Shown here: piece by piece, positions 1 to 64,000 of the stretch
Position numbering within the stretch: position 1 is the first letter of the stretch
Layout: each line of letters opens with the position of its first letter
Source: Methyloversatilis thermotolerans
GTDB lineage: Bacteria > Pseudomonadota > Gammaproteobacteria > Burkholderiales > Rhodocyclaceae
Length of the DNA stretch: 64,000 nt
Assembly: GCF_000372885.1 (NCBI RefSeq)
Contig: NZ_KB889967.1
Location: 62,001 to 126,000 of the forward strand
Direction: 5' to 3'
Program-made: the position numbers and the translations under genes
Notes under the pieces: model-generated
Database searches by the model: none
Seen by the model: the letters and a program-made list of their open reading frames with translations, nothing else
Told to the model about the DNA's origin: nothing

Positions 1-3000
1 CGCTATCTGCGCGTGCCGGTCGACCTGCCCTGGCAGATATCGGAAAGGGTGATCGATGGCCGTGTGATCCGGCAGGTGTCCATGGACGGCCAGCCGCATG
101 TGCTGCTGGGACGGGATATCCCGGGTCATCCCTTCGCGGCCTGGGTCATGGTGCCGCTGGACGGGGCGGCGGGTCTGTGGCTGCGCCATCTTGCCGGCGG
201 TTCCACCGTGCTCATGGCCGGTCTGCTGCTGCTGTCCTTCTTCGCGCGCAGGGAGCAGCAGGGACTGGAGGCCGACCGCAGCCAGCGCGAACTGAAGGAA
301 CTGACCGACACCTTGCCGATGACGGTTTTCCGCTACCACGTACCGAAGGACGCTCCTCCGCGCTTCGTCTATCTGGGGCGCGGCGTCGACGCCATTTTCG
401 GGGTGGCGGCGGAACAGTTGCAGGACGATGCGCAACTGCCCTGGCGCATGACCGGTCTGGATGATCATGAACCGCCGGTCGGTTTCCGCGAAGTCCAGTT
501 CAAGGTGGATGGCATGGTGCGCTGGCTGCGGGTGGACAGTGCACCCAGTCCGGATGGCGCCGGCGGTGTGCTGTACAGCGGCTACTGGCTGGACATCACC
601 ACGCGCAAGCTCAACGATGCGAAGTTCCGCGCCGTGTTCGAGAACTCATTCGACAGCTATGTGTTCTTCAGCGGCGACGAAGGCATGGTCGACTGCAATG
701 CGGTCACGCTGGACATGTTCGGCGTGACTTCGCTGCAGACGCTGCTCGGCCGTGAACCCTGGATGCCGCCCATGTCTCCCGAGCGACAGGCGGACGGCGC
801 CGACAGTCTGGCCGAGGGGCAGCGCCTGCTGGCGCTTTCGCGCGAATCCGGCCGGCCGCAGTCGCGCGAATGGCAGTTCCTGAAGGGCGACGGCCAACCC
901 TTCACGGTGGATCTCACGGTCATTCCCATCCTGCAGGGCACGCGCCAGTTGTACTGTCTGGTGGCGCACGACGTGACGCTGAAGAAACAGGCGGAAGAGG
1001 CGATGGTGAAGGCGCGCGACGCGGCGGAAATGGCGGCGCACATGAAGTCCACCTTCCTTGCCAACATGTCGCATGAAATCCGCACGCCGATGAATGCCAT
1101 TCTGGGCATGACGCATCTGGCGCTGCGCGACGAAATGCCTCCGCGCCAGCGCAATTACGTGGAGAAGGCCCACCGTGCCGCGCGCGGCCTGCTGGCCATC
1201 CTGAACGACATCCTCGACCTGTCCAAGATCGAATCCGGCAAGCTGGATATCGAACACATCGATTTCCGGCTCGACAGCGTGATCGACCACATGGTCGACG
1301 TGATAGGGGTCAAGGCGGAGGAGAAGAACCTCGAACTGCTGTTCAGCGCCGAGCCCGACATCCCGACCGCTCTGGTCGGCGATCCCGGCCGCCTCGGCCA
1401 GGTGCTGATCAATCTGTGCGGCAATGCCATCAAGTTCACCGAGCGCGGCGAGGTGACCGTCGGCGTGCGGGCGCTCGCGGTCGACGAGCACGGCGTCGAA
1501 CTGCAGTTTTCGGTCAGCGATTCCGGCATCGGCATGGACGAGGCGCAGGTCGCCCGCCTGTTCAAGCCCTTCGTGCAGGCCGACAGTTCGATTACCCGCC
1601 GCTACGGAGGCACCGGCCTGGGGCTGACCATTTCAAGACAACTGGTCGAACTGATGGGCGGGCGCATCTGGGTGGACAGCGACCCCGGCAAGGGCTCGAC
1701 CTTCAACTTCACCGCGCGCTTCGGTCGTCAGCTTGGCGCGGATGCGCAGGCACGTTCCGTATCCAGCGATCTGTCCGGTTCGCGCGTGCTGGTGGTGGAC
1801 GACCATGTCGGCGCGCGCGATGTGCTGGCTGCGCTGTGTCGTGGCCTGGGGCTGGCAGTGGACGCGGTGCCCGGCGGCGAGCAGGCGCTCGAAGCGCTCG
1901 CCCGCGACACCGGCGCCTACGGACTCATGCTGGTGGACTGGAAGATGCCGGGCATGGATGGCGTGCAGCTTGCCGACGAGGTGCGACGTCGCTGGCCCGG
2001 ACGCAGCCTGCGCCTGATTCTCGTGACCGCGCTCGGCCGCGACGACGTCGCGACGCAATCGGCCGGGCGCAACTTCGAAGCGGTGCTGCACAAGCCGGTC
2101 ACGCCGTCATCGCTGCTCGATGCGGTGTCCCAGGCATATGGCCGCAGGCATGCCCCGGCGCTGGAAAGTGCCGACAGCGAGGCGCTCGACGATTGCATGG
2201 CCTCACTGTCCGGTGCCCGCCTTCTGCTGGTCGAGGACAATGAACTGAACCAGGAACTGGCATGCGATCTGCTCGAGCGGGCCGGCATCGACGTGGTGGT
2301 GGCCGGCGATGGTCGGCAGGCGCTGGCGGTGCTGGCGACCGATACCCGTTTCGACGCGGTGCTGATGGACTGCCAGATGCCGGAGATGGATGGCTACACC
2401 GCCACCCGCGAGCTGCGCAAGCGACCCGGACTGACAGCGCTGCCGGTGATCGCCATGACGGCCAGCGTGCTCGAAGCCGATCGGGCGCGCATGACCGATG
2501 CCGGGATGAACGACTGCATTCCCAAGCCGCTCGACATTCCGCAGATGTTCGCCACGCTGGCCCGGTGGGTGCGGCCGCATTTCGGGGGCGAGGCGTCCGC
2601 TCGGCAGACAATCGACCACGACGAGTCGGTGCCGGCGCTGCCCGGGCTGGATGTCGCGGTGGGCATGGCGCACTGCATGGGCAAGCCCCAGCTCTATCGC
2701 CGGCTGCTGCGAGGATTCGTCCGCGGACAGGCGGACTTCATCATCCAGTTCACGGAAGCCATGGCGGCAGGCGAGCGTGAAACCGCCCGGCGTCTCGCGC
2801 ACACGCTGCGCGGGCTGACCGGCACACTGGGCGCACAGCCACTGCACGAGCTGGCTTCCGAGCTTGAAACGAGGATCGCGGATAACGCGTCCGCCGAGGT
2901 CGTGACCGGCTTGCTTGCCCGGGTCGGCGATCTGCTTCAGCCCCTGATGGACACGCTGCGCGGCCATCCCTGGCTGCGCGAGGAGGCGATATCGCACAGT

Positions 3001-3237
3001 GACGAGCGGCTGCCCGATTCCGGCAAGTTGCGCGCGCCGCTGCGTTCGCTCGAACAACTGATTGCCGACTGCGACGCCGACGCACGCGTCCAGGCGGAAG
3101 ATCTGCTCAAGGTCATGGCGGGCTCGTCGCTGGAAAGTCTCGCCGAAGCGCTGTGCGATGCCCTGCGTACCTATGATTTCGAGCGTGCGGCGGACAAGCT
3201 CGGCGCACTTCGCGCGCGTGTCGGGGTCGAAGCGTGA
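1..3237 (+). CDS. Hybrid sensor histidine kinase with two receiver domains and Hpt (5' partial)
   Basis: Membrane-bound multistep phosphorelay kinase. The frame is open from base 1, so the true start lies upstream; residue numbers here count from the GTG at 13. A short extracytoplasmic remnant is followed by a membrane segment near residues 60-78, then two PAS-like regions (about 95-200 and 205-330). The HisKA H-box [14 protein letters not shown] places the phosphohistidine near residue 354. An HATPase_c domain with the GTGLGL box follows (about 455-570). Two receiver domains have phosphoacceptor aspartates near 642 (LVDWKMPG) and 786 ([11 protein letters not shown]). A C-terminal Hpt domain has its histidine near 930 ([12 protein letters not shown]). 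The complete His-Asp-His-Asp set suits a BarA/TorS-like relay. The HD-GYP response regulator about 100 bp downstream on the same strand is the obvious partner. The signal sensed is unknown. Confidence 0.93.
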
Positions 3238-3335
3238 GGGAAAGACGGCGACAGTGCGACCGAGGTTGATATGATCGGTGGGTGACCCGACGCATGTCGG
3301 CGCACATGCGGCAATCGATCGACAAGGAGAGCAGG

Positions 3336-4424
3336 GTGACTGCAACGCAGGCTGGAGCGACACGACCCCCGAAACAGACCGTGCTGGTCGCCGACGACAC
3401 GCCGGAGAACATCGATCTGCTGGGCGGCGTGCTGCGCGACCATTACCGCGTCAAGGTGGCCACCACCGGCGAGCGGGCGCTCTCCATCATCAATTCCGAT
3501 GACCCGCCCGATCTCGTGCTGCTGGACATCATGATGCCCGGCATGAATGGCTACGAGGTCTGCCGCAAGATCAAGGCCAACCCCGACCGCTGCGGCATTC
3601 CGGTCATCTTCGTCACGGCGATGACTTCGATCGAGGATGAACGCAAGGGGCTGGAGGTGGGCGCGGTCGACTACATCACCAAACCCATCAGCCCGCCCAT
3701 CGTGTCGGCACGGGTGCGCACCCATCTTGCGCTGTACGACCAGACGCGCGAACTGGAACGGCGCGTGGCCGAGCGCACCGCGGAACTGCTCGTGTCGCGT
3801 CAGCAGATCATCCGGCGCCTCGGCGTCGCGGCGGAATTCCGCGACTACGAAACCGGCAACCACATCATCCGCATGAGCTACTACTCGCGCCTGATCGGCG
3901 CGGCGGCCGGTCTGGGTGAAGCTTCGCTCGACCTGCTGTTCCAGGCGTCGTCCATGCACGACGTGGGCAAGATAGGCGTACCGGATTCCATCCTGCGCAA
4001 GCCCGGCGCACTGGATGCCGACGAATGGGCGGTCATGAAGAGGCATCCGCAGATCGGTGCCGAAATCATCGGCGAGCACGACGACCCGCTGCTCGAATCC
4101 GCGCGCATCATCGCGCTCACCCATCACGAGCGATTCGACGGCACAGGCTACCCGGCGGGGCTGCGCGGCCACGACATCCCGGTGTTCGGTCGCATCGTCG
4201 CCATCGCCGACGTGTTCGATGCCCTGATGAATGCGCGTCCGTACAAACCGGCGATTCCGCTGGAAGAGACGGTGAAGATCATGGATCAGAGCACCGGCAC
4301 GCATTTCGATCCGGACCTGATGGCGGCTTTCCACCGCGTGCTGGACGATCTCGCCCGCATCAATGCCACCTATTCCGACGAACACGGGCGCATGACCGAT
4401 GCCGACTTGCCGGCCGGGTCCTGA
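3336..4424 (+). CDS. Response regulator with HD-GYP domain (probable c-di-GMP phosphodiesterase)
   Basis: Two-domain response regulator of about 362 residues. The N-terminal receiver has its phosphoacceptor in VLLDIMMPGMNG (about D64). A short coiled linker (RELERRVAERTAELL) leads to an HD-GYP domain with the HD pair in MHDVGKIGVP (about 208-209) and the signature HHERFDGTGYPAGL. HD-GYP proteins hydrolyse c-di-GMP, and the metal-binding histidines visible here are intact, so activity is expected. I chose the GTG at 3336 because AAGGAG sits at 3324-3329, six bases before it; the in-frame starts at 3282, 3294 and 3306 have no comparable ribosome binding site. It follows the hybrid kinase on the same strand and is likely phosphorylated by it, linking that sensor to second-messenger turnover. 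It converges with lptA. Confidence 0.92.
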   Translation: MTATQAGATRPPKQTVLVADDTPENIDLLGGVLRDHYRVKVATTGERALSIINSDDPPDLVLLDIMMPGMNGYEVCRKIKANPDRCGIPVIFVTAMTSIEDERKGLEVGAVDYITKPISPPIVSARVRTHLALYDQTRELERRVAERTAELLVSRQQIIRRLGVAAEFRDYETGNHIIRMSYYSRLIGAAAGLGEASLDLLFQASSMHDVGKIGVPDSILRKPGALDADEWAVMKRHPQIGAEIIGEHDDPLLESARIIALTHHERFDGTGYPAGLRGHDIPVFGRIVAIADVFDALMNARPYKPAIPLEETVKIMDQSTGTHFDPDLMAAFHRVLDDLARINATYSDEHGRMTDADLPAGS

Positions 4425-4642
4425 CTGGCCGGCGCGTGCAGGTACCGCGCGCGATGCGGTCGCGATGACGCCGCGGGTCGGGAGCGGTCCGGGTGCTTTC
4501 GCGCGCGGCGCGCACGCAGGCAGGGGGCCACGGAAGCCGGCTTGACCGCGACGCGCCGGGCAACGAAACCTGCGGCCTCCGCCCCATCGGCCGCACGGCC
4601 GCGCCCGCCCCGAGCGCACGTCTTTGGAAGGGACGACCGACC

Positions 4643-5218
4643 TTACTGCTTCGGCGCGGCGGGCTGGGCGGGTTGCGCCTCGGCGCCGGATTTGGGCTGG
4701 ATGATGGCGCGCACGCGCTTGGACTGGTCGCCGGCCGACGGCACGGTTCGCGCATCGGACGAATTGGTGACCGTGTAGTTCTCGCTGATCGAGTTGTACT
4801 CGATGTACTGACCGCGCACCTCGTCGCCACCGCTTTTCACGTAGGCACGGACGAAGAACTTGGTGATTTCGGTGCGCGCATCGTGCTCGATACGCTCGGC
4901 TTCGCCTTCCATCCACTCGTCGCGACCGTCGCGCTTCTGGCGGAAGCGTGCCAGACCGTCCTGGCCGCCTGTGGCGACGCCTTTCTGGTAGCCGCTGGCA
5001 TCCTGGGTCACCACTACCTTGTTGGCCTTGATCGTGAGCGTGCCCTGGGTAAACACCACATTGCCCTCGAAAATGTGGGTACGGGTGCGGTCATCCACGG
5101 TCACCTTGTCGGCTTCCAGATTGACCGGCTTGTCGCGATCGGCGCGTTCGGCGTGCGCGGGCAGGGAAGCAAGTAGAGCCAGCGCGATCAGGCTGGCGTG
5201 TGCGGAGCGCTTCATCAT
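4643..5218 (-). CDS. lptA: Lipopolysaccharide transport periplasmic protein LptA
   Basis: Periplasmic bridge protein that carries LPS from LptC to the LptDE translocon at the outer membrane. It is 191 residues with a clear signal peptide (MMKRSAHASLIALALLASLPAHA). The OstA-type beta-jellyroll repeats are recognisable (PVNLEADKVTVDDRTRTHIFEGNVVFTQG and the following strands). The C-terminus is a low-complexity Ala/Pro/Gln tail. The start overlaps the lptC stop by four bases (ATGA), so translation is coupled. In most betaproteobacteria lptB and rpoN follow directly; here the minus-strand run ends with lptA and the next gene is convergent, so the operon is broken at this point. Confidence 0.93.
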   Translation of the reverse strand: MMKRSAHASLIALALLASLPAHAERADRDKPVNLEADKVTVDDRTRTHIFEGNVVFTQGTLTIKANKVVVTQDASGYQKGVATGGQDGLARFRQKRDGRDEWMEGEAERIEHDARTEITKFFVRAYVKSGGDEVRGQYIEYNSISENYTVTNSSDARTVPSAGDQSKRVRAIIQPKSGAEAQPAQPAAPKQ

Positions 5219-5796
5219 GGGCGGCGACTTCTTTCTATGGTTGCTTTGACGCGCGACTGCAATACGTACTCCTGCTTCACATTGTCGACGAACATGCCGA
5301 CCCCGTTCGCGACCGATCTGCCCTGGGTGAGGCGGACCGGCTGATCTGTGCGTGCGGTTTCTTCATTCGGATACACGTAGAGCAATTGCGTCCTGAGCGT
5401 CATTTCCGGCTTGGCCGGCGTGGCATCGCGTATCAGATAGACATTGTCGCGCAGGATGGCTTCCTCGCCATCCTTGGTGAGCAGCGCGGTCTGCGAGCTG
5501 ATGCGCGTGGGGCCGGTGCTGCCCTCGAAGGTGATCAGCGGCGAATCGAGCTCGGTGGTGTCGTCGTCGGGATAGTGCCGCATCTGCACGGCGACCAGTG
5601 TGTGCTGCACCTTGCCGTTCTCGTCGAAGCGGCGGATGGTGAAGTTGTCCACGATGGAATCCGGATCGTGCCGCAGCTTGCCGGTGGCCTGGGGCGTGTC
5701 GACACGGGTGGTCTGCTCCAGCCACATGGTGAGCCCGGCCAGCAGGATGAGGATGAGCAGGGGCAGGGCCTTCTGCACGTGGCGCTGCAGGTTCAA
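5215..5796 (-). CDS. lptC: LPS export inner-membrane protein LptC
   Basis: Bitopic inner-membrane protein that receives LPS from LptB2FG and passes it to LptA. It has one N-terminal membrane anchor (ALPLLILILLAGLTMWLEQ) and a periplasmic LptC domain of the usual size (193 residues in all). The start proposed is the TTG at 5796, which overlaps the kdsC stop as TTGA. A GTG six codons later (MQKALPLLILIL) is a plausible alternative, and neither has a strong ribosome binding site. The frame runs open upstream through kdsC, but that part is shadow coding. The gene lies in the kdsD-kdsC-lptC-lptA operon and overlaps both neighbours by four bases. Confidence 0.9.
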   Translation of the reverse strand: MNLQRHVQKALPLLILILLAGLTMWLEQTTRVDTPQATGKLRHDPDSIVDNFTIRRFDENGKVQHTLVAVQMRHYPDDDTTELDSPLITFEGSTGPTRISSQTALLTKDGEEAILRDNVYLIRDATPAKPEMTLRTQLLYVYPNEETARTDQPVRLTQGRSVANGVGMFVDNVKQEYVLQSRVKATIERSRRP

Positions 5797-6320
5797 TGCA
5801 GGCAGTCCCGCAGCAGCGCGTCGAGCGCATCGCGCGCATCGAGCAGGTACTCGCACACCTCGCGCACCGCGCCGCGCCCGCCCGCCGCTTCGGCGATCCA
5901 CGCCACATGCTGGCGCACGAAGAAGTGCGCATTGGCGGGCGCCGCGGAAAATCCGCAGGCGCGCAGCACCGGCAGATCGACGATGTCGTCGCCCATATAG
6001 CCGCACTCGCTCATGTCGATGCCGCGCGCGGCGGCCAGTTCGCGCATCGCTTCGCGCTTGTTCTCGACGCCGAGCAGCGCGGTGGTGATGCCGAGATTGG
6101 CGGCGCGCAGCTTGACCGCCGCCGACGACCGTCCGGAAATGATCACCACCTCCACGCCGGCCCCGGCCAGCATCTTCAGGCCGTGTCCGTCCAGCGTGTT
6201 GAAACCCTTCAGGCTGTCGCCATCCGGTCCGAACCAGATGGTGCCGTCGGTCATCACGCCGTCGACATCGAAGCCCATCAGCTTCACCCTGCGGGCGGCA
6301 TCGCGTAGCGGATCGCTCAT
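5793..6320 (-). CDS. kdsC: 3-deoxy-D-manno-octulosonate-8-phosphate phosphatase KdsC
   Basis: HAD-superfamily phosphatase that converts KDO-8-phosphate to KDO and inorganic phosphate in the cytoplasm, supplying the core sugar of LPS. It is 175 residues, the usual family length, with no cap domain. The catalytic motif I is GFDVDGVMTDG near residues 16-26; motif II (IISGRSS) and the late metal-binding GYMGDDIVDLP are visible. It is coupled to kdsD upstream by a four-base ATGA overlap and to lptC downstream by a TTGA overlap, so the whole segment is probably one mRNA. Confidence 0.95.
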   Translation of the reverse strand: MSDPLRDAARRVKLMGFDVDGVMTDGTIWFGPDGDSLKGFNTLDGHGLKMLAGAGVEVVIISGRSSAAVKLRAANLGITTALLGVENKREAMRELAAARGIDMSECGYMGDDIVDLPVLRACGFSAAPANAHFFVRQHVAWIAEAAGGRGAVREVCEYLLDARDALDALLRDCLH

Positions 6321-7339
6321 ATCACCTTGGCCTGCATCAGGTCGTGCATGGTCAGCGCGCCGACCAGTTCGCCGTTGTCGCCGGTCACCAGCAACTGGCT
6401 GATGCGCCGTGTTTCCATCAGATCGGCCGCTTCGGCCGCCAGTCTTCCGGCTTGTATCGTGCGCGGGTTGCGCGTCATGAGGTCGGCCACCGCAACCGCG
6501 CGCACATCGCCCAGCCTGTCGATCGCGCGGCGCAGATCGCCGTCGGTGAACATGCCGGCCACGCCGCCGGCGGCATCCAGTACCACGGTCATGCCCATGC
6601 CGCCGCGCGTGATCTGCAGCAGCGCATCGGTCACGCTGGCGGCGAGCGGCACCGTCGGCACCGCATCGCGCGTGCGCATCACGTCGCGCACATGAGTGAG
6701 CAGGCGACGGCCGAGTGCGCCGCCCGGGTGGCTGCGCGCGAAATCCTCCTCGCGGAAACCGCGTGCTTCGAGCAGCGCCACCGCCAGCGCGTCGCCCAGC
6801 GCGAGCGCGCAGGTGGTGCTGGCGGTGGGCGCCAGATTGAGCGGGCAGGCCTCGACCTCGACGCCGGCGTCCAGGTGGACGTCGGCGAGGCTGGCCAGCG
6901 TCGAGGCCGGCTTGCCGGTCATCGCGATGGTGCGTCCGCCCTGGCGCTTGACCAGAGGTACCACCGCCAGCAGCTCGGCGGTTTCGCCCGAATTCGACAG
7001 CGCGATCAGTACGTCGTCGCGATGGATCATGCCCAGATCGCCGTGCAGTGCCTCCGCCGCATGGACAAAATAGGCGGGCGTACCGGTGCTGGCCATGGTG
7101 GCGGCGATCTTGCGCGCCACGTGGCCGGACTTGCCCAGACCGCTCACGATGACGCGGCCACGGCTTTCCAGGATGAGCCTGACCGCCTGCGCGAATTGTT
7201 CGCCCAGGCGGGCGGACATTGCGTCGAGCGCGCGCGCCTCGACCTCGAGCACGCGGCGGGCGCAGCTCAGGATGTCCTCGGAACGGGGTGCAACGGCTTG
7301 TGTCATGTGCGGGGCAGGTCGGAGGAGGGCGTCAGTCAT
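6317..7339 (-). CDS. kdsD: D-arabinose-5-phosphate isomerase KdsD
   Basis: Interconverts ribulose-5-phosphate and arabinose-5-phosphate, the first committed step to KDO. The 340-residue protein has a SIS sugar-isomerase domain (about 45-185, with SGLGKSGHVARKIAATMASTG and SNSGETAEL) followed by two CBS domains (about 210-265 and 275-335). This is the canonical KdsD/GutQ architecture. The first ATG gives a slightly long N-terminus; the ATG eleven codons later (MTQAVAPRSED) is an alternative. It is the first gene of the kdsD-kdsC-lptC-lptA operon and is divergent from the CPA2 antiporter, with about 105 bp between them for both promoters. Confidence 0.94.
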   Translation of the reverse strand: MTDALLRPAPHMTQAVAPRSEDILSCARRVLEVEARALDAMSARLGEQFAQAVRLILESRGRVIVSGLGKSGHVARKIAATMASTGTPAYFVHAAEALHGDLGMIHRDDVLIALSNSGETAELLAVVPLVKRQGGRTIAMTGKPASTLASLADVHLDAGVEVEACPLNLAPTASTTCALALGDALAVALLEARGFREEDFARSHPGGALGRRLLTHVRDVMRTRDAVPTVPLAASVTDALLQITRGGMGMTVVLDAAGGVAGMFTDGDLRRAIDRLGDVRAVAVADLMTRNPRTIQAGRLAAEAADLMETRRISQLLVTGDNGELVGALTMHDLMQAKVI

Positions 7340-7444
7340 ACGTAATACCCACTGGCTGACGATCGGTTATGATCGGCGCGGATTATAACAACCTGCTCCG
7401 ACAGGCGGCCGCCCGCCCCCGGCGCGGCCGAGAACGCTGCCTCC

Positions 7445-9415
7445 ATGTCTGCCCTCGAGCTGGTCCTTCTGCTGCTCACCGCCTCCGTGCTGGTGGTCGG
7501 CCTGTTCCGCAGCATCGGACTGCCGCCGATACTGGGTTATCTGCTGGTGGGCGCGCTCGCCGGTCCGCATGCGCTGGCCTTCATACCGGATACCCAGGAA
7601 GCCCGCAATTTCGCCGAATACGGCATCGTTTTCCTGATGTTCTCGATCGGGCTCGAGTTCTCGCTGCCCAAGCTGTTCTCGATGAAGCGGCTGGTGTTCG
7701 GCCTGGGCGCGGCCCAGGTCGGCTTTACCGTGCTCGGCGTGATGGCGTTCGCCTGGCTGTTCGGCCTTGGCTTCAAGGGCGCCATCGCGGTCGGCGGCGC
7801 CCTCGCCATGTCTTCCACCGCGGTACTGATCAAACTGCTGGTCGAGCGGCTGGAACTGGATTCCACCCACGGCCGGCAGGTGGTCGGCGTGCTGCTGTTC
7901 CAGGATCTGGCGGTCGTGCCCTTCCTCGTGGTCATCCCGGTACTGGCGCTGGGCGCAGAGGAAAGCATGGAAGCGCTCGCGCTGGCGGGCGTCAAGGCGG
8001 CGGTCGCGCTCACACTCATCCTGTTCCTCGGTCCGCGCCTGATGCAGCGCTGGTTCCACGTGGTGGCCATGCGCAAGTCGCCCGAGCTGTTCATGCTCAA
8101 TGTGCTGCTGGTGACGCTGGGCATGGCGTTCGCGACCGAACTGGCCGGCCTGTCGCTGGCGCTGGGCGCCTTCCTGGCCGGCATGCTCATTTCCGAAACC
8201 CAGTACCGCTATCAGGTGGAGGACGACATCAAGCCCTTCCGCGACGTGCTGCTGGGGCTGTTCTTCGTCACCATAGGCATGCGGCTGAATCTGGCGCTGG
8301 TGCTGTCCGAACTGTTCTTCGTGCTGCTGACGGTGCTGCTCATCCTGATCGGCAAGTTCGTGGTGGCCGCCGCCGCCTCGCGCGCCTTCGGATCGTCACC
8401 CGGCAATGCGCTGCGCGTCGGACTCTGGCTGTGCGCCGGCGGTGAATTCGGCTTCGTGCTGATTTCGCTGGCCGATTCCGCCAACCTGATTCCGGACCGC
8501 ATCCTGCAGATCGTGCTGGCCTCGCTGCTGCTCACGCTGCTCATCGCGCCGCTGATCGCCCACTACGCCGACCGCATCGTGCTGCGGCTGGTGCCGTCCG
8601 AGTGGCTGCTGCGCTCGATGCAGCTCACCTCCATCGCTGCCCAGTCGCTCGCCACCGACAGCCACGCCATCGTCTGCGGCTACGGTCGCAACGGCCAGTA
8701 TCTGGGGCGCTTCCTGGAAAACGAAGGCATTTCATTCATTGCGCTCGACCTGGATCCGGAACGGGTGCGCGAGGCGGCGGCGGCCGGCGAGACCGTGGTG
8801 TTCGGCGATGCCGGCAAGCGCGAAACGCTGGTCGCCGCCGGCATCGCGCGCGCGTCCATCATCGTGGTCACCTTCGTCGATACCGATGCCGCGATGCGGG
8901 TGATCCACCTGGCGCACGAACTGCGCTCGGACGTGCCGGTGGTGGTGCGCACCTTCGATGAACGCGACTACGACAAGCTGGCCGCCGCCGGGGCGACCGA
9001 AGTCGTGCCGGAATCGCTCGAGTCCTCGCTCATGCTGGCCACCCATGCGCTGGTATTGCTCGGCGTGCCGCTGGCGCGCGTGCTCAAGCGCATACGCCAG
9101 TTGCGCGGCGACCGCTACCACCTGCTGCGCGGCCTGTACCGCGGCGCCGATCAGCTCGCCGACGAGGCGGCCGGCGAAGTGCAGTTCACGCGGCTGCACT
9201 CGGTGCCGCTTGCGCCCGGCGCATGGGCCATCGGCCACCGGCTGGAGGAGTTCCACTTCGAAGAGGATCGTGTTCAGGTGAGCGCCATCCGCCGGCGCGG
9301 CATCCGTGCGCTGGAACCCAGTTCCGAACTGGTGCTGGAAAGCGGCGACGTGGTGGTGCTGCTGGGCGAGCCGGCGGAACTGACGCGCGCCGAGGCGCGA
9401 TTGCTGAAGGGCTGA
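7445..9415 (+). CDS. Monovalent cation:proton antiporter-2 (CPA2) family protein with RCK domains (KefB/C-like)
   Basis: Inner-membrane antiporter of 656 residues. The first 380 or so residues are hydrophobic and form a Na/H-exchanger fold of about twelve helices (GLPPILGYLLVGALAGP; FSIGLEFSLPKLF). A TrkA-N nucleotide-binding (RCK) domain follows, beginning at HAIVCGYGRNGQYLGRFLE (about residue 415), and then a TrkA-C domain at the end (SAIRRRGIRALEPSSELVLESGDVVVLLG). The layout matches KefB/KefC and YbaL, which exchange K+ or Na+ for protons under nucleotide or glutathione control. The ion specificity cannot be told from sequence. It is divergently transcribed from kdsD. Confidence 0.92.
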   Translation: MSALELVLLLLTASVLVVGLFRSIGLPPILGYLLVGALAGPHALAFIPDTQEARNFAEYGIVFLMFSIGLEFSLPKLFSMKRLVFGLGAAQVGFTVLGVMAFAWLFGLGFKGAIAVGGALAMSSTAVLIKLLVERLELDSTHGRQVVGVLLFQDLAVVPFLVVIPVLALGAEESMEALALAGVKAAVALTLILFLGPRLMQRWFHVVAMRKSPELFMLNVLLVTLGMAFATELAGLSLALGAFLAGMLISETQYRYQVEDDIKPFRDVLLGLFFVTIGMRLNLALVLSELFFVLLTVLLILIGKFVVAAAASRAFGSSPGNALRVGLWLCAGGEFGFVLISLADSANLIPDRILQIVLASLLLTLLIAPLIAHYADRIVLRLVPSEWLLRSMQLTSIAAQSLATDSHAIVCGYGRNGQYLGRFLENEGISFIALDLDPERVREAAAAGETVVFGDAGKRETLVAAGIARASIIVVTFVDTDAAMRVIHLAHELRSDVPVVVRTFDERDYDKLAAAGATEVVPESLESSLMLATHALVLLGVPLARVLKRIRQLRGDRYHLLRGLYRGADQLADEAAGEVQFTRLHSVPLAPGAWAIGHRLEEFHFEEDRVQVSAIRRRGIRALEPSSELVLESGDVVVLLGEPAELTRAEARLLKG

Positions 9416-9494
9416 CGGCTCTGGTGGCCGGCGGCAGGCGCACGGGTCAAGCCGCGCTGCGCGCTACCCGGCTGATGTGCAGCCCGTCTGTGAA

Positions 9495-10190
9495 TCAGAA
9501 CCCCACGCAGATCGTGTAGCGCTCGTTGCCGTCCTCGGACGCGGCGTCCAGTGCCACCGCACGGCCGCTCGCGGCCGGCACGCCATTGCTGTCCAGCATC
9601 GCGCGCACCGTCCCGCTCTGGCTGAAACCATCGTCCATCGTGCTGTCGACCTGTCGCGCGAGCCGTGCGGTGATGCCGCTGGAACACAGGAAATAGGCAC
9701 CGGTCATCGCGCGCGCCTCCGGCCCGCTGCTGCCCGAGGGCAGTATCGGCGCCGTACTGCTGATGCCGATGATGCCGTTGTCGGCATTGCGCGGCGTATA
9801 CGCGGCATCGGTTTCGCTGGTCGGGCCGGTCAGCAGATTGGCCAGCCGCAGGTGCTGCCACACCAGCCGCGATTCGTCCTGCGCGCTGGTGGAGTTCCAC
9901 GCGCCGCCGATGCGGCCGTTGCCGCGCGCATCGCCCGCCGGTGCCGTGGCCTGGGTACCATTCACATGCTGGGCGGCCGACGGATCGTCGCCGGGCAGGA
10001 AGCGGAAGCGGTCCTGGTAGGCATAGATGGCGGTGGACATCGTGCGGAAGTCATTCACCAGGCTTTTCGCCTTGGCGCTGTTGATCAGTTCCTGCCCCTT
10101 CAGCACACCGCCGAGCAGGAGGCCGATGATGACCAGTACGATGGCAATCTCGACCAGGGTGAAACCACGCTTTGCAGTATTCATATCCAT
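9495..10190 (-). CDS. Orphan type IV pilin-like / pseudopilin protein
   Basis: Secreted or surface pilin-like protein with a class III prepilin signal. The short leader MDMNTAKRG is cleaved before FTLVEIAIVLVIIGLLLGGV, with Glu at mature position 5 as prepilin peptidase and methylation require. The mature protein is about 220 residues. The segment YAYQDRFRFLPGDDPSA is typical of MSHA-like and minor pilins in betaproteobacteria. I place the start at the ATG at 10190 (GGAGAG a few bases upstream); the ATG at 10184 is nearly as good. The frame extends further upstream but has no signal before this point. No other pilus or secretion gene is nearby, so it is an orphan. Confidence 0.85.
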   Translation of the reverse strand: MDMNTAKRGFTLVEIAIVLVIIGLLLGGVLKGQELINSAKAKSLVNDFRTMSTAIYAYQDRFRFLPGDDPSAAQHVNGTQATAPAGDARGNGRIGGAWNSTSAQDESRLVWQHLRLANLLTGPTSETDAAYTPRNADNGIIGISSTAPILPSGSSGPEARAMTGAYFLCSSGITARLARQVDSTMDDGFSQSGTVRAMLDSNGVPAASGRAVALDAASEDGNERYTICVGF

Positions 10191-10465
10191 GTCTCTCCAT
10201 GCCATGCGGATCTGCGTGCCGGATATCGGCGAGCGCAAAGTATGACATAGGTATCGGTGGTTGATGGCAAGGGCGCATGGCGTGTCGGCGAGCTTGTCGG
10301 CCTTGCCGATGCGCCGCCGGGATGACCGGCACGCGCACAGGCCGCGCCGGAAGCGGGCGCGCTGCCGCACGGACGTCCGCGCTGGCCGGCGCTGCACTGC
10401 CCGTGCGCTGGGGCATACTCGACCGCAGCGCGTCAGGATCCGGCGTGCAAGCGAGGGAGAAAACC

Positions 10466-10915
10466 GTGGATACTCAGGATGTGTGGGCTGCCAACCGCGC
10501 CATGCTGGTGCACTTCGACAGCTACAGCGCCGCGCTCATGTTCGCGCGGCTGGATGGCAGCCTGCTGCTGCCGGGTGCCTTGCCGGAGGAGGCCGAACTG
10601 CAGCCGCCACCCGCCGGCATTTCGGCTCGGCACGACGGTGAGGCGGTCAAGGCGGCAGCGGTCGAGCGCCTGGGCCTGAACCCGGACGAGGTGATCGTCG
10701 CCGACGACTTCGACCACTGGGTGCACACGGCCGACGGCCCGGTGAAAATCCATCTGTTGCGCTTCAACACCTTCGAAGCGCCCAAGGCGCTGCTCGAACC
10801 GCATGGCGGTACCTTCAAGGCGATCAGCGAACTGCGTGGCAGCGCGCGGCTGGAACTGGCGCTCGCGCGCGAGGTGTTCAACCTCATCATCGGCGCCGGC
10901 GGCGGCCGGGCGTGA
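10466..10915 (+). CDS. Conserved hypothetical protein, about 149 residues
   Basis: I do not recognise the family. The protein begins MDTQDVWAANRAMLVHFDSYSAALMFARLDGSLLLPGALP and ends EVFNLIIGAGGGRA. It has no signal peptide or membrane segment and looks like a small mixed alpha/beta cytoplasmic protein. The central part (AAVERLGLNPDEVIVADDF) has a faint Nudix-like flavour, but there is no Nudix box. The GTG at 10466 is chosen because GAGGGAG sits about eight bases upstream; earlier in-frame starts run through low-complexity Arg/Ala-rich sequence that looks non-coding. It is divergent from the pseudopilin and convergent with the MAPEG gene. Confidence 0.65.
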   Translation: MDTQDVWAANRAMLVHFDSYSAALMFARLDGSLLLPGALPEEAELQPPPAGISARHDGEAVKAAAVERLGLNPDEVIVADDFDHWVHTADGPVKIHLLRFNTFEAPKALLEPHGGTFKAISELRGSARLELALAREVFNLIIGAGGGRA

Positions 10916-10948
10916 GGCTTGGGGGATGCGCGACCGCCCCGTTTCACC

Positions 10949-11341
10949 TCAACCGACGAAGAACAGCGCAATGCAGCAGCCGACCCCGATCAACCAGACC
11001 ACGGATCGCAGATTGGCGCGGTCGGCCAGATAGGCCGCGATGTAAGCGATGCGCGCGGCGATGAAGGCGATCGCCAGCGCATCCACCGTGCCCTGTGTGG
11101 CCTGCATGCGTTCAGCCACCAGCACGCCGGCGATGAACAGCGGCAGTGCCTCGAAACTGTTCAACTGCGCCGCATGCGCGCGCGCCGGCAGACCCTGCAG
11201 ACCGGCCAGCCACTGACGCGGATTGTGGTTGTCGAAGCCGCCTTCGCGCCGCGGCTTGCCGAAGCCCTTCTGCTTGGCGATCCAGGCACAGACGATGGGC
11301 AGCAGGCAGGCGATCAGGATGCAGGTGTCGGCAAGGGTCAT
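10949..11341 (-). CDS. MAPEG family membrane protein
   Basis: Small integral membrane protein of 130 residues with four predicted helices (LADTCILIACLLPIVCAWIA; AALPLFIAGVLV region; ALAIAFIAARIAYIAAYLAD; VVWLIGVGCCIALFFVG). The motif FDNHNPRQWLAGLQGLPARAHAAQLNSFEALPLF is characteristic of bacterial MAPEG proteins, relatives of microsomal glutathione S-transferase and leukotriene synthases. The bacterial members usually have no assigned substrate. It stands alone, convergent with the preceding plus-strand gene. About 235 bp of sequence without a gene separates its start from the end of the LysR gene. Confidence 0.88.
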   Translation of the reverse strand: MTLADTCILIACLLPIVCAWIAKQKGFGKPRREGGFDNHNPRQWLAGLQGLPARAHAAQLNSFEALPLFIAGVLVAERMQATQGTVDALAIAFIAARIAYIAAYLADRANLRSVVWLIGVGCCIALFFVG

Positions 11342-11578
11342 GATGGCGGCAAGGTGGGCGATGGAATGAGGCGCAGGGCGTCATGCGACGCCCGGATCGT
11401 CAGTGAGCGGAATGCGTGTTCGCGGGGCGTCATCGTCTCAAGTTTAGCGTTGCGGGAGAAGAGCGGGCGGCGGGCGGCGCCTGCCCCGGAAGTTCGTCGC
11501 CAGCGCGCGTGCTCGCGCGACCGCTTCCGCGCGCGGAGTGCGCCCTAGGGAGAACGGGCGCCCTCTTTTCTTGCCGTC

Positions 11579-12493
11579 TCAGTCCTCGGATACAACGGGT
11601 TTCTTGAGACTGGGCAGGCTCGACCAATCGAATTCGCGCAGGAAGGCCTGAAGCTCGTCCATGGCTGCCGAGCGAGTGCGGTCGCTGAGCAGCAAGGCAC
11701 GTACTTCGCGAACGAAAGGCGTGCCTGCCACATGGCTGAATGACAGGCCACCCGACAGTGCGGTCGATTCGGCGACGAAGGCGACGCCGATGCCGGCCCG
11801 GATCATGGTCTGCACCCAGTCCTCGCGCGTGGTCTGCTGTACCACGTTCACATCGATGCCCCATTCCTCCATGCCCCGCTGTATATAGGTGCTGTACTCG
11901 CAGAGGCTGCGCTCGCAATAGGGCTCGCCCGCGAGGTCCGCGATGGCTATCGCGGCTTGATCGCCGAAACGGTGGGACGACGCGTGTGCGACCACGAAAT
12001 CCTCGCGATACAGGACCGGTCCTGCAAAACGACGTGCGATGTCATAAGGGGAGGCGAGCAGTGCGACATCGATATCGCCCTTGTCCAGTGCATCGATCAG
12101 CGCTTCCATCGAACCTTCGCGGAACAGGATGTCCGTCCTCGGGTGCTCGGTCTGAAAGGCAACGAAGGCGGGGAAGATGGCACTGAGGTCTATCGTGCAC
12201 ATGATGCCGACGCGCACGACTTCCGGCCTTTGCTGCTGCAGCCGTCGCGCGAGATCGCGTGTCTGGCTGGCGGCGGCATAGATCTGCTGCAGGCTGGGAA
12301 GCATGGAGCGACCGAAATCCGTCAGACTCACCGCCACTTTGCTGCGCTCGAACAGCAATCCACCGAGGGTGTCCTCAAGCCGCTGTATCGCTCTGGTGAG
12401 TGCAGGCTGCGATACGAAGCAGCGTTCGGCCGCACGCGTGAAGTTGAGGGTTTCGGCCAGCGCCAGGCAGTAGCGAATCTGGTAGAGCTCCAC
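11579..12493 (-). CDS. LysR-type transcriptional regulator
   Basis: DNA-binding regulator of 304 residues. The N-terminal winged helix-turn-helix is MELYQIRYCLALAETLNFTRAAERCFVSQPALTRAIQRLED, followed by a linker helix and a periplasmic-binding-protein-like effector domain (about 90-295, starting VVRVGIMCTIDLSAIFPAF). I place the start at the GTG at 12493 because AAGGAG lies seven bases upstream in the right spacing and because LysR proteins begin just before this helix; a longer open frame exists upstream. It is divergent from the BufC/HvfC-like gene, and the 180 bp between them is the natural place for an autoregulatory site and the likely control region of that gene. The effector is unknown. 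Confidence 0.92.
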   Translation of the reverse strand: MELYQIRYCLALAETLNFTRAAERCFVSQPALTRAIQRLEDTLGGLLFERSKVAVSLTDFGRSMLPSLQQIYAAASQTRDLARRLQQQRPEVVRVGIMCTIDLSAIFPAFVAFQTEHPRTDILFREGSMEALIDALDKGDIDVALLASPYDIARRFAGPVLYREDFVVAHASSHRFGDQAAIAIADLAGEPYCERSLCEYSTYIQRGMEEWGIDVNVVQQTTREDWVQTMIRAGIGVAFVAESTALSGGLSFSHVAGTPFVREVRALLLSDRTRSAAMDELQAFLREFDWSSLPSLKKPVVSED

Positions 12494-12671
12494 CTTGTGC
12501 TCCTTGCTTGTGCGTCGGGCGTGATGCACACCGTCTATGGGTTGATGAAAACGAGTGATTTCCGGCGCGGCCACTGGATGAACACATAATCGGCATCCCG
12601 GCGACTGTTCCTGTTTCCGCTATGCTGATCCACGATAGTAGCCTGAGTGTCCGTGCCGACGATGTGCGTCT

Positions 12672-13310
12672 GTGCGCCCCGACGTGCCGTGGGTGCGCGC
12701 TGTGAAGCACGTCGCTGCCGGCGAGCTGGAGGCGCTGAGGCAGTCCTTTGTGGCGGACTCCATTCATCTCGACACCGATACGGATGCCGCCGATGCCCGG
12801 GCGCGGCAATACTGGTGCGACCTTGAGAGCATGATGGCCAGTCATCTGCGCGCCCGCTTTCCGTGCACCGCAGACCTGCTGGGCCGCGATGGCTTCGCCG
12901 CTCTGGTGCGCCGCATGATCGTTGAACATCCCGGGCTGGATTCGCTGCGGCAGACCGAACACGCGTTCGCCCATGGATGGCTGGCCGCGCAACCGGAACT
13001 GACGATGCTGCCATGGCTGGGGGAACTGGTACGCCTGGAGGCGGCGCTCGCCAGGGCGTCGGATGCCTGCGCGTTGCGGCGAAATTCATTGCCTGGCCTG
13101 ATGTACTTCAGATCTGGCCAAGATGTGATCCGCCTCTACGATTGGTGGCGCAAGGGCATGCAGGGTTGCGCACCGTCCTGGCGTGCGGGCTGCGCCGCCG
13201 TACTGCTGCTTCGATCCGGCAGGACATATGTGCTCGCACTGCCGGGCCCCCGGTCCGCAAGCACGGCGACCGGTCGCGTCGGCGTCGCGATGGTGCCTCC
13301 CGGCGCCTGA
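12672..13310 (+). CDS. BufC/HvfC-like (DUF2063) protein, orphan
   Basis: Protein of up to 212 residues. The N-terminal 110 residues resemble the putative DNA-binding domain of HvfC/BufC: an L-x-Q-x-F opening (ELEALRQSFVADS), an Arg/Tyr/Trp segment (ARARQYWCDLESMM), a hydrophobic helix pair (RARFPCTADLLGRDGFAALVRRMIVEHPG), and a W-L-x-E-L-x-R-L-E-x-A motif (LPWLGELVRLEAALARAS). In known clusters this family partners an MNIO-family (DUF692) enzyme that modifies cysteines of small copper-binding bufferins. Neither partner is seen here. The start is uncertain; GTG at 12672 and GTG at 12702 are both possible and neither has a clear ribosome binding site. The C-terminal third is weakly conserved and Arg-rich. 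It may be controlled by the divergent LysR gene. Confidence 0.65.
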   Translation: MRPDVPWVRAVKHVAAGELEALRQSFVADSIHLDTDTDAADARARQYWCDLESMMASHLRARFPCTADLLGRDGFAALVRRMIVEHPGLDSLRQTEHAFAHGWLAAQPELTMLPWLGELVRLEAALARASDACALRRNSLPGLMYFRSGQDVIRLYDWWRKGMQGCAPSWRAGCAAVLLLRSGRTYVLALPGPRSASTATGRVGVAMVPPGA

Positions 13311-13485
13311 AGTTCAGGCCCCTGATCCTCGAGCATCGTTTTCGCTGGCGCAGGCGAAAGGTCGCGCTGCCCGGCCGGCCGTCAGCGTCGGACACTTTTG
13401 CATCGCCGCTTCCGGCCCGCCGTGGCAAGCAGCGAACCCGAGGCGGCAGGGCTTTCCGCTTGCCACTGAGCTGCAGCGACCCCGC

Positions 13486-13785
13486 TCAGCCGTTGCCGCC
13501 GCCGTACAGTTTCTCTCCCATCCATTCCTTGCTGTCGAGCATGCCGTCGCCATTCTTGTCCATCTTGTCGAAACTCATGTCCATCACCTTCATGAACTCG
13601 GCCTTGCTCACCATCTTGTCGCCATTGGTGTCCATTTTCTTCATCACGTCCATGGTGCGCATCTTTCCTGAGAAGTCCATGAAATACACGGACGTTTCGT
13701 CCGGTCCCGCGTGAACGGCAGCGGCTGCAAGGGACAACAGCAGGGCGAGCGATGTGGCGTGCAGGGTGGCCTTGATCGTGTTCAT
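13486..13785 (-). CDS. Exported EF-hand protein
   Basis: Small secreted protein of 99 residues. It has a signal peptide (MNTIKATLHATSLALLLSLAAAAVHA) and two canonical EF-hand calcium-binding loops, DTNGDKMVSKAE and DKNGDGMLDSKE, with the D-x-N-G-D pattern intact in both. It is Met-rich in between (MKVMDMSFDKMDKNGDGM), which could also favour copper or another soft metal. Bacterial proteins like this are usually called EF-hand or calmodulin-like periplasmic proteins without an assigned role. It converges with the BufC/HvfC-like gene over 175 bp that holds no gene. It is not a bufferin, because the conserved cysteines are absent. Confidence 0.85.
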   Translation of the reverse strand: MNTIKATLHATSLALLLSLAAAAVHAGPDETSVYFMDFSGKMRTMDVMKKMDTNGDKMVSKAEFMKVMDMSFDKMDKNGDGMLDSKEWMGEKLYGGGNG

Positions 13786-13967
13786 GGGATGACTCCGTGA
13801 TTGAGGGGCGTGATGACCCGGACAGGCAATCTGCGCGGACCATCGGCGGGAGTATCCGAAGTGTCGTGAAAGCTGTGAAATACCGATATTCGATCACCGG
13901 ATAACGAGAAGGCATCACGCCGGCTGACGCAAACAGGGCGCCGCCGGTCGATCTGCCTGCGGACGAC

Positions 13968-16900
13968 TTACTCCGCCAACGGCTCCAGCAGCGCCGCCAG
14001 ATCGCTTTCGCCGAACTTCTCCAACGCGGCTTCATCGTTGCCGAGGATGCCTTCGGCCAGCGCGGCCTTCTTTTCCTGCAGCGCGACGATGCGCTCCTCG
14101 ATGCTGCCGGCGACGATGAGCTTGTAGACGAACACCGGTTTGTCCTGGCCGATGCGGTGGGCGCGGTCGCTGGCCTGGTTTTCGGCGGCGGGGTTCCACC
14201 AGGGGTCGTAGTGGATGACGGTGTCGGCGGCGGTGAGGTTGAGGCCGACGCCGCCGGCCTTCAGGCTGATCAGGAACACCGGCACGGTGCCTTCCTGGAA
14301 GCGGCGCACCACCGCTTCGCGGTTCTGCGTGTCGCCGGTGAGCATGACGCTGTCTATCCCTTCGTCGGTCAGCGCCGCATGGATGAGGTCCAGCATGCCG
14401 GTGAACTGCGAGAACACCAGTACCTTGCGCCCTTCGGCGAGCAGGCTGTCCAGCATGTCCATCAGCAGGTCGAGCTTGGCGCGCTCCTTCACGCGGGCGG
14501 CGGCGTCGGTCTTGAGCAGGCGCGGGTCGCAGCACACCTGGCGCAGCTTGAGCAGGGCGTCCAGGATGACAATGCGGCTGCGCGCAAAGCCGCGGCTGGC
14601 GATTTCCTCGCGCACCCGCTTGTCCATCGCCACGCGCACGGTTTCGTACAGGTCGCGCTGGCGGCCGGCCAGTTCCACCGTGCGCACCACCTCGGTCTTG
14701 GGCGGAAGGTCGGCCGCCACGTCGTCCTTGCGCCGGCGCAGGATGAAGGGCGCCACGCGCCGCGCCAGCAGCTCGCGCCGTATCAGGTCGCCATGCTTCT
14801 CGATCGGCGTGCGCCAGTGACGGGTGAAGTCCTTCTGCTCGCCCAGAAAGCCGGGCAGCAGGAAGTCGAATTGCGCCCACAGCTCGCCCAGGTGGTTTTC
14901 CAGCGGCGTGCCGGTCAGACACAGGCGGTGGCGGGCACGCAGCGTGCGCACCGCGCGTGCGGCCTGGCTGCCGGCGTTCTTCACCGTCTGCGCTTCGTCG
15001 AGGATGAGCAGGTGATAGTCGTGCTCAGCCAGCTTTTCATGGTCGCGCCACAGCAGCGGATAGGTGGTGAGGCATACGTCGTGCTGCGGAACGCGAGCGA
15101 ATTGCTGGAAGCGGTCCGGCCCGTGCAGCTTGAGTACGCGCAGTGCCGGCGCGAAACGTTCGGCTTCGCGCTGCCAGTTGAATACCAGCGAGGTGGGCAG
15201 CACCACCAGAGCCGGGCGGTCCAGCCGGCCGCTCTGCTTCTCGGTGAGCAGATGGGCCAGCGTCTGCGCCGTCTTGCCCAGGCCCATGTCGTCGGCCAGT
15301 ATGCCGCCGATGTCGTGCGCCCGCAGATGCTGCAGCCAGGCCAGGCCTTCCCGCTGGTAGGGACGCAGTTCGATGCCGAAGCCGGCGGGCGCATCCACCG
15401 CCTGCACCTTGTCCATGCTGCGCAGCCGTGCCACCCACTGTTCCAGCGACTGGAATCCTTCGCGCGTCCAGTCCGCACCCAGTGCCTCGGCCAGACGCGG
15501 CGCGTCCATGCGCGACACGGCGAGCGGCCCTTCGCCCGGGTTGTCGAACAGGTCCACCAGCGTGCGCGCCAGCGGCTTGATGCGCCCGGTCTGCACGACG
15601 ATGCGCTCGCCTTCGGCGGTATAGAGCTCGGTGCTGTCGTCGTCGTCCATGCGGTCGAGCGACACCGGGTCCAGCCAGCGGCGGTCGCGCCTGAACAGCG
15701 CATGCAGCAGCGGCGCGAGATCCATCCGCCGGCCGCCGACGTCGATGCCCAGTGACAGCTCCAGCCAGCCGTTCTCGCCTTCCTCGATGTCGGCATGCCA
15801 TTCGTCCACCACCAGCACGCGGTGCCGGAACATCGGCGGGCAGTCGATCTGCCAGCCGGCGGCGGTGAGCCGGCGCGCGGCGTCGGCGAAGAAGCGCCCC
15901 CAGGCCTCTTCGCTTTCCAGACCCAGCGCACCGACCGGCAGCGGTTCCCACATCTGCAGCCAGCCGGATTTCACCGGCGCGAAGCCCACTTCGGTCAATT
16001 GCTTCATGGCCGTCTCTTCCGCGGCGCGGTCGCGCTTGACGCGCACGGCGCGGCCGCTGGGCAGCGATGCGAGGTCGCTGTCGTCGCCTGCCGCGAAGTA
16101 CACCTCGCCATAGCGCATGGCGGGCAGGGCGATGTCGTACAGTGCGTTGCCGAGCGCCTTGTCATAGCGCCGGTGCGGCTTCACGTGCCACACAGTCAGG
16201 CTGTCCAGCTTCAGCACCGGCGTGAGCGGGGTGTCGACCTGAGGCAGTCGGGCGGCCTCCAGTCCCAGCGGTGACGGCATGCCGGGCGCCACCTCGCCCA
16301 GCGCTTCGGCCACCAGCGGCAGCTCCACCGCCGACAGCACCGGCAGTTCGAGCACCGCCTGCAGCACCTCGCGCTGCGGATGGGTGATTTCGCCCACCGT
16401 GTGATGTTCGAGGTCGAGGTACCAGGGCGGGTCGGTGGGCAGCGTATAGCCAGCGGGCGGCGTACAGGCGAGCATGGCGCGCACGCCCAGTCTTTCGGTC
16501 TGCCATTCCAGGTGCCCGGCACGCGCATCGCCGGTGTGCAGCACATGCGCCGGCGCGAAGTCCGAATCGTCCTCGCGGATGAAGGTGCGGCCGGTTTCCA
16601 GCGCGTTGCGCAGCACCGCCAGGCCGTCGCTGCCGGAAATCTCGAACGGCACGAAGGCGCTGCCGGAGCGCCGGCGGATCGCCTCGCGCAGCGTGCGGAA
16701 TACCGGCAGATCGCTGTCCTGCACGAAGGAGGGCGGCTTGAGCAGTGCCTGTTCGTAATTGAACCAGGGCTGGGCGGCGCCGGAAAACTCGCCGTCGCGG
16801 CCCAGGCGCGCCTTGAGCAGCTTGAATTCCGGCGCATGCGGCCCGCGCATCACCAGCACGTAGGCAATCGCATCCTTGGGCGCGCTGGTGCGCTTCTTGT

Positions 16901-17285
16901 CGGCGGACTGCGCAGGCTGCAGGCGCTGCCTCAGCGTCTGCGCCCACTTGAGTACTTCGCCGCGCGGTCGTTCGATCAGTTCGCCGCGCTTCTGCGCCGC
17001 CAGCAACAGCGCCACCGCGTGCTTGCAGCGATTGCCTACCGGACAGGTGCAGCGCGTGGCGACTTCCAGCGTCAGTTCGCCGAAGTACTCGCGGCGTTCC
17101 AGCCGGACAATCACCTCGTAGGGAGTGCTTTCCGATCCGCGCACCCTGGCGCGCATGCGCGAGCCATTGACCTCGATCTCACCGACCTGGGTGATGTACT
17201 GCCGGCCGCGTTTGATGGTTTCCTCGGAAAACAGCTCGCCCAGCATGCGGGCGTCGAGCTGGGACAGCAGGCGGGTCAGTTCCAT
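13968..17285 (-). CDS. SNF2/SWI2-family helicase with SWIM zinc finger
   Basis: DNA-dependent ATPase and translocase of 1105 residues. Near the N-terminus a SWIM zinc finger is visible (CTCPVGNRCKH, about 78-90). A long middle region of roughly 500 residues is typical of bacterial SNF2 proteins. The SNF2 ATPase core begins near 640: Walker A is ADDMGLGKTAQTL (about 665) and Walker B is LILDEAQTVKN (about 762). The helicase C-terminal domain carries VLVFSQFTGMLDLI, SLKAGGVGLNLTAADTVIHYDPWWNP and the arginine finger region SDRAHRIGQ. All core motifs are intact. The family remodels protein-DNA or RNA polymerase complexes (RapA-like). No methylase or nuclease is adjacent, so I do not assign a defence role. 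Confidence 0.93.
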   Translation of the reverse strand: MELTRLLSQLDARMLGELFSEETIKRGRQYITQVGEIEVNGSRMRARVRGSESTPYEVIVRLERREYFGELTLEVATRCTCPVGNRCKHAVALLLAAQKRGELIERPRGEVLKWAQTLRQRLQPAQSADKKRTSAPKDAIAYVLVMRGPHAPEFKLLKARLGRDGEFSGAAQPWFNYEQALLKPPSFVQDSDLPVFRTLREAIRRRSGSAFVPFEISGSDGLAVLRNALETGRTFIREDDSDFAPAHVLHTGDARAGHLEWQTERLGVRAMLACTPPAGYTLPTDPPWYLDLEHHTVGEITHPQREVLQAVLELPVLSAVELPLVAEALGEVAPGMPSPLGLEAARLPQVDTPLTPVLKLDSLTVWHVKPHRRYDKALGNALYDIALPAMRYGEVYFAAGDDSDLASLPSGRAVRVKRDRAAEETAMKQLTEVGFAPVKSGWLQMWEPLPVGALGLESEEAWGRFFADAARRLTAAGWQIDCPPMFRHRVLVVDEWHADIEEGENGWLELSLGIDVGGRRMDLAPLLHALFRRDRRWLDPVSLDRMDDDDSTELYTAEGERIVVQTGRIKPLARTLVDLFDNPGEGPLAVSRMDAPRLAEALGADWTREGFQSLEQWVARLRSMDKVQAVDAPAGFGIELRPYQREGLAWLQHLRAHDIGGILADDMGLGKTAQTLAHLLTEKQSGRLDRPALVVLPTSLVFNWQREAERFAPALRVLKLHGPDRFQQFARVPQHDVCLTTYPLLWRDHEKLAEHDYHLLILDEAQTVKNAGSQAARAVRTLRARHRLCLTGTPLENHLGELWAQFDFLLPGFLGEQKDFTRHWRTPIEKHGDLIRRELLARRVAPFILRRRKDDVAADLPPKTEVVRTVELAGRQRDLYETVRVAMDKRVREEIASRGFARSRIVILDALLKLRQVCCDPRLLKTDAAARVKERAKLDLLMDMLDSLLAEGRKVLVFSQFTGMLDLIHAALTDEGIDSVMLTGDTQNREAVVRRFQEGTVPVFLISLKAGGVGLNLTAADTVIHYDPWWNPAAENQASDRAHRIGQDKPVFVYKLIVAGSIEERIVALQEKKAALAEGILGNDEAALEKFGESDLAALLEPLAE

Positions 17286-17362
17286 TGCAGGCGCGGCAGG
17301 CGAAAAAAATGGACGCAGGATTGTAAACCCTGCGCCCTGCGATGCCGTGACACGGGCCGCGT

Positions 17363-18109
17363 TCAGCTACGCGGCAGCACGGGGTGTTCGTTGTCGCTCA
17401 GCACCTTGCCGGTGTTCCAGCTCACATGACGATGCAGCATGCGGGCAGCGTCGCGCACCTTGGTCGTGTCGCCGGCCACCAGTGCGAACATGCCCTGGCC
17501 GCCCGGTTCGACATGCACGCCCATGCCGCGGTAGGTCGTGGTGACGGTGCGGATGGCGCTGTCTTTCTGCGGCAACAGCAGCAGCGTGACCGGGCCTTCC
17601 GGCGTGTCGAACACGATGTGCCACCCGGTGCCGCCGGGTACCGGACACAGCTTCACGTAACGCACCGTGGTGAGCGGTATCTGTACGTCGGCACCAAAGC
17701 TCGCCAGTACCCGGGATACCTGTTCCGGCGGAACCTGGCGCGTACTCATGAAGGATTCGGGCTCGTGCATCACGTGCTCGACCGCCAGCGCCACCCGCTC
17801 GCGGTCGGGCGCACCGTGCCAGTACTGCAGGCCCAGGCCCACGCTGAGTACCACGCTGGCCGCCAGTGCCCACAGCGTGAAGGGCGCGCGGGTGCGACTG
17901 CGCGTGCCCACCAGTACGCGTTCGGCGAGGCCTTCCGGCACCTCCACCGCCACCGTCTGTTGCAGCATGCGCTCGCTTGCATTGATGCGGCGCGAAAAGG
18001 CCTGGCAGGCCGGGCAGGCGATCAGGTGTTCTTCCGCCGCCTCGCTGAGCCGGCGCGGATCAGCCATCTTTTCGCGGCGGAAATCGATGCAGTTGAACGG
18101 GGCATTCAT
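17363..18109 (-). CDS. DUF3379-type anti-sigma factor
   Basis: Membrane anti-sigma factor of 248 residues. A zinc-binding anti-sigma motif is near the N-terminus (SEAAEEHLIACPACQAFSRRI; H-x3-C-x2-C), one transmembrane helix follows (about 93-108, LWALAASVVLSVGLGLQYW), and the rest is a periplasmic domain. The C-terminal region (DTTKVRDAARMLHRHV) fits DUF3379. The ATG at 18109 overlaps the stop of the sigma factor gene by four bases (ATGA), so the two are translationally coupled; an in-frame extension upstream is only the shadow of the sigma gene. The expected role is to hold the ECF sigma factor at the membrane until a periplasmic signal releases it. Confidence 0.9.
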   Translation of the reverse strand: MNAPFNCIDFRREKMADPRRLSEAAEEHLIACPACQAFSRRINASERMLQQTVAVEVPEGLAERVLVGTRSRTRAPFTLWALAASVVLSVGLGLQYWHGAPDRERVALAVEHVMHEPESFMSTRQVPPEQVSRVLASFGADVQIPLTTVRYVKLCPVPGGTGWHIVFDTPEGPVTLLLLPQKDSAIRTVTTTYRGMGVHVEPGGQGMFALVAGDTTKVRDAARMLHRHVSWNTGKVLSDNEHPVLPRS

Positions 18110-18618
18110 GCGCCGGCCCTCCGCACGGGGGCTTCGAGCGTACCGCGCAAGGCCTGGCGTGCGCGTGTCAGGCGGGTCATCACCGCGCCCTCGGTGGTCC
18201 CCAGCATGTCCGCGATCTCGGCGCACGAAAATCCGCCCAGCGCCTGCAGTACCAGGGGTTCGCGCAGACTGAGCGGCAGGCTTTCCAGCAGGTTTTCCAT
18301 CTCGAACAGTTCTATCGGTTCGTGGTCGGCCGCCACCTGAATATCTTCCAGTTCGGCATCGACCATGTCGAGCTGCTTGCGCTCGTAAAGCCGCGCGTGT
18401 TCACGCCGCACGATGGTGATGAGCCAGCTCCGCGTGGAGCTGGAATCCTTGATGTCGTCCCATGCCTTCCAGGCGCGCGCAAAGGTTTCCTGCACCAGGT
18501 CCTCGGCCACGAATTTGTCGCGGCACAGCCACCACGCGAAGCGGTAGAGGTCGGGCGTGAATGCCCGTACCGCCTGCTCGAAGCTTTTCCGTTTGCTGAA
18601 ACCGAGTATCACGCGCAT
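18106..18618 (-). CDS. ECF (RpoE-type) RNA polymerase sigma factor
   Basis: Extracytoplasmic-function sigma factor of about 168-170 residues. Sigma region 2 is FTPDLYRFAWWLCRDKFVAEDLVQETFARAWKAWDDIKDSSSTRSWL and region 4 is LPLSLREPLVLQALGGFSCAEIADMLGTTEGAVMTRLTRARQALR. The ATG at 18618 directly abuts AAAGGA, too close for good initiation; the GTG at 18612 (two codons in) has the same AAAGGA at the ideal distance of six bases and may be the real start. The frame upstream runs through the REP cluster and is not coding. It is coupled to the DUF3379 anti-sigma gene. Target promoters are not obvious in the window. Confidence 0.93.
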   Translation of the reverse strand: MRVILGFSKRKSFEQAVRAFTPDLYRFAWWLCRDKFVAEDLVQETFARAWKAWDDIKDSSSTRSWLITIVRREHARLYERKQLDMVDAELEDIQVAADHEPIELFEMENLLESLPLSLREPLVLQALGGFSCAEIADMLGTTEGAVMTRLTRARQALRGTLEAPVRRAGA

Positions 18619-18750
18619 TCCTTTGGGCACCGATACCTGCACAGACCGGGGTGCGTGCAAAAAGCTTACGCCCGGTTCGTGACCGGTTGCGCGGAAAGGG
18701 GCCGCTCCGGTGGCGATCCTGGCGCCGTTCGCGGTTGGGGCGAGCTCACG

Positions 18751-19016
18751 CGGGAGCGGCCTCTGGCCGCGATGGGGCTTATGCGGGCCGCGGGCTTCGT
18801 TCGAAGCTGCATCGCGGGCAAGCCCGCTCCCCCCAAACCCCGGCTCCGATGGCGGTTTGAGCGAGTTCTTGTGGGAGCGGCCTCTGGCCGCGACGGGGCT
18901 TATGCGCGCTGCGGGCTTCGTTCGAAGCTGCATCGCGGGCAAGCCCGCTCCCCCCAAACCCCGGCTCCGATGGTGGTCTGAGCGAGCTGTTGTGGGAGCG
19001 GCCTCTGGCCGCGATG
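18751..19016. repeat. REP/BIME cluster 1
   Basis: Tandem copies of a unit of about 121 bp that pairs two imperfect palindromes: GGGAGCGGCCTCTGGCCGCG and GCGGGCAAGCCCGCTCCC, separated by conserved filler such as GGGCTTCGTTCGAAGCTGCA. About two and a half units are present between the sigma factor and fnr. They can form stem-loops on both strands and match the classic REP layout of gamma- and betaproteobacteria. The stretch between 18619 and 19040 holds no gene. Confidence 0.9.
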
Positions 19017-19040
19017 CGGCGCATGCCGGCCGTGCGCTGG

Positions 19041-19775
19041 TCAGCAGCGCGGGCTCATTGCGCGCTTGAGCTCGTCCAGCTTGTGGATGCGGATGTTCTT
19101 GTTGCTCACCGTGAGCAGTCCTTCGTCCTGCATGCGCGACAGACCGCGGCTCACGGTTTCCAGCTTCAGGCCGAGGTAGGAGCCGATTTCCTCGCGCGTC
19201 ATGCGCAGATTGAATTCGGTGGCCGAATATCCGCGCGACGAGAAGCGCTGCGACAGGTTCACCAGGAAGGCGGCCAGTCGCTCTTCCGCGCGCATGGTGC
19301 CCAGCAGCATCATGACCGCCTGATCGCGCACGATTTCACGGCTCATCACCTTGTGGAAGTGATGTTGCAGCGTATCAATCTCGCGCGAAAGTTCGGACAG
19401 GCGATTGAACGGTATGACGCACACCTCGCTGTCCTCCAGCGCGCGCGCATCGCAGTTGTGCTGGCCGGTGCCTATGCCGTCCAGGCCCATCAGTTCGCCC
19501 GCCATCTGGAAACCGGTCACCTGTTCCCGGCCGTCCTCGGATACCACTTCGGTCTTGAAGAAGCCGGTGCGGATGGCAAAAAGCGAGGTGAAGGACTCGC
19601 CCGACAGGTAGAGCGGCATGCCGCGGGGCACCTTGCGCCGCGTGCCGATCAACGAATCGACGCGTTCGAGCTCGTCATCGGACAGGCCGACCGGCATGCA
19701 CAGCTCGCGCAGATTACAGGCGGAGCAGGCGATCTGCAGTCCCTGCGGTGTGATGGGTATGGGTACGCTATTCAT
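19041..19775 (-). CDS. fnr: FNR-type oxygen-sensing transcriptional regulator
   Basis: Crp/FNR-family regulator of 244 residues. The four cysteines that ligate the oxygen-labile [4Fe-4S] cluster are present: C17, C20 and C26 (IACSACNLRELC) and C108 (GQHNCDA). The effector domain (about 30-150), dimerisation helix and winged HTH follow. The recognition helix LGLKLETVSRGLSRMQ has the E-x2-S-R specificity residues that read TTGAT half-sites. The start codon overlaps a perfect FNR box (19775-19788), so autoregulation is expected. It is divergent from hemN, a classic FNR target. Confidence 0.95.
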   Translation of the reverse strand: MNSVPIPITPQGLQIACSACNLRELCMPVGLSDDELERVDSLIGTRRKVPRGMPLYLSGESFTSLFAIRTGFFKTEVVSEDGREQVTGFQMAGELMGLDGIGTGQHNCDARALEDSEVCVIPFNRLSELSREIDTLQHHFHKVMSREIVRDQAVMMLLGTMRAEERLAAFLVNLSQRFSSRGYSATEFNLRMTREEIGSYLGLKLETVSRGLSRMQDEGLLTVSNKNIRIHKLDELKRAMSPRC

Positions 19776-19788
19776 TGATGGCGATCAA
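19775..19788. promoter_or_regulatory. Perfect FNR box between fnr and hemN
   Basis: TTGATGGCGATCAA is an exact TTGAT-N4-ATCAA site, and the palindrome extends to 18 bp with flanking CA and TG. It touches the fnr start codon and lies about 57 bp before the hemN ATG. By position it should repress fnr and could activate hemN. Confidence 0.9.
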
Positions 19789-19844
19789 TGCGCGTGTCCG
19801 GGCGCGCTTGCATGATGGGAACACCGCAAAGTGTGCCATCAATC

Positions 19845-21230
19845 ATGAATGTCGCAAAGGAACTGGTGTTCGACCCGCTGCTGATGCGTCGATTCGACGT
19901 GCCGGGGCCGCGTTACACCTCCTATCCCACCGCCGACCGGTTCAATTTTTCGCATGATGCGCGGGCGCACGCGTCGCGCCTGGGGTCGCGCACACCCAGT
20001 GCCGGGCCGCTGTCGATCTACATCCACGTTCCGTTCTGCGACACCATCTGCTACTACTGCGCCTGTAACAAGATCATCACCAAGGACCACGCGCGCGCCG
20101 ACATCTATGTCGACAACCTGCTGCGCGAAATGGCGATGAAGGCGGCGCTGCTGTCCGGCAGCCGCGATATCGCCCAGCTTCATCTGGGCGGCGGCACGCC
20201 CACCTTCCTGAACGACGAACAGATGACGCGCGTGATCGAAGGTCTGCGCCGACATTTCCGTTTTCTCGACTCGGCACAGTGCTCGATCGAAATGGATCCG
20301 CGTGGCGTCACCGCCGCGCGCATCGCCCATCTCGGTTCGCTCGGTTTCAACCGCATCAGCGTCGGCGTTCAGGATTTCGATCCGGTGGTGCAGCGCGCGG
20401 TCAACCGCATCCAGAGCGTGGAAGAGACGGAGGTGGTGCTGCGCGCCGCGCGCGACAACGGCTTCGTATCCACCGGCATCGATCTCATCTATGGCCTGCC
20501 CGGCCAGACGCCGGACAGCTTCGGCGCCACGCTGGACACACTGGTACGGCTGGCGCCGGACCGGGTGGCCATCTATCACTACGCCCATCTGCCGAAGCAG
20601 TTCATGCCGCAGCGCCGCATCGACGAATCCATGCTGCCCGGGTCCGAGGTCCGTCCGCAGTTGCTGCGGCTGGCGATCGACCGCCTGCACCAGGCGGGCT
20701 ATGTGCACGTCGGCATGGACCACTTCGCCCGCCCCGACGACGAACTGGCGCAGGCGCAGCGTCATGGCCGGTTGCAACGCAATTTCCAGGGCTATTCCAC
20801 GCACGCCGGCTGCGACCTCATCGGGTTGGGCGTGTCGGCGATTTCGCGGGTGGGCGCCAGCTTCGCACAGAACCACCGCACGCTTGAAAGCTGGACCCAG
20901 GCGCTGGACGACGGCGAACTGCCGGTGATGCGCGGTCTCGACATGACGCCGGACGACAGCGTACGGGCGGCTGTGATCGGCGCCCTCATGTGCCATTTCG
21001 AACTGTCGATCGAGGCGATAGAAAGCACCTATCCCATCGATTTCAAACAGTATTTCGCGACCGAGCTGGAAGAACTGCAGGAGCTCGAGGACGCCGGCCT
21101 GCTGCGCGTGGAGCCGGACTGGATCGCCATCACGCCGCGCGGCCGGCTGCTGGTGCGGGCCATCTGCATGGTGTTCGACCGCTATCTGCGGCTGGACAGC
21201 GAAACCGTGCGCTACTCCAAGGTCGTGTGA
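19845..21230 (+). CDS. hemN: Oxygen-independent coproporphyrinogen III oxidase HemN
   Basis: Radical-SAM enzyme that oxidatively decarboxylates coproporphyrinogen III to protoporphyrinogen IX for haem synthesis without oxygen. The 461-residue protein has the opening GPRYTSYPTADRF typical of true HemN (rather than HemW), then HVPFCDTICYYCACNKI with the C-x3-C-x2-C cluster motif plus the extra HemN cysteine, the HLGGGTPTFL SAM-binding segment, and a C-terminal HemN domain. I chose the ATG at 19845 (MNVAKELVFDPLL); earlier in-frame starts read through the FNR control region. The FNR box 57 bp upstream predicts anaerobic induction. Confidence 0.96.
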   Translation: MNVAKELVFDPLLMRRFDVPGPRYTSYPTADRFNFSHDARAHASRLGSRTPSAGPLSIYIHVPFCDTICYYCACNKIITKDHARADIYVDNLLREMAMKAALLSGSRDIAQLHLGGGTPTFLNDEQMTRVIEGLRRHFRFLDSAQCSIEMDPRGVTAARIAHLGSLGFNRISVGVQDFDPVVQRAVNRIQSVEETEVVLRAARDNGFVSTGIDLIYGLPGQTPDSFGATLDTLVRLAPDRVAIYHYAHLPKQFMPQRRIDESMLPGSEVRPQLLRLAIDRLHQAGYVHVGMDHFARPDDELAQAQRHGRLQRNFQGYSTHAGCDLIGLGVSAISRVGASFAQNHRTLESWTQALDDGELPVMRGLDMTPDDSVRAAVIGALMCHFELSIEAIESTYPIDFKQYFATELEELQELEDAGLLRVEPDWIAITPRGRLLVRAICMVFDRYLRLDSETVRYSKVV

Positions 21231-21300
21231 TCGGTCCGGCAGGCCGTCCGCCCGGCAGTTTGTTTGGACGGCCGCACCCTGGCGCGGCACAATTCGCTCC

Positions 21301-22026
21301 ATGAATCTCGGACTTGCAGCAGTCTTCCTGGTCGGCCTGCTCGGTGGCGTGCACTGCGCCGGCATGTGCGGCGGCATCGTGTCGGCGATATCCGCTGGCG
21401 TGCCCGCTCCGCGGCGCACCGGCTGGCGTGGCCAGCTTCCGGCGCTGTGGATGCATACCGCCTACAGCACCGGCCGCATCGCCAGCTATTCGCTGGCCGG
21501 TGCGGTGGCGGGCGGGGTGGGCGGCGTCGGTCTGCTGGCGGGCGGCGCGCTGCCGGTGCAGACCACGCTATATATATTGGCGAACCTGCTCATGGTGGCG
21601 CTCGGCTTCTATCTGGCCGGCTACACCCGTTTCCTGGCGCCGGTCGAAGCGATGGGCCGCCCGCTGTGGGCGCGCATCCAGCCGCTGGCCACGCGCTTCC
21701 TGCCGGCGCGCACGCCGGGCCAGGCGCTCGGTGTCGGACTGTTCTGGGGCTTCCTGCCATGCGGGCTGGTCTACAGCATGCTCAGTCTGGCACTGCTGTC
21801 CGGCACACCCTCCAGCGGCGCGCTCATCATGTTCGTTTTCGGTCTGGGCACGCTGCCCAATCTGCTGCTGGCCGGTATGCTGCTGACCCGCCTGCGCACC
21901 CTGACCCGCCACCCGGCGGTTCGCCGCATCGCCGGTCTCATGGTGCTCGCCTTTGGCCTCGCCGGCCTGGCTCGCGCCTCGACGCTGGGCGACGGCCTGT
22001 GGAATGGCCTCATCTGCCATACTTGA
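21301..22026 (+). CDS. TauE/SafE-like six-helix membrane protein (CcoS-cluster type)
   Basis: Integral membrane protein of 241 residues with about six helices. The opening FLVGLLGGVHCAGMCGGIVSAIS is diagnostic of the UreH/TauE-SafE-like family often found next to cbb3 oxidase maturation genes and fnr. The second half repeats a similar motif (GLFWGFLPCGLVYSMLSLALLSG). The conserved H-C-A-G-M-C-G-G and P-C-G-L cysteines suggest metal, probably copper, handling. It follows hemN by 70 bp on the same strand, matching the fnr-hemN neighbourhood of other betaproteobacteria, though the oxidase genes themselves are not in this window. It may be co-transcribed with hemN and the Usp gene. Confidence 0.88.
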   Translation: MNLGLAAVFLVGLLGGVHCAGMCGGIVSAISAGVPAPRRTGWRGQLPALWMHTAYSTGRIASYSLAGAVAGGVGGVGLLAGGALPVQTTLYILANLLMVALGFYLAGYTRFLAPVEAMGRPLWARIQPLATRFLPARTPGQALGVGLFWGFLPCGLVYSMLSLALLSGTPSSGALIMFVFGLGTLPNLLLAGMLLTRLRTLTRHPAVRRIAGLMVLAFGLAGLARASTLGDGLWNGLICHT

Positions 22027-22056
22027 ACATCCCTGATAACAACGATTGAGACGACC

Positions 22057-22482
22057 ATGCGTATCCTGCTCGCCGTCGATGGCTCCGAACACGGCCTGCG
22101 CGCCACCACTGAAGTACTGCGCCTCGCGGCGCAGATGACCAGCCGCCCGGAAGTCCACCTGCTGTTCGTGCATGCGCCCGTTCCCGGCGGTCTGCTGCAG
22201 CATCATGTGAGCCGCGAAGCGCTGAACGACTACTACCGCGAAGAAGGCGAAGATGCGGTTCGCAGCGCGCTCGAAACCCTGCGTGCCGCGCAGTTCGAAC
22301 CCATCCTGCACCTGCATGTCGGTCCGCCCGCCGAAACCATCGCCCGCTACGCCGAACAGCATGACTGCGAAATGATCGTGCTGGGCCGCCGCGGCCACGG
22401 CGCCCTCGCCAGCTTTGCCATCGGCTCGGTCGCCAGCGGCGTGCTGCACCATTCCAATCGCCCGGTGCTGCTGGTCAAGTAG
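22057..22482 (+). CDS. Universal stress protein (UspA family)
   Basis: Single-domain Usp of 141 residues. It begins MRILLAVDGSEHGLRATTEVLRLA and ends with the ATP-binding signature GRRGHGALASFAIGSVASGVLHHSNRPVLLVK, which contains G-x2-G-x9-G-S. Such proteins are typically induced by oxygen limitation or starvation and are frequent in FNR/Anr regulons, which fits its position 30 bp behind the TauE-like gene. A REP cluster follows directly and may serve as the transcript end. Confidence 0.94.
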   Translation: MRILLAVDGSEHGLRATTEVLRLAAQMTSRPEVHLLFVHAPVPGGLLQHHVSREALNDYYREEGEDAVRSALETLRAAQFEPILHLHVGPPAETIARYAEQHDCEMIVLGRRGHGALASFAIGSVASGVLHHSNRPVLLVK

Positions 22483-22519
22483 ATCGGCCCCGCTCCAGTC
22501 CAGGTCAGGGTGCGCCCGG

Positions 22520-22966
22520 TAGGAGCGGCCGCTGACCGCTCTGCAGCATCGGCATGGCGCGGGCTTCGTTCCAGGCCGCATCGCTGGCAAGCCCGCTCCC
22601 ACGAAACCCGGGCTGCGCTGACAGTCAGCGCGGGCTTTGGTGGGTGCAACACCCTGGCTCCGTTCTTGATCGGGGAGGGTTGTCGTGGGAGCGGCCTCTG
22701 GCCGCGATGGGGCATCGGCATGGCGCGGGCTTCGTTCCTGGCCGCATCGCGGGCAAGCCCGCTCCCACGAAGCCCGGACTGCGCTGACAGTCAGCGCGGG
22801 CTTTGGTGGGTGCAACACCCTGGCTCCGTTCGCGATCGGGGAGAGCTGTCGTGGGAGCGGCCTCTGGCCGCGATGGGGCATTGGCATGGCGCGGGCTTCG
22901 TTCAAGGCTGCATCGCGGGCAAGCCCGCTCCCACGAACCCCGGACTGCGCTGACAGTCAGCGCGGG
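22520..22966. repeat. REP/BIME cluster 2
   Basis: About three tandem copies of a unit of roughly 175 bp between the Usp and HDOD genes. Each contains GGGAGCGGCCTCTGGCCGCG, then GCGGGCAAGCCCGCTCCCAC, plus a third palindromic piece CTGCGCTGACAGTCAGCGCG that cluster 1 lacks. The 558 bp between 22483 and 23040 hold only this repeat and the HDOD leader. Confidence 0.88.
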
Positions 22967-23040
22967 CCTGCACTCAAGATTTGGCGTGTGCGGGCCGATA
23001 GCCGGGCTATGAAGCCCATTTTCCTGCACTGCCCCGTCAC

Positions 23041-24492
23041 ATGAGTGTCCAGACCGACATGGCTTCCGATCCGCTCGAGGTGTGGGTGGATCGCCTGCGT
23101 TCGCAGGACATGCCCATCTTCGGCGCCACGCTTGCCGCCATCGGCGAGGTCGCCGACAACGACGCCAGCCCCGCATCCGCCCTCGGCCGCATCATCCTGC
23201 GCGACGCCGGCATGACCACGCGTGTGCTGCGCATGGCCAATTCCGTATTCTTCCGCGGCGATGGTTCGCGCATCAGCACCATTTCGCGCGCCATCGTCGT
23301 GCTCGGTTTCAACACCGTACGCGACATCGCGGTATCGGTCGCGCTGATCGATGCCTTTCTCGCCGGTGGCGTGCGCGAGCGCGTGGCCGCGGAAATGGCG
23401 CGCTGCTTCCACGGCGCGGTGCATGCACGCCAGGCGGCGAGCGGCCGTGGCGACGGTTCGCCGGAAGAGGTGTTCATCGCGACCTTGCTGTCGCACATCG
23501 GCGAGATGGCATTCTGGTGCTTTTCCGGCGAGGTGGGCCAGCGGCTGGACCGGGCCTTGCGCAGCAGTCCGCGGCCGGCCGAACAGCTCGAAGCCGAACT
23601 GCTGGGATTCCGCCTGCGCACGCTCACCCAGGTGCTGGCGCGCGAATGGGCGCTGCCGCCGCTGGTGGTCCAGTCATGCAATGACAATGTGAAGCTGGAC
23701 AGTCGCGAGGCGCTGGTGGTGTCCGGCTATCGGCTCGCGCTGGCGGCCGAGGCGGGATGGGACAGTGAACAGGCGCGCCTGGCATTGCGCGACTACGGCC
23801 GCGTCATGAAACAGGACGCGGCGGAACTGGCGCCGGTGGTCGCCGCCAATGCGCGCGAAGCGGCGCAGATCGCCGCGTCCTACGGCTGCGACGAGGCCGC
23901 GGCACGCATTCCGTTGCCGACCCGCCAGGACGTCGAGAGCGAACCGGATCCGGGCGAACTGCAGCAACCTTCACCACTTGAACAACTGGACGTGGCGCGC
24001 CGCATGGTGGCGCGGATCAGCGAGCGCGCGGCCAGCACGGCCGTGCTGGACCTGGCGCTGGAGGGGGCCGGCCGCACGCTGGGCGCGGACCGCGCGGTGC
24101 TCGCGCTGATTCCGGCCAACCGGGTGCAGATCACCGCGCGCGCGACGCATGGCGCGACCGCGCAGGCGCTGATGCGTCATTTCAATTTCCTGCTGGCCGG
24201 CGCGCCGCGCGACGCATTGACCGAACTGGCGGACCGCGGCCGCATCATCCATATTGCGGCGAATTACGTGCCGGCTCCGGGCGTGCCCTCGGTGGCGAGG
24301 TTGCGCGCCGCGCTCGGCGAGCGTCATCAGATCATGGTGCCGATACAGGCGCAGGGGCAGGTCGTGGGCGTGCTCTACATCGACCGCGCCGCGAGCCGTC
24401 CGGCGTTTCCGGACGGCACCGTGGACGGTCTTCTGCACTTCGCCCGGCTCGCCGGGCTGTCGCTGGACAGCGTATCGCCGCGGCGCGCCTGA
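23041..24492 (+). CDS. HDOD-domain signalling protein with C-terminal GAF domain
   Basis: Cytoplasmic protein of 483 residues. An HDOD domain covers about 15-215 (MPIFGATLAAIGEVADNDASPASALGRIILRDAGMTTRVLRMANS; ISRAIVVLGFNTVRDIAVSVALIDAF; IATLLSHIGEMAFW), the catalytically dead relative of HD phosphohydrolases used as a signalling scaffold. A GAF-like sensor domain follows, about 320-475 (LDLALEGAGRTLGADRAVLALIPAN ... VVGVLYIDRAASRPAF). The likely role is in signalling linked to motility, adhesion or stress, but no partner is adjacent. The last few codons are repeated about 1 kb downstream as the footprint of a PEP-CTERM gene duplication. Confidence 0.88.
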   Translation: MSVQTDMASDPLEVWVDRLRSQDMPIFGATLAAIGEVADNDASPASALGRIILRDAGMTTRVLRMANSVFFRGDGSRISTISRAIVVLGFNTVRDIAVSVALIDAFLAGGVRERVAAEMARCFHGAVHARQAASGRGDGSPEEVFIATLLSHIGEMAFWCFSGEVGQRLDRALRSSPRPAEQLEAELLGFRLRTLTQVLAREWALPPLVVQSCNDNVKLDSREALVVSGYRLALAAEAGWDSEQARLALRDYGRVMKQDAAELAPVVAANAREAAQIAASYGCDEAAARIPLPTRQDVESEPDPGELQQPSPLEQLDVARRMVARISERAASTAVLDLALEGAGRTLGADRAVLALIPANRVQITARATHGATAQALMRHFNFLLAGAPRDALTELADRGRIIHIAANYVPAPGVPSVARLRAALGERHQIMVPIQAQGQVVGVLYIDRAASRPAFPDGTVDGLLHFARLAGLSLDSVSPRRA

Positions 24493-24589
24493 GCCCGCCG
24501 CGGCGGGTGCATCAGGTGCGGCGGCGGGCGGCGCAGCCGATCAGGCCGAGGCCGGCGAGCAGCAGCGCGTACTGTTCGGGTTCGGGCAC
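24474..24589. repeat. Direct repeat, copy A (duplication footprint)
   Basis: This 116-bp stretch spans the last codons of the HDOD gene, the short intergenic gap and the 3' end of the first PEP-CTERM gene. It recurs at 25452-25567 with only two differences that I can see. It marks one edge of the tandem duplication that made the two adjacent PEP-CTERM genes. Confidence 0.9.
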
Positions 24590-25354
24590 GGCGGTGACTG
24601 TCAGCACACCGTCTATCAGCCCCGACGATTCAAGCAGATTCCCGGGCCCGACATTTCCCGGGCCCAATCCAATCCCGGTCATGCCGTCTCCCAGAATGTA
24701 ACTGCCCGAGCTGTAGCTGATATCGAAATGCAGTTCGGCTCCGACGGTGCTCTCAAAGCTGAAGCCGTCGCCCGCGAGTGTTGCGAGAGAGAAGTCGCCG
24801 ATCAGTTCGTTGCCATCGCCGCGAACGACCACTGAGAAGTTCGGCAGCGTACGTATCGAGGGAAGGGCGGACGAGAAAAGCCAGTCGGCGATGCCCGAGA
24901 ATGTGACCCGGACGGCACTTCCATGCGCCTCACCGTCGCTCTCGACCCGCAACGTCGCCAGCATCCGGGAGAACGCGCTGCCGCCCCCGCCCATGCCGCT
25001 GGTCGACAAAGAATGGTCCAGATCGAGCGAAAAGCTGTGCCCGGCCTGAATGACCAACCTGGAAGGATCGGAGGCTGCATCCAGCAGCATGGTGTGGCTC
25101 CATGCATAGGACCGTCCTTCGCTGGACGCCTCTCCGCCACCGATACCCAACAGGGTTCCTGCACCCGAAACATCGTCCAGCGTCCCGCTGAATCCGAAGC
25201 CGTCATGCCAAGGCCAATAAGACGCATTGGGATAAGTGATCGAGGCGCTGGCCGATCCAGCAACGCTGCCAGAGACGAGGCTGAAATGCGCCGCCTGCGC
25301 ATTCAGGCCCAGCGATGCCAGCGCGAGGGCCAGCGAGGTCTTGATGAGGTGCAT
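24512..25354 (-). CDS. PEP-CTERM sorting domain protein (paralogue 1)
   Basis: Exported protein of 280 residues with signal peptide MHLIKTSLALALASLGLNAQA. The C-terminal sorting tail has VPEPEQYALLLAGLGLIG followed by an Arg cluster (AARRRT), recognised by exosortase and archaeosortase-like enzymes. The middle is Ser/Gly-rich beta-type sequence with no catalytic motif I can name. The start used is the ATG at 25354; an in-frame extension upstream is not signal-like. It is paralogous to the next gene: the signal peptides are nearly identical, both carry LDAASDPS in the middle, and the tails are almost the same. No exosortase gene is present in the window. Confidence 0.85.
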   Translation of the reverse strand: MHLIKTSLALALASLGLNAQAAHFSLVSGSVAGSASASITYPNASYWPWHDGFGFSGTLDDVSGAGTLLGIGGGEASSEGRSYAWSHTMLLDAASDPSRLVIQAGHSFSLDLDHSLSTSGMGGGGSAFSRMLATLRVESDGEAHGSAVRVTFSGIADWLFSSALPSIRTLPNFSVVVRGDGNELIGDFSLATLAGDGFSFESTVGAELHFDISYSSGSYILGDGMTGIGLGPGNVGPGNLLESSGLIDGVLTVTAVPEPEQYALLLAGLGLIGCAARRRT

Positions 25355-25451
25355 CGGGATTCTTCTTCTCTTGTCACTTCCTGGGTTACGGGTTCGGCGC
25401 CATTTCGACACCGAACCCGTCGCATTGCGTTGCGTTTGCGCTGGAAGCCGC

Positions 25452-25567
25452 ATCGCCGCGGCGCGCCTGAGCCCGCCGCGGCGGGTGCATCAGGCGCGGC
25501 GACGGGCGGCGCAGCCGATCAGGCCGAGGCCGGCGAGCAGCAGCGCGTACTGTTCGGGTTCGGGCAC
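25452..25567. repeat. Direct repeat, copy B (duplication footprint)
   Basis: Second copy of the 116-bp sequence at 24474-24589. Here the fragment of the HDOD gene end is out of context, in the upstream region of paralogue 1, and leads into the 3' end of paralogue 2. Copy spacing is 978 bp, close to the size of one duplicated gene. Confidence 0.9.
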
Positions 25568-26302
25568 CGGTGCCAGGCTCAGCGAGCCGGACATGAGACC
25601 GCTGTCATCGAAGCCGATGGAATTGCCCGCCGGGATGTCGATTGCATCACCCACCCAACCAGCACGGGTGGTGTAGCTCAGCGACAGCGCAATTTCGGCG
25701 CCGATCACGGTATCCAGGCTCAGGTCGAATGCATCGGCGGCGCCATTGCCGGTGTAGCTCACGGTCTTGCCGCCCCAACTCGCGATCAGGCTGAAAGTGG
25801 TGTCCGGCTCTATCACCGCCAGGCTGGCCGAGAACAGCGACTCCGCCGTGCCGCTGATGAGCATGCGGATCGCACTGCCAGCCGCTTCGCCGTCGGAGGC
25901 AATGGTCAGCGTGGTGTTGAGCGTGATGCTCGACACTTCGACCACGCCCTGCAGGCCGGGCACCCCGTCGAAACCCAGAACCGAAGTGCCGCCGATGGTG
26001 AAGCCTACGGAGGAAGGATCGGACGCTGCATCCAGCGTGACTTCCCGTACCCAGTCATAGGAAACGGTGGCGCCGCCTTCGCTTGTACCGTCGTTCAGCG
26101 CGCCGATGCCCAGCAGCGCCTGGTCCGACGACAGGTCCTCGACCTGCGCATCGGTCGACGCCGTACCCAGTTGCTTGATCGATGCTTCGGCGTAGGTGTA
26201 GCCGCCAATGGTGCTCGGCCCGGTGATCTGGAAATGCGCAGCCTGCGCATTCAGGCCCAGCGATGCCAGCGCGACGGCCAGCGAGGTCTTGATCATGTTC
26301 AT
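25490..26302 (-). CDS. PEP-CTERM sorting domain protein (paralogue 2)
   Basis: Exported protein of 270 residues, start ATG at 26302 (MNMIKTSLAVALASLGLNAQA as signal peptide). The tail is VPEPEQYALLLAGLGLIG plus AARRRA. It is the tandem paralogue of the preceding gene; the ends are nearly identical, while the central part has diverged strongly, apart from short islands such as LLGIG and LDAASDPS. The function is unknown; such proteins are usually surface or extracellular-matrix components. It is the next gene after the UshA-like nucleotidase on the minus strand. Confidence 0.85.
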   Translation of the reverse strand: MNMIKTSLAVALASLGLNAQAAHFQITGPSTIGGYTYAEASIKQLGTASTDAQVEDLSSDQALLGIGALNDGTSEGGATVSYDWVREVTLDAASDPSSVGFTIGGTSVLGFDGVPGLQGVVEVSSITLNTTLTIASDGEAAGSAIRMLISGTAESLFSASLAVIEPDTTFSLIASWGGKTVSYTGNGAADAFDLSLDTVIGAEIALSLSYTTRAGWVGDAIDIPAGNSIGFDDSGLMSGSLSLAPVPEPEQYALLLAGLGLIGCAARRRA

Positions 26303-26340
26303 CTGTGTTCTCCGTATTCGTTTGTGCAGACGCGTCGGCA

Positions 26341-28239
26341 TCAGTTGCGGGTGATGCGGTTGCGCGGGCCCGGCGTGACGCCGGACGGATTGGCCTGCAG
26401 GTAGGCTTCGAAGGCGTCGGTGTCGACCGCGCCGCCGAGGCGGTTGCCGCCTTCCTTCAGCACTGCGAAGCCGTCGCCGCCGTCGGCGAGGAAGCTGTTC
26501 ACCGTCACGCGGTAGCTGGCCGACGGGTCGACCGCGACGCCATTGAGCGTCATCGAGGTGACGCGCGCGTTGCAGGCGTTGCCGGCGGTGTAGCTGTAGT
26601 TGAAGCCGACCGAAACCTGCAGGATGCGCTCGGCGGTCTGGCCGTTGCAGCCATTGAACTGGGTTTCCAGCAGGGTCTTGATCTGCTCGCCCTTGAGCGT
26701 CATGGTGACCAGCGAATTGCCGAAGGGCTGCACAGTGAAGGCATCGCCATAGGTCACGTCGCCATTCGGCGCATTGAACGGCAGGTCGGCGCGTATGCCG
26801 CCCGGATTCATGAAGGCCACCACCGCTTCGCCGGTACCGGCGTCATTGGTTGCGTCGAGCTGGGCATCGGCGATCACGTCGCCGAGAGCCGATTCGCCCG
26901 CCGCATTCTGCGAGCGGCTGATCGCCGCCGTGATCCTGCCGATGACGCGCGACTTCGGCACTGCAGCCAGCGAGTCGTAATGGGCGACCAAGTCGGTCAG
27001 CGCGGGATCTTCCGCCGTCGTCGAACCGGTGCCGGTGGTCAGATTGTTGGCCGCTACGGCGATGACGTCGCGTGTGCGGGTATCGATGGTGAGATCGATG
27101 TCGCTCAGGTTGCGCGCATACTGACCGGCGGACGTGACGCGCACCGGCTGACCGGCGGCATTGTTGATCAGGCAGTTGTAGGCCTGATGCGTGTGTCCGG
27201 AAATGACCAGGTCGACCTCCGGATCGAGGCGATTGACGATGTCGACGATGGGGCCGGAAACGCCGGTGCAGCCATTGATGCCGCCCGAGGCTGCGCCGCC
27301 TTCATGGATCAGCACCACGACCGATTCGATGCCCTGCGCCTTCAGCCTGGGGATGAGCGCGTTCACCGTATCGGCTTCGTCGCCGAAGGTGAGACCGGCC
27401 ACACCCGACGGCGACACGATGGTCGGCGTGCCTTCCAGCGTCATGCCGATGAACGCCACCTTGTTTCCGAGGAAGTCCTTCACCCCGAAGGCGGGCAGCA
27501 CCGTGTCGCCGCTCTGTTCGTCGCGCACATTGGCCGCCAGGAAGCCGAAGCGGGCACCGGCGAACTCGCCGGCCTTCAGATCCTCGTTCAGCCCCAGGCC
27601 GGAGTACGGGTCGGTCGGGTGATTGCCGCCGTGCTGCATGCGCAGCAGCTCATCCTTGCCTTCGTCGAACTCATGATTGCCGACCGCATTGAAGTCGATG
27701 CCGATGCGGTTCATCGCTTCGATGGTCGGTTCGTCCTTGAACAGTGCGGACGTGAGCGGGCTGGCACCTATCATGTCGCCAGCGGACACCACCGCGTGCA
27801 GCGGATTCTGCGCCTTCAGTTCCTTGATGCGGGTCGAGAAGCGTGCCACGCCCGGATTGCTGCTCGAACCCTCGCCCGCCTTGATGTAGCCATGGAAGTC
27901 GTTGAACGCGATCAGCTTCACCTTGAGCGTGGTACCGATCTGCGAGGTGCGCGCGGCTGTGAGCAGGCGCGCGCGCTCGAGCGCGCTGATCTTGCCCGCC
28001 TTCTGCAGCGACATGGTCACCGTCGATACATGGGCGATGAAGGCAGCCTGATTGCCCCACGGGCTTTCATCGGCGATCTGGTCATCGATGGTGGTGCAGC
28101 TTGCGTCCAGCACGCGGTTGGGAACGCCCGCGCTGGTGGTGCCGAACATGACGTTGTCGGTGTAGCTGCCGGGGGTGCAGGCGAATGCGGCCTGGCTGAG
28201 CGCGCCTGCGACGGCAAGCGCGAGGAATTTCATACGCAT
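26341..28239 (-). CDS. UshA-like 5'-nucleotidase / metallophosphoesterase
   Basis: Exported enzyme of 632 residues that should dephosphorylate nucleotides or related phosphoesters outside the cytoplasm. A signal peptide (MRMKFLALAVAGALSQAAFA) is followed by about 100 extra residues. The metallophosphoesterase domain has the metal ligands in KLIAFNDFHGYI, SAGDMIGAS, VGNHEFDEGKDEL and SGHTHQAYN. The 5_nucleotid_C domain carries NPGGIRADLPF and TYGDAFTVQPFGNSLVTMTL. All catalytic motifs look intact. Unlike its neighbours it ends without a PEP-CTERM tail (RNRITRN), so it is likely periplasmic or freely secreted. It sits inside the minus-strand run of exported phosphatase-like genes and probably shares their regulation. 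Confidence 0.93.
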   Translation of the reverse strand: MRMKFLALAVAGALSQAAFACTPGSYTDNVMFGTTSAGVPNRVLDASCTTIDDQIADESPWGNQAAFIAHVSTVTMSLQKAGKISALERARLLTAARTSQIGTTLKVKLIAFNDFHGYIKAGEGSSSNPGVARFSTRIKELKAQNPLHAVVSAGDMIGASPLTSALFKDEPTIEAMNRIGIDFNAVGNHEFDEGKDELLRMQHGGNHPTDPYSGLGLNEDLKAGEFAGARFGFLAANVRDEQSGDTVLPAFGVKDFLGNKVAFIGMTLEGTPTIVSPSGVAGLTFGDEADTVNALIPRLKAQGIESVVVLIHEGGAASGGINGCTGVSGPIVDIVNRLDPEVDLVISGHTHQAYNCLINNAAGQPVRVTSAGQYARNLSDIDLTIDTRTRDVIAVAANNLTTGTGSTTAEDPALTDLVAHYDSLAAVPKSRVIGRITAAISRSQNAAGESALGDVIADAQLDATNDAGTGEAVVAFMNPGGIRADLPFNAPNGDVTYGDAFTVQPFGNSLVTMTLKGEQIKTLLETQFNGCNGQTAERILQVSVGFNYSYTAGNACNARVTSMTLNGVAVDPSASYRVTVNSFLADGGDGFAVLKEGGNRLGGAVDTDAFEAYLQANPSGVTPGPRNRITRN

Positions 28240-28279
28240 GTGGGTCTCCTGTGGGAACTCGAGAACGCGCGCAGTCTGA

Positions 28280-28999
28280 TCAGCGCACGTTACGGCGCAG
28301 GGACAGCGAGATGACCGACAGACCTGCGAGAACCATGATCCAGGTCTGTGCTTCCGGTACCGCCGACACCTGGATGTTCAGCGTGGGGCCCGCGTAGCTG
28401 TTGTTGTTGTATCCGGCATAGGTCGCGGCAACGCCGCTGTCGCCTTCGACCAGTGCCAGCGTGATGCGCGAATCGGCCAGGATGTCGGCGACCAGGGCCT
28501 GAGCACCGGCGCTGTTCGCGGAAGTGCGGTTGAACAGGCTGTAGGTGTCGACGGTGCCGCTGGACACCTGTACGAACTGGTAGCCGGTGATGTACTGCGC
28601 GTCGGCGAAATCGCCGGAGAACGGGTACTGCAGCGGGCTCGGCGACGTGATGCTCGTGCTGTCATTGCCGGTGAAGTAGATATCCACCGCGCCATCGGCG
28701 GTGAAGCTGGCGTTGGACTGGGTGAGCGACAGGCTGATGCTGTCCACCACCCAGCCATTCACGCCGTACTGCGCGTCGAACTGCGCCTTCAGCGACGCGA
28801 TGTCGAAGCGGGTGACGCCATAGGACGCAAAGCTGCCGTAGTCGCTGCCTTCGATATTGAAGAAATTGATGCCATTGTTGCCGGTGCGCACGCCGCCCGG
28901 CTGAACGGTGGCGTTCTGATGGGCCTCCACGCTCACGGCGTGGGCGGACAGGCTGGCGACGGACAGGGCGGCGGCGGCAAGCAGGGAGTGCATGTTCAT
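28280..28999 (-). CDS. PEP-CTERM protein with variant VPEA tail
   Basis: Exported protein of 239 residues with a signal peptide (MNMHSLLAAAALSVASLSAHA). The body is beta-rich, with Asn/Ser/Thr-rich sequence and no enzyme motif I recognise. The sorting tail reads VPEAQTWIMVLAGLSVISLSLRR: the diagnostic PEP triad is PEA, a variant also found among genuine PEP-CTERM proteins. The start is the ATG at 28999, the second Met-containing codon group of a longer frame, chosen because it begins the signal peptide. It is preceded by the endonuclease/exonuclease/phosphatase gene and followed by the UshA-like gene, all on the minus strand. Confidence 0.82.
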   Translation of the reverse strand: MNMHSLLAAAALSVASLSAHAVSVEAHQNATVQPGGVRTGNNGINFFNIEGSDYGSFASYGVTRFDIASLKAQFDAQYGVNGWVVDSISLSLTQSNASFTADGAVDIYFTGNDSTSITSPSPLQYPFSGDFADAQYITGYQFVQVSSGTVDTYSLFNRTSANSAGAQALVADILADSRITLALVEGDSGVAATYAGYNNNSYAGPTLNIQVSAVPEAQTWIMVLAGLSVISLSLRRNVR

Positions 29000-29047
29000 G
29001 ATCTGACCTCGTTTGTCGGGTGGGCGCAAAGCGGGAAGGGGACGGGT

Positions 29048-30469
29048 TCAGCGACGACGGCGCGCGGCCATGCCGATCAGGCCGAGGCCTGCCAGCAGCA
29101 GCGCGTATTGCTCGGGTTCCGGTACCACCTGTACATCGACCCACACCGCCTTGTGATCGGAACTGGGCAGACCGGCATACAGGCCCGGGTTGTTGAAGCT
29201 GCCGACCAGGTCGTACAGGTCGCCGGTGTTGTTCGCGGTCGCGGTATCGGGGGCCACCGGCCAGAAGACGCCGGCACCTTCGATGTCCATATTGGCCGAC
29301 GGCAGCACGTAGTCCACGCGCAGATTGCCCGGTGCGGAATCGCTGAAATCGGCGGTGTCCTCGGCCGGGTCGCCGGCATGGCTCTGGTTGGCGGAACCGT
29401 TGTTGCTCGGGTAGCTGGCCGCCGCCGTGCCACCTTCGGACGACGGCGTGACCGAGGTATTGATCAGCGGGTTGTCCAGCAACTGGCCGATCGCGTTGTA
29501 CTGCTGACCGTCTATCGTGCCCTTGAAGCTGTCGCCATCCAGCGGGTCGGCGTTGTAGTCGCCGGCGATGACGAATTTCGCGCCGGCGGCGAGTCCGCCG
29601 GTATTGCCCTGATCGTCATAGATGTAGTCCGCGCCGGCGATGTAATCGGCCCAGAAGCGGATTTCGTCGTGGTTGCGCTTGCCGTTACGGTCCTCGGCGC
29701 CGTCGAAGGTGGGCGGCGTCGGGTGCGCGGTCAGGAAGTGCACGTCCTGGCCGTTGATGCGCACGGTCACATCCACATGGTTCTTCGACGACAGGCGCAG
29801 TGCGTCGATCTCTTCCTGGGAATAGAAGTCGGTGAGCTTGTTTCCGGTCGGATCGCTGGTGAGCAGATTGCCCGGCATGTCCTTCCACAGGAAGGTCTGG
29901 AAGCTGCGCACGGAAACGATTTCGTACTTCGAGTAGATGGTGAAGCCGTACTGGCCGGCGAAATTGCCGAAACCGTACGCATCGTCGCCGCCCGCCACCA
30001 CACCGTTGTTGTTCAGATCGAAGCCGGAGGCAAGACCGGTATTGGTGTTGGGCGTGTAGCGATACGCATACTGGATGCCCGTCGTCGTGCCGCGCACCGC
30101 ATTGCCGTGGGCGGCCGACAGGAAGTTGTCCTGGAACAGCTTCGCCGCATTGCTGGAATAGCCTGCGCCCATGGCCTGGCTGCTGGCGGTGGGCGTGCCA
30201 TTCAGGTCGAAGTCGAATTCATTCACCAGCAGCACGTCGACATTCACGCGCTGGATGATTTCCGCCACGTTGTGCGCCTGCTGGATGCGCCGCGCCACGG
30301 TGGTGCTGACGCCCGACGCCGCAGGGTTGGCGAGATCGCTCAGCAACTGTCCGCTGACATCGCGGTTGAGCGAGGCGTTGAAGGTGGCGAAGCGGACGGT
30401 ATCCGCCTGCGCGGTGCCGGACAGCGCGAGCAGCGCGACGGCGATCGGAGTCAGTGCAGCATTCTTCAT
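29048..30469 (-). CDS. Endonuclease/exonuclease/phosphatase-family PEP-CTERM protein
   Basis: Exported protein of 473 residues with signal peptide MKNAALTPIAVALLALSGTAQA. The EEP fold is recognisable from TVRFATFNASLNRD (first strand with the catalytic Asn), VDVLLVNEFDFDLNG (metal-binding Glu), FLTAHPTPP, VIAGDYNADPLDGDSF (catalytic D-x-N) and the final SSDHKAVWVDVQ (catalytic Asp-His). The family contains nucleases, sphingomyelinases and phosphoinositide phosphatases, so the natural substrate is open; an extracellular DNase or phosphodiesterase is plausible. The tail is VPEPEQYALLLAGLGLIG plus AARRRR. The gene sits among other exported phosphoesterases. Confidence 0.88.
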   Translation of the reverse strand: MKNAALTPIAVALLALSGTAQADTVRFATFNASLNRDVSGQLLSDLANPAASGVSTTVARRIQQAHNVAEIIQRVNVDVLLVNEFDFDLNGTPTASSQAMGAGYSSNAAKLFQDNFLSAAHGNAVRGTTTGIQYAYRYTPNTNTGLASGFDLNNNGVVAGGDDAYGFGNFAGQYGFTIYSKYEIVSVRSFQTFLWKDMPGNLLTSDPTGNKLTDFYSQEEIDALRLSSKNHVDVTVRINGQDVHFLTAHPTPPTFDGAEDRNGKRNHDEIRFWADYIAGADYIYDDQGNTGGLAAGAKFVIAGDYNADPLDGDSFKGTIDGQQYNAIGQLLDNPLINTSVTPSSEGGTAAASYPSNNGSANQSHAGDPAEDTADFSDSAPGNLRVDYVLPSANMDIEGAGVFWPVAPDTATANNTGDLYDLVGSFNNPGLYAGLPSSDHKAVWVDVQVVPEPEQYALLLAGLGLIGMAARRRR

Positions 30470-30493
30470 GTCGACGGATCCTTTGTGCAGGGT

Positions 30494-31669
30494 TCAGCGG
30501 CGGCGCATGCGCAGCGACAGGGTCATCAGGCCGAGGCCGGCGAGGAACTGCGCGTAGGACTCGGGCTCGGGCACAGGCATCAGCTCGATGGCAATGAACT
30601 GGGTGCTCTGGGTAGCGCTGAAGTTGTTGTCCGCGGCCAGTACCAGGGTGCGGTGACCGTTGTCCAGCGTCTTGCCCCAGCTCACCGCCTCGATGTTGTC
30701 CAGCGTGATGCCGTTGTAGGTGATGGGCATTTCCAGCAGCAGCTCGCGACGCATGGCGGTGTACTGCGCACCGGCCAGGCTGGCGAAGCTGCTCACGTCG
30801 GTGGTGTCGGCGGTGATTTCGGCCAGCGTGATGCGTATCGTGTTGCCCACGCCGGACGCGAAGGCGCGCTCGATGGCGATGAACTGCGTGTCCGAAATCG
30901 CCAGCAGTTCCGGCAGGCCGTTGTCCGGGCCGAACGGTGCGCCGGGGGCGGCATCGACCGGAATCGGCGGCAGTTCGTAGGCGTACTGGCCGCGCGCGCT
31001 GCCGGTCACCGGATCGAGCGCGGTCACGCGCACCACGCTGCCGCTGCCCAGCGTGGTGATGTTGCCGTCCTGGATCAGCGCGTCCTCGTTCGCCACGAAC
31101 ACCGTGCCATCCGGCGCCACGGTGAGCGCTTCGAACAGCTTGTTGCTGCGTCCGCCGGTCGTGCTGTTGTCGACATAGTCGTACATCGCCGGCGTCGCGA
31201 ATTCGCGCACGAACACGCCTTCGGTCGTCATTTCGCGGACGAAGGGCTGGTAGCGGGCGGAAGGGTTGGCGCTCCAGTTGCCTTCGGACGACCAGTACAG
31301 ATTGCCGTTGGGGGCCACCCGTATGCCTTCCGGATCGACCGTGCGCGCGTTCGCCGGGAAGGTCGAGCCATCCGGCCGCTGCATGTTGATCTGCCGGTTG
31401 ATGGTGACGCCGTTGAAACCGCTTGCGTCGTAATCGAGCGACAGATTGTAGAAACGCGGTGTGCCGCGCTCGCCGCCGCGGTCATCGGAAATCGCCCAGT
31501 AGCTGCCGTCGGCGGCGCGATCGATGCCGGAAATGCCGCCGAATTCCACACCCTGGAACAGGGTGCCGGTGGGCAGCGAGGTGGCGCCGATCACGCGCAG
31601 CGAGAAATCGGCAGCCTGCGTGCCGGCGGACAGTGCGGCCAGCGCGGCCGCCAGGATCAGTTTGTTCAT
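30494..31669 (-). CDS. Phytase-like esterase PEP-CTERM protein (A)
   Basis: Exported protein of 391 residues with signal peptide MNKLILAAALAALSAGTQA. It fits the phytase-like esterase beta-propeller family (PF13449): GISGIDRAADGSYWAISDDRGGERG, RTVDPEGIRVAPNGNLYWSSEGN, FEALTVAPDGTVFVANEDAL and NIEAVSWGKTLDNGHRTLVLAADNNF. Activity on phosphoesters is predicted for the family but seldom tested. The tail is VPEPESYAQFLAGLGLMTLSLRMRRR. It is separated from the following genes by only 15-25 bp, so the run is probably one operon. A second member of the same family is two genes away. Confidence 0.87.
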   Translation of the reverse strand: MNKLILAAALAALSAGTQAADFSLRVIGATSLPTGTLFQGVEFGGISGIDRAADGSYWAISDDRGGERGTPRFYNLSLDYDASGFNGVTINRQINMQRPDGSTFPANARTVDPEGIRVAPNGNLYWSSEGNWSANPSARYQPFVREMTTEGVFVREFATPAMYDYVDNSTTGGRSNKLFEALTVAPDGTVFVANEDALIQDGNITTLGSGSVVRVTALDPVTGSARGQYAYELPPIPVDAAPGAPFGPDNGLPELLAISDTQFIAIERAFASGVGNTIRITLAEITADTTDVSSFASLAGAQYTAMRRELLLEMPITYNGITLDNIEAVSWGKTLDNGHRTLVLAADNNFSATQSTQFIAIELMPVPEPESYAQFLAGLGLMTLSLRMRRR

Positions 31670-31684
31670 GGTGGGTACTCCGTT

Positions 31685-32938
31685 TCAGTTCTTGCGGCGG
31701 CGGGCGGCAGCGCCGATCAGGCCGAGGCCGGCCAGCAACATGGCCCAGGTTTCCGGTTCCGGGATGGAGGCGACCGCGGCCACGCCCAGATCCGGGTGAT
31801 CGGTGAAGAAGCCGTCCAGGCCGAGCTCGAGGAAGACGCGGATCTGCCCCTTCATGTCGCCGAAGGCGGCCGGGTTGCTGCTGGAATCGAACTCGTTCGG
31901 CAGGAAGATGTTTTCCGCGCGGAAGGTCCAGGCATGCACTTCGAGCTCGAGGCTGTGCGCGTCATCGATCAGGCTGGTCGGCGTGCCCAGTTCGCCGGCC
32001 ACCAGCGGAATGATCAGATTGGTGTTGGCGCCGATGCCGTCCGCGTATTCGCGGATGAAGGCCAGGCCTTCGGCGTCCAGCTCGGCGAGCTGGGCATAGG
32101 TGCGGCCGTCGCCGCTCACCACGAAGTCGTACGGGCGGCCGCTGCCATTGAGCAACTGGGCGATGCGGATGTCGGTCTGCGAATTGATGTACTGCAGGTT
32201 GGATACTTCGAAGGACTGGATATAGACCGGCGCATTCGCGTCATTGCCGTAGTTCGCGTGCAGGGTCTGCACCAGCACGTCTTCCATGCGCGGCAGGCCG
32301 TTGGCGTCGGTGAAGTTCTTGAAGTAGGTCGGGTGCTTGGTTTCCGGGTAGATGCCTATGGTGCGGCCGGTTTCGATGCTCTTGGCCTTGGCCAGGTCGA
32401 TCACTTCCTGCAGCGTGGGAATGACGTACTGGTCGTTGTAGGCGTTGTTCGCGGTGCGCAGGTCGCGCAGGCGTTCCTGCGTGCGGATGTCGGCGCGGAT
32501 TTCCGCGGCGGTGAAGTCCTCGGCGAACCAGCCCGCCACCTTCTGTCCATCCACCGTCTTCACGGTGAGGCGGTCGGCGTACTTGTCCAGTTGCCACACA
32601 TTGGTGCTGGTATCGGTTCGGTTGATCACCGGCGCGCCATTCACCAGCTTGATCGTGCCGTCGGCATTCAGGTCCACGCGTGCCAGCAGCGGTTCATGAC
32701 GGGCGATCAGCACGCCATCCCGGGTCATCACCAGATCGGGTTCGATGTAGTTCGCGCCCTGCGCGATGGCCAGCGAATACGCTTCCAGCGTGTGCTCCGG
32801 CAGATAGCCGGACGCCCCGCGGTGGCCGATCACGATGGGCGCACTGCCGCTGAGCGTGTTGTAGGTGGTGGCCAGCGCGTCGGTGGCGACGGCGCCGAGC
32901 GGGGCTGCGACGAGCAGCGCGAGCAGGGTTTTCTTCAT
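31685..32938 (-). CDS. Glycerophosphodiester phosphodiesterase, PEP-CTERM
   Basis: Exported GDPD-family enzyme of 417 residues that hydrolyses glycerophosphodiesters from phospholipid turnover to glycerol-3-phosphate and an alcohol. The start at 32938 begins the signal peptide MKKTLLALLVAAPLGAVATDALA. Catalytic motifs are IGHRGASGYLPEHTLEAYSLAI (active-site His and metal ligands), YIEPDLVMTRDGVLIARHEP (second catalytic His in HEP) and TKHP. The tail is IPEPETWAMLLAGLGLIG plus AARRRKN. The long form with a large insert resembles periplasmic GlpQ. It lies between two phytase-like esterases, which supports a phosphate-acquisition role for the cluster. Confidence 0.93.
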   Translation of the reverse strand: MKKTLLALLVAAPLGAVATDALATTYNTLSGSAPIVIGHRGASGYLPEHTLEAYSLAIAQGANYIEPDLVMTRDGVLIARHEPLLARVDLNADGTIKLVNGAPVINRTDTSTNVWQLDKYADRLTVKTVDGQKVAGWFAEDFTAAEIRADIRTQERLRDLRTANNAYNDQYVIPTLQEVIDLAKAKSIETGRTIGIYPETKHPTYFKNFTDANGLPRMEDVLVQTLHANYGNDANAPVYIQSFEVSNLQYINSQTDIRIAQLLNGSGRPYDFVVSGDGRTYAQLAELDAEGLAFIREYADGIGANTNLIIPLVAGELGTPTSLIDDAHSLELEVHAWTFRAENIFLPNEFDSSSNPAAFGDMKGQIRVFLELGLDGFFTDHPDLGVAAVASIPEPETWAMLLAGLGLIGAAARRRKN

Positions 32939-33031
32939 GACATCCTCCGGCATTTCGGGCATTTCCGGCGCGCTCCGCGCTGGCCGGAAGCCAGCGCGGA
33001 GCGGGTGCGAACGCGTGAGCGAGACCTCGGA

Positions 33032-34372
33032 TCAGGCGCGACGGCGGGCGGCGAAACCGATCAGGCCCAGGCCGGCGAGCAGCAGGGCCCAGGTTTCGGG
33101 TTCCGGCACCGGGTTGGCCAGCGTGATCTTCAGGAACTCGGTGTGATCGGAACCGAAGTCGCGGCCGCCGGTACCCGGGTAGTTGTTGTCGTTGATCACC
33201 AGCAGCGTGTTGGCGTCGAGGATGAGCACGTCCTCGATGGTCACGTAGGGGAAGGTGAACACGTCGCTGCCGTCGCCATTGAGGTCGTACGGATCGGCGA
33301 TGTTCATCAGGTCGACCAGTTCGGTCTTCTTGACGAAACCGCCGTCCTCCACACCGGTGGTGTCGGCGATGAAGATCTTCTTGAACGGCGTGCCCGAGGT
33401 GGCGGTGCCGCCATTGCGCTCGATCACCAGGAAGCGGTGGTCATCGATGGCGGTCATGTCGCCGATGGCCGTGCCTTCGTTCTCGAGCTGGTACAGGTAG
33501 TCCAGGCCGGTGTAGCTTTCGCTGTCGATGCTGAACTCATTGATGCGCAGGCTCTTCGCCGGGTCGCCGGTCACGGTCTTTTCCAGCAGGGTGTAGAGCT
33601 TGTCGCCGCTGGCATTGATGGCCATGCCTTCGAAGCCGCCCGAGCCGCCGAGATTGCTGCTGACCGAACCATTCAGCACCGCTTCGTTCTGCGGCGCGAA
33701 CACGCCCGGCAGCGCGATTTCGCGACGCTGCACCACGCCATTGGCGTCGGTCTTGACCAGGTAGGGACCGAATTCGTCGCCGAACCACAGATTGCCGTTC
33801 TTGTCCTGACGCACCGATTCCACATCCAGATCGGCGCCGGTGAGCAGGCGGCCGGACTTGATGCTGGCATCGACCAGCGGGTTGGCGGCGTTGTTGTAGT
33901 AGTGCGTGTAGTCGGCCTGGATCTTGATGCTGAGCAGGTTGTTCGGATCGCTCAGCGTGATGCGGCTGGCCGAGTTGAAAGCCGGCAGCGAAGCGCCGGT
34001 GTTCCAGTCGGCTGCCGACACGGTGCCGCTGCCGCCCAGCGCGGTGCGGAAGTCAACGTTCAGTGCATAGCTGCGCAGCAGCGTGTCGGCCGAATTGCCC
34101 TGGCTGCCGAAGCCGTTGTCGGTGATCACGCGGAAGCTGCCATTGGCGCCGGCCAGCACGCCGGAGAAGCCCTGCACCGGCTGCTTGTCGATCAGCGGCA
34201 GCGGATTGCCGCCCGCGCCGCTGCCGGCGAACTGGCCGGAAGTGGGGCCGTCGGCGAAGGTGTTGGCGGGCATGACAGCCCAGCCGGACAGGGTGTTCTG
34301 GGCAGCCTGGGCGCTGCCGGCGAAGGCGGCGGCGATGGCCATTGCGAGGGTGAGGCGGGTGCGTGCATTCAT
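33032..34372 (-). CDS. Phytase-like esterase PEP-CTERM protein (B)
   Basis: Exported protein of 446 residues, signal peptide MNARTRLTLAMAIAAAFAGSAQA. Same phytase-like esterase fold as gene A: GFSGVLAGANGSFRVITDNGFGSQGNSAD, DVESVRQDKNGNLWFGDEFGPYLVKTD, GFEGMAINASGDKLYTLLEKTV and TIEDVLILDANTLLVINDNNYPGTGGR. The tail is VPEPETWALLLAGLGLIG plus FAARRRA. It is the first gene of the minus-strand run, so the cluster promoter should lie in the 192 bp before argJ. I found no convincing Pho box there, only a weak partial one (CTTTCAT then ACGTCAC 18 bp on), so phosphate control is not shown. Confidence 0.87.
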   Translation of the reverse strand: MNARTRLTLAMAIAAAFAGSAQAAQNTLSGWAVMPANTFADGPTSGQFAGSGAGGNPLPLIDKQPVQGFSGVLAGANGSFRVITDNGFGSQGNSADTLLRSYALNVDFRTALGGSGTVSAADWNTGASLPAFNSASRITLSDPNNLLSIKIQADYTHYYNNAANPLVDASIKSGRLLTGADLDVESVRQDKNGNLWFGDEFGPYLVKTDANGVVQRREIALPGVFAPQNEAVLNGSVSSNLGGSGGFEGMAINASGDKLYTLLEKTVTGDPAKSLRINEFSIDSESYTGLDYLYQLENEGTAIGDMTAIDDHRFLVIERNGGTATSGTPFKKIFIADTTGVEDGGFVKKTELVDLMNIADPYDLNGDGSDVFTFPYVTIEDVLILDANTLLVINDNNYPGTGGRDFGSDHTEFLKITLANPVPEPETWALLLAGLGLIGFAARRRA

Positions 34373-34564
34373 GTCGTGCGTCCTTTGTGTGTGTCAGGCA
34401 ACTGTAAAAACAGGTAACGCAGACACAGTAGGCGTGACGTTTTGCACTGCCATGAAAGGTAAGTAATCCATTCGGCTCATCGCTTGCCGGCCCGCCGCAG
34501 CCGCGGCGGCAGCCCTGGCTGGCTGCGTGTAAACTGCCGTTTTGCCCTGGAACCGAGCCCCGCC

Positions 34565-35806
34565 ATGCCTGTGAATTACCAGACACCTCCCGCCGAATCC
34601 CTGCTGCCGGTGCCCGGCGTGCGCCTGGGCATCGCCCAGGCGGGCATACGCAAGGCCGACCGTCGCGATCTGTGCCTGATTTCGCTGGTGCCGGGGGCAC
34701 GCGTGGCGGGCGTATTCACGGTCAACCGCTTCTGCGCGGCGCCGGTGCAGGTGTGTCGCGACCACCTTTCGCGCAGCGACATCCGCGCGCTGGTGATCAA
34801 TACCGGCATCGCCAATGCAGGCACCGGTGAGCCGGGCCTCATCGCGGCGCGTGCAAGCTGCGTCGCGGTGGCGAGGGTGCTCGACCTCGCCCCGGAACAG
34901 GTGCTGCCGTTCTCCACCGGCGTCATCATGGAGCCGCTGCCGGTCGACCGCATCGAACGCGGGCTGCCGGCGGCAATGGACAATCTGGACGAAGCCAACT
35001 GGTTCGAAGCCGCGCATGCCATCATGACCACCGACACGGTGGCCAAGGCCGGCTCGCGCACCGTGCAGATCGACGGCCGCACCATCACCGTCACCGGCAT
35101 CAGCAAGGGCGCCGGCATGATCAAGCCCAATATGGCCACCATGCTCGGCTTCATCGCCACCGACGCGGCGATCGCGCAGACCGCGCTGGATGACATGGTG
35201 AAGCACGCCGCCGACCGCTCGTTCAATTGCGTCACTGTCGATGGCGACACCTCGACCAACGATTCCTTCATGCTCATCGCATCGGGCACCGCCGGCAACG
35301 CGGAAATCCAGTCGCTGGACAGCGCCGACGGCCGCGCGCTGGCCGACGCCGTCACTTCGCTCGCCGCCGAACTGGCGCAGGCCATCGTGCGCGACGGCGA
35401 AGGCGCCACCAAGTTCATCACGATAGAGATCGAAGGCGGGCGCGACGTGCCCGAATGCAAGGCGGTCGGCTACGCGATCGCCCATTCGCCACTGGTGAAG
35501 ACCGCCTTCTTCGCGTCCGACCCCAATCTGGGCCGCATCCTGGCCGCGGTCGGCAACGCGGCGCAGACCCATCCTTCGCTGGCTGACCTCGACACGTCCA
35601 AGGTGAGCCTGTGGATAGGCGACGTCCTGGTGTCGAAGGACGGCGGCCGCAATCCGGACTACAAGGAAGAGCAGGGCGCCGCCGCCATGGCGCCGGCAGA
35701 GATCACGATACGCGTCGCCCTCGGCCGCGGCGACGCCCGCGCCACCTGCTGGACCTGCGACTTCAGCTACGACTACGTGAAGATCAACGCCGACTACCGG
35801 AGCTGA
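34565..35806 (+). CDS. argJ: Bifunctional glutamate N-acetyltransferase / amino-acid acetyltransferase ArgJ
   Basis: Arginine biosynthesis enzyme that transfers acetyl from N-acetylornithine to glutamate and can also use acetyl-CoA. The 413-residue precursor is autoproteolysed before the Thr of [10 protein letters not shown] (about residue 191), giving alpha and beta subunits; this Thr is the nucleophile. Other family signatures are [55 protein letters not shown], and the C-terminal NADYRS. The ATG at 34565 ([19 protein letters not shown]) matches the usual N-terminus. It is divergent from the PEP-CTERM cluster and is followed by REP cluster 3. Confidence 0.97.
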
Positions 35807-35830
35807 AGAAGCCTGCGGTCCGCATAAGCC

Positions 35831-36362
35831 GCATCGCGGCCAGAGGCCGCTCCCACAGAAGCACGCCCCGATCACGAACGGAGCCGGGGTTTGGTGGGAT
35901 CGGGCTCGCCCGCGATGCAGCCTGGAACGAAGCCAGCGGCCCGCATGCGCCGCATCGCGGCCAGAGGCCGCTCCCACAGAAGCGCGCCCAAACCGCGAGC
36001 GGAGCCGGGATTTCGTGGGATCGGGCTCGCCCGCGATGCAGCGTGGAACGAAGCCAGCGGCCTACATAAACCCATCGCGGCCAGAGGCCGCTCCCACAGA
36101 AGCACGCCCGAACCGCGAGCGGAGCCGGGATTTCGTGGGAGCGGGCTTGCCCCGCGATGCAGCCTGGAACGAAGCCAGCGGCCCACATAAGCCGCATCGC
36201 GGCCAGAGGCCGCTCCCACAGAAGCACGCCCGAACCGCGAGCGGAGCCGGGGTTTTGTGGGAGCGGGCTTGCCCGCGATGCAGCCTGGAACGAAGCCAGC
36301 GGCCCACATAAGCCGCATCGCGGCCAGAGGCCGCTCCCACAGAAGCACGCCTGAACTGCGAG
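35831..36362. repeat. REP/BIME cluster 3
   Basis: Four to five tandem units of about 121 bp between argJ and the CCA-like gene, in the orientation opposite to clusters 1 and 2. Each has GCGGCCAGAGGCCGCTCCCA, the filler AGCACGCCCGAACCGCGAGC, GGGAGCGGGCTTGCCCGCG and GGAACGAAGCCAGCGGCC. The units are over 90 percent alike by eye, suggesting recent amplification. The region 35807-36372 holds no gene. Confidence 0.92.
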
Positions 36363-36372
36363 CCTAGCCGTG

Positions 36373-37275
36373 TTACCCGGCATCCTCCCAGCGTCGCGAA
36401 CGCAGCGCGGCGGCCACTGCGAGAGCGCGGGCTTCGAGCAGGGCGTCGGCGGCTTTCGCGGCGTCACGGTGCGCGGCGGTGATGGCGGCCTCATCCACGC
36501 TCTGGCTGGCCGCGAGCGCGGTGCGCAGCATCGGCGCCTTGGGATAGGGCCGGGCGGCGCGGCCGGGGTAGGCGCGGAAGTCGCAGGTGCACAGCGTCAT
36601 CAACCCTTCGAAGCGCTCCGGCCGGCCATGGGCGTCGACGCGTTCGAGCAGGGCGGTAATGGATCCGGCGCGCATCTCCGCCGCGCGGTGCACGCGTTCG
36701 CATTCCGAATTGGCCAGCAGCGCGAGATCCAGAAAGTCTTGCGGCACGCCGAGCCGGGCGCTGAGCGCCTCGATGCGCGGTGCCCCACGCTCGACATGCC
36801 GGTAGTGCACCGGCAGGTGCTCGCGCGGCGAATCGGACTTGCCCACGTTGAACACCAGGGCCGCGTAGCGCACGGCAAGTGACGCATGGCAGCGCGCGGC
36901 TTCGTCGAGCATGCGCAGCAGGTGCTCGCCGATGTCGACCTGGGCCGGCTCGTCGGCAATCTGCGGCACGCCGAACAGGGCATCCACTTCCGGCAGCAGC
37001 ACCGCCAGCGCGTCGCACTCGCGCAGCGTGCGCAACATGCGCGACGGCACGCTGCCGGACAGCCCGCGCGCGATTTCCTGCCAGACCAGCGCAGGGTCGA
37101 GCTCGGCGAGCGCGCCCTGGCCGACCTGCTCGTACATGAGGTCCAGTGTGTCCTCGTCAAGTTCGCCGTCCTGGCGGGCGGACATGGCTGCCATGCGCAG
37201 CAGGTTGAGGGCGGGGTGGGTGAGCACGTCGCCCAGCAGGGCGCCGAGCGGGTTCGAGGCAGATGGGTGACTCAT
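36373..37275 (-). CDS. Truncated CCA-adding-enzyme paralogue lacking the catalytic head, HD motif lost
   Basis: Protein of 300 residues that aligns along its length with the C-terminal half of bacterial tRNA nucleotidyltransferase (Cca): LDPALVWQEIARGLSGSVPSRMLRTLRECDALAVLLPEVDALFGVPQ is the neck and body, and VRYAALVFNVGKSDSPREHLPVHYRHVERGAPRIEALSARLGVPQDFLDLALL is the HD domain. The nucleotidyltransferase head with its Gly-Ser and DxD motifs is entirely absent. The HD pair (usually H-D-L-G-K) is F-N-V-G-K, so phosphohydrolase chemistry should be lost. The start ATG at 37275 (MSHPSASNPLGALLGDVL) is preferred; upstream in-frame sequence is low quality. It may be an RNA-binding or regulatory remnant, or a decaying pseudogene; the intact frame argues for retention. 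Confidence 0.82.
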   Translation of the reverse strand: MSHPSASNPLGALLGDVLTHPALNLLRMAAMSARQDGELDEDTLDLMYEQVGQGALAELDPALVWQEIARGLSGSVPSRMLRTLRECDALAVLLPEVDALFGVPQIADEPAQVDIGEHLLRMLDEAARCHASLAVRYAALVFNVGKSDSPREHLPVHYRHVERGAPRIEALSARLGVPQDFLDLALLANSECERVHRAAEMRAGSITALLERVDAHGRPERFEGLMTLCTCDFRAYPGRAARPYPKAPMLRTALAASQSVDEAAITAAHRDAAKAADALLEARALAVAAALRSRRWEDAG

Positions 37276-38092
37276 GACGAGGGAAGGTGCGAGGGGCCAG
37301 GCACGCATTCTGGCGCCTGGGCGACTCAGTGCATCGTCTCGGGTGCATCGTCTCGGGTGCATCGTCGGCGTGCGCGCCAGAGCGCCCTCTACATGCGCCC
37401 AAGGGAAACCCGAGCGCATCCTCATCGATGAGTTGGATGAGTTGAGTAAATGGGGCCACCTGCCGCGGCCAGCGGCGGCACATGTGTCGTGAAGCGGGCC
37501 CTGCGTACTCAGTCGGACTCAGGGTCGCCGGGACTCGGCGAATTCCAGCATCGAGCGTTCCAGCTCTTCCGCGCCGGTCCGCAGCGCGGCGATGCCGTGA
37601 CGAGCGAGCAAGGTCGTCATCTCTCTACGGGATGAAAACGATGTCATGGCGTGCCCTCGTCCACGGCGGACTTCATGGAAGACAAAGCGCCCGCTTGCGC
37701 ATCCTGCCCGGCACATTCGGCGCGCCGCCATGGCTGGCGAAGAAGGACGCCGCAGGGCGGACGCGTCGCGCATTGCCGCGCCAGCCTGCACCCGTCAGCA
37801 CACAAACGGCATCACGCGCAGTTCATGTCCATCAAGCTGATCGAAAGACATGCCGATTCGGGTGTCCGAGGCGGGTGGCCGGCTGTCCACCATCACCGTC
37901 CCGCAGCCAGGGCGGGGCCTAAGTCGCTGGCTCGCCGTCTGATTTCCAGCGGTCGCCACGGACGCCTGCAGGATATCCATGCAGCAAGCTGCAAGACAAG
38001 TGTGCGAGCATGAGCGTGTAACTGCTGTGCGTCGGGTTGGCCTACCCGGCGGACCACGTCGCCAACTCAAACTCCTCGCCCCGACTTGACCG
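37276..38092. other. Gene-poor interval between the CCA-like gene and the CRISPR trailer
   Basis: About 800 bp in which no frame has a ribosome binding site, recognisable family or neighbour support. Short open frames exist on both strands (for example 37519-37647 minus, MTSFSSRREMTTLLARHGIAALRTG), but I cannot support any as a gene. A small tandem repeat lies at 37330-37366. The region may contain decayed remnants. Confidence 0.6.
37330..37366. repeat. Short tandem repeat
   Basis: Two full copies and a partial third copy of the 14-mer TGCATCGTCTCGGG. Such a short array can vary by slippage but lies outside any gene. Confidence 0.85.
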
Positions 38093-38305
38093 ATGAAGGA
38101 CCTCATACCGCTGTTTTTCCTCTTCCTCGCCTGCGGCTACATCGTCGTACCGGGTGTTGTGCTGTGGGTGATCGCGGTTTATGCCACGCTTTGCGAAGCA
38201 CTTTGGAAGGCGCTCTCCGCGCTCTGTTGCGGGATCGTCCGGGTGTGGCATCGCTGGGCGCATGCGTTGAGTCGGAGTCTTGGTTGTAGGGCGAGAGTTC
38301 GGTAG
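38093..38305 (+). CDS. Possible small membrane protein next to the CRISPR trailer
   Basis: Open frame of 70 residues beginning MKDLIPLFFLFLACGYIVVPGVVLWVIAVYATLCEALW, with two strongly hydrophobic stretches and a basic C-terminus (SRSLGCRARVR). It is not recognisable as any family. No ribosome binding site is evident before the ATG, and nothing around it is co-oriented. It ends 25 bp before the degenerate terminal CRISPR repeat. It could be a genuine small membrane protein or chance; the hydrophobic pattern is the only support. Confidence 0.35.
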   Translation: MKDLIPLFFLFLACGYIVVPGVVLWVIAVYATLCEALWKALSALCCGIVRVWHRWAHALSRSLGCRARVR

Positions 38306-38329
38306 GCAGCGCTGCTCGACGTCGTAGTT

Positions 38330-38366
38330 GTGTCGGTTAACATCCGACTTGCATGAGTCGGGCGAC
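38330..38366 (-). repeat. Degenerate terminal CRISPR repeat (trailer end)
   Basis: A 37-bp element in register with the array, separated from the first perfect repeat by a 34-bp spacer. About 28 of 37 bases match the consensus; CCGACT and AGTCGG still pair as a six-base stem (CCGACTTGCATGAGTCGG on the plus strand). The decay lies mainly at the handle end (TTTCAATCC has become TGTCGGTTA). Its position away from the cas genes marks this as the old, leader-distal end. Confidence 0.85.
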
Positions 38367-38400
38367 CGCGGTCCGAAATGTTCCACATCAAGAATAAGCT

Positions 38401-41400
38401 GTTTCAATCCACGCCCGACTCGCATGAGCCGGGCGACCTACACCAGCACAGCGACCGACGCCGGCCTGCACGTTTCAATCCACGCCCGACTCGCATGAGC
38501 CGGGCGACGTAGATCGAAGGACGCACCGATCGGCGCTTCGAGGTTTCAATCCACGCCCGACTCGCATGAGCCGGGCGACTCGAAGATCGACAACACGCGG
38601 CAGATGCCGACGCGTTTCAATCCACGCCCGACTCGCATGAGCCGGGCGACCCTGCCGCAAGCGACGCGGGCGATGCAGAGGCAGGCGAGTTTCAATCCAC
38701 GCCCGACTCGCATGAGCCGGGCGACGTAGGTCGCGCCCGTTTTGGTATTGGTCTGAAGAGGTTTCAATCCACGCCCGACTCGCATGAGCCGGGCGACGCC
38801 AAGCGCCTGGTCGCCCTGCAGGACGTCGACATGTTTCAATCCACGCCCGACTCGCATGAGCCGGGCGACTCGACGTCGACAAGTCCGCCCGCGTTGGCTA
38901 CACGAGTTTCAATCCACGCCCGACTCGCATGAGCCGGGCGACGGGCGGCCGTTGTAGGCCTCGGCCTGCTCTTCGATGTTTCAATCCACGCCCGACTCGC
39001 ATGAGCCGGGCGACTCGCACACACGGAGTCTCCCGACATGGATCTGCTGTTTCAATCCACGCCCGACTCGCATGAGCCGGGCGACCCTATATGGCCGGGC
39101 GGTACAAGGCCATGGTCGAGTTTCAATCCACGCCCGACTCGCATGAGCCGGGCGACTCGCGCCCGTTTTCGTGCTGCAGCAGACGCAGCGCGTTTCAATC
39201 CACGCCCGACTCGCATGAGCCGGGCGACACGGCCTGGCCGATATCTTCGAGAGCATCGGCGAGTTTCAATCCACGCCCGACTCGCATGAGCCGGGCGACC
39301 TGCTCGCGCGTGATTGAGCATGTCGGCGTGGGCGTTTCAATCCACGCCCGACTCGCATGAGCCGGGCGACCTGCGCGACCGCCAGTCTCGATTGCGACAT
39401 GTTCGGGTTTCAATCCACGCCCGACTCGCATGAGCCGGGCGACGCCGCATACAGGCGAGCGCGCCCGTCGCCCAGCATGTTTCAATCCACGCCCGACTCG
39501 CATGAGCCGGGCGACTCGCCGTTGCGGTCGTGCGTGATCGACATTCCGCCGGTTTCAATCCACGCCCGACTCGCATGAGCCGGGCGACTTGCCGCCGCTC
39601 GAGGTGTTCCACGGATAGCGCAGTTTCAATCCACGCCCGACTCGCATGAGCCGGGCGACGACATCCACAAAAAAGACCGACGCTGAACGGCTTGTTTCAA
39701 TCCACGCCCGACTCGCATGAGCCGGGCGACTCGAGTTCAACGGCGTGCACTATGACAGTGACCAAGTTTCAATCCACGCCCGACTCGCATGAGCCGGGCG
39801 ACGACCGTTGCCGCGTGCGTCGAGAGCCGCCTTTGAGTTTCAATCCACGCCCGACTCGCATGAGCCGGGCGACCATCGACCTTTCTCATCACGACCGTAG
39901 GTTCGAGGTTTCAATCCACGCCCGACTCGCATGAGCCGGGCGACGCCGCGCGGCTGCAGCGCCTGTGCCGCGAGGCCGTGTTTCAATCCACGCCCGACTC
40001 GCATGAGCCGGGCGACGGGCCGGCCAGGTGCACCCGCGCATCATCACGCTGGTTTCAATCCACGCCCGACTCGCATGAGCCGGGCGACACCGGCAAAAAG
40101 CCGGTCGCGACCATGAACCGCAAGTTTCAATCCACGCCCGACTCGCATGAGCCGGGCGACTCGCCTCTTCGTCAGTCATCCGGACGATGTCGATGTTTCA
40201 ATCCACGCCCGACTCGCATGAGCCGGGCGACATCCAGCGATTGGCCAATGGCCGGTACATCGTGCTGTTTCAATCCACGCCCGACTCGCATGAGCCGGGC
40301 GACCGGCGCAGTTGGTCGGCTGCTCGCCTACATGGCTTGTTTCAATCCACGCCCGACTCGCATGAGCCGGGCGACTGGTGACGGCACCAATTGCCTCAGG
40401 GGTAGGGTTCGTTTCAATCCACGCCCGACTCGCATGAGCCGGGCGACACCGTTGGCGCCCAGGTCCGCCTGCGCATTTTGCAGTTTCAATCCACGCCCGA
40501 CTCGCATGAGCCGGGCGACCTGGCCAATCATGTGCTCCGAGGACATCAACCTCGTTTCAATCCACGCCCGACTCGCATGAGCCGGGCGACCGAGGCGCGT
40601 CAGGGCAAAGCACTCAAGAACGCCGTTTCAATCCACGCCCGACTCGCATGAGCCGGGCGACGCGGATACAACGCCGACCAGGCCGGATCGTCCCAGCGGT
40701 TTCAATCCACGCCCGACTCGCATGAGCCGGGCGACCCTCGTACAGACGTCTGGACACTTCAATGGCGGCGTTTCAATCCACGCCCGACTCGCATGAGCCG
40801 GGCGACTGGATGCAGCTGGCGCGCAGTGATGCGGCGGTTTGTTTCAATCCACGCCCGACTCGCATGAGCCGGGCGACCCGGCACCAGCCAGTGGTCCGAC
40901 TACACCAACAGGTTTCAATCCACGCCCGACTCGCATGAGCCGGGCGACTTCTCGTTGGCAAACACGACCACCTGGCCCAGGGTGTTTCAATCCACGCCCG
41001 ACTCGCATGAGCCGGGCGACACAGGTCCGGCGCGCGCCGCCGCTGAATCTGCTGTGTTTCAATCCACGCCCGACTCGCATGAGCCGGGCGACGAGCAACG
41101 CATGGGCGCTGGTGAGTACGTTGGTTGTTTCAATCCACGCCCGACTCGCATGAGCCGGGCGACGACACTGCGACGCCATTCCAATTCGGGTAGAGGCCGT
41201 TTCAATCCACGCCCGACTCGCATGAGCCGGGCGACCTGGTACCAGCCGCATGCCTCATCCCAGTTGGCATGTTTCAATCCACGCCCGACTCGCATGAGCC
41301 GGGCGACTGATGCCATGGCCGCCACACTCATCGCGTACAGAGTTTCAATCCACGCCCGACTCGCATGAGCCGGGCGACGCGCCGCGCTTCGGCGCTGATG

Positions 41401-44251
41401 TCGTCGATTGCGCGGTTTCAATCCACGCCCGACTCGCATGAGCCGGGCGACCGTCGTCGATGTGCGTCACCGGCAGTTCGCCGATGTTTCAATCCACGCC
41501 CGACTCGCATGAGCCGGGCGACGTGCCGTCGGCAGCCTGCTCCGCGATGTCGATTGGTTTCAATCCACGCCCGACTCGCATGAGCCGGGCGACTGCAAGG
41601 CCTTGCATGTAGCACGTCATTCAGTGCGTTTCAATCCACGCCCGACTCGCATGAGCCGGGCGACGTATGAAGCTGCGGAAATTTGCGGATGCCATGCTGT
41701 TTCAATCCACGCCCGACTCGCATGAGCCGGGCGACAGCGGGCAGGTCATGGATTCCAACGCAAAGCTCCAGTTTCAATCCACGCCCGACTCGCATGAGCC
41801 GGGCGACACGATCCCGCTGCCGCATCCGACGTTCCCGTTTGGTTTCAATCCACGCCCGACTCGCATGAGCCGGGCGACACACCAGTGCCACCGGTATCCG
41901 TGCGTTTCAGCAGTTTCAATCCACGCCCGACTCGCATGAGCCGGGCGACCGAGGTTGTCGCCGGGAATCAGGCCTGTACCTGTGTTTCAATCCACGCCCG
42001 ACTCGCATGAGCCGGGCGACGATGTCGTGTAGCTGAGTCGCCTGCAGCACTTGCCGTTTCAATCCACGCCCGACTCGCATGAGCCGGGCGACGCTGCTGC
42101 GCGCCGGCTTCGAAGCTGCCTGCAAGGTTTCAATCCACGCCCGACTCGCATGAGCCGGGCGACCTGATCATCCTCGCCGCCCGGCCCGGGATGGGGAGTT
42201 TCAATCCACGCCCGACTCGCATGAGCCGGGCGACGAGCGGATATTCGTTTTCAGCTACTTCCCGAGCAAGTTTCAATCCACGCCCGACTCGCATGAGCCG
42301 GGCGACTGGTGCACGCACGGCTGCGCGTACTGCTTCGCGAACCTGTTTCAATCCACGCCCGACTCGCATGAGCCGGGCGACGGAGCAGGATTGACAATGG
42401 GATTCGACCACCTTCTGTTTCAATCCACGCCCGACTCGCATGAGCCGGGCGACGCGGCGGTCCAAAAATGCAGTGGGTCATTGACGAGTTTCAATCCACG
42501 CCCGACTCGCATGAGCCGGGCGACAGGCGCGGGCCGCGTCGATCAGGTGCGAACAGCTCGTTTCAATCCACGCCCGACTCGCATGAGCCGGGCGACCAGC
42601 GCATCGGCGCCAACCCGCTCATGGTCATGCAGTTTCAATCCACGCCCGACTCGCATGAGCCGGGCGACCTCGACCACGTTCAGCAAGGTGCTGTCCTTGA
42701 TGTCGTTTCAATCCACGCCCGACTCGCATGAGCCGGGCGACCCAACGCCCACGTCACCGTCAATGACGCACTCGAGTTTCAATCCACGCCCGACTCGCAT
42801 GAGCCGGGCGACTCTCGATCAGTTTCATCCCCGAAGTATTCGTGAATGTTTCAATCCACGCCCGACTCGCATGAGCCGGGCGACGCGGACTGGCGCCGGC
42901 ACTTCCTCGCCTACGTCGAGTTTCAATCCACGCCCGACTCGCATGAGCCGGGCGACGACATGGGCGTGCCCGTCATCGCCTTGTCTCAGCTGTTTCAATC
43001 CACGCCCGACTCGCATGAGCCGGGCGACGCCGCTGATTCGGAAGAGGCAATGCAGCCGCAGTGTTTCAATCCACGCCCGACTCGCATGAGCCGGGCGACC
43101 GGTGTGCAGGGTGTGCAGGGTCGCGTGTACACGAGTTTCAATCCACGCCCGACTCGCATGAGCCGGGCGACGTCAGCGCGCCCGCGATGCCTTGGTGATA
43201 CGTGATGTTTCAATCCACGCCCGACTCGCATGAGCCGGGCGACCATGGTCCCGATGAGCTGTTCCCGATGTAGAGCTGGTTTCAATCCACGCCCGACTCG
43301 CATGAGCCGGGCGACCTGCAGGTCGCCCATCTGCTCGCCCAGCTCGCGCACGTTTCAATCCACGCCCGACTCGCATGAGCCGGGCGACGCCTGGTCCGTC
43401 GCGCCGAGTCACTGCACCCGATTGTTTCAATCCACGCCCGACTCGCATGAGCCGGGCGACACACAAGACACGCGGCACTTGCCGCGACGTGTTCGCGTTT
43501 CAATCCACGCCCGACTCGCATGAGCCGGGCGACGTGGATGTGGGTTCAGTCATCGCGTCTCCAGAAATGTTTCAATCCACGCCCGACTCGCATGAGCCGG
43601 GCGACGCGCCCTCGACGTATTCGCTGCCGGTGTCGGCAGGTTTCAATCCACGCCCGACTCGCATGAGCCGGGCGACATGGCTCCGGCGAAATCCACGTTC
43701 CCTATGCGCCGTTTCAATCCACGCCCGACTCGCATGAGCCGGGCGACCAAGGTCAGTCTCGATCTGCCGCTTGGAACGACGGTTTCAATCCACGCCCGAC
43801 TCGCATGAGCCGGGCGACCCGGTCGCGTTGAAGTCCGCAAAGTCCTTGTACCGGTTTCAATCCACGCCCGACTCGCATGAGCCGGGCGACCCCAGACGAG
43901 ATCGCATGGACCGCCGGGCTCAACGTTTCAATCCACGCCCGACTCGCATGAGCCGGGCGACATCGATGACGGCATCTGCGACGGGCCACCAGGCATGTTT
44001 CAATCCACGCCCGACTCGCATGAGCCGGGCGACCAGCCAGCGGCGGACCAGTTTCCGACCTCGTCCGGGTGTTTCAATCCACGCCCGACTCGCATGAGCC
44101 GGGCGACCCATGGTCCCGATGAGCTGTTCCCGATGTAGAGCTGGTTTCAATCCACGCCCGACTCGCATGAGCCGGGCGACAAACCAATCAAAGAGCGAGA
44201 TTGCCGCTCTGCGAGTTTCAATCCACGCCCGACTCGCATGAGCCGGGCGAC
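38401..44251 (-). CRISPR. Type I-C CRISPR array, 82 repeats
   Basis: I counted 82 copies of a 37-bp repeat, all apparently identical (plus-strand start GTTTCAATCCACGCCCGACT, end GAGCCGGGCGAC), with 81 spacers of 34-38 bp. Read on the minus strand, the repeat ends GTGGATTGAAAC, the usual I-C 3' end that becomes the crRNA handle, preceded by a ten-pair stem around loop ATGC. Transcription therefore runs right to left, with the leader next to cas2 at 44252-44435 and the oldest end at 38401. The spacer at 43244-43278 recurs at 44108-44143 with one extra base; no other duplicate was noticed. No spacer was seen to match the rest of the window, but I could not search exhaustively. Confidence 0.98.
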
Positions 44252-44435
44252 TGTCCGCGCATAGTGCGTTGATCTGTCATCGTTTGGCGCTCGCATTGCG
44301 CGAACGTCTGCGCGGACGGGATGACGGTCATTGATACAACCTGATCAACGCGATGGAAGTTATGAAAATACAAGCGCTTGTAGTGTGCGCGAACCTGCCG
44401 GACATTCCATGCTTACTGCAGGTTTGCGCGCCGCT
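44252..44435 (-). promoter_or_regulatory. CRISPR leader
   Basis: The 184 bp between the cas2 stop and the leader-proximal repeat, expected to hold the array promoter and the integration signals. It is AT-richer than its surroundings in the middle (ATGGAAGTTATGAAAATACA). It also contains several short CGCGNA-type inverted pieces (GCGCGAACGTCTGCGCGGAC). No confident -10/-35 pair can be chosen by eye. Confidence 0.75.
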
Positions 44436-44726
44436 TCATAGTACCAATGGACCGTCGAAGTCGGTTGCCTTGAAGCGACCGTGCTCCCGGACCTCACAGC
44501 CTTTGGTATCCGGGAGGCGGTACAGGCGTAGGCAGTCCTGCTCTGGGTTAATCTGGTCCAAGAGGGCTCTTTCGAGCTCCTCAAGCTGCATCAGATTGAC
44601 CTGGCACTCAAAGACGGATTTCTGCACCCGCTGTCCGGTGCTTTCGCATATTTTCGCGACGCGGCGCAGCCGGCGGCGCCCTTCCTTCGTTTCGGTATTG
44701 ACGTCGTAACAGACAATGACGAGCAC
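44436..44726 (-). CDS. cas2: CRISPR-associated endoribonuclease-fold protein Cas2
   Basis: Structural partner of Cas1 in spacer integration. It is 96 residues with the ferredoxin-like opening [43 protein letters not shown], including the conserved first-strand Asp (YDV) and the S-V-F-E-C segment. It lies five bases after cas1 and is the last cas gene before the leader. The family is typical for type I-C; in the Cas1-Cas2 complex nuclease activity is not needed. Confidence 0.97.
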
Positions 44727-44731
44727 GATGG

Positions 44732-45760
44732 TTATCTCATGATGAACGGTACATAGGTTTCTATGTCGCCGCGTATCGTGCGGGCGAGTAGCCGCGCTTG
44801 CACAAGAGGAATGAGGCCGAGTGGAACAGGTTGCGCGAGAAGTGGATGAGTCAGTTCCTCCTGTTTCCGTTCCTGGAAGGCAACGACGACGGTCTTGCGC
44901 CCGTTCGGCTCAAGAGACACCGCGCCGCCTTCGCGTATCGAAAAGTCACCGGCAGAGATTTGCCCTCTGTTTATCAGGGTGAGTGCCAGCCGGTCGGCGA
45001 GCGGACGGAACTCTTCCATCAGATCAAGTGCGAGTGCCGCGCGGCCGGGCCGTACGGTATGCAGGAAGCCGATCTGCGGGTCGAGTCCGACCGACTCAAG
45101 CGCCGATCTGCAATCGTTCATCCACATTGAATACAGGAAAGACATCAGCGCATTCATCCGGTCGAGCGGTGGGCGTCGAGTGCGGCCATCCATGGCGAAG
45201 TGCATACGCTGATCCGGTTTCACGAGGCGATTGATCTGGCCGAAGTATTTGTGCGCGGCGTCGCCTTCGATACCGCGCAGCGCATCGAGCGACGCTTGTG
45301 CCGGGAGTGCGCGCAGGCTGGCCGCGAGATCGTCGGCACCACGGGACAGTGCGCGCTCATCCTCTTCCTCCTTGGCTTCGCGGGCGCCGCGCAACAGCAC
45401 TTGGCGAGCGTTCTTTATCTTGCCCGCGATGCAACTGCGTGCGATCTCGAGTGAGAAGACCGCATCGGCGGCCCGTCGGTGCTGGTCCAGGCGTAGAAGC
45501 ACGTTGCCGCTGGTAGCGCCTTCCAGCCGGGCCTTGAAGCGACCGTTCCCATCAAGCATGACCAGAGCGACGCCGCTTTCGGCGAGGGTGTGCATCAAAG
45601 GAAGCGAGATACCCACGTGACCGAAACAGACGATGCTCGACAGATGGTGTAGTGGCACCTGCATGCGCAACTCGCGTTCGATTTCTATGCGCACCGTCTT
45701 GTTCTCAAGTCGCAGATAGCTCTCCGGTTGTGTGACGTAGAGAGTGTTCAGCAGATGCAT
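44732..45760 (-). CDS. cas1: CRISPR-associated integrase Cas1 (type I-C)
   Basis: Metal-dependent integrase that inserts new spacers at the leader end. The 342-residue protein begins [26 protein letters not shown], as in the I-C subfamily. The metal-binding residues are in [13 protein letters not shown] (Glu), [24 protein letters not shown] (His and the following acidic residue). The arrangement cas4-cas1-cas2 is the complete I-C adaptation module, and spacing to cas4 is only three bases. The duplicated but slipped spacer in the array suggests this machinery has been active. Confidence 0.97.
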
Positions 45761-45763
45761 GGA

Positions 45764-46402
45764 TCAGGCTTCCGGGTCGAACAGCTTTTTGCGCTCGGTC
45801 GCCATGTCTTGCTTCAGTGAGGCGACAGCGTGCGGCTGGCACAGATCGATCAGCGAGCATTCTCGGCAGCGGACGTCGTCTGCCGGTGGGGGCAGGCGGG
45901 CGCTCGAGAGCATCGATCGGACCGCAGAGACGGCGAACTCGACCTGGCTACGAAGCTCTTCGGAAATGGCCACTTGCCGCCGACGACGCGACGACGCGTA
46001 GTAGATCGCGCCCTCGGTGACCGCGTGGCCCGTCATCTCTTCGAGGCAGATTGCTTGTGCCGCGAGTTGCAGATCGTCACAGGCCGCAATGTGGGCGGCC
46101 TTGTTGCGGGATCCATGTTTGTACTCAACCGGGTAGGGCGTGCCGTCGTCCGCAAATTCCACGACATCCGCCTTGCCGGTCAGCGCAAGACGATGGCTCC
46201 AGACTGGCAATGCACGTTCGATGCGTAAACCGGGGCGAACTTCCAGACCGGGCGTGTCTGCGCGTGCATGAACCGCCTGGCCGCGCAACGTATGCACGTT
46301 TTCCGCAAAGGCCTGTTCCTGATGAATCAGCGCGCACTGGCGGGGGCAGTAGCACCAGTGTTGCAAGGCGGAGATCGGGAGCGGATCGGGTTCGTCATCC
46401 AT
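45764..46402 (-). CDS. cas4: CRISPR-associated Cas4 (PAM-selecting exonuclease)
   Basis: RecB-like Fe-S nuclease of 212 residues that trims prespacers and selects those with a PAM. The first cysteine of the cluster is in LQHWCYCPRQCALI and the remaining ones are in DVRCRECSLIDLCQP. Nuclease motifs are GKADVVEF (Asp) and YPVEYKHGSRNK (Glu, Lys). The start at ATG 46402 begins MDDEPDPLPISALQHWCYCPRQ as in other I-C Cas4 proteins; no clear ribosome binding site precedes it. It is separated from cas7c by an inverted toxin-antitoxin pair, so it needs its own promoter in the 62 bp before 46465. Confidence 0.96.
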   Translation of the reverse strand: MDDEPDPLPISALQHWCYCPRQCALIHQEQAFAENVHTLRGQAVHARADTPGLEVRPGLRIERALPVWSHRLALTGKADVVEFADDGTPYPVEYKHGSRNKAAHIAACDDLQLAAQAICLEEMTGHAVTEGAIYYASSRRRRQVAISEELRSQVEFAVSAVRSMLSSARLPPPADDVRCRECSLIDLCQPHAVASLKQDMATERKKLFDPEA

Positions 46403-46425
46403 GAGGGTTGATCGCCAAAAATGGA

Positions 46426-46443
46426 CTGATATCACTGATATCG
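46426..46443. promoter_or_regulatory. Tandem operator between cas4 and the antitoxin gene
   Basis: CTGATATCA followed directly by CTGATATCG: two copies of a nine-mer, each with a GATATC palindrome, in the 62-bp divergent region. RHH antitoxins typically bind such repeats. On the plus strand TTGATC (46408-46413) and TATCAC (46430-46435) could be a -35/-10 pair overlapping it. Binding here would also cover the only space for a cas4-cas1-cas2 promoter. Confidence 0.6.
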
Positions 46444-46464
46444 ACCTTGCAAAGGAGCGTCGTC

Positions 46465-46677
46465 ATGGGTGACATGCTGCTGAGGAATCTGGATGAATCC
46501 CTGAAGCAACTGTTGCGCGAGCGTGCGGCACGGCATGGGCGCTCGATGTCGGACGAACTGCGTGAAATCGTCAGTAATGCCTTGAGTCAGCCGGAGCCGG
46601 TACGCAATGCAGAGTTTCGCGATCTGGCCGCGCGGCTGCGAACAATGAGTGCCGGCTGGGCCACAGACACCCTCTGA
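46465..46677 (+). CDS. FitA/VapB-like ribbon-helix-helix antitoxin inside the cas operon
   Basis: Small antitoxin of 70 residues. The N-terminal RHH fold is MGDMLLRNLDESLKQLLRERAARHGRSMSDELREIVSNAL, as in FitA and Arc-type antitoxins; the C-terminal tail (EFRDLAARLRTMSAGWATDTL) should wrap the toxin. The ATG at 46465 has AAAGGAG seven bases upstream, better than the start of the longer open frame at 46408. It is transcribed opposite to the cas genes and lies exactly between cas7c and cas4. It should bind the tandem CTGATATC repeats just upstream and so may influence cas4-cas1-cas2 as well. Confidence 0.87.
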   Translation: MGDMLLRNLDESLKQLLRERAARHGRSMSDELREIVSNALSQPEPVRNAEFRDLAARLRTMSAGWATDTL

Positions 46678-46707
46678 AGATTTACTGCGCGAAAGTCGTG
46701 ACGAGCG

Positions 46708-47136
46708 ATGACCGCGCTCGTGATCGACGCCAGTGTCGCGGTGAAATGGCTCGTCGACGAACCCGGAACCGACGCAGCGATTGCGCTGCTTGACGAAGAG
46801 CTCCATGCGCCCGACCTGATCTACGCGGAGGTGGCAAACATTCTCTGGAAAAAGCAGATGCGGGGTGAAGTCGATCCGGACATCGCCGCGTACAGTGCTG
46901 AAGCGCTGACCCATGTGCAGATGAGCGCAGAACCGTGTGAGGTGCTGGCGGCTGATGCGGCCACGCTTGCCGTCAGGCTGGGGCACCCCGCCTACGATTG
47001 CTTCTACCTGGCTCTCGCGCGGCGGATCGGCGGGACGCTCGTTACGGCAGACAAACGATTGGTTGCCCGCTGCCAGCAGGGCGATGTGCCGGATCTCGGC
47101 AGCGTTGTACGTATGCTGGCAGCTTCCGGGCATTAG
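46708..47136 (+). CDS. PIN-domain toxin (VapC/FitB-like) inside the cas operon
   Basis: Toxin of 142 residues with the PIN-domain RNase fold. Acidic active-site residues are visible: D in [17 protein letters not shown] in [14 protein letters not shown] in [24 protein letters not shown] (two aspartates). Such toxins cleave tRNA or rRNA and are held by the cognate RHH antitoxin, 30 bp upstream. The stop codon overlaps the cas7c stop from the opposite strand, so the module fits the gap with no spare sequence. This is not the usual content of I-C operons and suggests either insertion or an addiction role for the locus. Confidence 0.9.
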
Positions 47137-48083
47137 CCCACCCGGCGGATCAATGTGATGCCCGACGGCAGCGTGGCGTCGTCGATGCTCACTTCGTAGT
47201 CCGAGAAAGCGCGTGCCACATCGATATCCGGCTTGCGCCGCACGCGCACCCGGTCGAACAGATCGTGAGCGTGCGCGTTGCCCAATTCCGACGCGTGCTT
47301 GAAGACGTAAAGACCGCGCGTAGACATCTCGCCCCGGGCGGCCGAACGGTCGTGTTCGAACATGTGCTCCAGCGCTTGCCAGAGCAGTTCGAGATCGTCC
47401 TCGCCAAAGCCAGTCTGTTTTGCGAGGAAGGACGATACGAAGCCGTGCGCCATGTAGATTCCGTAGGGCACGGTGTGCTTGCGGCCCATGGTGCGGTTGT
47501 CACCTTGTTGCTTCTCCGCCTCGGCTTCCGTGGCGACGGCCATGCGGGTGATCGAATGCTCCAGCGCAACGATGGGGTCGATGGAGCGGGCGAAAGTGAG
47601 TTGCACAGGGCCACGAACCTGTCCGCAGTTGATGCCGGTCGACATCACGGCACCGAAAGTCCGCACATCGAAAAAGTTCTGGCACATCCACTTGCGCGCC
47701 AGATCGACCTCGCTGGCGCTGCCCTTGCGTTTCTCTTTCTTGCCCTTCTTGGCTTCCGTCTCGCCAGCTTCTGCCGCTGCCTCGTCGGTGGGCGCGTCGA
47801 GCTTCAATGCCGAGTAGGCTCGCTGGTGTTGTAGGTTGAGGATGGCCTTCTCGCGAACATAGATTTCGTGGCGCTTCTGCCCTGCTTGTGGTGCCGATTC
47901 GCTCTGGTCCTGCGTGAGCGCCACGAAGTTGCGTACCTTGCGCTTGAGCGCGACATCGGTCATCAGCCCGTGTCCGCTCTCCGCATCCAGGCGGGGCAGG
48001 TTGCCGGCATCGGGGTCGCCGTTGGGGTTTCCGTCCTTTACGTCGAACAGCAGGGCAAAGTCATAACGGTTGTTCAGGCTCAT
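47133..48083 (-). CDS. cas7: Type I-C Cascade backbone protein Cas7c (Csd2)
   Basis: RAMP-family crRNA-binding protein that polymerises along the guide. It is 316 residues, starting [33 protein letters not shown] at ATG 48083, the typical Csd2 opening. Further I-C signatures are [30 protein letters not shown] and [21 protein letters not shown] Glu/Lys-rich insert ([18 protein letters not shown]) is a surface loop. The start follows the cas8c stop by one base, so the cas5-cas8-cas7 genes are a coupled operon. Its stop overlaps the PIN toxin stop in the opposite direction. Confidence 0.96.
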
Positions 48084-48084
48084 G

Positions 48085-48489
48085 TCAGATGTCTCCTTCG
48101 GGTTCGGTAACGTCGGGCTGGTTTTTTTCGCCATGTGATTGCGAGTGCGGGGCAAAGAAGTCCTGCCGCTGGTGGTAGTAGCCGATCGCGAACCGGCCTT
48201 GGTCCTGAAGCGGCATGTGGCGTGGAAAGTCGTCAATGCCTGACATGATTTCCGCGAGCAATATTTCGAAATTCACCGCCCGCCGCTTGTTGCTCAGCTT
48301 CGCGAGGTGATGGTTCTTGAGGCGCATCAGGGACGTGAACACCGCGACAGGGGTGCTTGATGCCGCACCGTAGTAGCGCTCGCGTATCGTCGCGTTCAGC
48401 CCTGGGCTGGCCTCTTCCTGGATTTTTTCCAGCGTTGCGAACAGTCGTCCCAGCCGATAAGCAACGGATGGATTTTCGGGGTCGAGCAT
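48085..48489 (-). CDS. cas11c: Internal Cas11c small subunit, translated within cas8c
   Basis: In-frame internal gene of 134 residues, [30 protein letters not shown] onward. Type I-C systems are known to make the Cas11 small subunit from an internal start in the 3' part of cas8c, and the start motif MLD-P[13 protein letters not shown] corresponds to the reported position. The ATG at 48489 has AGGGAG about ten bases upstream. It would supply the Cas11 helical bundle along the R-loop belly. Confidence 0.72.
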
Positions 48490-49902
48490 TTCTGTGATCT
48501 CCCTGGTTGGATGGTCCGGGCCATGGTCACGGTCCCGAACGGAACGGTTGAGACATGCCTTGATGGCGGCTGCCCGCAAGTAGCTGACGCGTTGTTCGGC
48601 GCGGCAGCGTTGAACTGCTGCGTTCAGCCACATTGCGGGGTAGGGCGAACCGGTGAAGATGCTGCGCACGATGTCGCCGCCCAGACGCGGCGGTATGTTG
48701 TCGGCCTTGCTCTGAATGGTGATCGCGGTGAGAAGCCGGAAAAGACTTGGGTATTCCATGTCATTCGGGCTGCGTACGATGCGCAGATCGTCGAACCAGG
48801 CGGTCACCCGTTCGGCGATTTCACCCAGCGGGGCCGCGTGCCAGAAGCGCACTGAAATGCGCGCGGCGTTCGGCGCAAGTCCCAGAACGAAGAAGCGGTT
48901 CTGGCCTCGCTCACCGCTGAAGCCGCCGGTTCGTACCGCCTCAAACAGAGCCTTGACCTTTTCCGACTGGGCGTCAGGATCGTCGCCGCCAATGATCTCG
49001 GCCAGCCACTCCTCCATTGGCTCGTCATCCCGCTGTGCCCAGAAAACCGTGGAGGCGTCGCCCACCTGGAGGCGCTGCGTCGAGTCGCGCGCGAGAAGTG
49101 TGTTTAAAGCTGTGGTGTAGGCGAAGGCAGCCGCTTTGCCGACGGGGGCGTTGTTGCCCTGTGTTTTGGCATAGGAGTTGAAGGCGTCGAGGTTGAACGA
49201 GACGATGTTCGCGCCTGAAGTCTGCGCGCCCCATACACCCTTGATCGCGGTGTGCAGCCTTTCCGTGGGTGCGGTGTTTCCTGTAACCAGACACATGCCG
49301 GACAAAGCACCGCTTTCGTCGTCCTCGGCTACGCCGATATGCGGCAAGACAGCGACTCGCTGGCAGATGAGCTCGGTGTCCCCGACCAGACGGAAGCTCA
49401 ACACAGGGTTGCCGGCGGCAATTTCTTCGAACGCTTCAAAGCTTCGGATTTGACCCTGGGCGTTGCCGGCAAGGAAGGTCAATACCGCTTGAACGCCTTC
49501 GTCGCGTTGAGCCTCCGGGGGTAATTCAAGAATTCGCGCCCGGAAAGCGGCTTGCATTTCCAGCAGGCGCGAAAGGTACTCGTCGGACTTGCCCTTGTCT
49601 ATTGCGTCCTCATGCTTCTTGGCATCCGGTAGTGCGAGCACATACTCAGCGTTGTCCCAAAGCAAGTTGGCCGCGATGCCAGATGTCTTTTTGACGCCCT
49701 TGGAGACTAAATAGGCAGTGCCTATCTTTTTCTTTCCCGCGACATGACGGGTGTCGACAACGGCACGAAGCGCACCTGATGCATCGAGCTCAAGTACGTA
49801 GGCAATTTCCTTCAGTTCAAGGCCGAATGCGGGAAGCCGCCGTGTTGGATCGGGGGCCGTCTGGCGACGATGGTAGTAGTCATTCAGTGCCTGAAGAATC
49901 AT
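48085..49902 (-). CDS. cas8c: Type I-C Cascade large subunit Cas8c (Csd1)
   Basis: Large subunit of the I-C effector, which recognises the PAM and stabilises the R-loop. It is 605 residues, the usual length, beginning [40 protein letters not shown], and contains family-typical [33 protein letters not shown] and [19 protein letters not shown]. The start overlaps the cas5c stop by four bases, and the stop is one base from cas7c. The 3' 400 bp also encode Cas11c from an internal start (see separate entry). Confidence 0.97.
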
Positions 49903-50585
49903 CCCCGCACCTCCACACGACTCAGATCAAGTACGCCACGCTCGACCTTGGCGCGAAAGAAGCGGGGCGTGGGGTTGCTCGGGTTGCTGAAGTCCATGTC
50001 GTGCAGCATCCACCCCAGGTCGGCGCTCCACTCCTGCAATGCGGAAGGTTCGTCCATACCTGGCTGGAAATCGCCGTCATCGGTTTCCGTGAGTGGTACG
50101 GGCCTGAAGCGTGCGGCGAATTCGCGACACCCCAGATAGGGCTGGTTGATGCACTGACCGGCCCCGGCGCGTCGGCTGAACATGGCCAGGTACTTGCCCG
50201 GGTTGCTGCGCGCATCGTCGCCAATCATTTCCATGTCGGCATAGAGACGGTAAGCGACATCGCGCAGGAAAAGCCCCGCCCGCTGCTGCCGCTCATCCTC
50301 GATATACAGCGCCAGCTCGCCGTGCCCCGCGTTCATTGCCGCTTGCGCGTTGCGGGTTGAGGCGACCGCACCCACCTCGTTGCGTCGCACGCTGATCCAC
50401 TTTACCGGCGCCAGGACTTCGATTCGACGAATCTGCCAGCGGATGGAGGGTTTCCAGAGGATTGCTTCGAACACCGCACGTGCGGCGGAGGGCGTGATGA
50501 GATCGTAGGACACTCGCTCGACCTTCATCTCCGGTCGGGTGAAGCAGGCGTAGTCGCCGCGTACTTCGAGACAAAATCGCTTCAT
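49899..50585 (-). CDS. cas5c: Cas5c (Cas5d), pre-crRNA endoribonuclease of type I-C
   Basis: In type I-C, which lacks Cas6, this protein both cuts the pre-crRNA at the base of the repeat hairpin and caps the handle. It is 228 residues beginning MKRFCLEVRGDYACFTRPEMKVERVSYDLITPSAARAVFEAILWKP, the Cas5d signature, with IRWQIRRIEVLAPVKWISVRRNEV following. The 11-nt handle it leaves (TGGATTGAAAC) is exactly conserved in the stand-alone element at 50794-50830. Its ATG is inside the ATGA that ends the small membrane ORF upstream, and it overlaps cas8c downstream. GGAG nine bases before the ATG also serves it. Confidence 0.96.
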   Translation of the reverse strand: MKRFCLEVRGDYACFTRPEMKVERVSYDLITPSAARAVFEAILWKPSIRWQIRRIEVLAPVKWISVRRNEVGAVASTRNAQAAMNAGHGELALYIEDERQQRAGLFLRDVAYRLYADMEMIGDDARSNPGKYLAMFSRRAGAGQCINQPYLGCREFAARFRPVPLTETDDGDFQPGMDEPSALQEWSADLGWMLHDMDFSNPSNPTPRFFRAKVERGVLDLSRVEVRG

Positions 50586-50722
50586 GTAAATTTCTCCAAT
50601 TTTTCAATTAGATATCCTACGACCAAGCAAAGAAGTAGCAGGTAAAGTGCATAAAAGCGTCCGGGCTGAAGCTGAATGGCGAGCATTCGAATTTCTCGCA
50701 GTACGCCTTTCCAATCGACCAT
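50582..50722 (-). CDS. Small single-helix membrane ORF coupled to cas5c (possible CreT-like toxin)
   Basis: Frame of 46 residues: MVDWKGVLREIRMLAIQLQP, a hydrophobic helix FYALYLLLLCLVVGYLI, then the charged end EKLEKFT. GGAG (50729-50732) sits six bases before the ATG, and the stop overlaps the cas5c start as ATGA; both support real translation. A -10-like TATGAT (complement of 50754-50759) lies about 32 bp upstream. I recognise no family. The frame is open further upstream through the crRNA-like element, but that part is unlikely to be coding. By size, helix and location it resembles membrane-acting peptide toxins; as an alternative it may only couple cas5c translation to an upstream event. 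Confidence 0.55.
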   Translation of the reverse strand: MVDWKGVLREIRMLAIQLQPGRFYALYLLLLCLVVGYLIEKLEKFT

Positions 50723-50769
50723 GACTCGCTCCAGCGAAACACTCTCACCAGAGATCATACATATCCATC

Positions 50770-50785
50770 TTCCAGTATGGTGCAC
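50770..50785 (+). promoter_or_regulatory. Predicted target site of the crRNA-like guide (PAM TTC plus seed)
   Basis: TTC at 50770-50772, the known I-C PAM, followed by CAGTATGGTGCAC. The guide reads CAGTAAGGGGCTC. Positions 1-5, 7, 8, 10, 11 and 13 match; mismatches at 6 and 12 fall at the flipped-out sixth positions, leaving only position 9. The site lies between the putative promoters of the guide RNA (plus) and the small ORF/cas5c (minus). Confidence 0.5.
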
Positions 50786-50793
50786 AATGTGTT

Positions 50794-50890
50794 TTAATTC
50801 GGCCTTCGCTGATTCAGCGTGGATTGAAACCAGTAAGGGGCTCTCACAGGAAGCGAGGTGGTGGGATGGGGGTGACCCCATCCCTCTCTT
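50794..50890 (+). ncRNA. Stand-alone crRNA-like RNA (CreR/CreA-like): degenerate I-C repeat, guide, terminator
   Basis: A repeat-like unit fills 50794-50830, in the orientation opposite to the array. Its last 14 bases, GCGTGGATTGAAAC, equal those of the array repeat, and about 22 of 37 bases match overall. A different but equally placed hairpin, CGCTG-ATT-CAGCG, ends exactly where the 11-nt handle TGGATTGAAAC begins, as Cas5d needs. A 32-nt guide (50831-50862, CAGTAAGGGGCTCTCACAGG...) follows and then the hairpin at 50863-50884. TTTAAT at 50793-50798 could be a -10 giving a start near 50805. No second repeat is seen. The unit lies between cas3 and cas5c. Known analogues are CreA and CreR guides, which direct Cascade to promoters with seed-only matches. 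Confidence 0.55.
50863..50884 (+). terminator. Hairpin ending the crRNA-like RNA
   Basis: Nine perfect pairs (GGGATGGGG with CCCCATCCC) closed by the GNRA-type loop GTGA, followed on the plus strand by TCTCTTGG. The pyrimidine tail exists only in the plus direction, so it fits as a terminator for the guide RNA rather than for cas3. In the cas transcript it would still form a strong structure between cas3 and cas5c. Confidence 0.6.
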
Positions 50891-50903
50891 GGTGCGCTCA
50901 TGA

Positions 50904-53270
50904 TCAGTAAACCCAACTTGCTGGATCACCCGGAGCCGAATCTACTCTTGCGCCCATGACCCGGTCGTAGAACCCGTCCCAGCCATCGATCTGAACATAG
51001 AGCCCCGGACAAGCTGTGACCTCCCGGATGTCGCCGGCCTCGATCAGCGCCGGTAGCTGATGCCGGTAGAGGGTCACGCAATAGCGCTGCAGCTTGCGCA
51101 TGAGCCAGCGGGCGGGACCGTCGCGTTCGAGCATTCCGATCAGTGCATCGATGTCCTCGCGCGCATTCGGGCTGCGATAGCGAACCACCACCGTTGCTGC
51201 ATCTTCGTTGTCGATCAGTCGGAAATTGTCGGCCGCATCGCGGAACTGGACTGGAAGGGCAAGTGACTTGGCGTCAATCTGCAGCCGGAGCATCTTGCCG
51301 ATGCCATGAAGGTCCAGTGACTGCGCGTCATGGTAAAGACGCTGGAAGTAGTTGCGGATCAGCGGAAGTGCGAACGGTTGCTCGGGCAGCTCATGCCACA
51401 CGGCCTTGCAGGTGTCGCGTGCCTGACGCAACAGACCCGGGGGCGCCTTGGTGGGCGGTACGAACACATGCACTTCTCCAGGTTCGTGCAGACGCCCTTC
51501 GCGGTTGCAGCGACCCGCGGCTTGGGCTATCGAATCCAGTCCGGCCATCGCGCGGTAGACGGTTGGAAAGTCGAGATCGACACCCGCTTCGACGAGCTGG
51601 GTCGAGACCACGCGCACCGGCGCAGCTTTTGTGCCGGCCTCGATCGCAGCGCGACGGCAAGACAGCGCCTGCTTGATGGCCTCAATGGTGTCGCTGCGGT
51701 GCTGTGCGCACATGAGTGCTGACAAATGCCAGCACCCTTCGTCGGATCGCGCCTTGACCAAACCGTACAGTTCGCGCGCATCGGCGCGCCGGCTGACGAT
51801 GGACAGCACGGCCTGGTGCTGCATGATCTCGTCGGCCAATTCAGGCCAGTTGCGTGGCGTTTCGAGGCTGGCGGGCAGTTTGACGCGAACGCGCTCGAGC
51901 GCTTCATACAGCGCCGGAACGTCGTCGATGATCTCCGTGACCTTGCCGATACCGCGCGAAATGCCGCGCGTCGGGTCCGCACTTCCGCTCGCGTCCAGCA
52001 CCGGCTGGGTGGCGGTGCACAGCACTACGGTGACGCCGAAGTCCTGTATCAGATAACGCAGCACGTCAATGACTGGCTGCAGGAACTCGACGGGCAGCAA
52101 CTGGGCCTCGTCGAGCACGATGACGCTATCGATCAGGTTGTGCAGCTTGCGGCAGCGAGAGGTTTTGCGCGCAAACAGGCTTTCGAATAGCTGGACGTTG
52201 GTCGTGACGATCAGCGGGGCGTCCCAGTTCTCGCAAGCGAGGCGGGAGCGCGCGGTTTCGCTCTCCGGATCGGATTCGATGTTGCTGTGATGTTCGATCA
52301 CCACGTCGTCGCCAAGCGGAGCGAAGACCTCGCGGAACACATTCGCCGTCTGTTCAATGATGCTCGTGTAGGGAATGGCGTAGATCACTCGTCTCTTGCC
52401 ATGATGGACCGCGTGTTCGAGCGCGAAGGCGAGGCTTGAGAGGGTCTTTCCGCCGCCTGTGGGAACAGTGAGACTGTAGGTTCCAGGGGCTTGTAGCGCT
52501 TTGCTGATGCATTGACGCAGTACATCGGCACGTACGCGGTTCACCGATGTTGCTTTGACTTGCGAGGCAAGTCGCACGAGATGTCCAGCGAGTGTTTCCC
52601 GCATCGTCGCAAGGGAGGGCGCGCCTTCGCGTCGATAGGCCTTCTCGACGTTCATGTATCGCTCGGTATCGAGAAAGTCTGCGTCGACCAGCGCCGAGAA
52701 CAGCATGCGTACCCACAGTGCAAAACGCCCTGGAGCCTCATGCTCGGTTCCCACCGGCAGACACTTGAGGCTTAGATGCGTGCTGTCCGGATGGGCAATG
52801 TCGGTCGGACTGGGGCGCGATGCGGCTTCGTCGAACTCGGTGCGCGCATGGGCGCTCGCAAGTCTGGCGGCGAGGCCGGCGCCCTCCCAGTTGTCGAGGC
52901 CAGCGTGGTGACCGGCGATGACGTATTGCAGGACGCGACTGAGCAGCAGCCCTTGCCGTCCGAGCTGTCGCTCAAGTTCCTTTTCCGCCCAGAGGGCGCC
53001 TGCTGCGGAATGGGTTTTCTGTTGATCCGAAACTCTCTCGATGTGGGCGTCGATGCCGTTTGCGAGCCTGATGTAGCGCTGAAATCCAGCCCTACGTTTG
53101 CCGAGGTCGTGCCACAGTCCAGCCAGACGGGCAATCGGCTGCGCTGGCCCCGGCATGAAGATCGCTGCCAGGCGGCCAACCTCGCGCAAATGGTCGTCCA
53201 GCCAATGAGGAGGTTTGCCGGCTTCACCGGAGGGTGGGGCGTGTGCCCAGTCTTCAGTATCTGATCGCAT
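50904..53270 (-). CDS. cas3: CRISPR-associated helicase/nuclease Cas3 (type I-C)
   Basis: Nuclease-helicase recruited by Cascade to degrade target DNA. The 788-residue protein has an N-terminal HD nuclease domain (HWLDDHLREVGRL; LAGLWHDLGKRRAGF, and VIAGHHAGLDNW), then an SF2 helicase with Walker A TVPTGGGKTLSSLAFALEHAV (about 272), DEAQ-box VIVLDEAQLLPVEFL (about 387), CTATQPVLD, and the C-terminal motifs RVVSTQLVEAGVDLDFPTVYRAMAGLDSIAQAAGRCNREG. All catalytic motifs appear intact. It precedes cas5c in transcription but is separated by about 320 bp that hold the crRNA-like RNA and the small membrane ORF, an unusually long gap for this operon. Confidence 0.97.
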   Translation of the reverse strand: MRSDTEDWAHAPPSGEAGKPPHWLDDHLREVGRLAAIFMPGPAQPIARLAGLWHDLGKRRAGFQRYIRLANGIDAHIERVSDQQKTHSAAGALWAEKELERQLGRQGLLLSRVLQYVIAGHHAGLDNWEGAGLAARLASAHARTEFDEAASRPSPTDIAHPDSTHLSLKCLPVGTEHEAPGRFALWVRMLFSALVDADFLDTERYMNVEKAYRREGAPSLATMRETLAGHLVRLASQVKATSVNRVRADVLRQCISKALQAPGTYSLTVPTGGGKTLSSLAFALEHAVHHGKRRVIYAIPYTSIIEQTANVFREVFAPLGDDVVIEHHSNIESDPESETARSRLACENWDAPLIVTTNVQLFESLFARKTSRCRKLHNLIDSVIVLDEAQLLPVEFLQPVIDVLRYLIQDFGVTVVLCTATQPVLDASGSADPTRGISRGIGKVTEIIDDVPALYEALERVRVKLPASLETPRNWPELADEIMQHQAVLSIVSRRADARELYGLVKARSDEGCWHLSALMCAQHRSDTIEAIKQALSCRRAAIEAGTKAAPVRVVSTQLVEAGVDLDFPTVYRAMAGLDSIAQAAGRCNREGRLHEPGEVHVFVPPTKAPPGLLRQARDTCKAVWHELPEQPFALPLIRNYFQRLYHDAQSLDLHGIGKMLRLQIDAKSLALPVQFRDAADNFRLIDNEDAATVVVRYRSPNAREDIDALIGMLERDGPARWLMRKLQRYCVTLYRHQLPALIEAGDIREVTACPGLYVQIDGWDGFYDRVMGARVDSAPGDPASWVY

Positions 53271-53330
53271 GAAATGTACGCGTTCGACTTTCTTCTATTG
53301 AGCTACTTGCGCGCAGCATGAGCTTGGGCG

Positions 53331-53347
53331 GGCTCAATTCCTGAGCC
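53331..53347 (-). promoter_or_regulatory. Inverted repeat between the WYL gene and cas3
   Basis: GGCTCA-ATTCC-TGAGCC: six perfect pairs around a five-base loop, four bases after the WYL stop and about 60 bp before the cas3 start. No U-tract follows, so an operator for the WYL regulator is as likely as a terminator. Confidence 0.4.
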
Positions 53348-53351
53348 TGCA

Positions 53352-54332
53352 TCAAAGCCGCTCCGCATAAAGCGTTCGCAGCGCTTCGATCTCTGACTCG
53401 ACAACCGAGCGAAGCTCTTCCGGCGCCAGCACTTCGCAGTGTCTTCCGTGCTTGAGGATGTCCATCATCAGTTCGCGGTGATCGGCGTAGGGGATGTCGA
53501 GCAGATAGTGGCCGTCGGCGTCGAAGCGCCCCTTCTGTTTCGGATGCCAGGCCTCATGGGCCAACCAGCGTGCGCGCTCGGGCGAGAAGCGCAGTCTGGC
53601 CCACTGGATGCGCTGGCCGGAGAAGATGCCGTAGCCGGGGCCGAACACCGTCTGCAGAGTGCGCAGGCTGACCTCGCGCGCCGGGGTGGCGAGCAGGTGG
53701 GCCTCGCGTATGGCATCCAGCGCGAAGCTGCGCAGGTCCTTGCGCAGATGGCACCAGGCTTCGAGGTACCAGTTCTCGCGGTAGTGCACCAGCCGCTGCG
53801 GCGATATCTCGCGGTCGCTCACGGTGTCACTGCTGCGCGCGGCGTAGCGGATCAGCAGCCGCTTGCGGCGCAGCAGTGCGGAACCTATGCGCTCGAAATG
53901 AGCGAGGGTGACAGGTCTTTTTCCCAGTCCGACGATGAGTACGCGGCGGCGCACCGCTTCGGCGTCGTCTTTGGCCGCGCCCAGAAGTGCGTTGAGCCTT
54001 TCCATCAGCGGCTGGACCTGGCGGGTGAGAATGCCGCCTTCGTCGAGATTGGCCAGCAAGTGCTGCATGGTCAGCAGGGCGTGGATTTCGGCGCTGGAAA
54101 ACCAGATGGACAGCTCGAGCTGGGCACCGCCGCAGTGTTCCGGGCTCAGGATGTAGCCGCCGCGCTCACGGTCGAACTCCACCGGTGCGCCCATCACGTT
54201 GCGCAGATAGGCGATGTCGCGAGTGAGCGTCGCGCGCGATACTTCGAGTACGGCCTGCAAGCGCTCGAAAGAGATGGCCGTGCGCGTGCTCAGGCACTGG
54301 CGGATGCGGGCTGCTCTGTCCGTTCGTGACAT
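53352..54332 (-). CDS. WYL-domain transcriptional regulator upstream of cas3
   Basis: DeoR-like HTH plus WYL regulator of 326 residues. The N-terminal HTH is MSRTDRAARIRQCLSTRTAISFERLQAVLEVSRATLTRDIAYLRNVMGAPVEFDRERGGYILSP; the WYL domain is around 170-240 (RISPQRLVHYRENWYLEAWCHLRKDLRSFALDAIREAHLL), with a C-terminal extension. The ATG at 54332 is preceded by AAGGAGG about ten bases upstream; a longer open frame lacks such a site. WYL proteins often sense nucleic acids or nucleotides and regulate CRISPR and other defence loci. It reads in the cas direction and ends 81 bp before cas3, so control of the cas operon is likely. Confidence 0.9.
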   Translation of the reverse strand: MSRTDRAARIRQCLSTRTAISFERLQAVLEVSRATLTRDIAYLRNVMGAPVEFDRERGGYILSPEHCGGAQLELSIWFSSAEIHALLTMQHLLANLDEGGILTRQVQPLMERLNALLGAAKDDAEAVRRRVLIVGLGKRPVTLAHFERIGSALLRRKRLLIRYAARSSDTVSDREISPQRLVHYRENWYLEAWCHLRKDLRSFALDAIREAHLLATPAREVSLRTLQTVFGPGYGIFSGQRIQWARLRFSPERARWLAHEAWHPKQKGRFDADGHYLLDIPYADHRELMMDILKHGRHCEVLAPEELRSVVESEIEALRTLYAERL

Positions 54333-54454
54333 CCGGAACCGTCCTCCTTGCGCTTGCCGAATGGACCAAAATGGTAGCGTCCTGGCATGGCCGGCTGCCG
54401 TCGGCCATATGGATGATGGCATTGATCCCGGGAAGGGCGCAGGAGGGCATGATC

Positions 54455-54610
54455 ATGAAGGATGCGCGCAAGAACGATGTCGCGAAGGCGCCCGCGCAGC
54501 GGCGCAACCAGGTCTTTCGCCTGCTCAGCGAAAGGCTGCGCAGGTTGAGCGCGGGGAGACCTCAGACGCCGTCGGAGGTGCTGCAGCGGCAGTCGAGGGA
54601 CGAGCGCTGA
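54455..54610 (+). CDS. Possible small basic protein
   Basis: Frame of 51 residues (MKDARKNDVAKAPAQRRNQVFRLLSERLRRLSAGRPQTPSEVLQRQSRDER) starting at ATG 54455, with GGAGGG (54442-54447) seven bases upstream. It is very basic and probably helical; no family is recognised. It is divergent from the WYL gene and followed by the VapBC module. The ribosome binding site is the main support; it may be a regulator or simply chance. Confidence 0.35.
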   Translation: MKDARKNDVAKAPAQRRNQVFRLLSERLRRLSAGRPQTPSEVLQRQSRDER

Positions 54611-54699
54611 GCAGGTTCGCCACACAGCATCCTCGCCGCAGCGTGGGCCGGCCGTCTGCGTCGCCTGGCGCTGCCACCCGCGTTGCGCCGCCGTTTTTC

Positions 54700-54722
54700 G
54701 ATGTATATCCTGTATCTACATC
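54700..54722. promoter_or_regulatory. Probable VapBC operator
   Basis: GATGTA and TACATC form an inverted repeat around TATCCTGTATC, about 20 bp before the antitoxin start. TGTATATC and TGTATCTA within it are also near-direct repeats. Position and symmetry fit autoregulation by the AbrB-type antitoxin. Confidence 0.5.
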
Positions 54723-54741
54723 GTTCAAGACTCTATCCATC

Positions 54742-55005
54742 ATGCGGACCCGCATCTTCAAAAGTGGCAATTCGCTCGCCGTGCGCATTCCGAAGGAACT
54801 GGCCATTGCCGGGGTGTCGGAAGAGGTCGAGATCGAGCGGGTGGGCAACACGCTGGTGCTGCGGCCGGCGCGGCGCAAGAGCCTTGCCGGCGTGGGCGAG
54901 ATATTCGCGATGTTCAGTCCGGATTTCATGTCCGAAGGGCGCGAATTCCACGAGGAACGGGAGCGGGACTGGGGCGCCGCGGGTGGTCCCAGGGAGGGCG
55001 TCTAG
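54742..55005 (+). CDS. vapB: AbrB/MazE-fold antitoxin (VapB type)
   Basis: Antitoxin of 87 residues. The N-terminal swapped-hairpin DNA-binding domain is MRTRIFKSGNSLAVRIPKELAIAGVSEEVEIERVGNTLVLRPAR, and the C-terminal part (EIFAMFSPDFMSEGREFHEERERDWGA) should mask the toxin active site. It begins at ATG 54742, just after an inverted-repeat operator, and ends three bases before vapC. This is the second toxin-antitoxin module in the CRISPR neighbourhood; it is not of the same antitoxin class as the one inside the cas operon. Confidence 0.92.
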   Translation: MRTRIFKSGNSLAVRIPKELAIAGVSEEVEIERVGNTLVLRPARRKSLAGVGEIFAMFSPDFMSEGREFHEERERDWGAAGGPREGV

Positions 55006-55008
55006 GTC

Positions 55009-55425
55009 ATGGCGTGGATGCTCGATACCAATATCTGCATCTACCTCATGAAGCAGGCATCGCCGCAGGTGATTGCACGCCTTGAATCCTTGCGCGAGGG
55101 CGAAGCCGTCATGTCGGTCGTGACCTATGCCGAGTTGCGCGCAGGACTTGAAGTGCGCGAGCAGACCCGGGCGCGGGACGAGAGCGTTCTCGAGGCGCTG
55201 GTTCAGCGCATTCCGGTGCTGCCTTTCGACATTCCGGCCGCGCAGTCCTTCGGCGCATTGCGGGCCGCGGTGCGCGACCGCCGCCGTAACGCGCTCGACC
55301 GCATGATTGCCGCCCACGCGGTGAGCGTCGATGCCGTGCTGGTCACGAACAACGAAGCGGGCTTCGCCGATTACCCCGGTCTGGTGGTGGAAAACTGGAC
55401 GCGCGATCCTGCTGCGCCCGCTTGA
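55009..55425 (+). CDS. vapC: PIN-domain ribonuclease toxin VapC
   Basis: Toxin of 138 residues with the PIN active-site pattern: MLDTNICIYLMK (first Asp), VVTYAELRAGLEV (Glu), ALDRMIAAHAVSVDAVLVTNNEAGFADYPGL (Asp, Asn). The MLDTNICIYLMK opening is typical of the tRNA-fMet-cleaving VapC subgroup. It is coupled to vapB by a three-base gap. It should inhibit translation when the antitoxin decays, and probably stabilises the locus. Confidence 0.93.
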   Translation: MAWMLDTNICIYLMKQASPQVIARLESLREGEAVMSVVTYAELRAGLEVREQTRARDESVLEALVQRIPVLPFDIPAAQSFGALRAAVRDRRRNALDRMIAAHAVSVDAVLVTNNEAGFADYPGLVVENWTRDPAAPA

Positions 55426-55491
55426 GCGTCGACCGCTGGCTCGCTTTAGCATATATATATATGCAATCAAGATAACTCCGGTGACCGAAAC

Positions 55492-56622
55492 TTGACCGAA
55501 GCACGACTTGTACTGCCCGACGGCGACGCTGCGCACGGCGCCCGCTGGCAATCCGAAGCCGGCGTTCCGCCGCCGAAGAAGATCGTCGTCGCCGACGATA
55601 CGATGAACGCCGACACGGCCTTCCGCTTCGCCAGCGAGGGCACGGCGCTGCTGTGGCGCGGCGACTTCCAGAATGCGCGGCAGATGCTGCAGGCGCTGGC
55701 GCGGCGGGGGGACCGCAAGCCGCGCAAGCCGGCGGCGACCCTGCGCGACGCGTTCAACCAGCACCGGCTGGCGCAGTCGCAGCGGGCGCGCACGCTGGGC
55801 ATGCTGCTTATCCCGTTCGAGGCCGGTCACTTCATTCCGCTGCGCCGCGCGCCCGATGTGGCGGAGGCCTGCACGCAGGCGCACGGCGAGGCCGACCAGC
55901 CCTATGTGTGTTCGCTGCGCGAACTGCTGGGGCTGGTGGGGGCGTACGAATGGCGGCGCAATGGCGTCGACATTCCCGCGCTCGGTGCGCGCATCCATCC
56001 GCATTACGGCGTGTTCTCGCCAGTGCGCGGCGAATATGTCGAACTGGTCGCGCGCGCGCCGCTGCCGGCGGCGCTGGCTGCCGACGGCGTCGCGTTCGAC
56101 ATCGGCACCGGCACCGGTGTGCTGTCGGCGGTGCTGGCGCAGCGTGGCGTGCGGCGCATCGTCGCTACCGATATGGACGAGCGCGCGCTGGCCTGCGCGC
56201 GCGACAACCTCGCGCGGCTCGGTTTCGCCGCCCGGGTCGAGCTGAGCCGGGCGGACCTCTTCCCGGCCGGGCGCGCCGCACTGGTGGTGTGCAATCCGCC
56301 GTGGCTGCCGGGCCGGCCGGCGTCGCCGCTGGAACACGCGATCTATGACCAGGACAGCCGCATGCTCAGGGGTTTCCTGTCCGGGCTGGCCGATCACCTC
56401 GCGCCGGACGGCGAGGGCTGGCTCATCCTGTCCGACTTCGCGGAACACCTGGGGCTGCGCGCGCCGGACGAAGTGAGCGCGCTGATCGCCGGCGCCGGAC
56501 TCGAAGTGGCTGGCCGGCTGGAAGCAAAGCCGCGCCACGGCAAGGCGCAGGACGCGAACGATCCGCTGCATGCCGCGCGTTCGAAGGAAGTGACGTCGCT
56601 GTGGCGGCTGCGGGCGAGGTGA
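55492..56622 (+). CDS. Class I SAM-dependent methyltransferase (RsmC/HemK-like MTS domain)
   Basis: Cytoplasmic methyltransferase of 376 residues. An N-terminal region of about 190 residues (with PFEAGHFIPLRRAPD and HPHYGVFSPVRGEYVELV) precedes a methyltransferase-small domain: motif I VAFDIGTGTGVLSAVLAQRG (about 206), acidic loop VATDMDERAL, and catalytic NPPW in LVVCNPPWLPGRP (about 268). N-P-P-W indicates amide or exocyclic-amine N-methylation, so a protein (PrmC-like) or rRNA guanine substrate is likely. The TTG at 55492 is used because no good ATG precedes motif I. A 16-bp palindrome GCATATATATATATGC (55449-55464) stands in the promoter region. Two bases separate its end from the convergent di-haem gene. 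Confidence 0.85.
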   Translation: MTEARLVLPDGDAAHGARWQSEAGVPPPKKIVVADDTMNADTAFRFASEGTALLWRGDFQNARQMLQALARRGDRKPRKPAATLRDAFNQHRLAQSQRARTLGMLLIPFEAGHFIPLRRAPDVAEACTQAHGEADQPYVCSLRELLGLVGAYEWRRNGVDIPALGARIHPHYGVFSPVRGEYVELVARAPLPAALAADGVAFDIGTGTGVLSAVLAQRGVRRIVATDMDERALACARDNLARLGFAARVELSRADLFPAGRAALVVCNPPWLPGRPASPLEHAIYDQDSRMLRGFLSGLADHLAPDGEGWLILSDFAEHLGLRAPDEVSALIAGAGLEVAGRLEAKPRHGKAQDANDPLHAARSKEVTSLWRLRAR

Positions 56623-56624
56623 AC

Positions 56625-57986
56625 TTACAGCGAATGCAGGAAGGCGATCAGCGCTTCGCGTTCGCGGCGCGTCATGCGCCGTACCGCGTCGCGCGACCGG
56701 CGCGCTTCGCCGTCGTGCCACAGGATGGCTTCCAGCGCACTGCGCGCCCGCCCGTCATGCAATAGCGTGGCGTGTTCATTCACCGTGGCGAGCAGGCCCA
56801 GGCCCCACAGCGGCGCCGTGCGCCACTGACGCCCGCCGGCTTCGAAGTCGGGGCGCCCGTCGGCCAGCCCGGCGCCCATGTCGTGCAGCAGCAGGTCGGT
56901 ATAAGGGTGAATGAGCCTGTTTTCCAGCGCAGGAAAATCCGGAAAGCGCCCGGTGCGCAGCGACGGCCGGTGGCAACCGTCGCAGCCGGCGCGCGCGAAG
57001 AGCCGGCGTCCGTGCCTGACCTGCGCCGCGTCCTGCCGGCGTGCGGCCGGAACGGCCAGCGCATGGTGATAGCGCGTCATCGCGTCGAGCGCGTCGTCCG
57101 CCAGTTCGGGATGCGTGTCGCGCACCGCGGCGCAGGCGGTCTGGGCGGGCGGGCAGTTCGCGGCCGGAAACAGCGATGAGGTAATGCCCATGTCGCCAGC
57201 CAGCGCGGCGGCGATCTGCTGGCGCACCGTGGGCTGGTTCGCCTTGTGGCCGAAGCGTCCGATCACGGCGCGGTTGCGGGCGATGTCCCACACCCGGTTC
57301 GGCTGGCCGGCAATGCCGCGACCGCTTTTCTTCTGTTCCGCGGCGATGGCCAGCAGATCGCTCTCGGGCACCGCTTCCAGCAGGCCGACGCCGAACAGCG
57401 GTGGGGCGACCCTTGCGGATGTCATTGTTCCGGCGGCGAGAGGGCCGTGCGCCAGACGACGGAAGGCGATGCGCGGCCTGCGCAGTTCGACCGGTGTGCC
57501 GTCGCCAAGCGTCACCTCATGAGTGAGCCATTCGATGGTCGCCTCGCCTTCGCCCGGAACGCCGGGCACGCCGAATTCGTTGAGCTGGTCGCCATAGACC
57601 GGTTCCGGCACCGGCCCGCCATCCGGCGCGCGGCCCGGTACCGACAGGCGCACCAGCATCGAGCGCATCGGCTCTTCCGGCGACGCGGGCGGCTCGCCCC
57701 GTCCGTTGCGCGGGTGACATGAAATGCATGCCGGACGGTTGTAGGTGGGGCCGAGGCCGGCGATGTCCGGGTCGAGCGACGGCGCAATGACCCAGGTCTG
57801 CCGGACCAGAGAGCGGCCCCGGACGATGCTGGCGCGCTGCGCCTCCGGCACCATGGGCCAGTCGATCTGCTGGAAGGCGTCGCGGTGGGTGTCGTCGGTG
57901 GCGGAAGGGTCAGCCGCGGCGAGTGCGCAGGGCAGCGCCAGCGTTGCGCAGAACAAGAGCCCGCGCAGGGCGAAACGATGAGTCAA
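56625..57986 (-). CDS. Di-haem oxidoreductase-like protein (DUF1111, periplasmic)
   Basis: Exported c-type cytochrome protein of 453 residues. The signal peptide begins at TTG 57986 (MTHRFALRGLLFCATLALPCALAA), which overlaps the stop of the solute-binding gene (TTGA). Two haem-binding motifs are present: CISCH (after YNRPA) and CDGCH (in ARAGCDGCHRPSL), with the DUF1111 hallmarks GLGPTYNRPACISCHPRNGRG, GFGHKANQPTVRQQIAAALAGDMGITS and LLHDMGAGLADGRPD. The family is related to MauG/cytochrome c peroxidases, and several members oxidise metals or thiols in metal-uptake clusters. It is the last gene of the TonB-receptor/solute-binding-protein operon. The open frame upstream of 57986 is only the shadow of that gene. 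Confidence 0.9.
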   Translation of the reverse strand: MTHRFALRGLLFCATLALPCALAAADPSATDDTHRDAFQQIDWPMVPEAQRASIVRGRSLVRQTWVIAPSLDPDIAGLGPTYNRPACISCHPRNGRGEPPASPEEPMRSMLVRLSVPGRAPDGGPVPEPVYGDQLNEFGVPGVPGEGEATIEWLTHEVTLGDGTPVELRRPRIAFRRLAHGPLAAGTMTSARVAPPLFGVGLLEAVPESDLLAIAAEQKKSGRGIAGQPNRVWDIARNRAVIGRFGHKANQPTVRQQIAAALAGDMGITSSLFPAANCPPAQTACAAVRDTHPELADDALDAMTRYHHALAVPAARRQDAAQVRHGRRLFARAGCDGCHRPSLRTGRFPDFPALENRLIHPYTDLLLHDMGAGLADGRPDFEAGGRQWRTAPLWGLGLLATVNEHATLLHDGRARSALEAILWHDGEARRSRDAVRRMTRREREALIAFLHSL

Positions 57987-59311
57987 CGCGGCACCCCCTG
58001 ACCGTCGAGCAGGCCGCCGGCGCGCGCGAGGGCGCGCGCCACGGCTTCGCGCCAGCGTGCTTCGGTGTCGCGGCGTTCGCGCGACGGCGGTGTGTCCGCT
58101 TCGCCGGGCGTGCGCGGTACCGGCTCGAACAGGCGGCGCAGCGGCGCATCCACCTGATACACGGCGTCCACCGGCATGCTGCCGAGCAGGGTGCGCGCTT
58201 CGCGCACCGCGGCGGTGTCGCCGAGGCCGTCGCGCTCGGCGGCGTGCACGCGCGCCCACAAGTGCGCACGTTCCGCGTGCGGCTGCACCAGCACGATGTC
58301 GAACAGCGCGGCCACCAGCCCCTGGCGCTTGCGCATGAGCGTGCTGTCGAAGCCCGGCGTGTCGGCTGCGAAGGGGCGCGCGCTCAGTTCCGGATGCGCG
58401 GCGTAGCGGTCGGGCCGCACCGGCAGGCGGCGCACGTCCGGGTGCAGCAGCAGGTCCTGGCCTTCGGCCGACAGCAGGAAATTCACGAAGCGGCGCGCCG
58501 CGTCGGCGTGCGGTGCGTCGGCCAGCACGGCGACGTGGGCGGGGCTGTAGGCGGTGCGCGGCGGGTAGACGAAGCGCACCGGCGAAGAGCGGCCCGCCGC
58601 CTGCTGGGCCGCGAAAAAGTCTATGGTCATGCGCGCGGCTACCTGGCCTGACACCAGATCGTCGAGCGCGGGCGTGGCATCGCCGGCGCCGAAGGTGGCG
58701 TTGCCCGCGATTTCCGACAGCAGGGCCCAGCCCTTCTTCCAGCCCTGGCCTTGCAGTACCGCTTCGATCAGGCCGGGGGCGAAGCCGACGCGACCGGGAA
58801 TCGGCAACTGCACCCGTCCGGCATAGCCGGGTGCGGTGAGGTCGGACCAGTCGCGCGGAACGGGCAAGCCGAGCGCGCGCAGTGACTGGACGTTGCAGGC
58901 GATGCCGTAGCCGGCCAGTTCGAAGGCGACATAGTGTCCGTCCGGATCGGAGATGGCTTCGCCGCCGACCTTTGCCGGCAACGCCTTGTCCACCTCCAGC
59001 CGAGTCAGTCGGCCGTCGGACTTCAGCGTGGCGAAGTTGCCGGGTGACGGCGCCCAGTAGACATCCACTGCGCCCGTGCCCGGACCTCGCAACCAGAGCA
59101 GGGCGTCGGCCGACTGTCGCCACAGCAGCTCGACGCGCATGCCCGGATACCGGCTTTCGAAGGCGCGCAGGTAGCGCGCGGTCAGTTCTTCGGGATAGCT
59201 GGTGAGCACCACCACCCGGTCGTCGTCCGGTCCGGCGACGCAGGCCAGGGATGACAGCAGTGCGCACAGGGCGAACGCGCCCCGCAGGACTGTGCGGAAG
59301 GAACCTGTCAT
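57983..59311 (-). CDS. Periplasmic ABC-type solute-binding protein (iron/oxyanion type)
   Basis: Exported binding protein of 442 residues, start at ATG 59311 with signal peptide MTGSFRTVLRGAFALCALLSSLACVAG. The fold is that of AfuA/FbpA-like and molybdate-like binding proteins (VVVLTSYPEELTARYLRAFESRYPGMRVELLWRQSADALLWL; VDVYWAPSPGNFATL; TIDFFAAQQAAGRSSPVRFVYPPRTAYSPAHVAVL). A C-terminal extension of about 100 residues is unusual for the class. No permease or ATPase gene is present here, so it either uses a remote ABC transporter or works with the TonB receptor next door. It is 16 bp behind that receptor gene and overlaps the di-haem gene. Confidence 0.88.
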   Translation of the reverse strand: MTGSFRTVLRGAFALCALLSSLACVAGPDDDRVVVLTSYPEELTARYLRAFESRYPGMRVELLWRQSADALLWLRGPGTGAVDVYWAPSPGNFATLKSDGRLTRLEVDKALPAKVGGEAISDPDGHYVAFELAGYGIACNVQSLRALGLPVPRDWSDLTAPGYAGRVQLPIPGRVGFAPGLIEAVLQGQGWKKGWALLSEIAGNATFGAGDATPALDDLVSGQVAARMTIDFFAAQQAAGRSSPVRFVYPPRTAYSPAHVAVLADAPHADAARRFVNFLLSAEGQDLLLHPDVRRLPVRPDRYAAHPELSARPFAADTPGFDSTLMRKRQGLVAALFDIVLVQPHAERAHLWARVHAAERDGLGDTAAVREARTLLGSMPVDAVYQVDAPLRRLFEPVPRTPGEADTPPSRERRDTEARWREAVARALARAGGLLDGQGVPR

Positions 59312-59327
59312 GGCGTGGATCTCCGGC

Positions 59328-61379
59328 TCAGAAGCGCAGGCGCGAGGCGACGATGAAGCTGCGACCTTCCTGCGGGTAACCGTCGACCACGGCGTAGTTG
59401 CGGTCGAGCAGATTGCGGCCGGCGACCGACACATCCCATTCCGGCGTCAGGCGGTATTCCAGCTTCAGGCCGAGCAGCGCGTACTTGCCGGTCTTCACAT
59501 AGCCGGTGCCGACCGCGCGGGTGGACCAGCGGTCGCTCGCATACTCCAGGCTGGGCACCACGCGCAGCGCTTCCGTCGGCTGCCACTTGGCGTAGACGAG
59601 CGCCTTGTGCTGCGGGGTCGTGGTCAGTCGCGCATTGGCGTCATTCGGGTTGTCGATTTCGGTGTCGACATAGGAATAGTTGCCCCCCAGGTCGAGACGC
59701 GGTCCGAGCGCGGCCAGCAGGCCGATCTCGATGCCTTTGAACGTCGCCTCGCCCACGTTCTGGCTTTGCGTCTGGTTGGTGCTGTTGAACACGATGGGGA
59801 CGGACTGTATGGCGTCCTTCACGCGACTGTGAAAGACCGCCAGCTCGCCGCGCAGGCCGGGACGCAGCAGGTCGGAAACGCCGATCTCGATATTGCGGGC
59901 GCGTTCCGGCTCCAGCCAGGGATTGGAGATCGCGCCGCCGAAGCGCGAGCTGAAGCGCTCGAACATGGTCGGGAAGCGGATGCGGTCGGAATAGCTCAGA
60001 TGCGTCTTGCCGCTGTCGCTGTAGCGGTAGATGGCGGCGGCCTGGTAGTTGGTGGCGTTGCGATCCGACTTGGGCTGCTCGAACAGCACATTGCTGGAGA
60101 ACTCCTCGACCTTGCGCGTATGGCGCCAGTCGCGGCTGATGCCGCCGACCAGATCCAGCGCCGGTGTGACATGCCAGGTGTCTTCCGCGGCAATGGAGAA
60201 GGTGTCCTCTATCGTGGTCTGTTCCGGCTCGGTGAAATTCGTGGCGTGTGTGGTCTGCCATTCGGTGTGTTCGTCGCGGCGGTAGTGGGCGGCGAGCTTG
60301 AGCGTCTGCTGCGTGAGGTGCTCGGTGCCCAGTTCCACGCTGCCGCCGCGTGCGTTGTCGTCGTAGTAGCTGGTGAAGTTCTGCACCGTGAGTGTCGGAT
60401 TGGTGTAGGCCGCCAGCGTGTTTTCGAACTTGTTGTAGTAGGCGCGCGTCTTGAGCCAGGTCTTGCTGTCGAGCTGGGTGTGGGACAGCCAGTACAGGCT
60501 CCAGGTGTCCCACTTCGGCCAGTCCCAGATGCTGATGGTCGAGGTGCCGGTGACCGATCCGATGCCGTGCTTCTCGCCGCCCTGCCACATGAAGTTGAGC
60601 GAGTACTCGTCGCTGCGGTTGGGCGTGAAGCCCAGCTTCATGTTCACCCGCTCGTCCTTCTTGCTGGTGTTGTCGCGTCGGCCGCCGTCCTCGGCCACGG
60701 TGGGCGTGAAGTCGCGCGACAGCCGCCAGTGGTCGACATCGCGCTGTTCCACGCTGAGCTGGAAGTAGAACGCTTCCTGCCGCGTGCCCACATTGGCGTA
60801 GATCGTGTTGCCGCTGTAGTCGCCGCTGTTGTCGATGCCGGCCGACACGCGCACCTCAGACTCGAAGCGTTTGACCGGGCGGCGGGTGACCAGATTGATT
60901 GCGCCGCCCATACCGTCCGGCCCGTTGATCACCGACACATAGCCCTTGGACACCTGGATTTCCGACAGGTCGGGCGTCAGGAAACGGTCGAAATCGATGC
61001 GGTTGTCGGCGGGCAGATAGAGCCGTATGCCATCCATCAGCAGCGGTACCTGCCAGCGGTCGAAGCCGCGGATGCTGATGAGCGCTTCGTTGCGGTTGCC
61101 GGCGCCGGCGGTGGTGGCGACACCGGGTACCAGATTGAGCGCTTCGGCCACGCCGTCCTTGCTGAAGTCCCACAGCGTTTCGCGGTCCAGCACCTCGGTA
61201 CCCAGCGGCCGTTCGTCGTCCCGGCTTGCGGTGACGGTGATCTGACCGAGCGTGAATACCTCGCTGTCCTTCGCGTCGCCGCTGCGGGCGGCATCGCCTG
61301 CCGCCTGTGCGCCCGCTGTCAGTGCGCTGCCGATCATCAGGGCGAGAGCGCCGCGTGCCGGCATCTTTTTCGAGTTCAT
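59328..61379 (-). CDS. TonB-dependent outer-membrane receptor
   Basis: Outer-membrane gated barrel of 683 residues. A signal peptide (MNSKKMPARGALALMIGSALTAGAQA) and the TonB-box-like segment FTLGQITVTAS precede the plug (EVLDRETLWDFSKDGVAEALNLVPGVATTAGAGNRNEALISIRGFDRWQVPLLMDGIRL; VSVINGPDGMGGAINLVTRRP). The barrel ends EGRSFIVASRLRF with the terminal Phe. The ligand is unknown; the operon with a solute-binding protein and a DUF1111 di-haem protein suggests a metal or metal-oxyanion complex. A ModE-like box lies 77-100 bp upstream of the start, suggesting control by molybdate or tungstate. The start has GAGG eight bases upstream. Confidence 0.93.
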   Translation of the reverse strand: MNSKKMPARGALALMIGSALTAGAQAAGDAARSGDAKDSEVFTLGQITVTASRDDERPLGTEVLDRETLWDFSKDGVAEALNLVPGVATTAGAGNRNEALISIRGFDRWQVPLLMDGIRLYLPADNRIDFDRFLTPDLSEIQVSKGYVSVINGPDGMGGAINLVTRRPVKRFESEVRVSAGIDNSGDYSGNTIYANVGTRQEAFYFQLSVEQRDVDHWRLSRDFTPTVAEDGGRRDNTSKKDERVNMKLGFTPNRSDEYSLNFMWQGGEKHGIGSVTGTSTISIWDWPKWDTWSLYWLSHTQLDSKTWLKTRAYYNKFENTLAAYTNPTLTVQNFTSYYDDNARGGSVELGTEHLTQQTLKLAAHYRRDEHTEWQTTHATNFTEPEQTTIEDTFSIAAEDTWHVTPALDLVGGISRDWRHTRKVEEFSSNVLFEQPKSDRNATNYQAAAIYRYSDSGKTHLSYSDRIRFPTMFERFSSRFGGAISNPWLEPERARNIEIGVSDLLRPGLRGELAVFHSRVKDAIQSVPIVFNSTNQTQSQNVGEATFKGIEIGLLAALGPRLDLGGNYSYVDTEIDNPNDANARLTTTPQHKALVYAKWQPTEALRVVPSLEYASDRWSTRAVGTGYVKTGKYALLGLKLEYRLTPEWDVSVAGRNLLDRNYAVVDGYPQEGRSFIVASRLRF

Positions 61380-61455
61380 GGCTGTTCCTCAGGATGGTTG
61401 AAAAGCGGGGGGAGCCGGTTTTGTTCCTCGCGTCGGACCGGTTGGTTCGAGGTTT

Positions 61456-61479
61456 CGAAATATACGACGAGATATAACG
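61456..61479. promoter_or_regulatory. ModE-like operator upstream of the TonB receptor
   Basis: CGAAATATA - six bases CGACGA - GATATAACG. Read on the minus strand it is CGTTATATC-N6-TATATTTCG, close to the ModE consensus CGTTATATA-N6-TATATAACG with about two changes in each half. It stands between the TonB receptor and the ModE-like gene. Confidence 0.65.
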
Positions 61480-61520
61480 AGTGTCGTGATTGATGGCGAA
61501 ATTTTCTGGATAGCTTTCAG

Positions 61521-61540
61521 AAGTTGTTTATAAACAACTT
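61521..61540. promoter_or_regulatory. Perfect 20-bp AT-rich palindrome
   Basis: AAGTTGTTTATAAACAACTT is perfectly self-complementary. It lies in the AT-rich stretch between the ModE-like box and the modE-like gene, followed by GTTGTTTG, a third copy of half the motif. It is not a terminator by composition; a regulator binding site is more likely. Confidence 0.6.
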
Positions 61541-61763
61541 GTTGTTTGTGTTCTTCTCTGTAGGGGAAGGGCGGAGAGGATGTTTTTGCTGTGCACGTCG
61601 GTATATCGCGCGCGTTTGTCTGCGGCGCCGCGAGGAAAGTCGTGCACGGCGGTGGCAGCGGGCAACTCGCGGGCGGCGCAGGCGGTGTCGCGCCGCGTGC
61701 GCCCAGCGGCGTGGAAGTCTGCAATCATGCGGGCCGTGTTCATTTCATGTTCCAGCCGGCCCT

Positions 61764-62108
61764 ATGGCTTCCGATTTTCAGTTTCGCGCCCGTTTCTTTT
61801 CCGGTGACGAGGTTGCGCTCGGTCCGGGCAAGGTGGCCCTGCTCGAGGCGATTGCCCGCACCGGATCCATTTCCGCGGCGGCACGGGACAAGGGCATGTC
61901 CTACCGTCGCGCGTGGCAGTTGGTGGACACCATGAACCGCTGCTTTCGCACGCCGCTGGTGGATACCGCGACCGGCGGCCGCGACGGCGGTGGAACGCGG
62001 CTCACCGATGCCGGAGAGGCGGTGATCGAAGCGTACCGGTCGATGGAAGGGGCGGCCGAACGCGCGGCAGCAAGACACATCCGGGCAATCCGTTCGCGCC
62101 TGGCCTGA
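61764..62108 (+). CDS. modE: ModE-like regulator, HTH domain only
   Basis: DNA-binding protein of 114 residues corresponding to the N-terminal domain of ModE: FSGDEVALGPGKVALLEAIARTGSISAAARDKGMSYRRAWQLVDTMNRCFRTPLVDTATGGRDGGGTRLTDAGEAVIEAYRSME. The signature G-S-I-S-A-A-A-x-x-x-G-M-S-Y-R-x-A-W is complete. The C-terminal molybdate-binding (TOBE/Mop) half is missing, as in the LysR-like HTH-only ModE subfamily, which needs a partner or acts without effector. It is divergent from the TonB operon, and the 380 bp between them contain a ModE-like box and a 20-bp palindrome, so it probably regulates that operon. The ATG at 61764 begins MASDFQFRARFFSG. Confidence 0.85.
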   Translation: MASDFQFRARFFSGDEVALGPGKVALLEAIARTGSISAAARDKGMSYRRAWQLVDTMNRCFRTPLVDTATGGRDGGGTRLTDAGEAVIEAYRSMEGAAERAAARHIRAIRSRLA

Positions 62109-62164
62109 ACGCTTCCGGCAGGCGTCGCCGGGAGCGCCTGCGGCGCGCTACCGCCTGTCGCCCG

Positions 62165-62371
62165 TCATGCGGTCGCCCACATCACCAGCGCGATCAGCGC
62201 AACATTCACCGCGATGGCGGCGAACAGCCCGCCGAGCAGGAAGTGCTGCGGACCCAGGCCTTCGGTGGTGCGCTGGATCATGCGCGCGCGACCGATGCCG
62301 GTGAAGGTGAGCAGGATGATCTTGAGCGCGCGCAGACTGCCGCGCAGCAAGGGTACGGGGGCATGATCCAT
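62165..62371 (-). CDS. DUF2970-like small membrane protein
   Basis: Protein of 68 residues, MDHAPVPLLRGSLRALKIILLTFTGIGRARMIQRTTEGLGPQHFLLGGLFAAIAVNVALIALVMWATA. It has one clear C-terminal helix and an N-terminal amphipathic region; the layout L-K-x-x-x-x-x-F-x-G-I-R/G-x-R and the closing helix fit DUF2970, a betaproteobacterial family without known function. It is divergent from the DUF2157 gene and convergent with modE. Confidence 0.7.
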   Translation of the reverse strand: MDHAPVPLLRGSLRALKIILLTFTGIGRARMIQRTTEGLGPQHFLLGGLFAAIAVNVALIALVMWATA

Positions 62372-62423
62372 CGCCGGATTGTGCCCGATCGGCAGCGCGC
62401 TGCGCTCATGGCATCATGCGGCG

Positions 62424-63509
62424 ATGACATCCGGAAGCGACCCGATGGACGACACCCTGTCCCGCACCGATGCGCAGCAGCGCGTGGATGACATCCACGC
62501 CTGGCGCCGCGAACAGGCGCGGCTGACCGCCGACGGCCTGGCGCAGGCCGATGCGGCAGCGGTCCGCGCCCATCACGACGCACTGCTCGCGCGCTTCGCC
62601 GCACGGCCCGATGTCGACACCTCGCAGCGGGCGCGCCAGCTCACGCTTGGTCTGCGCATCGCCTCCTTTCTTGGCGCGCTGGCGCTGGCGGCCAGCGTGT
62701 TCTTCCTGTTCCGCCAGTACTGGCCGCTGTTTCCCGAAGCCGTGCAGGTGGCGCTGCTGGCCGGTGCCTCGCTCGGCACGCTGCTGCTCACCGCGTGGCT
62801 GCACCGGCGCGACGCCTCCGGCTACTTCACCAAGCTGGCCGCACTGGTCGCCTTCGCCTGTTTCGTGCTGAACCTGAGCCTGCTCGGTTCCAGCTTCAAC
62901 ATCACGCCGTCGGACAAGGCGCTGCTGCCGTGGGCGGCGTTCGCGCTGCTGCTCGCCTACACCTGCGAACTGCGCCTGCTGCTGGTGGCCGGGCTGGTCT
63001 GCATCACCGGCTTCATCGCCGCCCGCGTCGGCACCTGGACCGGCATGTACTGGCTCAGCGTCGGCGAGCGGCCGGAGCATTTCTTCCCGGCGGCGCTGCT
63101 CATGTTCTGCGTGCCCTTCTTCGTCGATCACCGGCGCCATCCCGGCTTCGATGCCACCTGGCGGCTGGTTGCACTGCTCGCGCTCTTCCTGCCCATGCTG
63201 GTGCTGTCGAACTGGGGCCGCGCGAGCTATCTGCCCTTCGACGCCGACCTGGTCGAAGGCTTCTATCAACTGGGCGGCTTCGTCGCCGGCGGTCTGCTGA
63301 CCTGGCTCGGCGCGCGTCGTGGCTGGCCGGAGGTGATGAATACCGCGGTCGTGTTCTTCGTCATCTTCCTCTACACCAAGCTGTTCGACTGGTGGTGGGC
63401 GGTGATGCCGAAATTCCTGTTCTTCCTCGTGCTCGGGCTGGTGGCGCTGCTGGTCATCCTGGTGCTGAAGCGGCTGCGTGCGGTGACACAGACGGAGGCC
63501 GGGCGATGA
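62424..63509 (+). CDS. DUF2157-like multi-pass membrane protein
   Basis: Inner-membrane protein of 361 residues with about ten hydrophobic helices after a soluble N-terminal segment of 75 residues (DDTLSRTDAQQRVDDIHAWRREQARLTADGLAQADAAAVRAHHDALLARF). The closing motif YTKLFDWWWAVMPKFLFFLVLGLVALLVILVLKRLR is typical of DUF2157/GDYXXLXY-type proteins. The ATG at 62424 is used; MDDTL at 62445 is possible. Its stop overlaps the next start as ATGA. The pair is widespread in proteobacteria, has no confirmed biochemical role, and may form one membrane complex. Confidence 0.85.
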   Translation: MTSGSDPMDDTLSRTDAQQRVDDIHAWRREQARLTADGLAQADAAAVRAHHDALLARFAARPDVDTSQRARQLTLGLRIASFLGALALAASVFFLFRQYWPLFPEAVQVALLAGASLGTLLLTAWLHRRDASGYFTKLAALVAFACFVLNLSLLGSSFNITPSDKALLPWAAFALLLAYTCELRLLLVAGLVCITGFIAARVGTWTGMYWLSVGERPEHFFPAALLMFCVPFFVDHRRHPGFDATWRLVALLALFLPMLVLSNWGRASYLPFDADLVEGFYQLGGFVAGGLLTWLGARRGWPEVMNTAVVFFVIFLYTKLFDWWWAVMPKFLFFLVLGLVALLVILVLKRLRAVTQTEAGR

Positions 63510-64000
63510 CGCAGGCGCAGAAATGGCTGCTGACCGGCGGCGTCGCACTCATCGTCGCGGTGAATGCCTTCGTGCTGGCGGGCGTCGCATGGAACCGCTC
63601 CGGCGTGCCCGGCAGCGCGCTCACCCTTACGCAGCGCGAACTCGGTCTGCCCTACGCCTTCGGGCTCGACGGCGAGCGCGGCGGCATCGACGTGGCGCTG
63701 CTCTGGCGCGCGCCGATGCGCGACGATAACGCGGAGGCCGCCTACGACATGCACTACGGCCGCGGGCCCGACTGGCTGGATGGCGACAAGCTGCGCGCGC
63801 TCGGCTTCGACCTGAAGGACGAGCGCGACGCCTACCGCCAGAAGCGCGAAGTGTATGTCGTGCTCGAACTGGCGGGCGCTGACTGGCAGGCGGCGCTGGC
63901 GCAGACGCAGCGCCGTCTCGACAGGGCGCTCGCCCGCGGCAACGCGGAGAGGCAGGATGTCGACGCGCAGAAGTCGGCACGGGAGGCGCTGGAATACGAG
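63506..64000 (+). CDS. DUF4824-like membrane-anchored protein (3' partial)
   Basis: The frame starts at ATG 63506 (overlapping the DUF2157 stop) and is open to the window end, so the C-terminus is missing. The visible 165 residues begin MTQAQKWLLTGGVALIVAVNAFVLAGVAWNRSG, a single membrane anchor or signal, then a soluble domain (RELGLPYAFGLDGERGGIDVALLWRAP; DWLDGDKLRALGFDL; KREVYVVLELAGADWQAALAQ) that fits DUF4824. It is coupled to the DUF2157-like gene. The domain faces the periplasm by topology. Confidence 0.82.
   Translation, partial: MTQAQKWLLTGGVALIVAVNAFVLAGVAWNRSGVPGSALTLTQRELGLPYAFGLDGERGGIDVALLWRAPMRDDNAEAAYDMHYGRGPDWLDGDKLRALGFDLKDERDAYRQKREVYVVLELAGADWQAALAQTQRRLDRALARGNAERQDVDAQKSAREALEYE

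What the first reader, a model, noticed from the sequence alone, without database searches (positions are those of the whole stretch)
50770..50890. Candidate CreR/CreTA-like self-targeting guide inside a type I-C cas operon
Between cas3 and cas5c, a degenerate I-C repeat ends in exactly the array's last 14 bases (GCGTGGATTGAAAC), has its own hairpin at the Cas5d cutting position, and is followed by a 32-nt guide and a GNRA-loop hairpin with a pyrimidine tail. It faces opposite to the array, so it is not a stray array copy. The guide's first 13 bases (CAGTAAGGGGCTC) match a site beginning only 58 bp upstream (CAGTATGGTGCAC) at ten positions. Mismatches at 6 and 12 are the bases Cascade flips out. 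The site is preceded by TTC, the I-C PAM. Ten fixed bases (PAM plus seed positions 1-5, 7, 8) in about 300 bp on two strands would arise by chance with odds near 600 in 4^10. The site overlaps the putative promoters of both the guide and the small ORF/cas5c, so Cascade could repress its own synthesis. CreA and CreR guides work this way in other subtypes; I know of no described I-C case with this layout.
Basis: partly seen in the sequence, partly recalled or inferred. Interest (0 to 1): 0.92.

Follow-up and report, generated by a model that had tools for sequence, protein, structure and literature searches.

The report
CRISPR guide silencing membrane-peptide gene
Inside this bacterium's type I-C CRISPR operon sits a lone crRNA-like guide that very probably steers the CRISPR complex to switch off a neighbouring gene for a tiny, possibly toxic membrane protein together with the CRISPR genes behind it, and the same arrangement recurs in related operons.

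Summary
Between cas3 and cas5c, on the + strand, lie a hairpin, an 11-nt handle identical to the array's, a 32-nt guide and a GNRA hairpin. The seed matches a TTC-flanked site 58 bp upstream (mismatches 6, 9, 12). Of 137 distinct I-C loci examined, 26 carry such a unit. Of 28 candidate guides, 19 have in their own gap a TTC site matching positions 1-5, 7 and 8, against 2 of 756 cross-locus pairings. In the 24 best pairs, positions 6 and 12 match in 10 and 3, positions 1-5 and 7-11 in 20-24. Scored without a PAM, 21 of 24 sites carry TTC.

In two loci this gene is inverted, outside the cas5c transcript, yet still beside guide and target. Best reading: CreA/CreR-type Cascade repression of a putative membrane toxin (CrePA-like in logic) that here also autoregulates cas5c-cas2; plain CreR autoregulation is the main rival. 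Transcription, repression and toxicity are untested. New variant of a known kind; key papers could not be read.

The parts
50807..50819 (+). short hairpin CGCTG-ATT-CAGCG just 5' of the handle, at the place of the array repeat's stem-loop
   Evidence: perfect Watson-Crick stem of 5 bp or more in 16 of 28 candidate units; 8% of random positions
50820..50830 (+). 11-nt crRNA-like 5' handle TGGATTGAAAC, identical to the array handle
   Evidence: identical handle and array end in 11 of 21 loci with a readable array repeat (compared by eye)
50831..50862 (+). guide, 32 nt; seed CAGTAAGGGGCTC
   Evidence: no hit in phage or plasmid records for 50831-50864
50863..50884 (+). GNRA-loop hairpin, inferred terminator of the guide RNA (tail TCTCTT to 50890)
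   Evidence: not called by the strict terminator scan
50770..50785 (+). target: PAM TTC 50770-50772 and partly matching protospacer CAGTATGGTGCAC 50773-50785
50754..50759 (-). inferred -10 element TATGAT of the small-gene promoter, 31 nt before its ATG (31-34 nt in 8 of the 14 loci scored); inferred -35-like TGCACC at 50779-50784 inside the target
   Evidence: weak, not called
50582..50722 (-). small gene, 46 aa, one hydrophobic segment (FYALYLLLLCLVVGYLI); stop overlaps the cas5c start (ATGA)
   Evidence: no match to the window protein in Pfam or NCBIfam (E up to 1) or PADLOC
49899..50585 (-). cas5c (Cas5d; the I-C pre-crRNA nuclease, established knowledge)
   Evidence: PADLOC Cas5c E 1.7e-63
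48085..49902 (-). cas8c
47133..48083 (-). cas7c (start inferred at the internal Met 52 of the long ORF)
   Evidence: best profile match starts at residue 57
45764..46435 (-). cas4
44732..45760 (-). cas1
44436..44726 (-). cas2
38401..44251 (-). CRISPR array, 82 exact repeats (crRNA sense GTCGCCCGGCTCATGCGAGTCGGGCGTGGATTGAAAC)
50904..53270 (-). cas3
   Evidence: Cas3c E 2.5e-206

Best explanation
The unit is a single-repeat crRNA-like gene of the CreA/CreR type. Its transcript is cut by Cas5c at the foot of the hairpin, leaving the 11-nt handle joined to the guide; a terminator hairpin takes the place of the second repeat. It loads into the I-C Cascade, which binds the TTC-flanked, partly matching site in the region that starts transcription of the small membrane-protein gene (and perhaps of the guide itself). 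Because pairing fades after about 14-16 nt, the complex blocks RNA polymerase instead of licensing Cas3. In this orientation the small gene leads cas5c-cas8c-cas7c-cas4-cas1-cas2, so Cascade also limits its own synthesis. The small protein is somewhat more likely than not a membrane toxin set free when Cascade is lost, drained by crRNAs or blocked by an anti-CRISPR: a CrePA-like addiction / anti-anti-CRISPR device. Shown by sequence comparison: guide-target pairing, PAM, the 6/12 pattern, likeness of handle and array, association with the small gene, purifying selection on that gene. Inferred: transcription, processing, repression, operon structure, toxicity, trigger.
For: Own TTC + 7/7 seed site in 19 of 28 candidate units against 2 of 756 cross-locus pairings; 24 of 28 against 23 of 756 at 6/7 or better. 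Matches in the 24 best pairs: positions 1-5 23-24, 6 10, 7-11 20-23, 12 3, 13-14 18-19, 15-18 9-13, 19-36 3-13. Register control: 19 at shift 0, 0 or 1 at shifts of 1-6. PAM not asked: TTC in 21 of 24 sites. Between related loci the target follows guide changes at 8 of 8, 3 of 3, 1 of 1, 6 of 8, 5 of 7, 3 of 6 and 1 of 2 differing positions; one further pair has the same guide at the positions compared. Small gene in 17 of 137 distinct loci, 16 with the unit; unit in 26 of 137; Fisher p 3e-13, loci taken as independent, which related loci are not. dN below dS in 8 of 8 pairs, dS saturated in 4, pairs sharing members. Target overlaps the best-scoring small-gene promoter in 11 of 14 loci, no random baseline. 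In L131 and L134 the small gene is inverted, outside the cas5c transcript, yet still beside guide and target. The slot holds a PIN toxin-antitoxin pair in 9 other loci, none with the unit (one pair checked, Phd and PIN). PMC8501985 (passages): mutating the 6th or 12th CreA nucleotide is tolerated, the other 10 not; a one-repeat creA ending in a terminator exists.
Against: No transcript or repression data. The window's promoters are weak and its pairing has an extra mismatch at 9. In L131 and L134 the best small-gene promoter does not overlap the target, while the best guide-strand promoter, which points at the guide and cas5c, does; so which gene is repressed there is open. L052 has a small gene but no handle word, awkward for a strong toxin. 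L111, L072, L074 and L075 have guide and target but no homologue of the small protein, so the guide also occurs without it. A genus-mate (L083) has the I-C operon without the module. No known toxin family matches.
Confidence: 0.68

Rival explanations
1. Pure CreR: the guide lets Cascade hold down its own operon (and its own guide); the small membrane protein is a harmless or accessory Cas protein that happens to lead the operon.
For: The target lies ahead of small gene and cas5c in the window and in 12 other forward-oriented loci with small gene and TTC target. L111 and L075 have guide and target close to cas5c with no small-protein homologue. In L131 and L134 the target overlaps the best guide-strand promoter, which points at cas5c. 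[quoted passage not shown]
Against: The guide is tied to the small gene in 16 of 17 loci with that gene, in both orientations. Two other small proteins with a hydrophobic segment, not detected by the profile of the first family, sit under the same kind of guide in divergent I-C operons (L117/L119, L142/L144).
Confidence: 0.4
2. Degenerate relic of a stray array repeat with a chance seed match, no function.
For: Only hairpin and handle of the repeat remain. For this locus alone a match as good arises in 7 of 20000 random draws, small but not absurd after a long read.
Against: The same arrangement with different guides and co-varying targets in related loci.
Confidence: 0.03
3. A Racr-like repeat decoy (RNA anti-CRISPR) or phage-derived element rather than a guide.
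For: A type I-C Racr candidate, RacrIC1, is known next to an AcrIC5 homologue in a Bifidobacterium prophage (PMC10651486, passages).
Against: The unit has a guide with a PAM-flanked partner in the same gap, lies in the cas operon and recurs there; the guide has no hit in phage or plasmid records.
Confidence: 0.02

Closest known systems
CrePA (CRISPR-repressed protein toxin with CreA guide; Shu et al. 2025, not held; known from passages of PMC12737573 and PMC13131331)
   Same: crRNA-like guide; effector represses the promoter of a protein-coding gene through partial pairing
   Different: CreP is described as typically carrying a KilA-N domain and acting on FtsZ; here a 38-75 aa protein with one hydrophobic segment and no family hit, in I-C, mostly abutting cas5c; toxicity untested
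CreR (cas-regulating RNA; Liu et al. 2023, not held; known from passages of PMC13131331 and PMC12737573)
   Same: guide next to cas genes, partial match near a promoter that may drive cas genes; effector autorepression
   Different: described there for I-B, I-E and V-A (or, loosely, Type I and V-A) and as generally not coupled to a toxin gene; here I-C, opposite strand, usually with a conserved small membrane-protein gene
CreTA (RNA toxin and CreA; PMC8501985 and PMC9458426 passages, PMC10097628 start of abstract)
   Same: TTC PAM, seed pairing tolerant at 6 and 12, one-repeat creA with terminator in Haloarcula hispanica
   Different: CreT is an RNA toxin; here the partner is a protein under purifying selection
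crRNA-like elements of Shmakov et al. 2023 (recalled; paper not held)
   Same: stand-alone repeats with guides matching promoters of cas or cargo genes, found by genome scan
   Different: as I recall often two-repeat mini-arrays; whether I-C units like this one are listed I could not check
RacrIC1 (PMC10651486, passages)
   Same: lone I-C repeat outside an array
   Different: encoded in a prophage beside an acr gene as an inhibitor of type I-C CRISPR-Cas, not in the cas operon

Membership tests
CreA/CreR-type crRNA-like guide | repeat-like handle matching the co-resident array, outside any array | tested here: met
   14 of 14 last bases identical; over 21 loci 11 identical in 11 nt, 7 with one and 3 with two differences (by eye)
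CreA/CreR-type crRNA-like guide | seed-limited partial pairing to a nearby PAM-flanked site, tolerant at 6 and 12 | tested here: met
CreA/CreR-type crRNA-like guide | RNA is made and bound by the effector | not testable with these tools
   needs small-RNA sequencing and Cascade pull-down
CreR | target lies in a promoter that drives cas genes | tested here: inconclusive
   small gene and cas5c overlap by 4 nt, so one transcript is likely, but no strict promoter is found and the weighted ones are weak
CreR | generally not coupled to a toxin gene | tested here: inconclusive
   small-protein homologue in 16 of 26 loci with the unit; whether it is a toxin is unknown
CrePA | protein-coding partner whose promoter is the target | tested here: inconclusive
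   partner gene confirmed as a protein; target overlaps its best promoter in 11 of 14 loci, without baseline, and not in L131 and L134
CrePA | CreP typically has a KilA-N domain | tested here: not met
   no Pfam match for the window protein at E up to 1; the L027 homologue has two sub-threshold matches, neither KilA-N
CrePA | partner is toxic and freed by anti-CRISPRs | not testable with these tools
   bench test
CreTA | toxin is an RNA | tested here: inconclusive
   the conserved partner is a protein with dN below dS in 8 of 8 pairs; an additional RNA toxin was not searched for
CRISPR-Cas subtype I-C | cas3-cas5c-cas8c-cas7c-cas4-cas1-cas2 with 37-nt repeats | tested here: met

The most novel reading that the evidence does not exclude
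A family of CRISPR-repressed toxin-antitoxin modules proper to type I-C: a very small single-pass membrane toxin without known relatives is silenced by Cascade through a one-repeat, terminator-ended guide encoded divergently from it, and in most loci the same repressed promoter feeds Cascade itself, so that any block of Cascade (loss, anti-CRISPR, crRNA overload) raises both Cascade and the toxin. Other small membrane proteins have been captured into the same circuit in divergent I-C operons.
Probability: 0.45. Interest if true: 0.86.

Novelty: new variant of a known kind. Interest (0 to 1): 0.75.

Why it matters
[quoted passage not shown] This locus and its relatives give I-C candidates with a very small membrane partner and exact guide-target pairs that can be tested by single-base changes. 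If the peptide is toxic, it adds a membrane-acting toxin to the CRISPR-guarded ones and links I-C autoregulation, addiction and resistance to anti-CRISPRs in one intergenic gap. It would also mean that deleting I-C Cascade genes may free a toxin.

Tried and rejected
A stray array copy: the unit faces away from the array, and 26 of 137 distinct loci carry such a unit in this slot. Chance seed match: rejected by cross-locus, register and random-start controls. Phage-derived spacer: no hit in phages or plasmids. Known RNA family: two Rfam matches far below their gathering scores (SNORD48, a plant-virus pseudoknot), judged chance. Known protein family for the small ORF: none for the window protein; the L027 homologue had two sub-threshold Pfam matches (Phage_TAC_6, SLC3A2_N). 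Homologues elsewhere: the L040 protein has none in plasmids or phages and the window protein none in plasmids (the window protein was not run against phages); among 398 phylum genomes only the own one plus three weak hits at E 0.006-0.01, one with a stop inside, judged chance. A further 21 loci from the wider phylum showed no handle word and no small gene in the gap, some cut by contig ends. Own-genome search with a 12-base pattern found the target and one other place, G000:C1:1667218; the backwards control found one.

Rows dropped or placed by hand before counts: L004 (handle-like word without hairpin), L099 and L116 (duplicates of L027 and L065), two extra handle words in L131 and one in L140. 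The 28 still include four doubtful ones: L120, L140, L148 and a chance handle word in L144; the true L144 unit (degenerate handle, checked) was not in that count. In one search the lists were set by hand: L120 and L140 left out, L144 and L148 (pairing and PAM GTT read by eye) kept in. L074 has PAM TTT. L089-L091 and L152 were not used; three pairs of identical loci were merged. The 21 loci come on top of the 137 and were not checked for duplicates. PIN pairs were counted by the motif DTH[VI]W; only the L022 pair and the window's own pair were run against Pfam. Positions 9-11 and 13 onwards served to break ties when sites were chosen; 6 and 12 did not. Handle-array comparisons were made by eye; the arrays of L029 and L074 rest on one repeat copy each.

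Full report
What is there. The window holds a type I-C operon on the - strand, cas3-(gap)-cas5c-cas8c-cas7c-cas4-cas1-cas2, with an array of 82 exact repeats at 38401-44251 behind cas2. In the 318-bp gap between cas3 and cas5c, on the + strand, lie a 13-nt hairpin (50807-50819), the 11-nt handle TGGATTGAAAC (50820-50830), a 32-nt guide (50831-50862) and a GNRA-loop hairpin (50863-50884) with a pyrimidine tail. The last 14 bases of the repeat-like part equal the array's. The seed CAGTAAGGGGCTC has a partner TTC-CAGTATGGTGCAC starting 58 bp upstream, with mismatches at 6, 9 and 12 and no match at 14-18.

Chance for this locus. Random 18-mers of the window find a TTC + 7/7 seed partner in this region in 83 of 20000 draws and one as good as the observed in 7 of 20000. 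That alone is suggestive only, so I turned to relatives.

Relatives. Scanning for handle words gave 28 candidate units, of which L120, L140, L148 and the word in L144 are doubtful. Of the 28, 19 have in the same gap a TTC site that matches guide positions 1-5, 7 and 8 completely and 24 have 6 of 7 or more; the same guides against the other loci's gaps give 2 and 23 of 756. Shifting the guide start by 1 to 6 nt gives 0 or 1 of 28 at 7/7 and 0 to 2 at 6/7 or better. Scored by pairing without asking for a PAM, 21 of 24 sites are preceded by TTC, the others by TTT, GTT and GGC. Position by position, in the 24 best pairs, positions 1-5 match in 23-24, position 6 in 10, 7-11 in 20-23, position 12 in 3, 13-14 in 18-19, 15-18 in 9-13, and 19-36 in 3-13, mostly near the random level of 6. 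Positions 6 and 12 played no part in choosing the sites; 9-11 and 13 onwards broke ties. This is the every-sixth-base pattern of type I Cascade (established knowledge), and pairing that stops after the seed fits binding without Cas3 action. For CreA, PMC8501985 reports that mutation of the 6th or 12th nucleotide is tolerated and of the other ten of the first twelve is not (passage). Among related pairs the target follows the guide at L101/L065 8 of 8 differing positions, L027/L065 3 of 3, L117/L119 1 of 1, L131/L134 6 of 8, L027/L101 5 of 7, L010/L084 3 of 6, L030/L127 1 of 2; L142/L144 have the same guide at the positions compared.

Handle and array. In 21 loci I could read an array repeat of the same genome. 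The 11-nt handle is identical in 11, differs by one base in 7 and by two in 3; the variable first base is shared in 16 of 21 (by eye). Perfect Watson-Crick stems of 5 bp or more abut the handle in 16 of 28 against 8% of random positions.

The small gene. The ORF between target and cas5c on the - strand (50582-50722) encodes a 46-aa protein with one hydrophobic segment and overlaps the cas5c start by 4 nt. A profile of such proteins finds it in 17 distinct loci, 15 in the direction of cas5c and two, L131 and L134, against it; those two were not in the profile and score E 5e-9 and 4e-9. Sixteen of the 17 have the guide unit. All 8 pairs compared have dN below dS, e.g. 0.03 against 0.57 and 0.24 against 1.05; dS is saturated in 4. 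In 12 forward loci the PAM edge lies 39-65 nt before the small gene's start; over 14 loci the target overlaps the best-scoring small-gene promoter in 11, without a random baseline. L029's small ORF is frameshifted by an 11-bp tandem duplication although guide and target still pair. L052 has the small gene but no handle word.

Both sides of the target. Scored towards the guide, the best promoter overlaps the target in 11 of 20 loci, the window among them (CTTCCA-18-TTTAAT, weak). In L131 and L134 the small gene runs away from cas5c into the 3' end of cas3 and the target lies 5-7 nt before its start, but its best promoter does not overlap the target, whereas the best guide-strand promoter, which points at guide and cas5c, does. 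These loci show that the small gene stays beside guide and target even when it is not in the cas5c transcript; they do not show which gene is repressed.

Other partners. In L117/L119 a different small protein with a hydrophobic segment, and in L142/L144 another, precede a same-strand guide whose target lies on the opposite strand at the 5' side of the small gene; neither is found by the profile of the first family, and the L117 and L144 proteins have no Pfam match. In L111, L074, L075 and L072 no homologue of the small protein is found. In nine other loci the slot holds a PIN toxin with its antitoxin and never the guide unit (the L022 pair matches Phd_YefM and PIN).

Mechanism. I take the guide, its loading into Cascade and repression in this gap as very likely (about 0.9), the coupling to cas5c-cas2 in the window as likely (about 0.8, from the 4-nt overlap), and toxicity of the small protein as about even to slightly better (0.5-0.55), from its steady company with the guide in both orientations, the replacement by other small hydrophobic proteins or by toxin-antitoxin pairs in the same slot, and its size. 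None of transcription, processing, repression or toxicity is shown.

Known systems. Review passages give CreR for I-B, I-E and V-A (PMC13131331) or loosely for Type I and V-A (PMC12737573), CreTA with RNA toxins, and CrePA with a KilA-N protein toxin (PMC12737573). In the listings no title or start of abstract describes such a unit in I-C; I did not read those papers through. The stand-alone-repeat survey of Shmakov et al. 2023 (recalled) and the CreR and CrePA papers are not held, so I-C cases may be in print. I file this as a new variant of the CreA/CreR kind, and not as a member of CrePA, because the KilA-N feature was tested and not met and toxicity could not be tested.

Noticed in passing
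window 46408-47136 (+): A type II toxin-antitoxin pair (FitA-like ribbon-helix-helix antitoxin, PIN toxin; Pfam) lies antisense between cas7c and cas4, overlapping the end of the cas7c ORF by 4 nt.
   Followed up: partly
L022, L037, L045, L054, L064, L066, L102, L129, L130, cas3-cas5c gap: PIN toxin-antitoxin pairs occupy the same slot as the guide module and did not co-occur with it; a remnant sits in L135.
   Followed up: partly
L117 and L119, cas3-cas5c gap: The stop codon of a different small gene lies inside the guide's handle (GG-TTGA-AAC), so cutting by Cas5 would clip the end of its own mRNA while making the guide.
   Followed up: partly
L029 3868-3889: Small gene frameshifted by an 11-bp tandem duplication although guide and target remain.
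   Followed up: partly
L110, cas3-cas5c gap: Guide unit with the rare handle TGAATTGAAAC; the array of the same genome ends CGAATTGAAAC; the neighbouring small ORF is lipoprotein-like and not found by the profile of the main family.
   Followed up: partly
L083 and L087 (same genus as the window): One genus-mate has the I-C operon with 86% identical cas5c and no module; another has a more distant cas5c with a same-strand unit whose site lies 313 nt upstream.
   Followed up: partly
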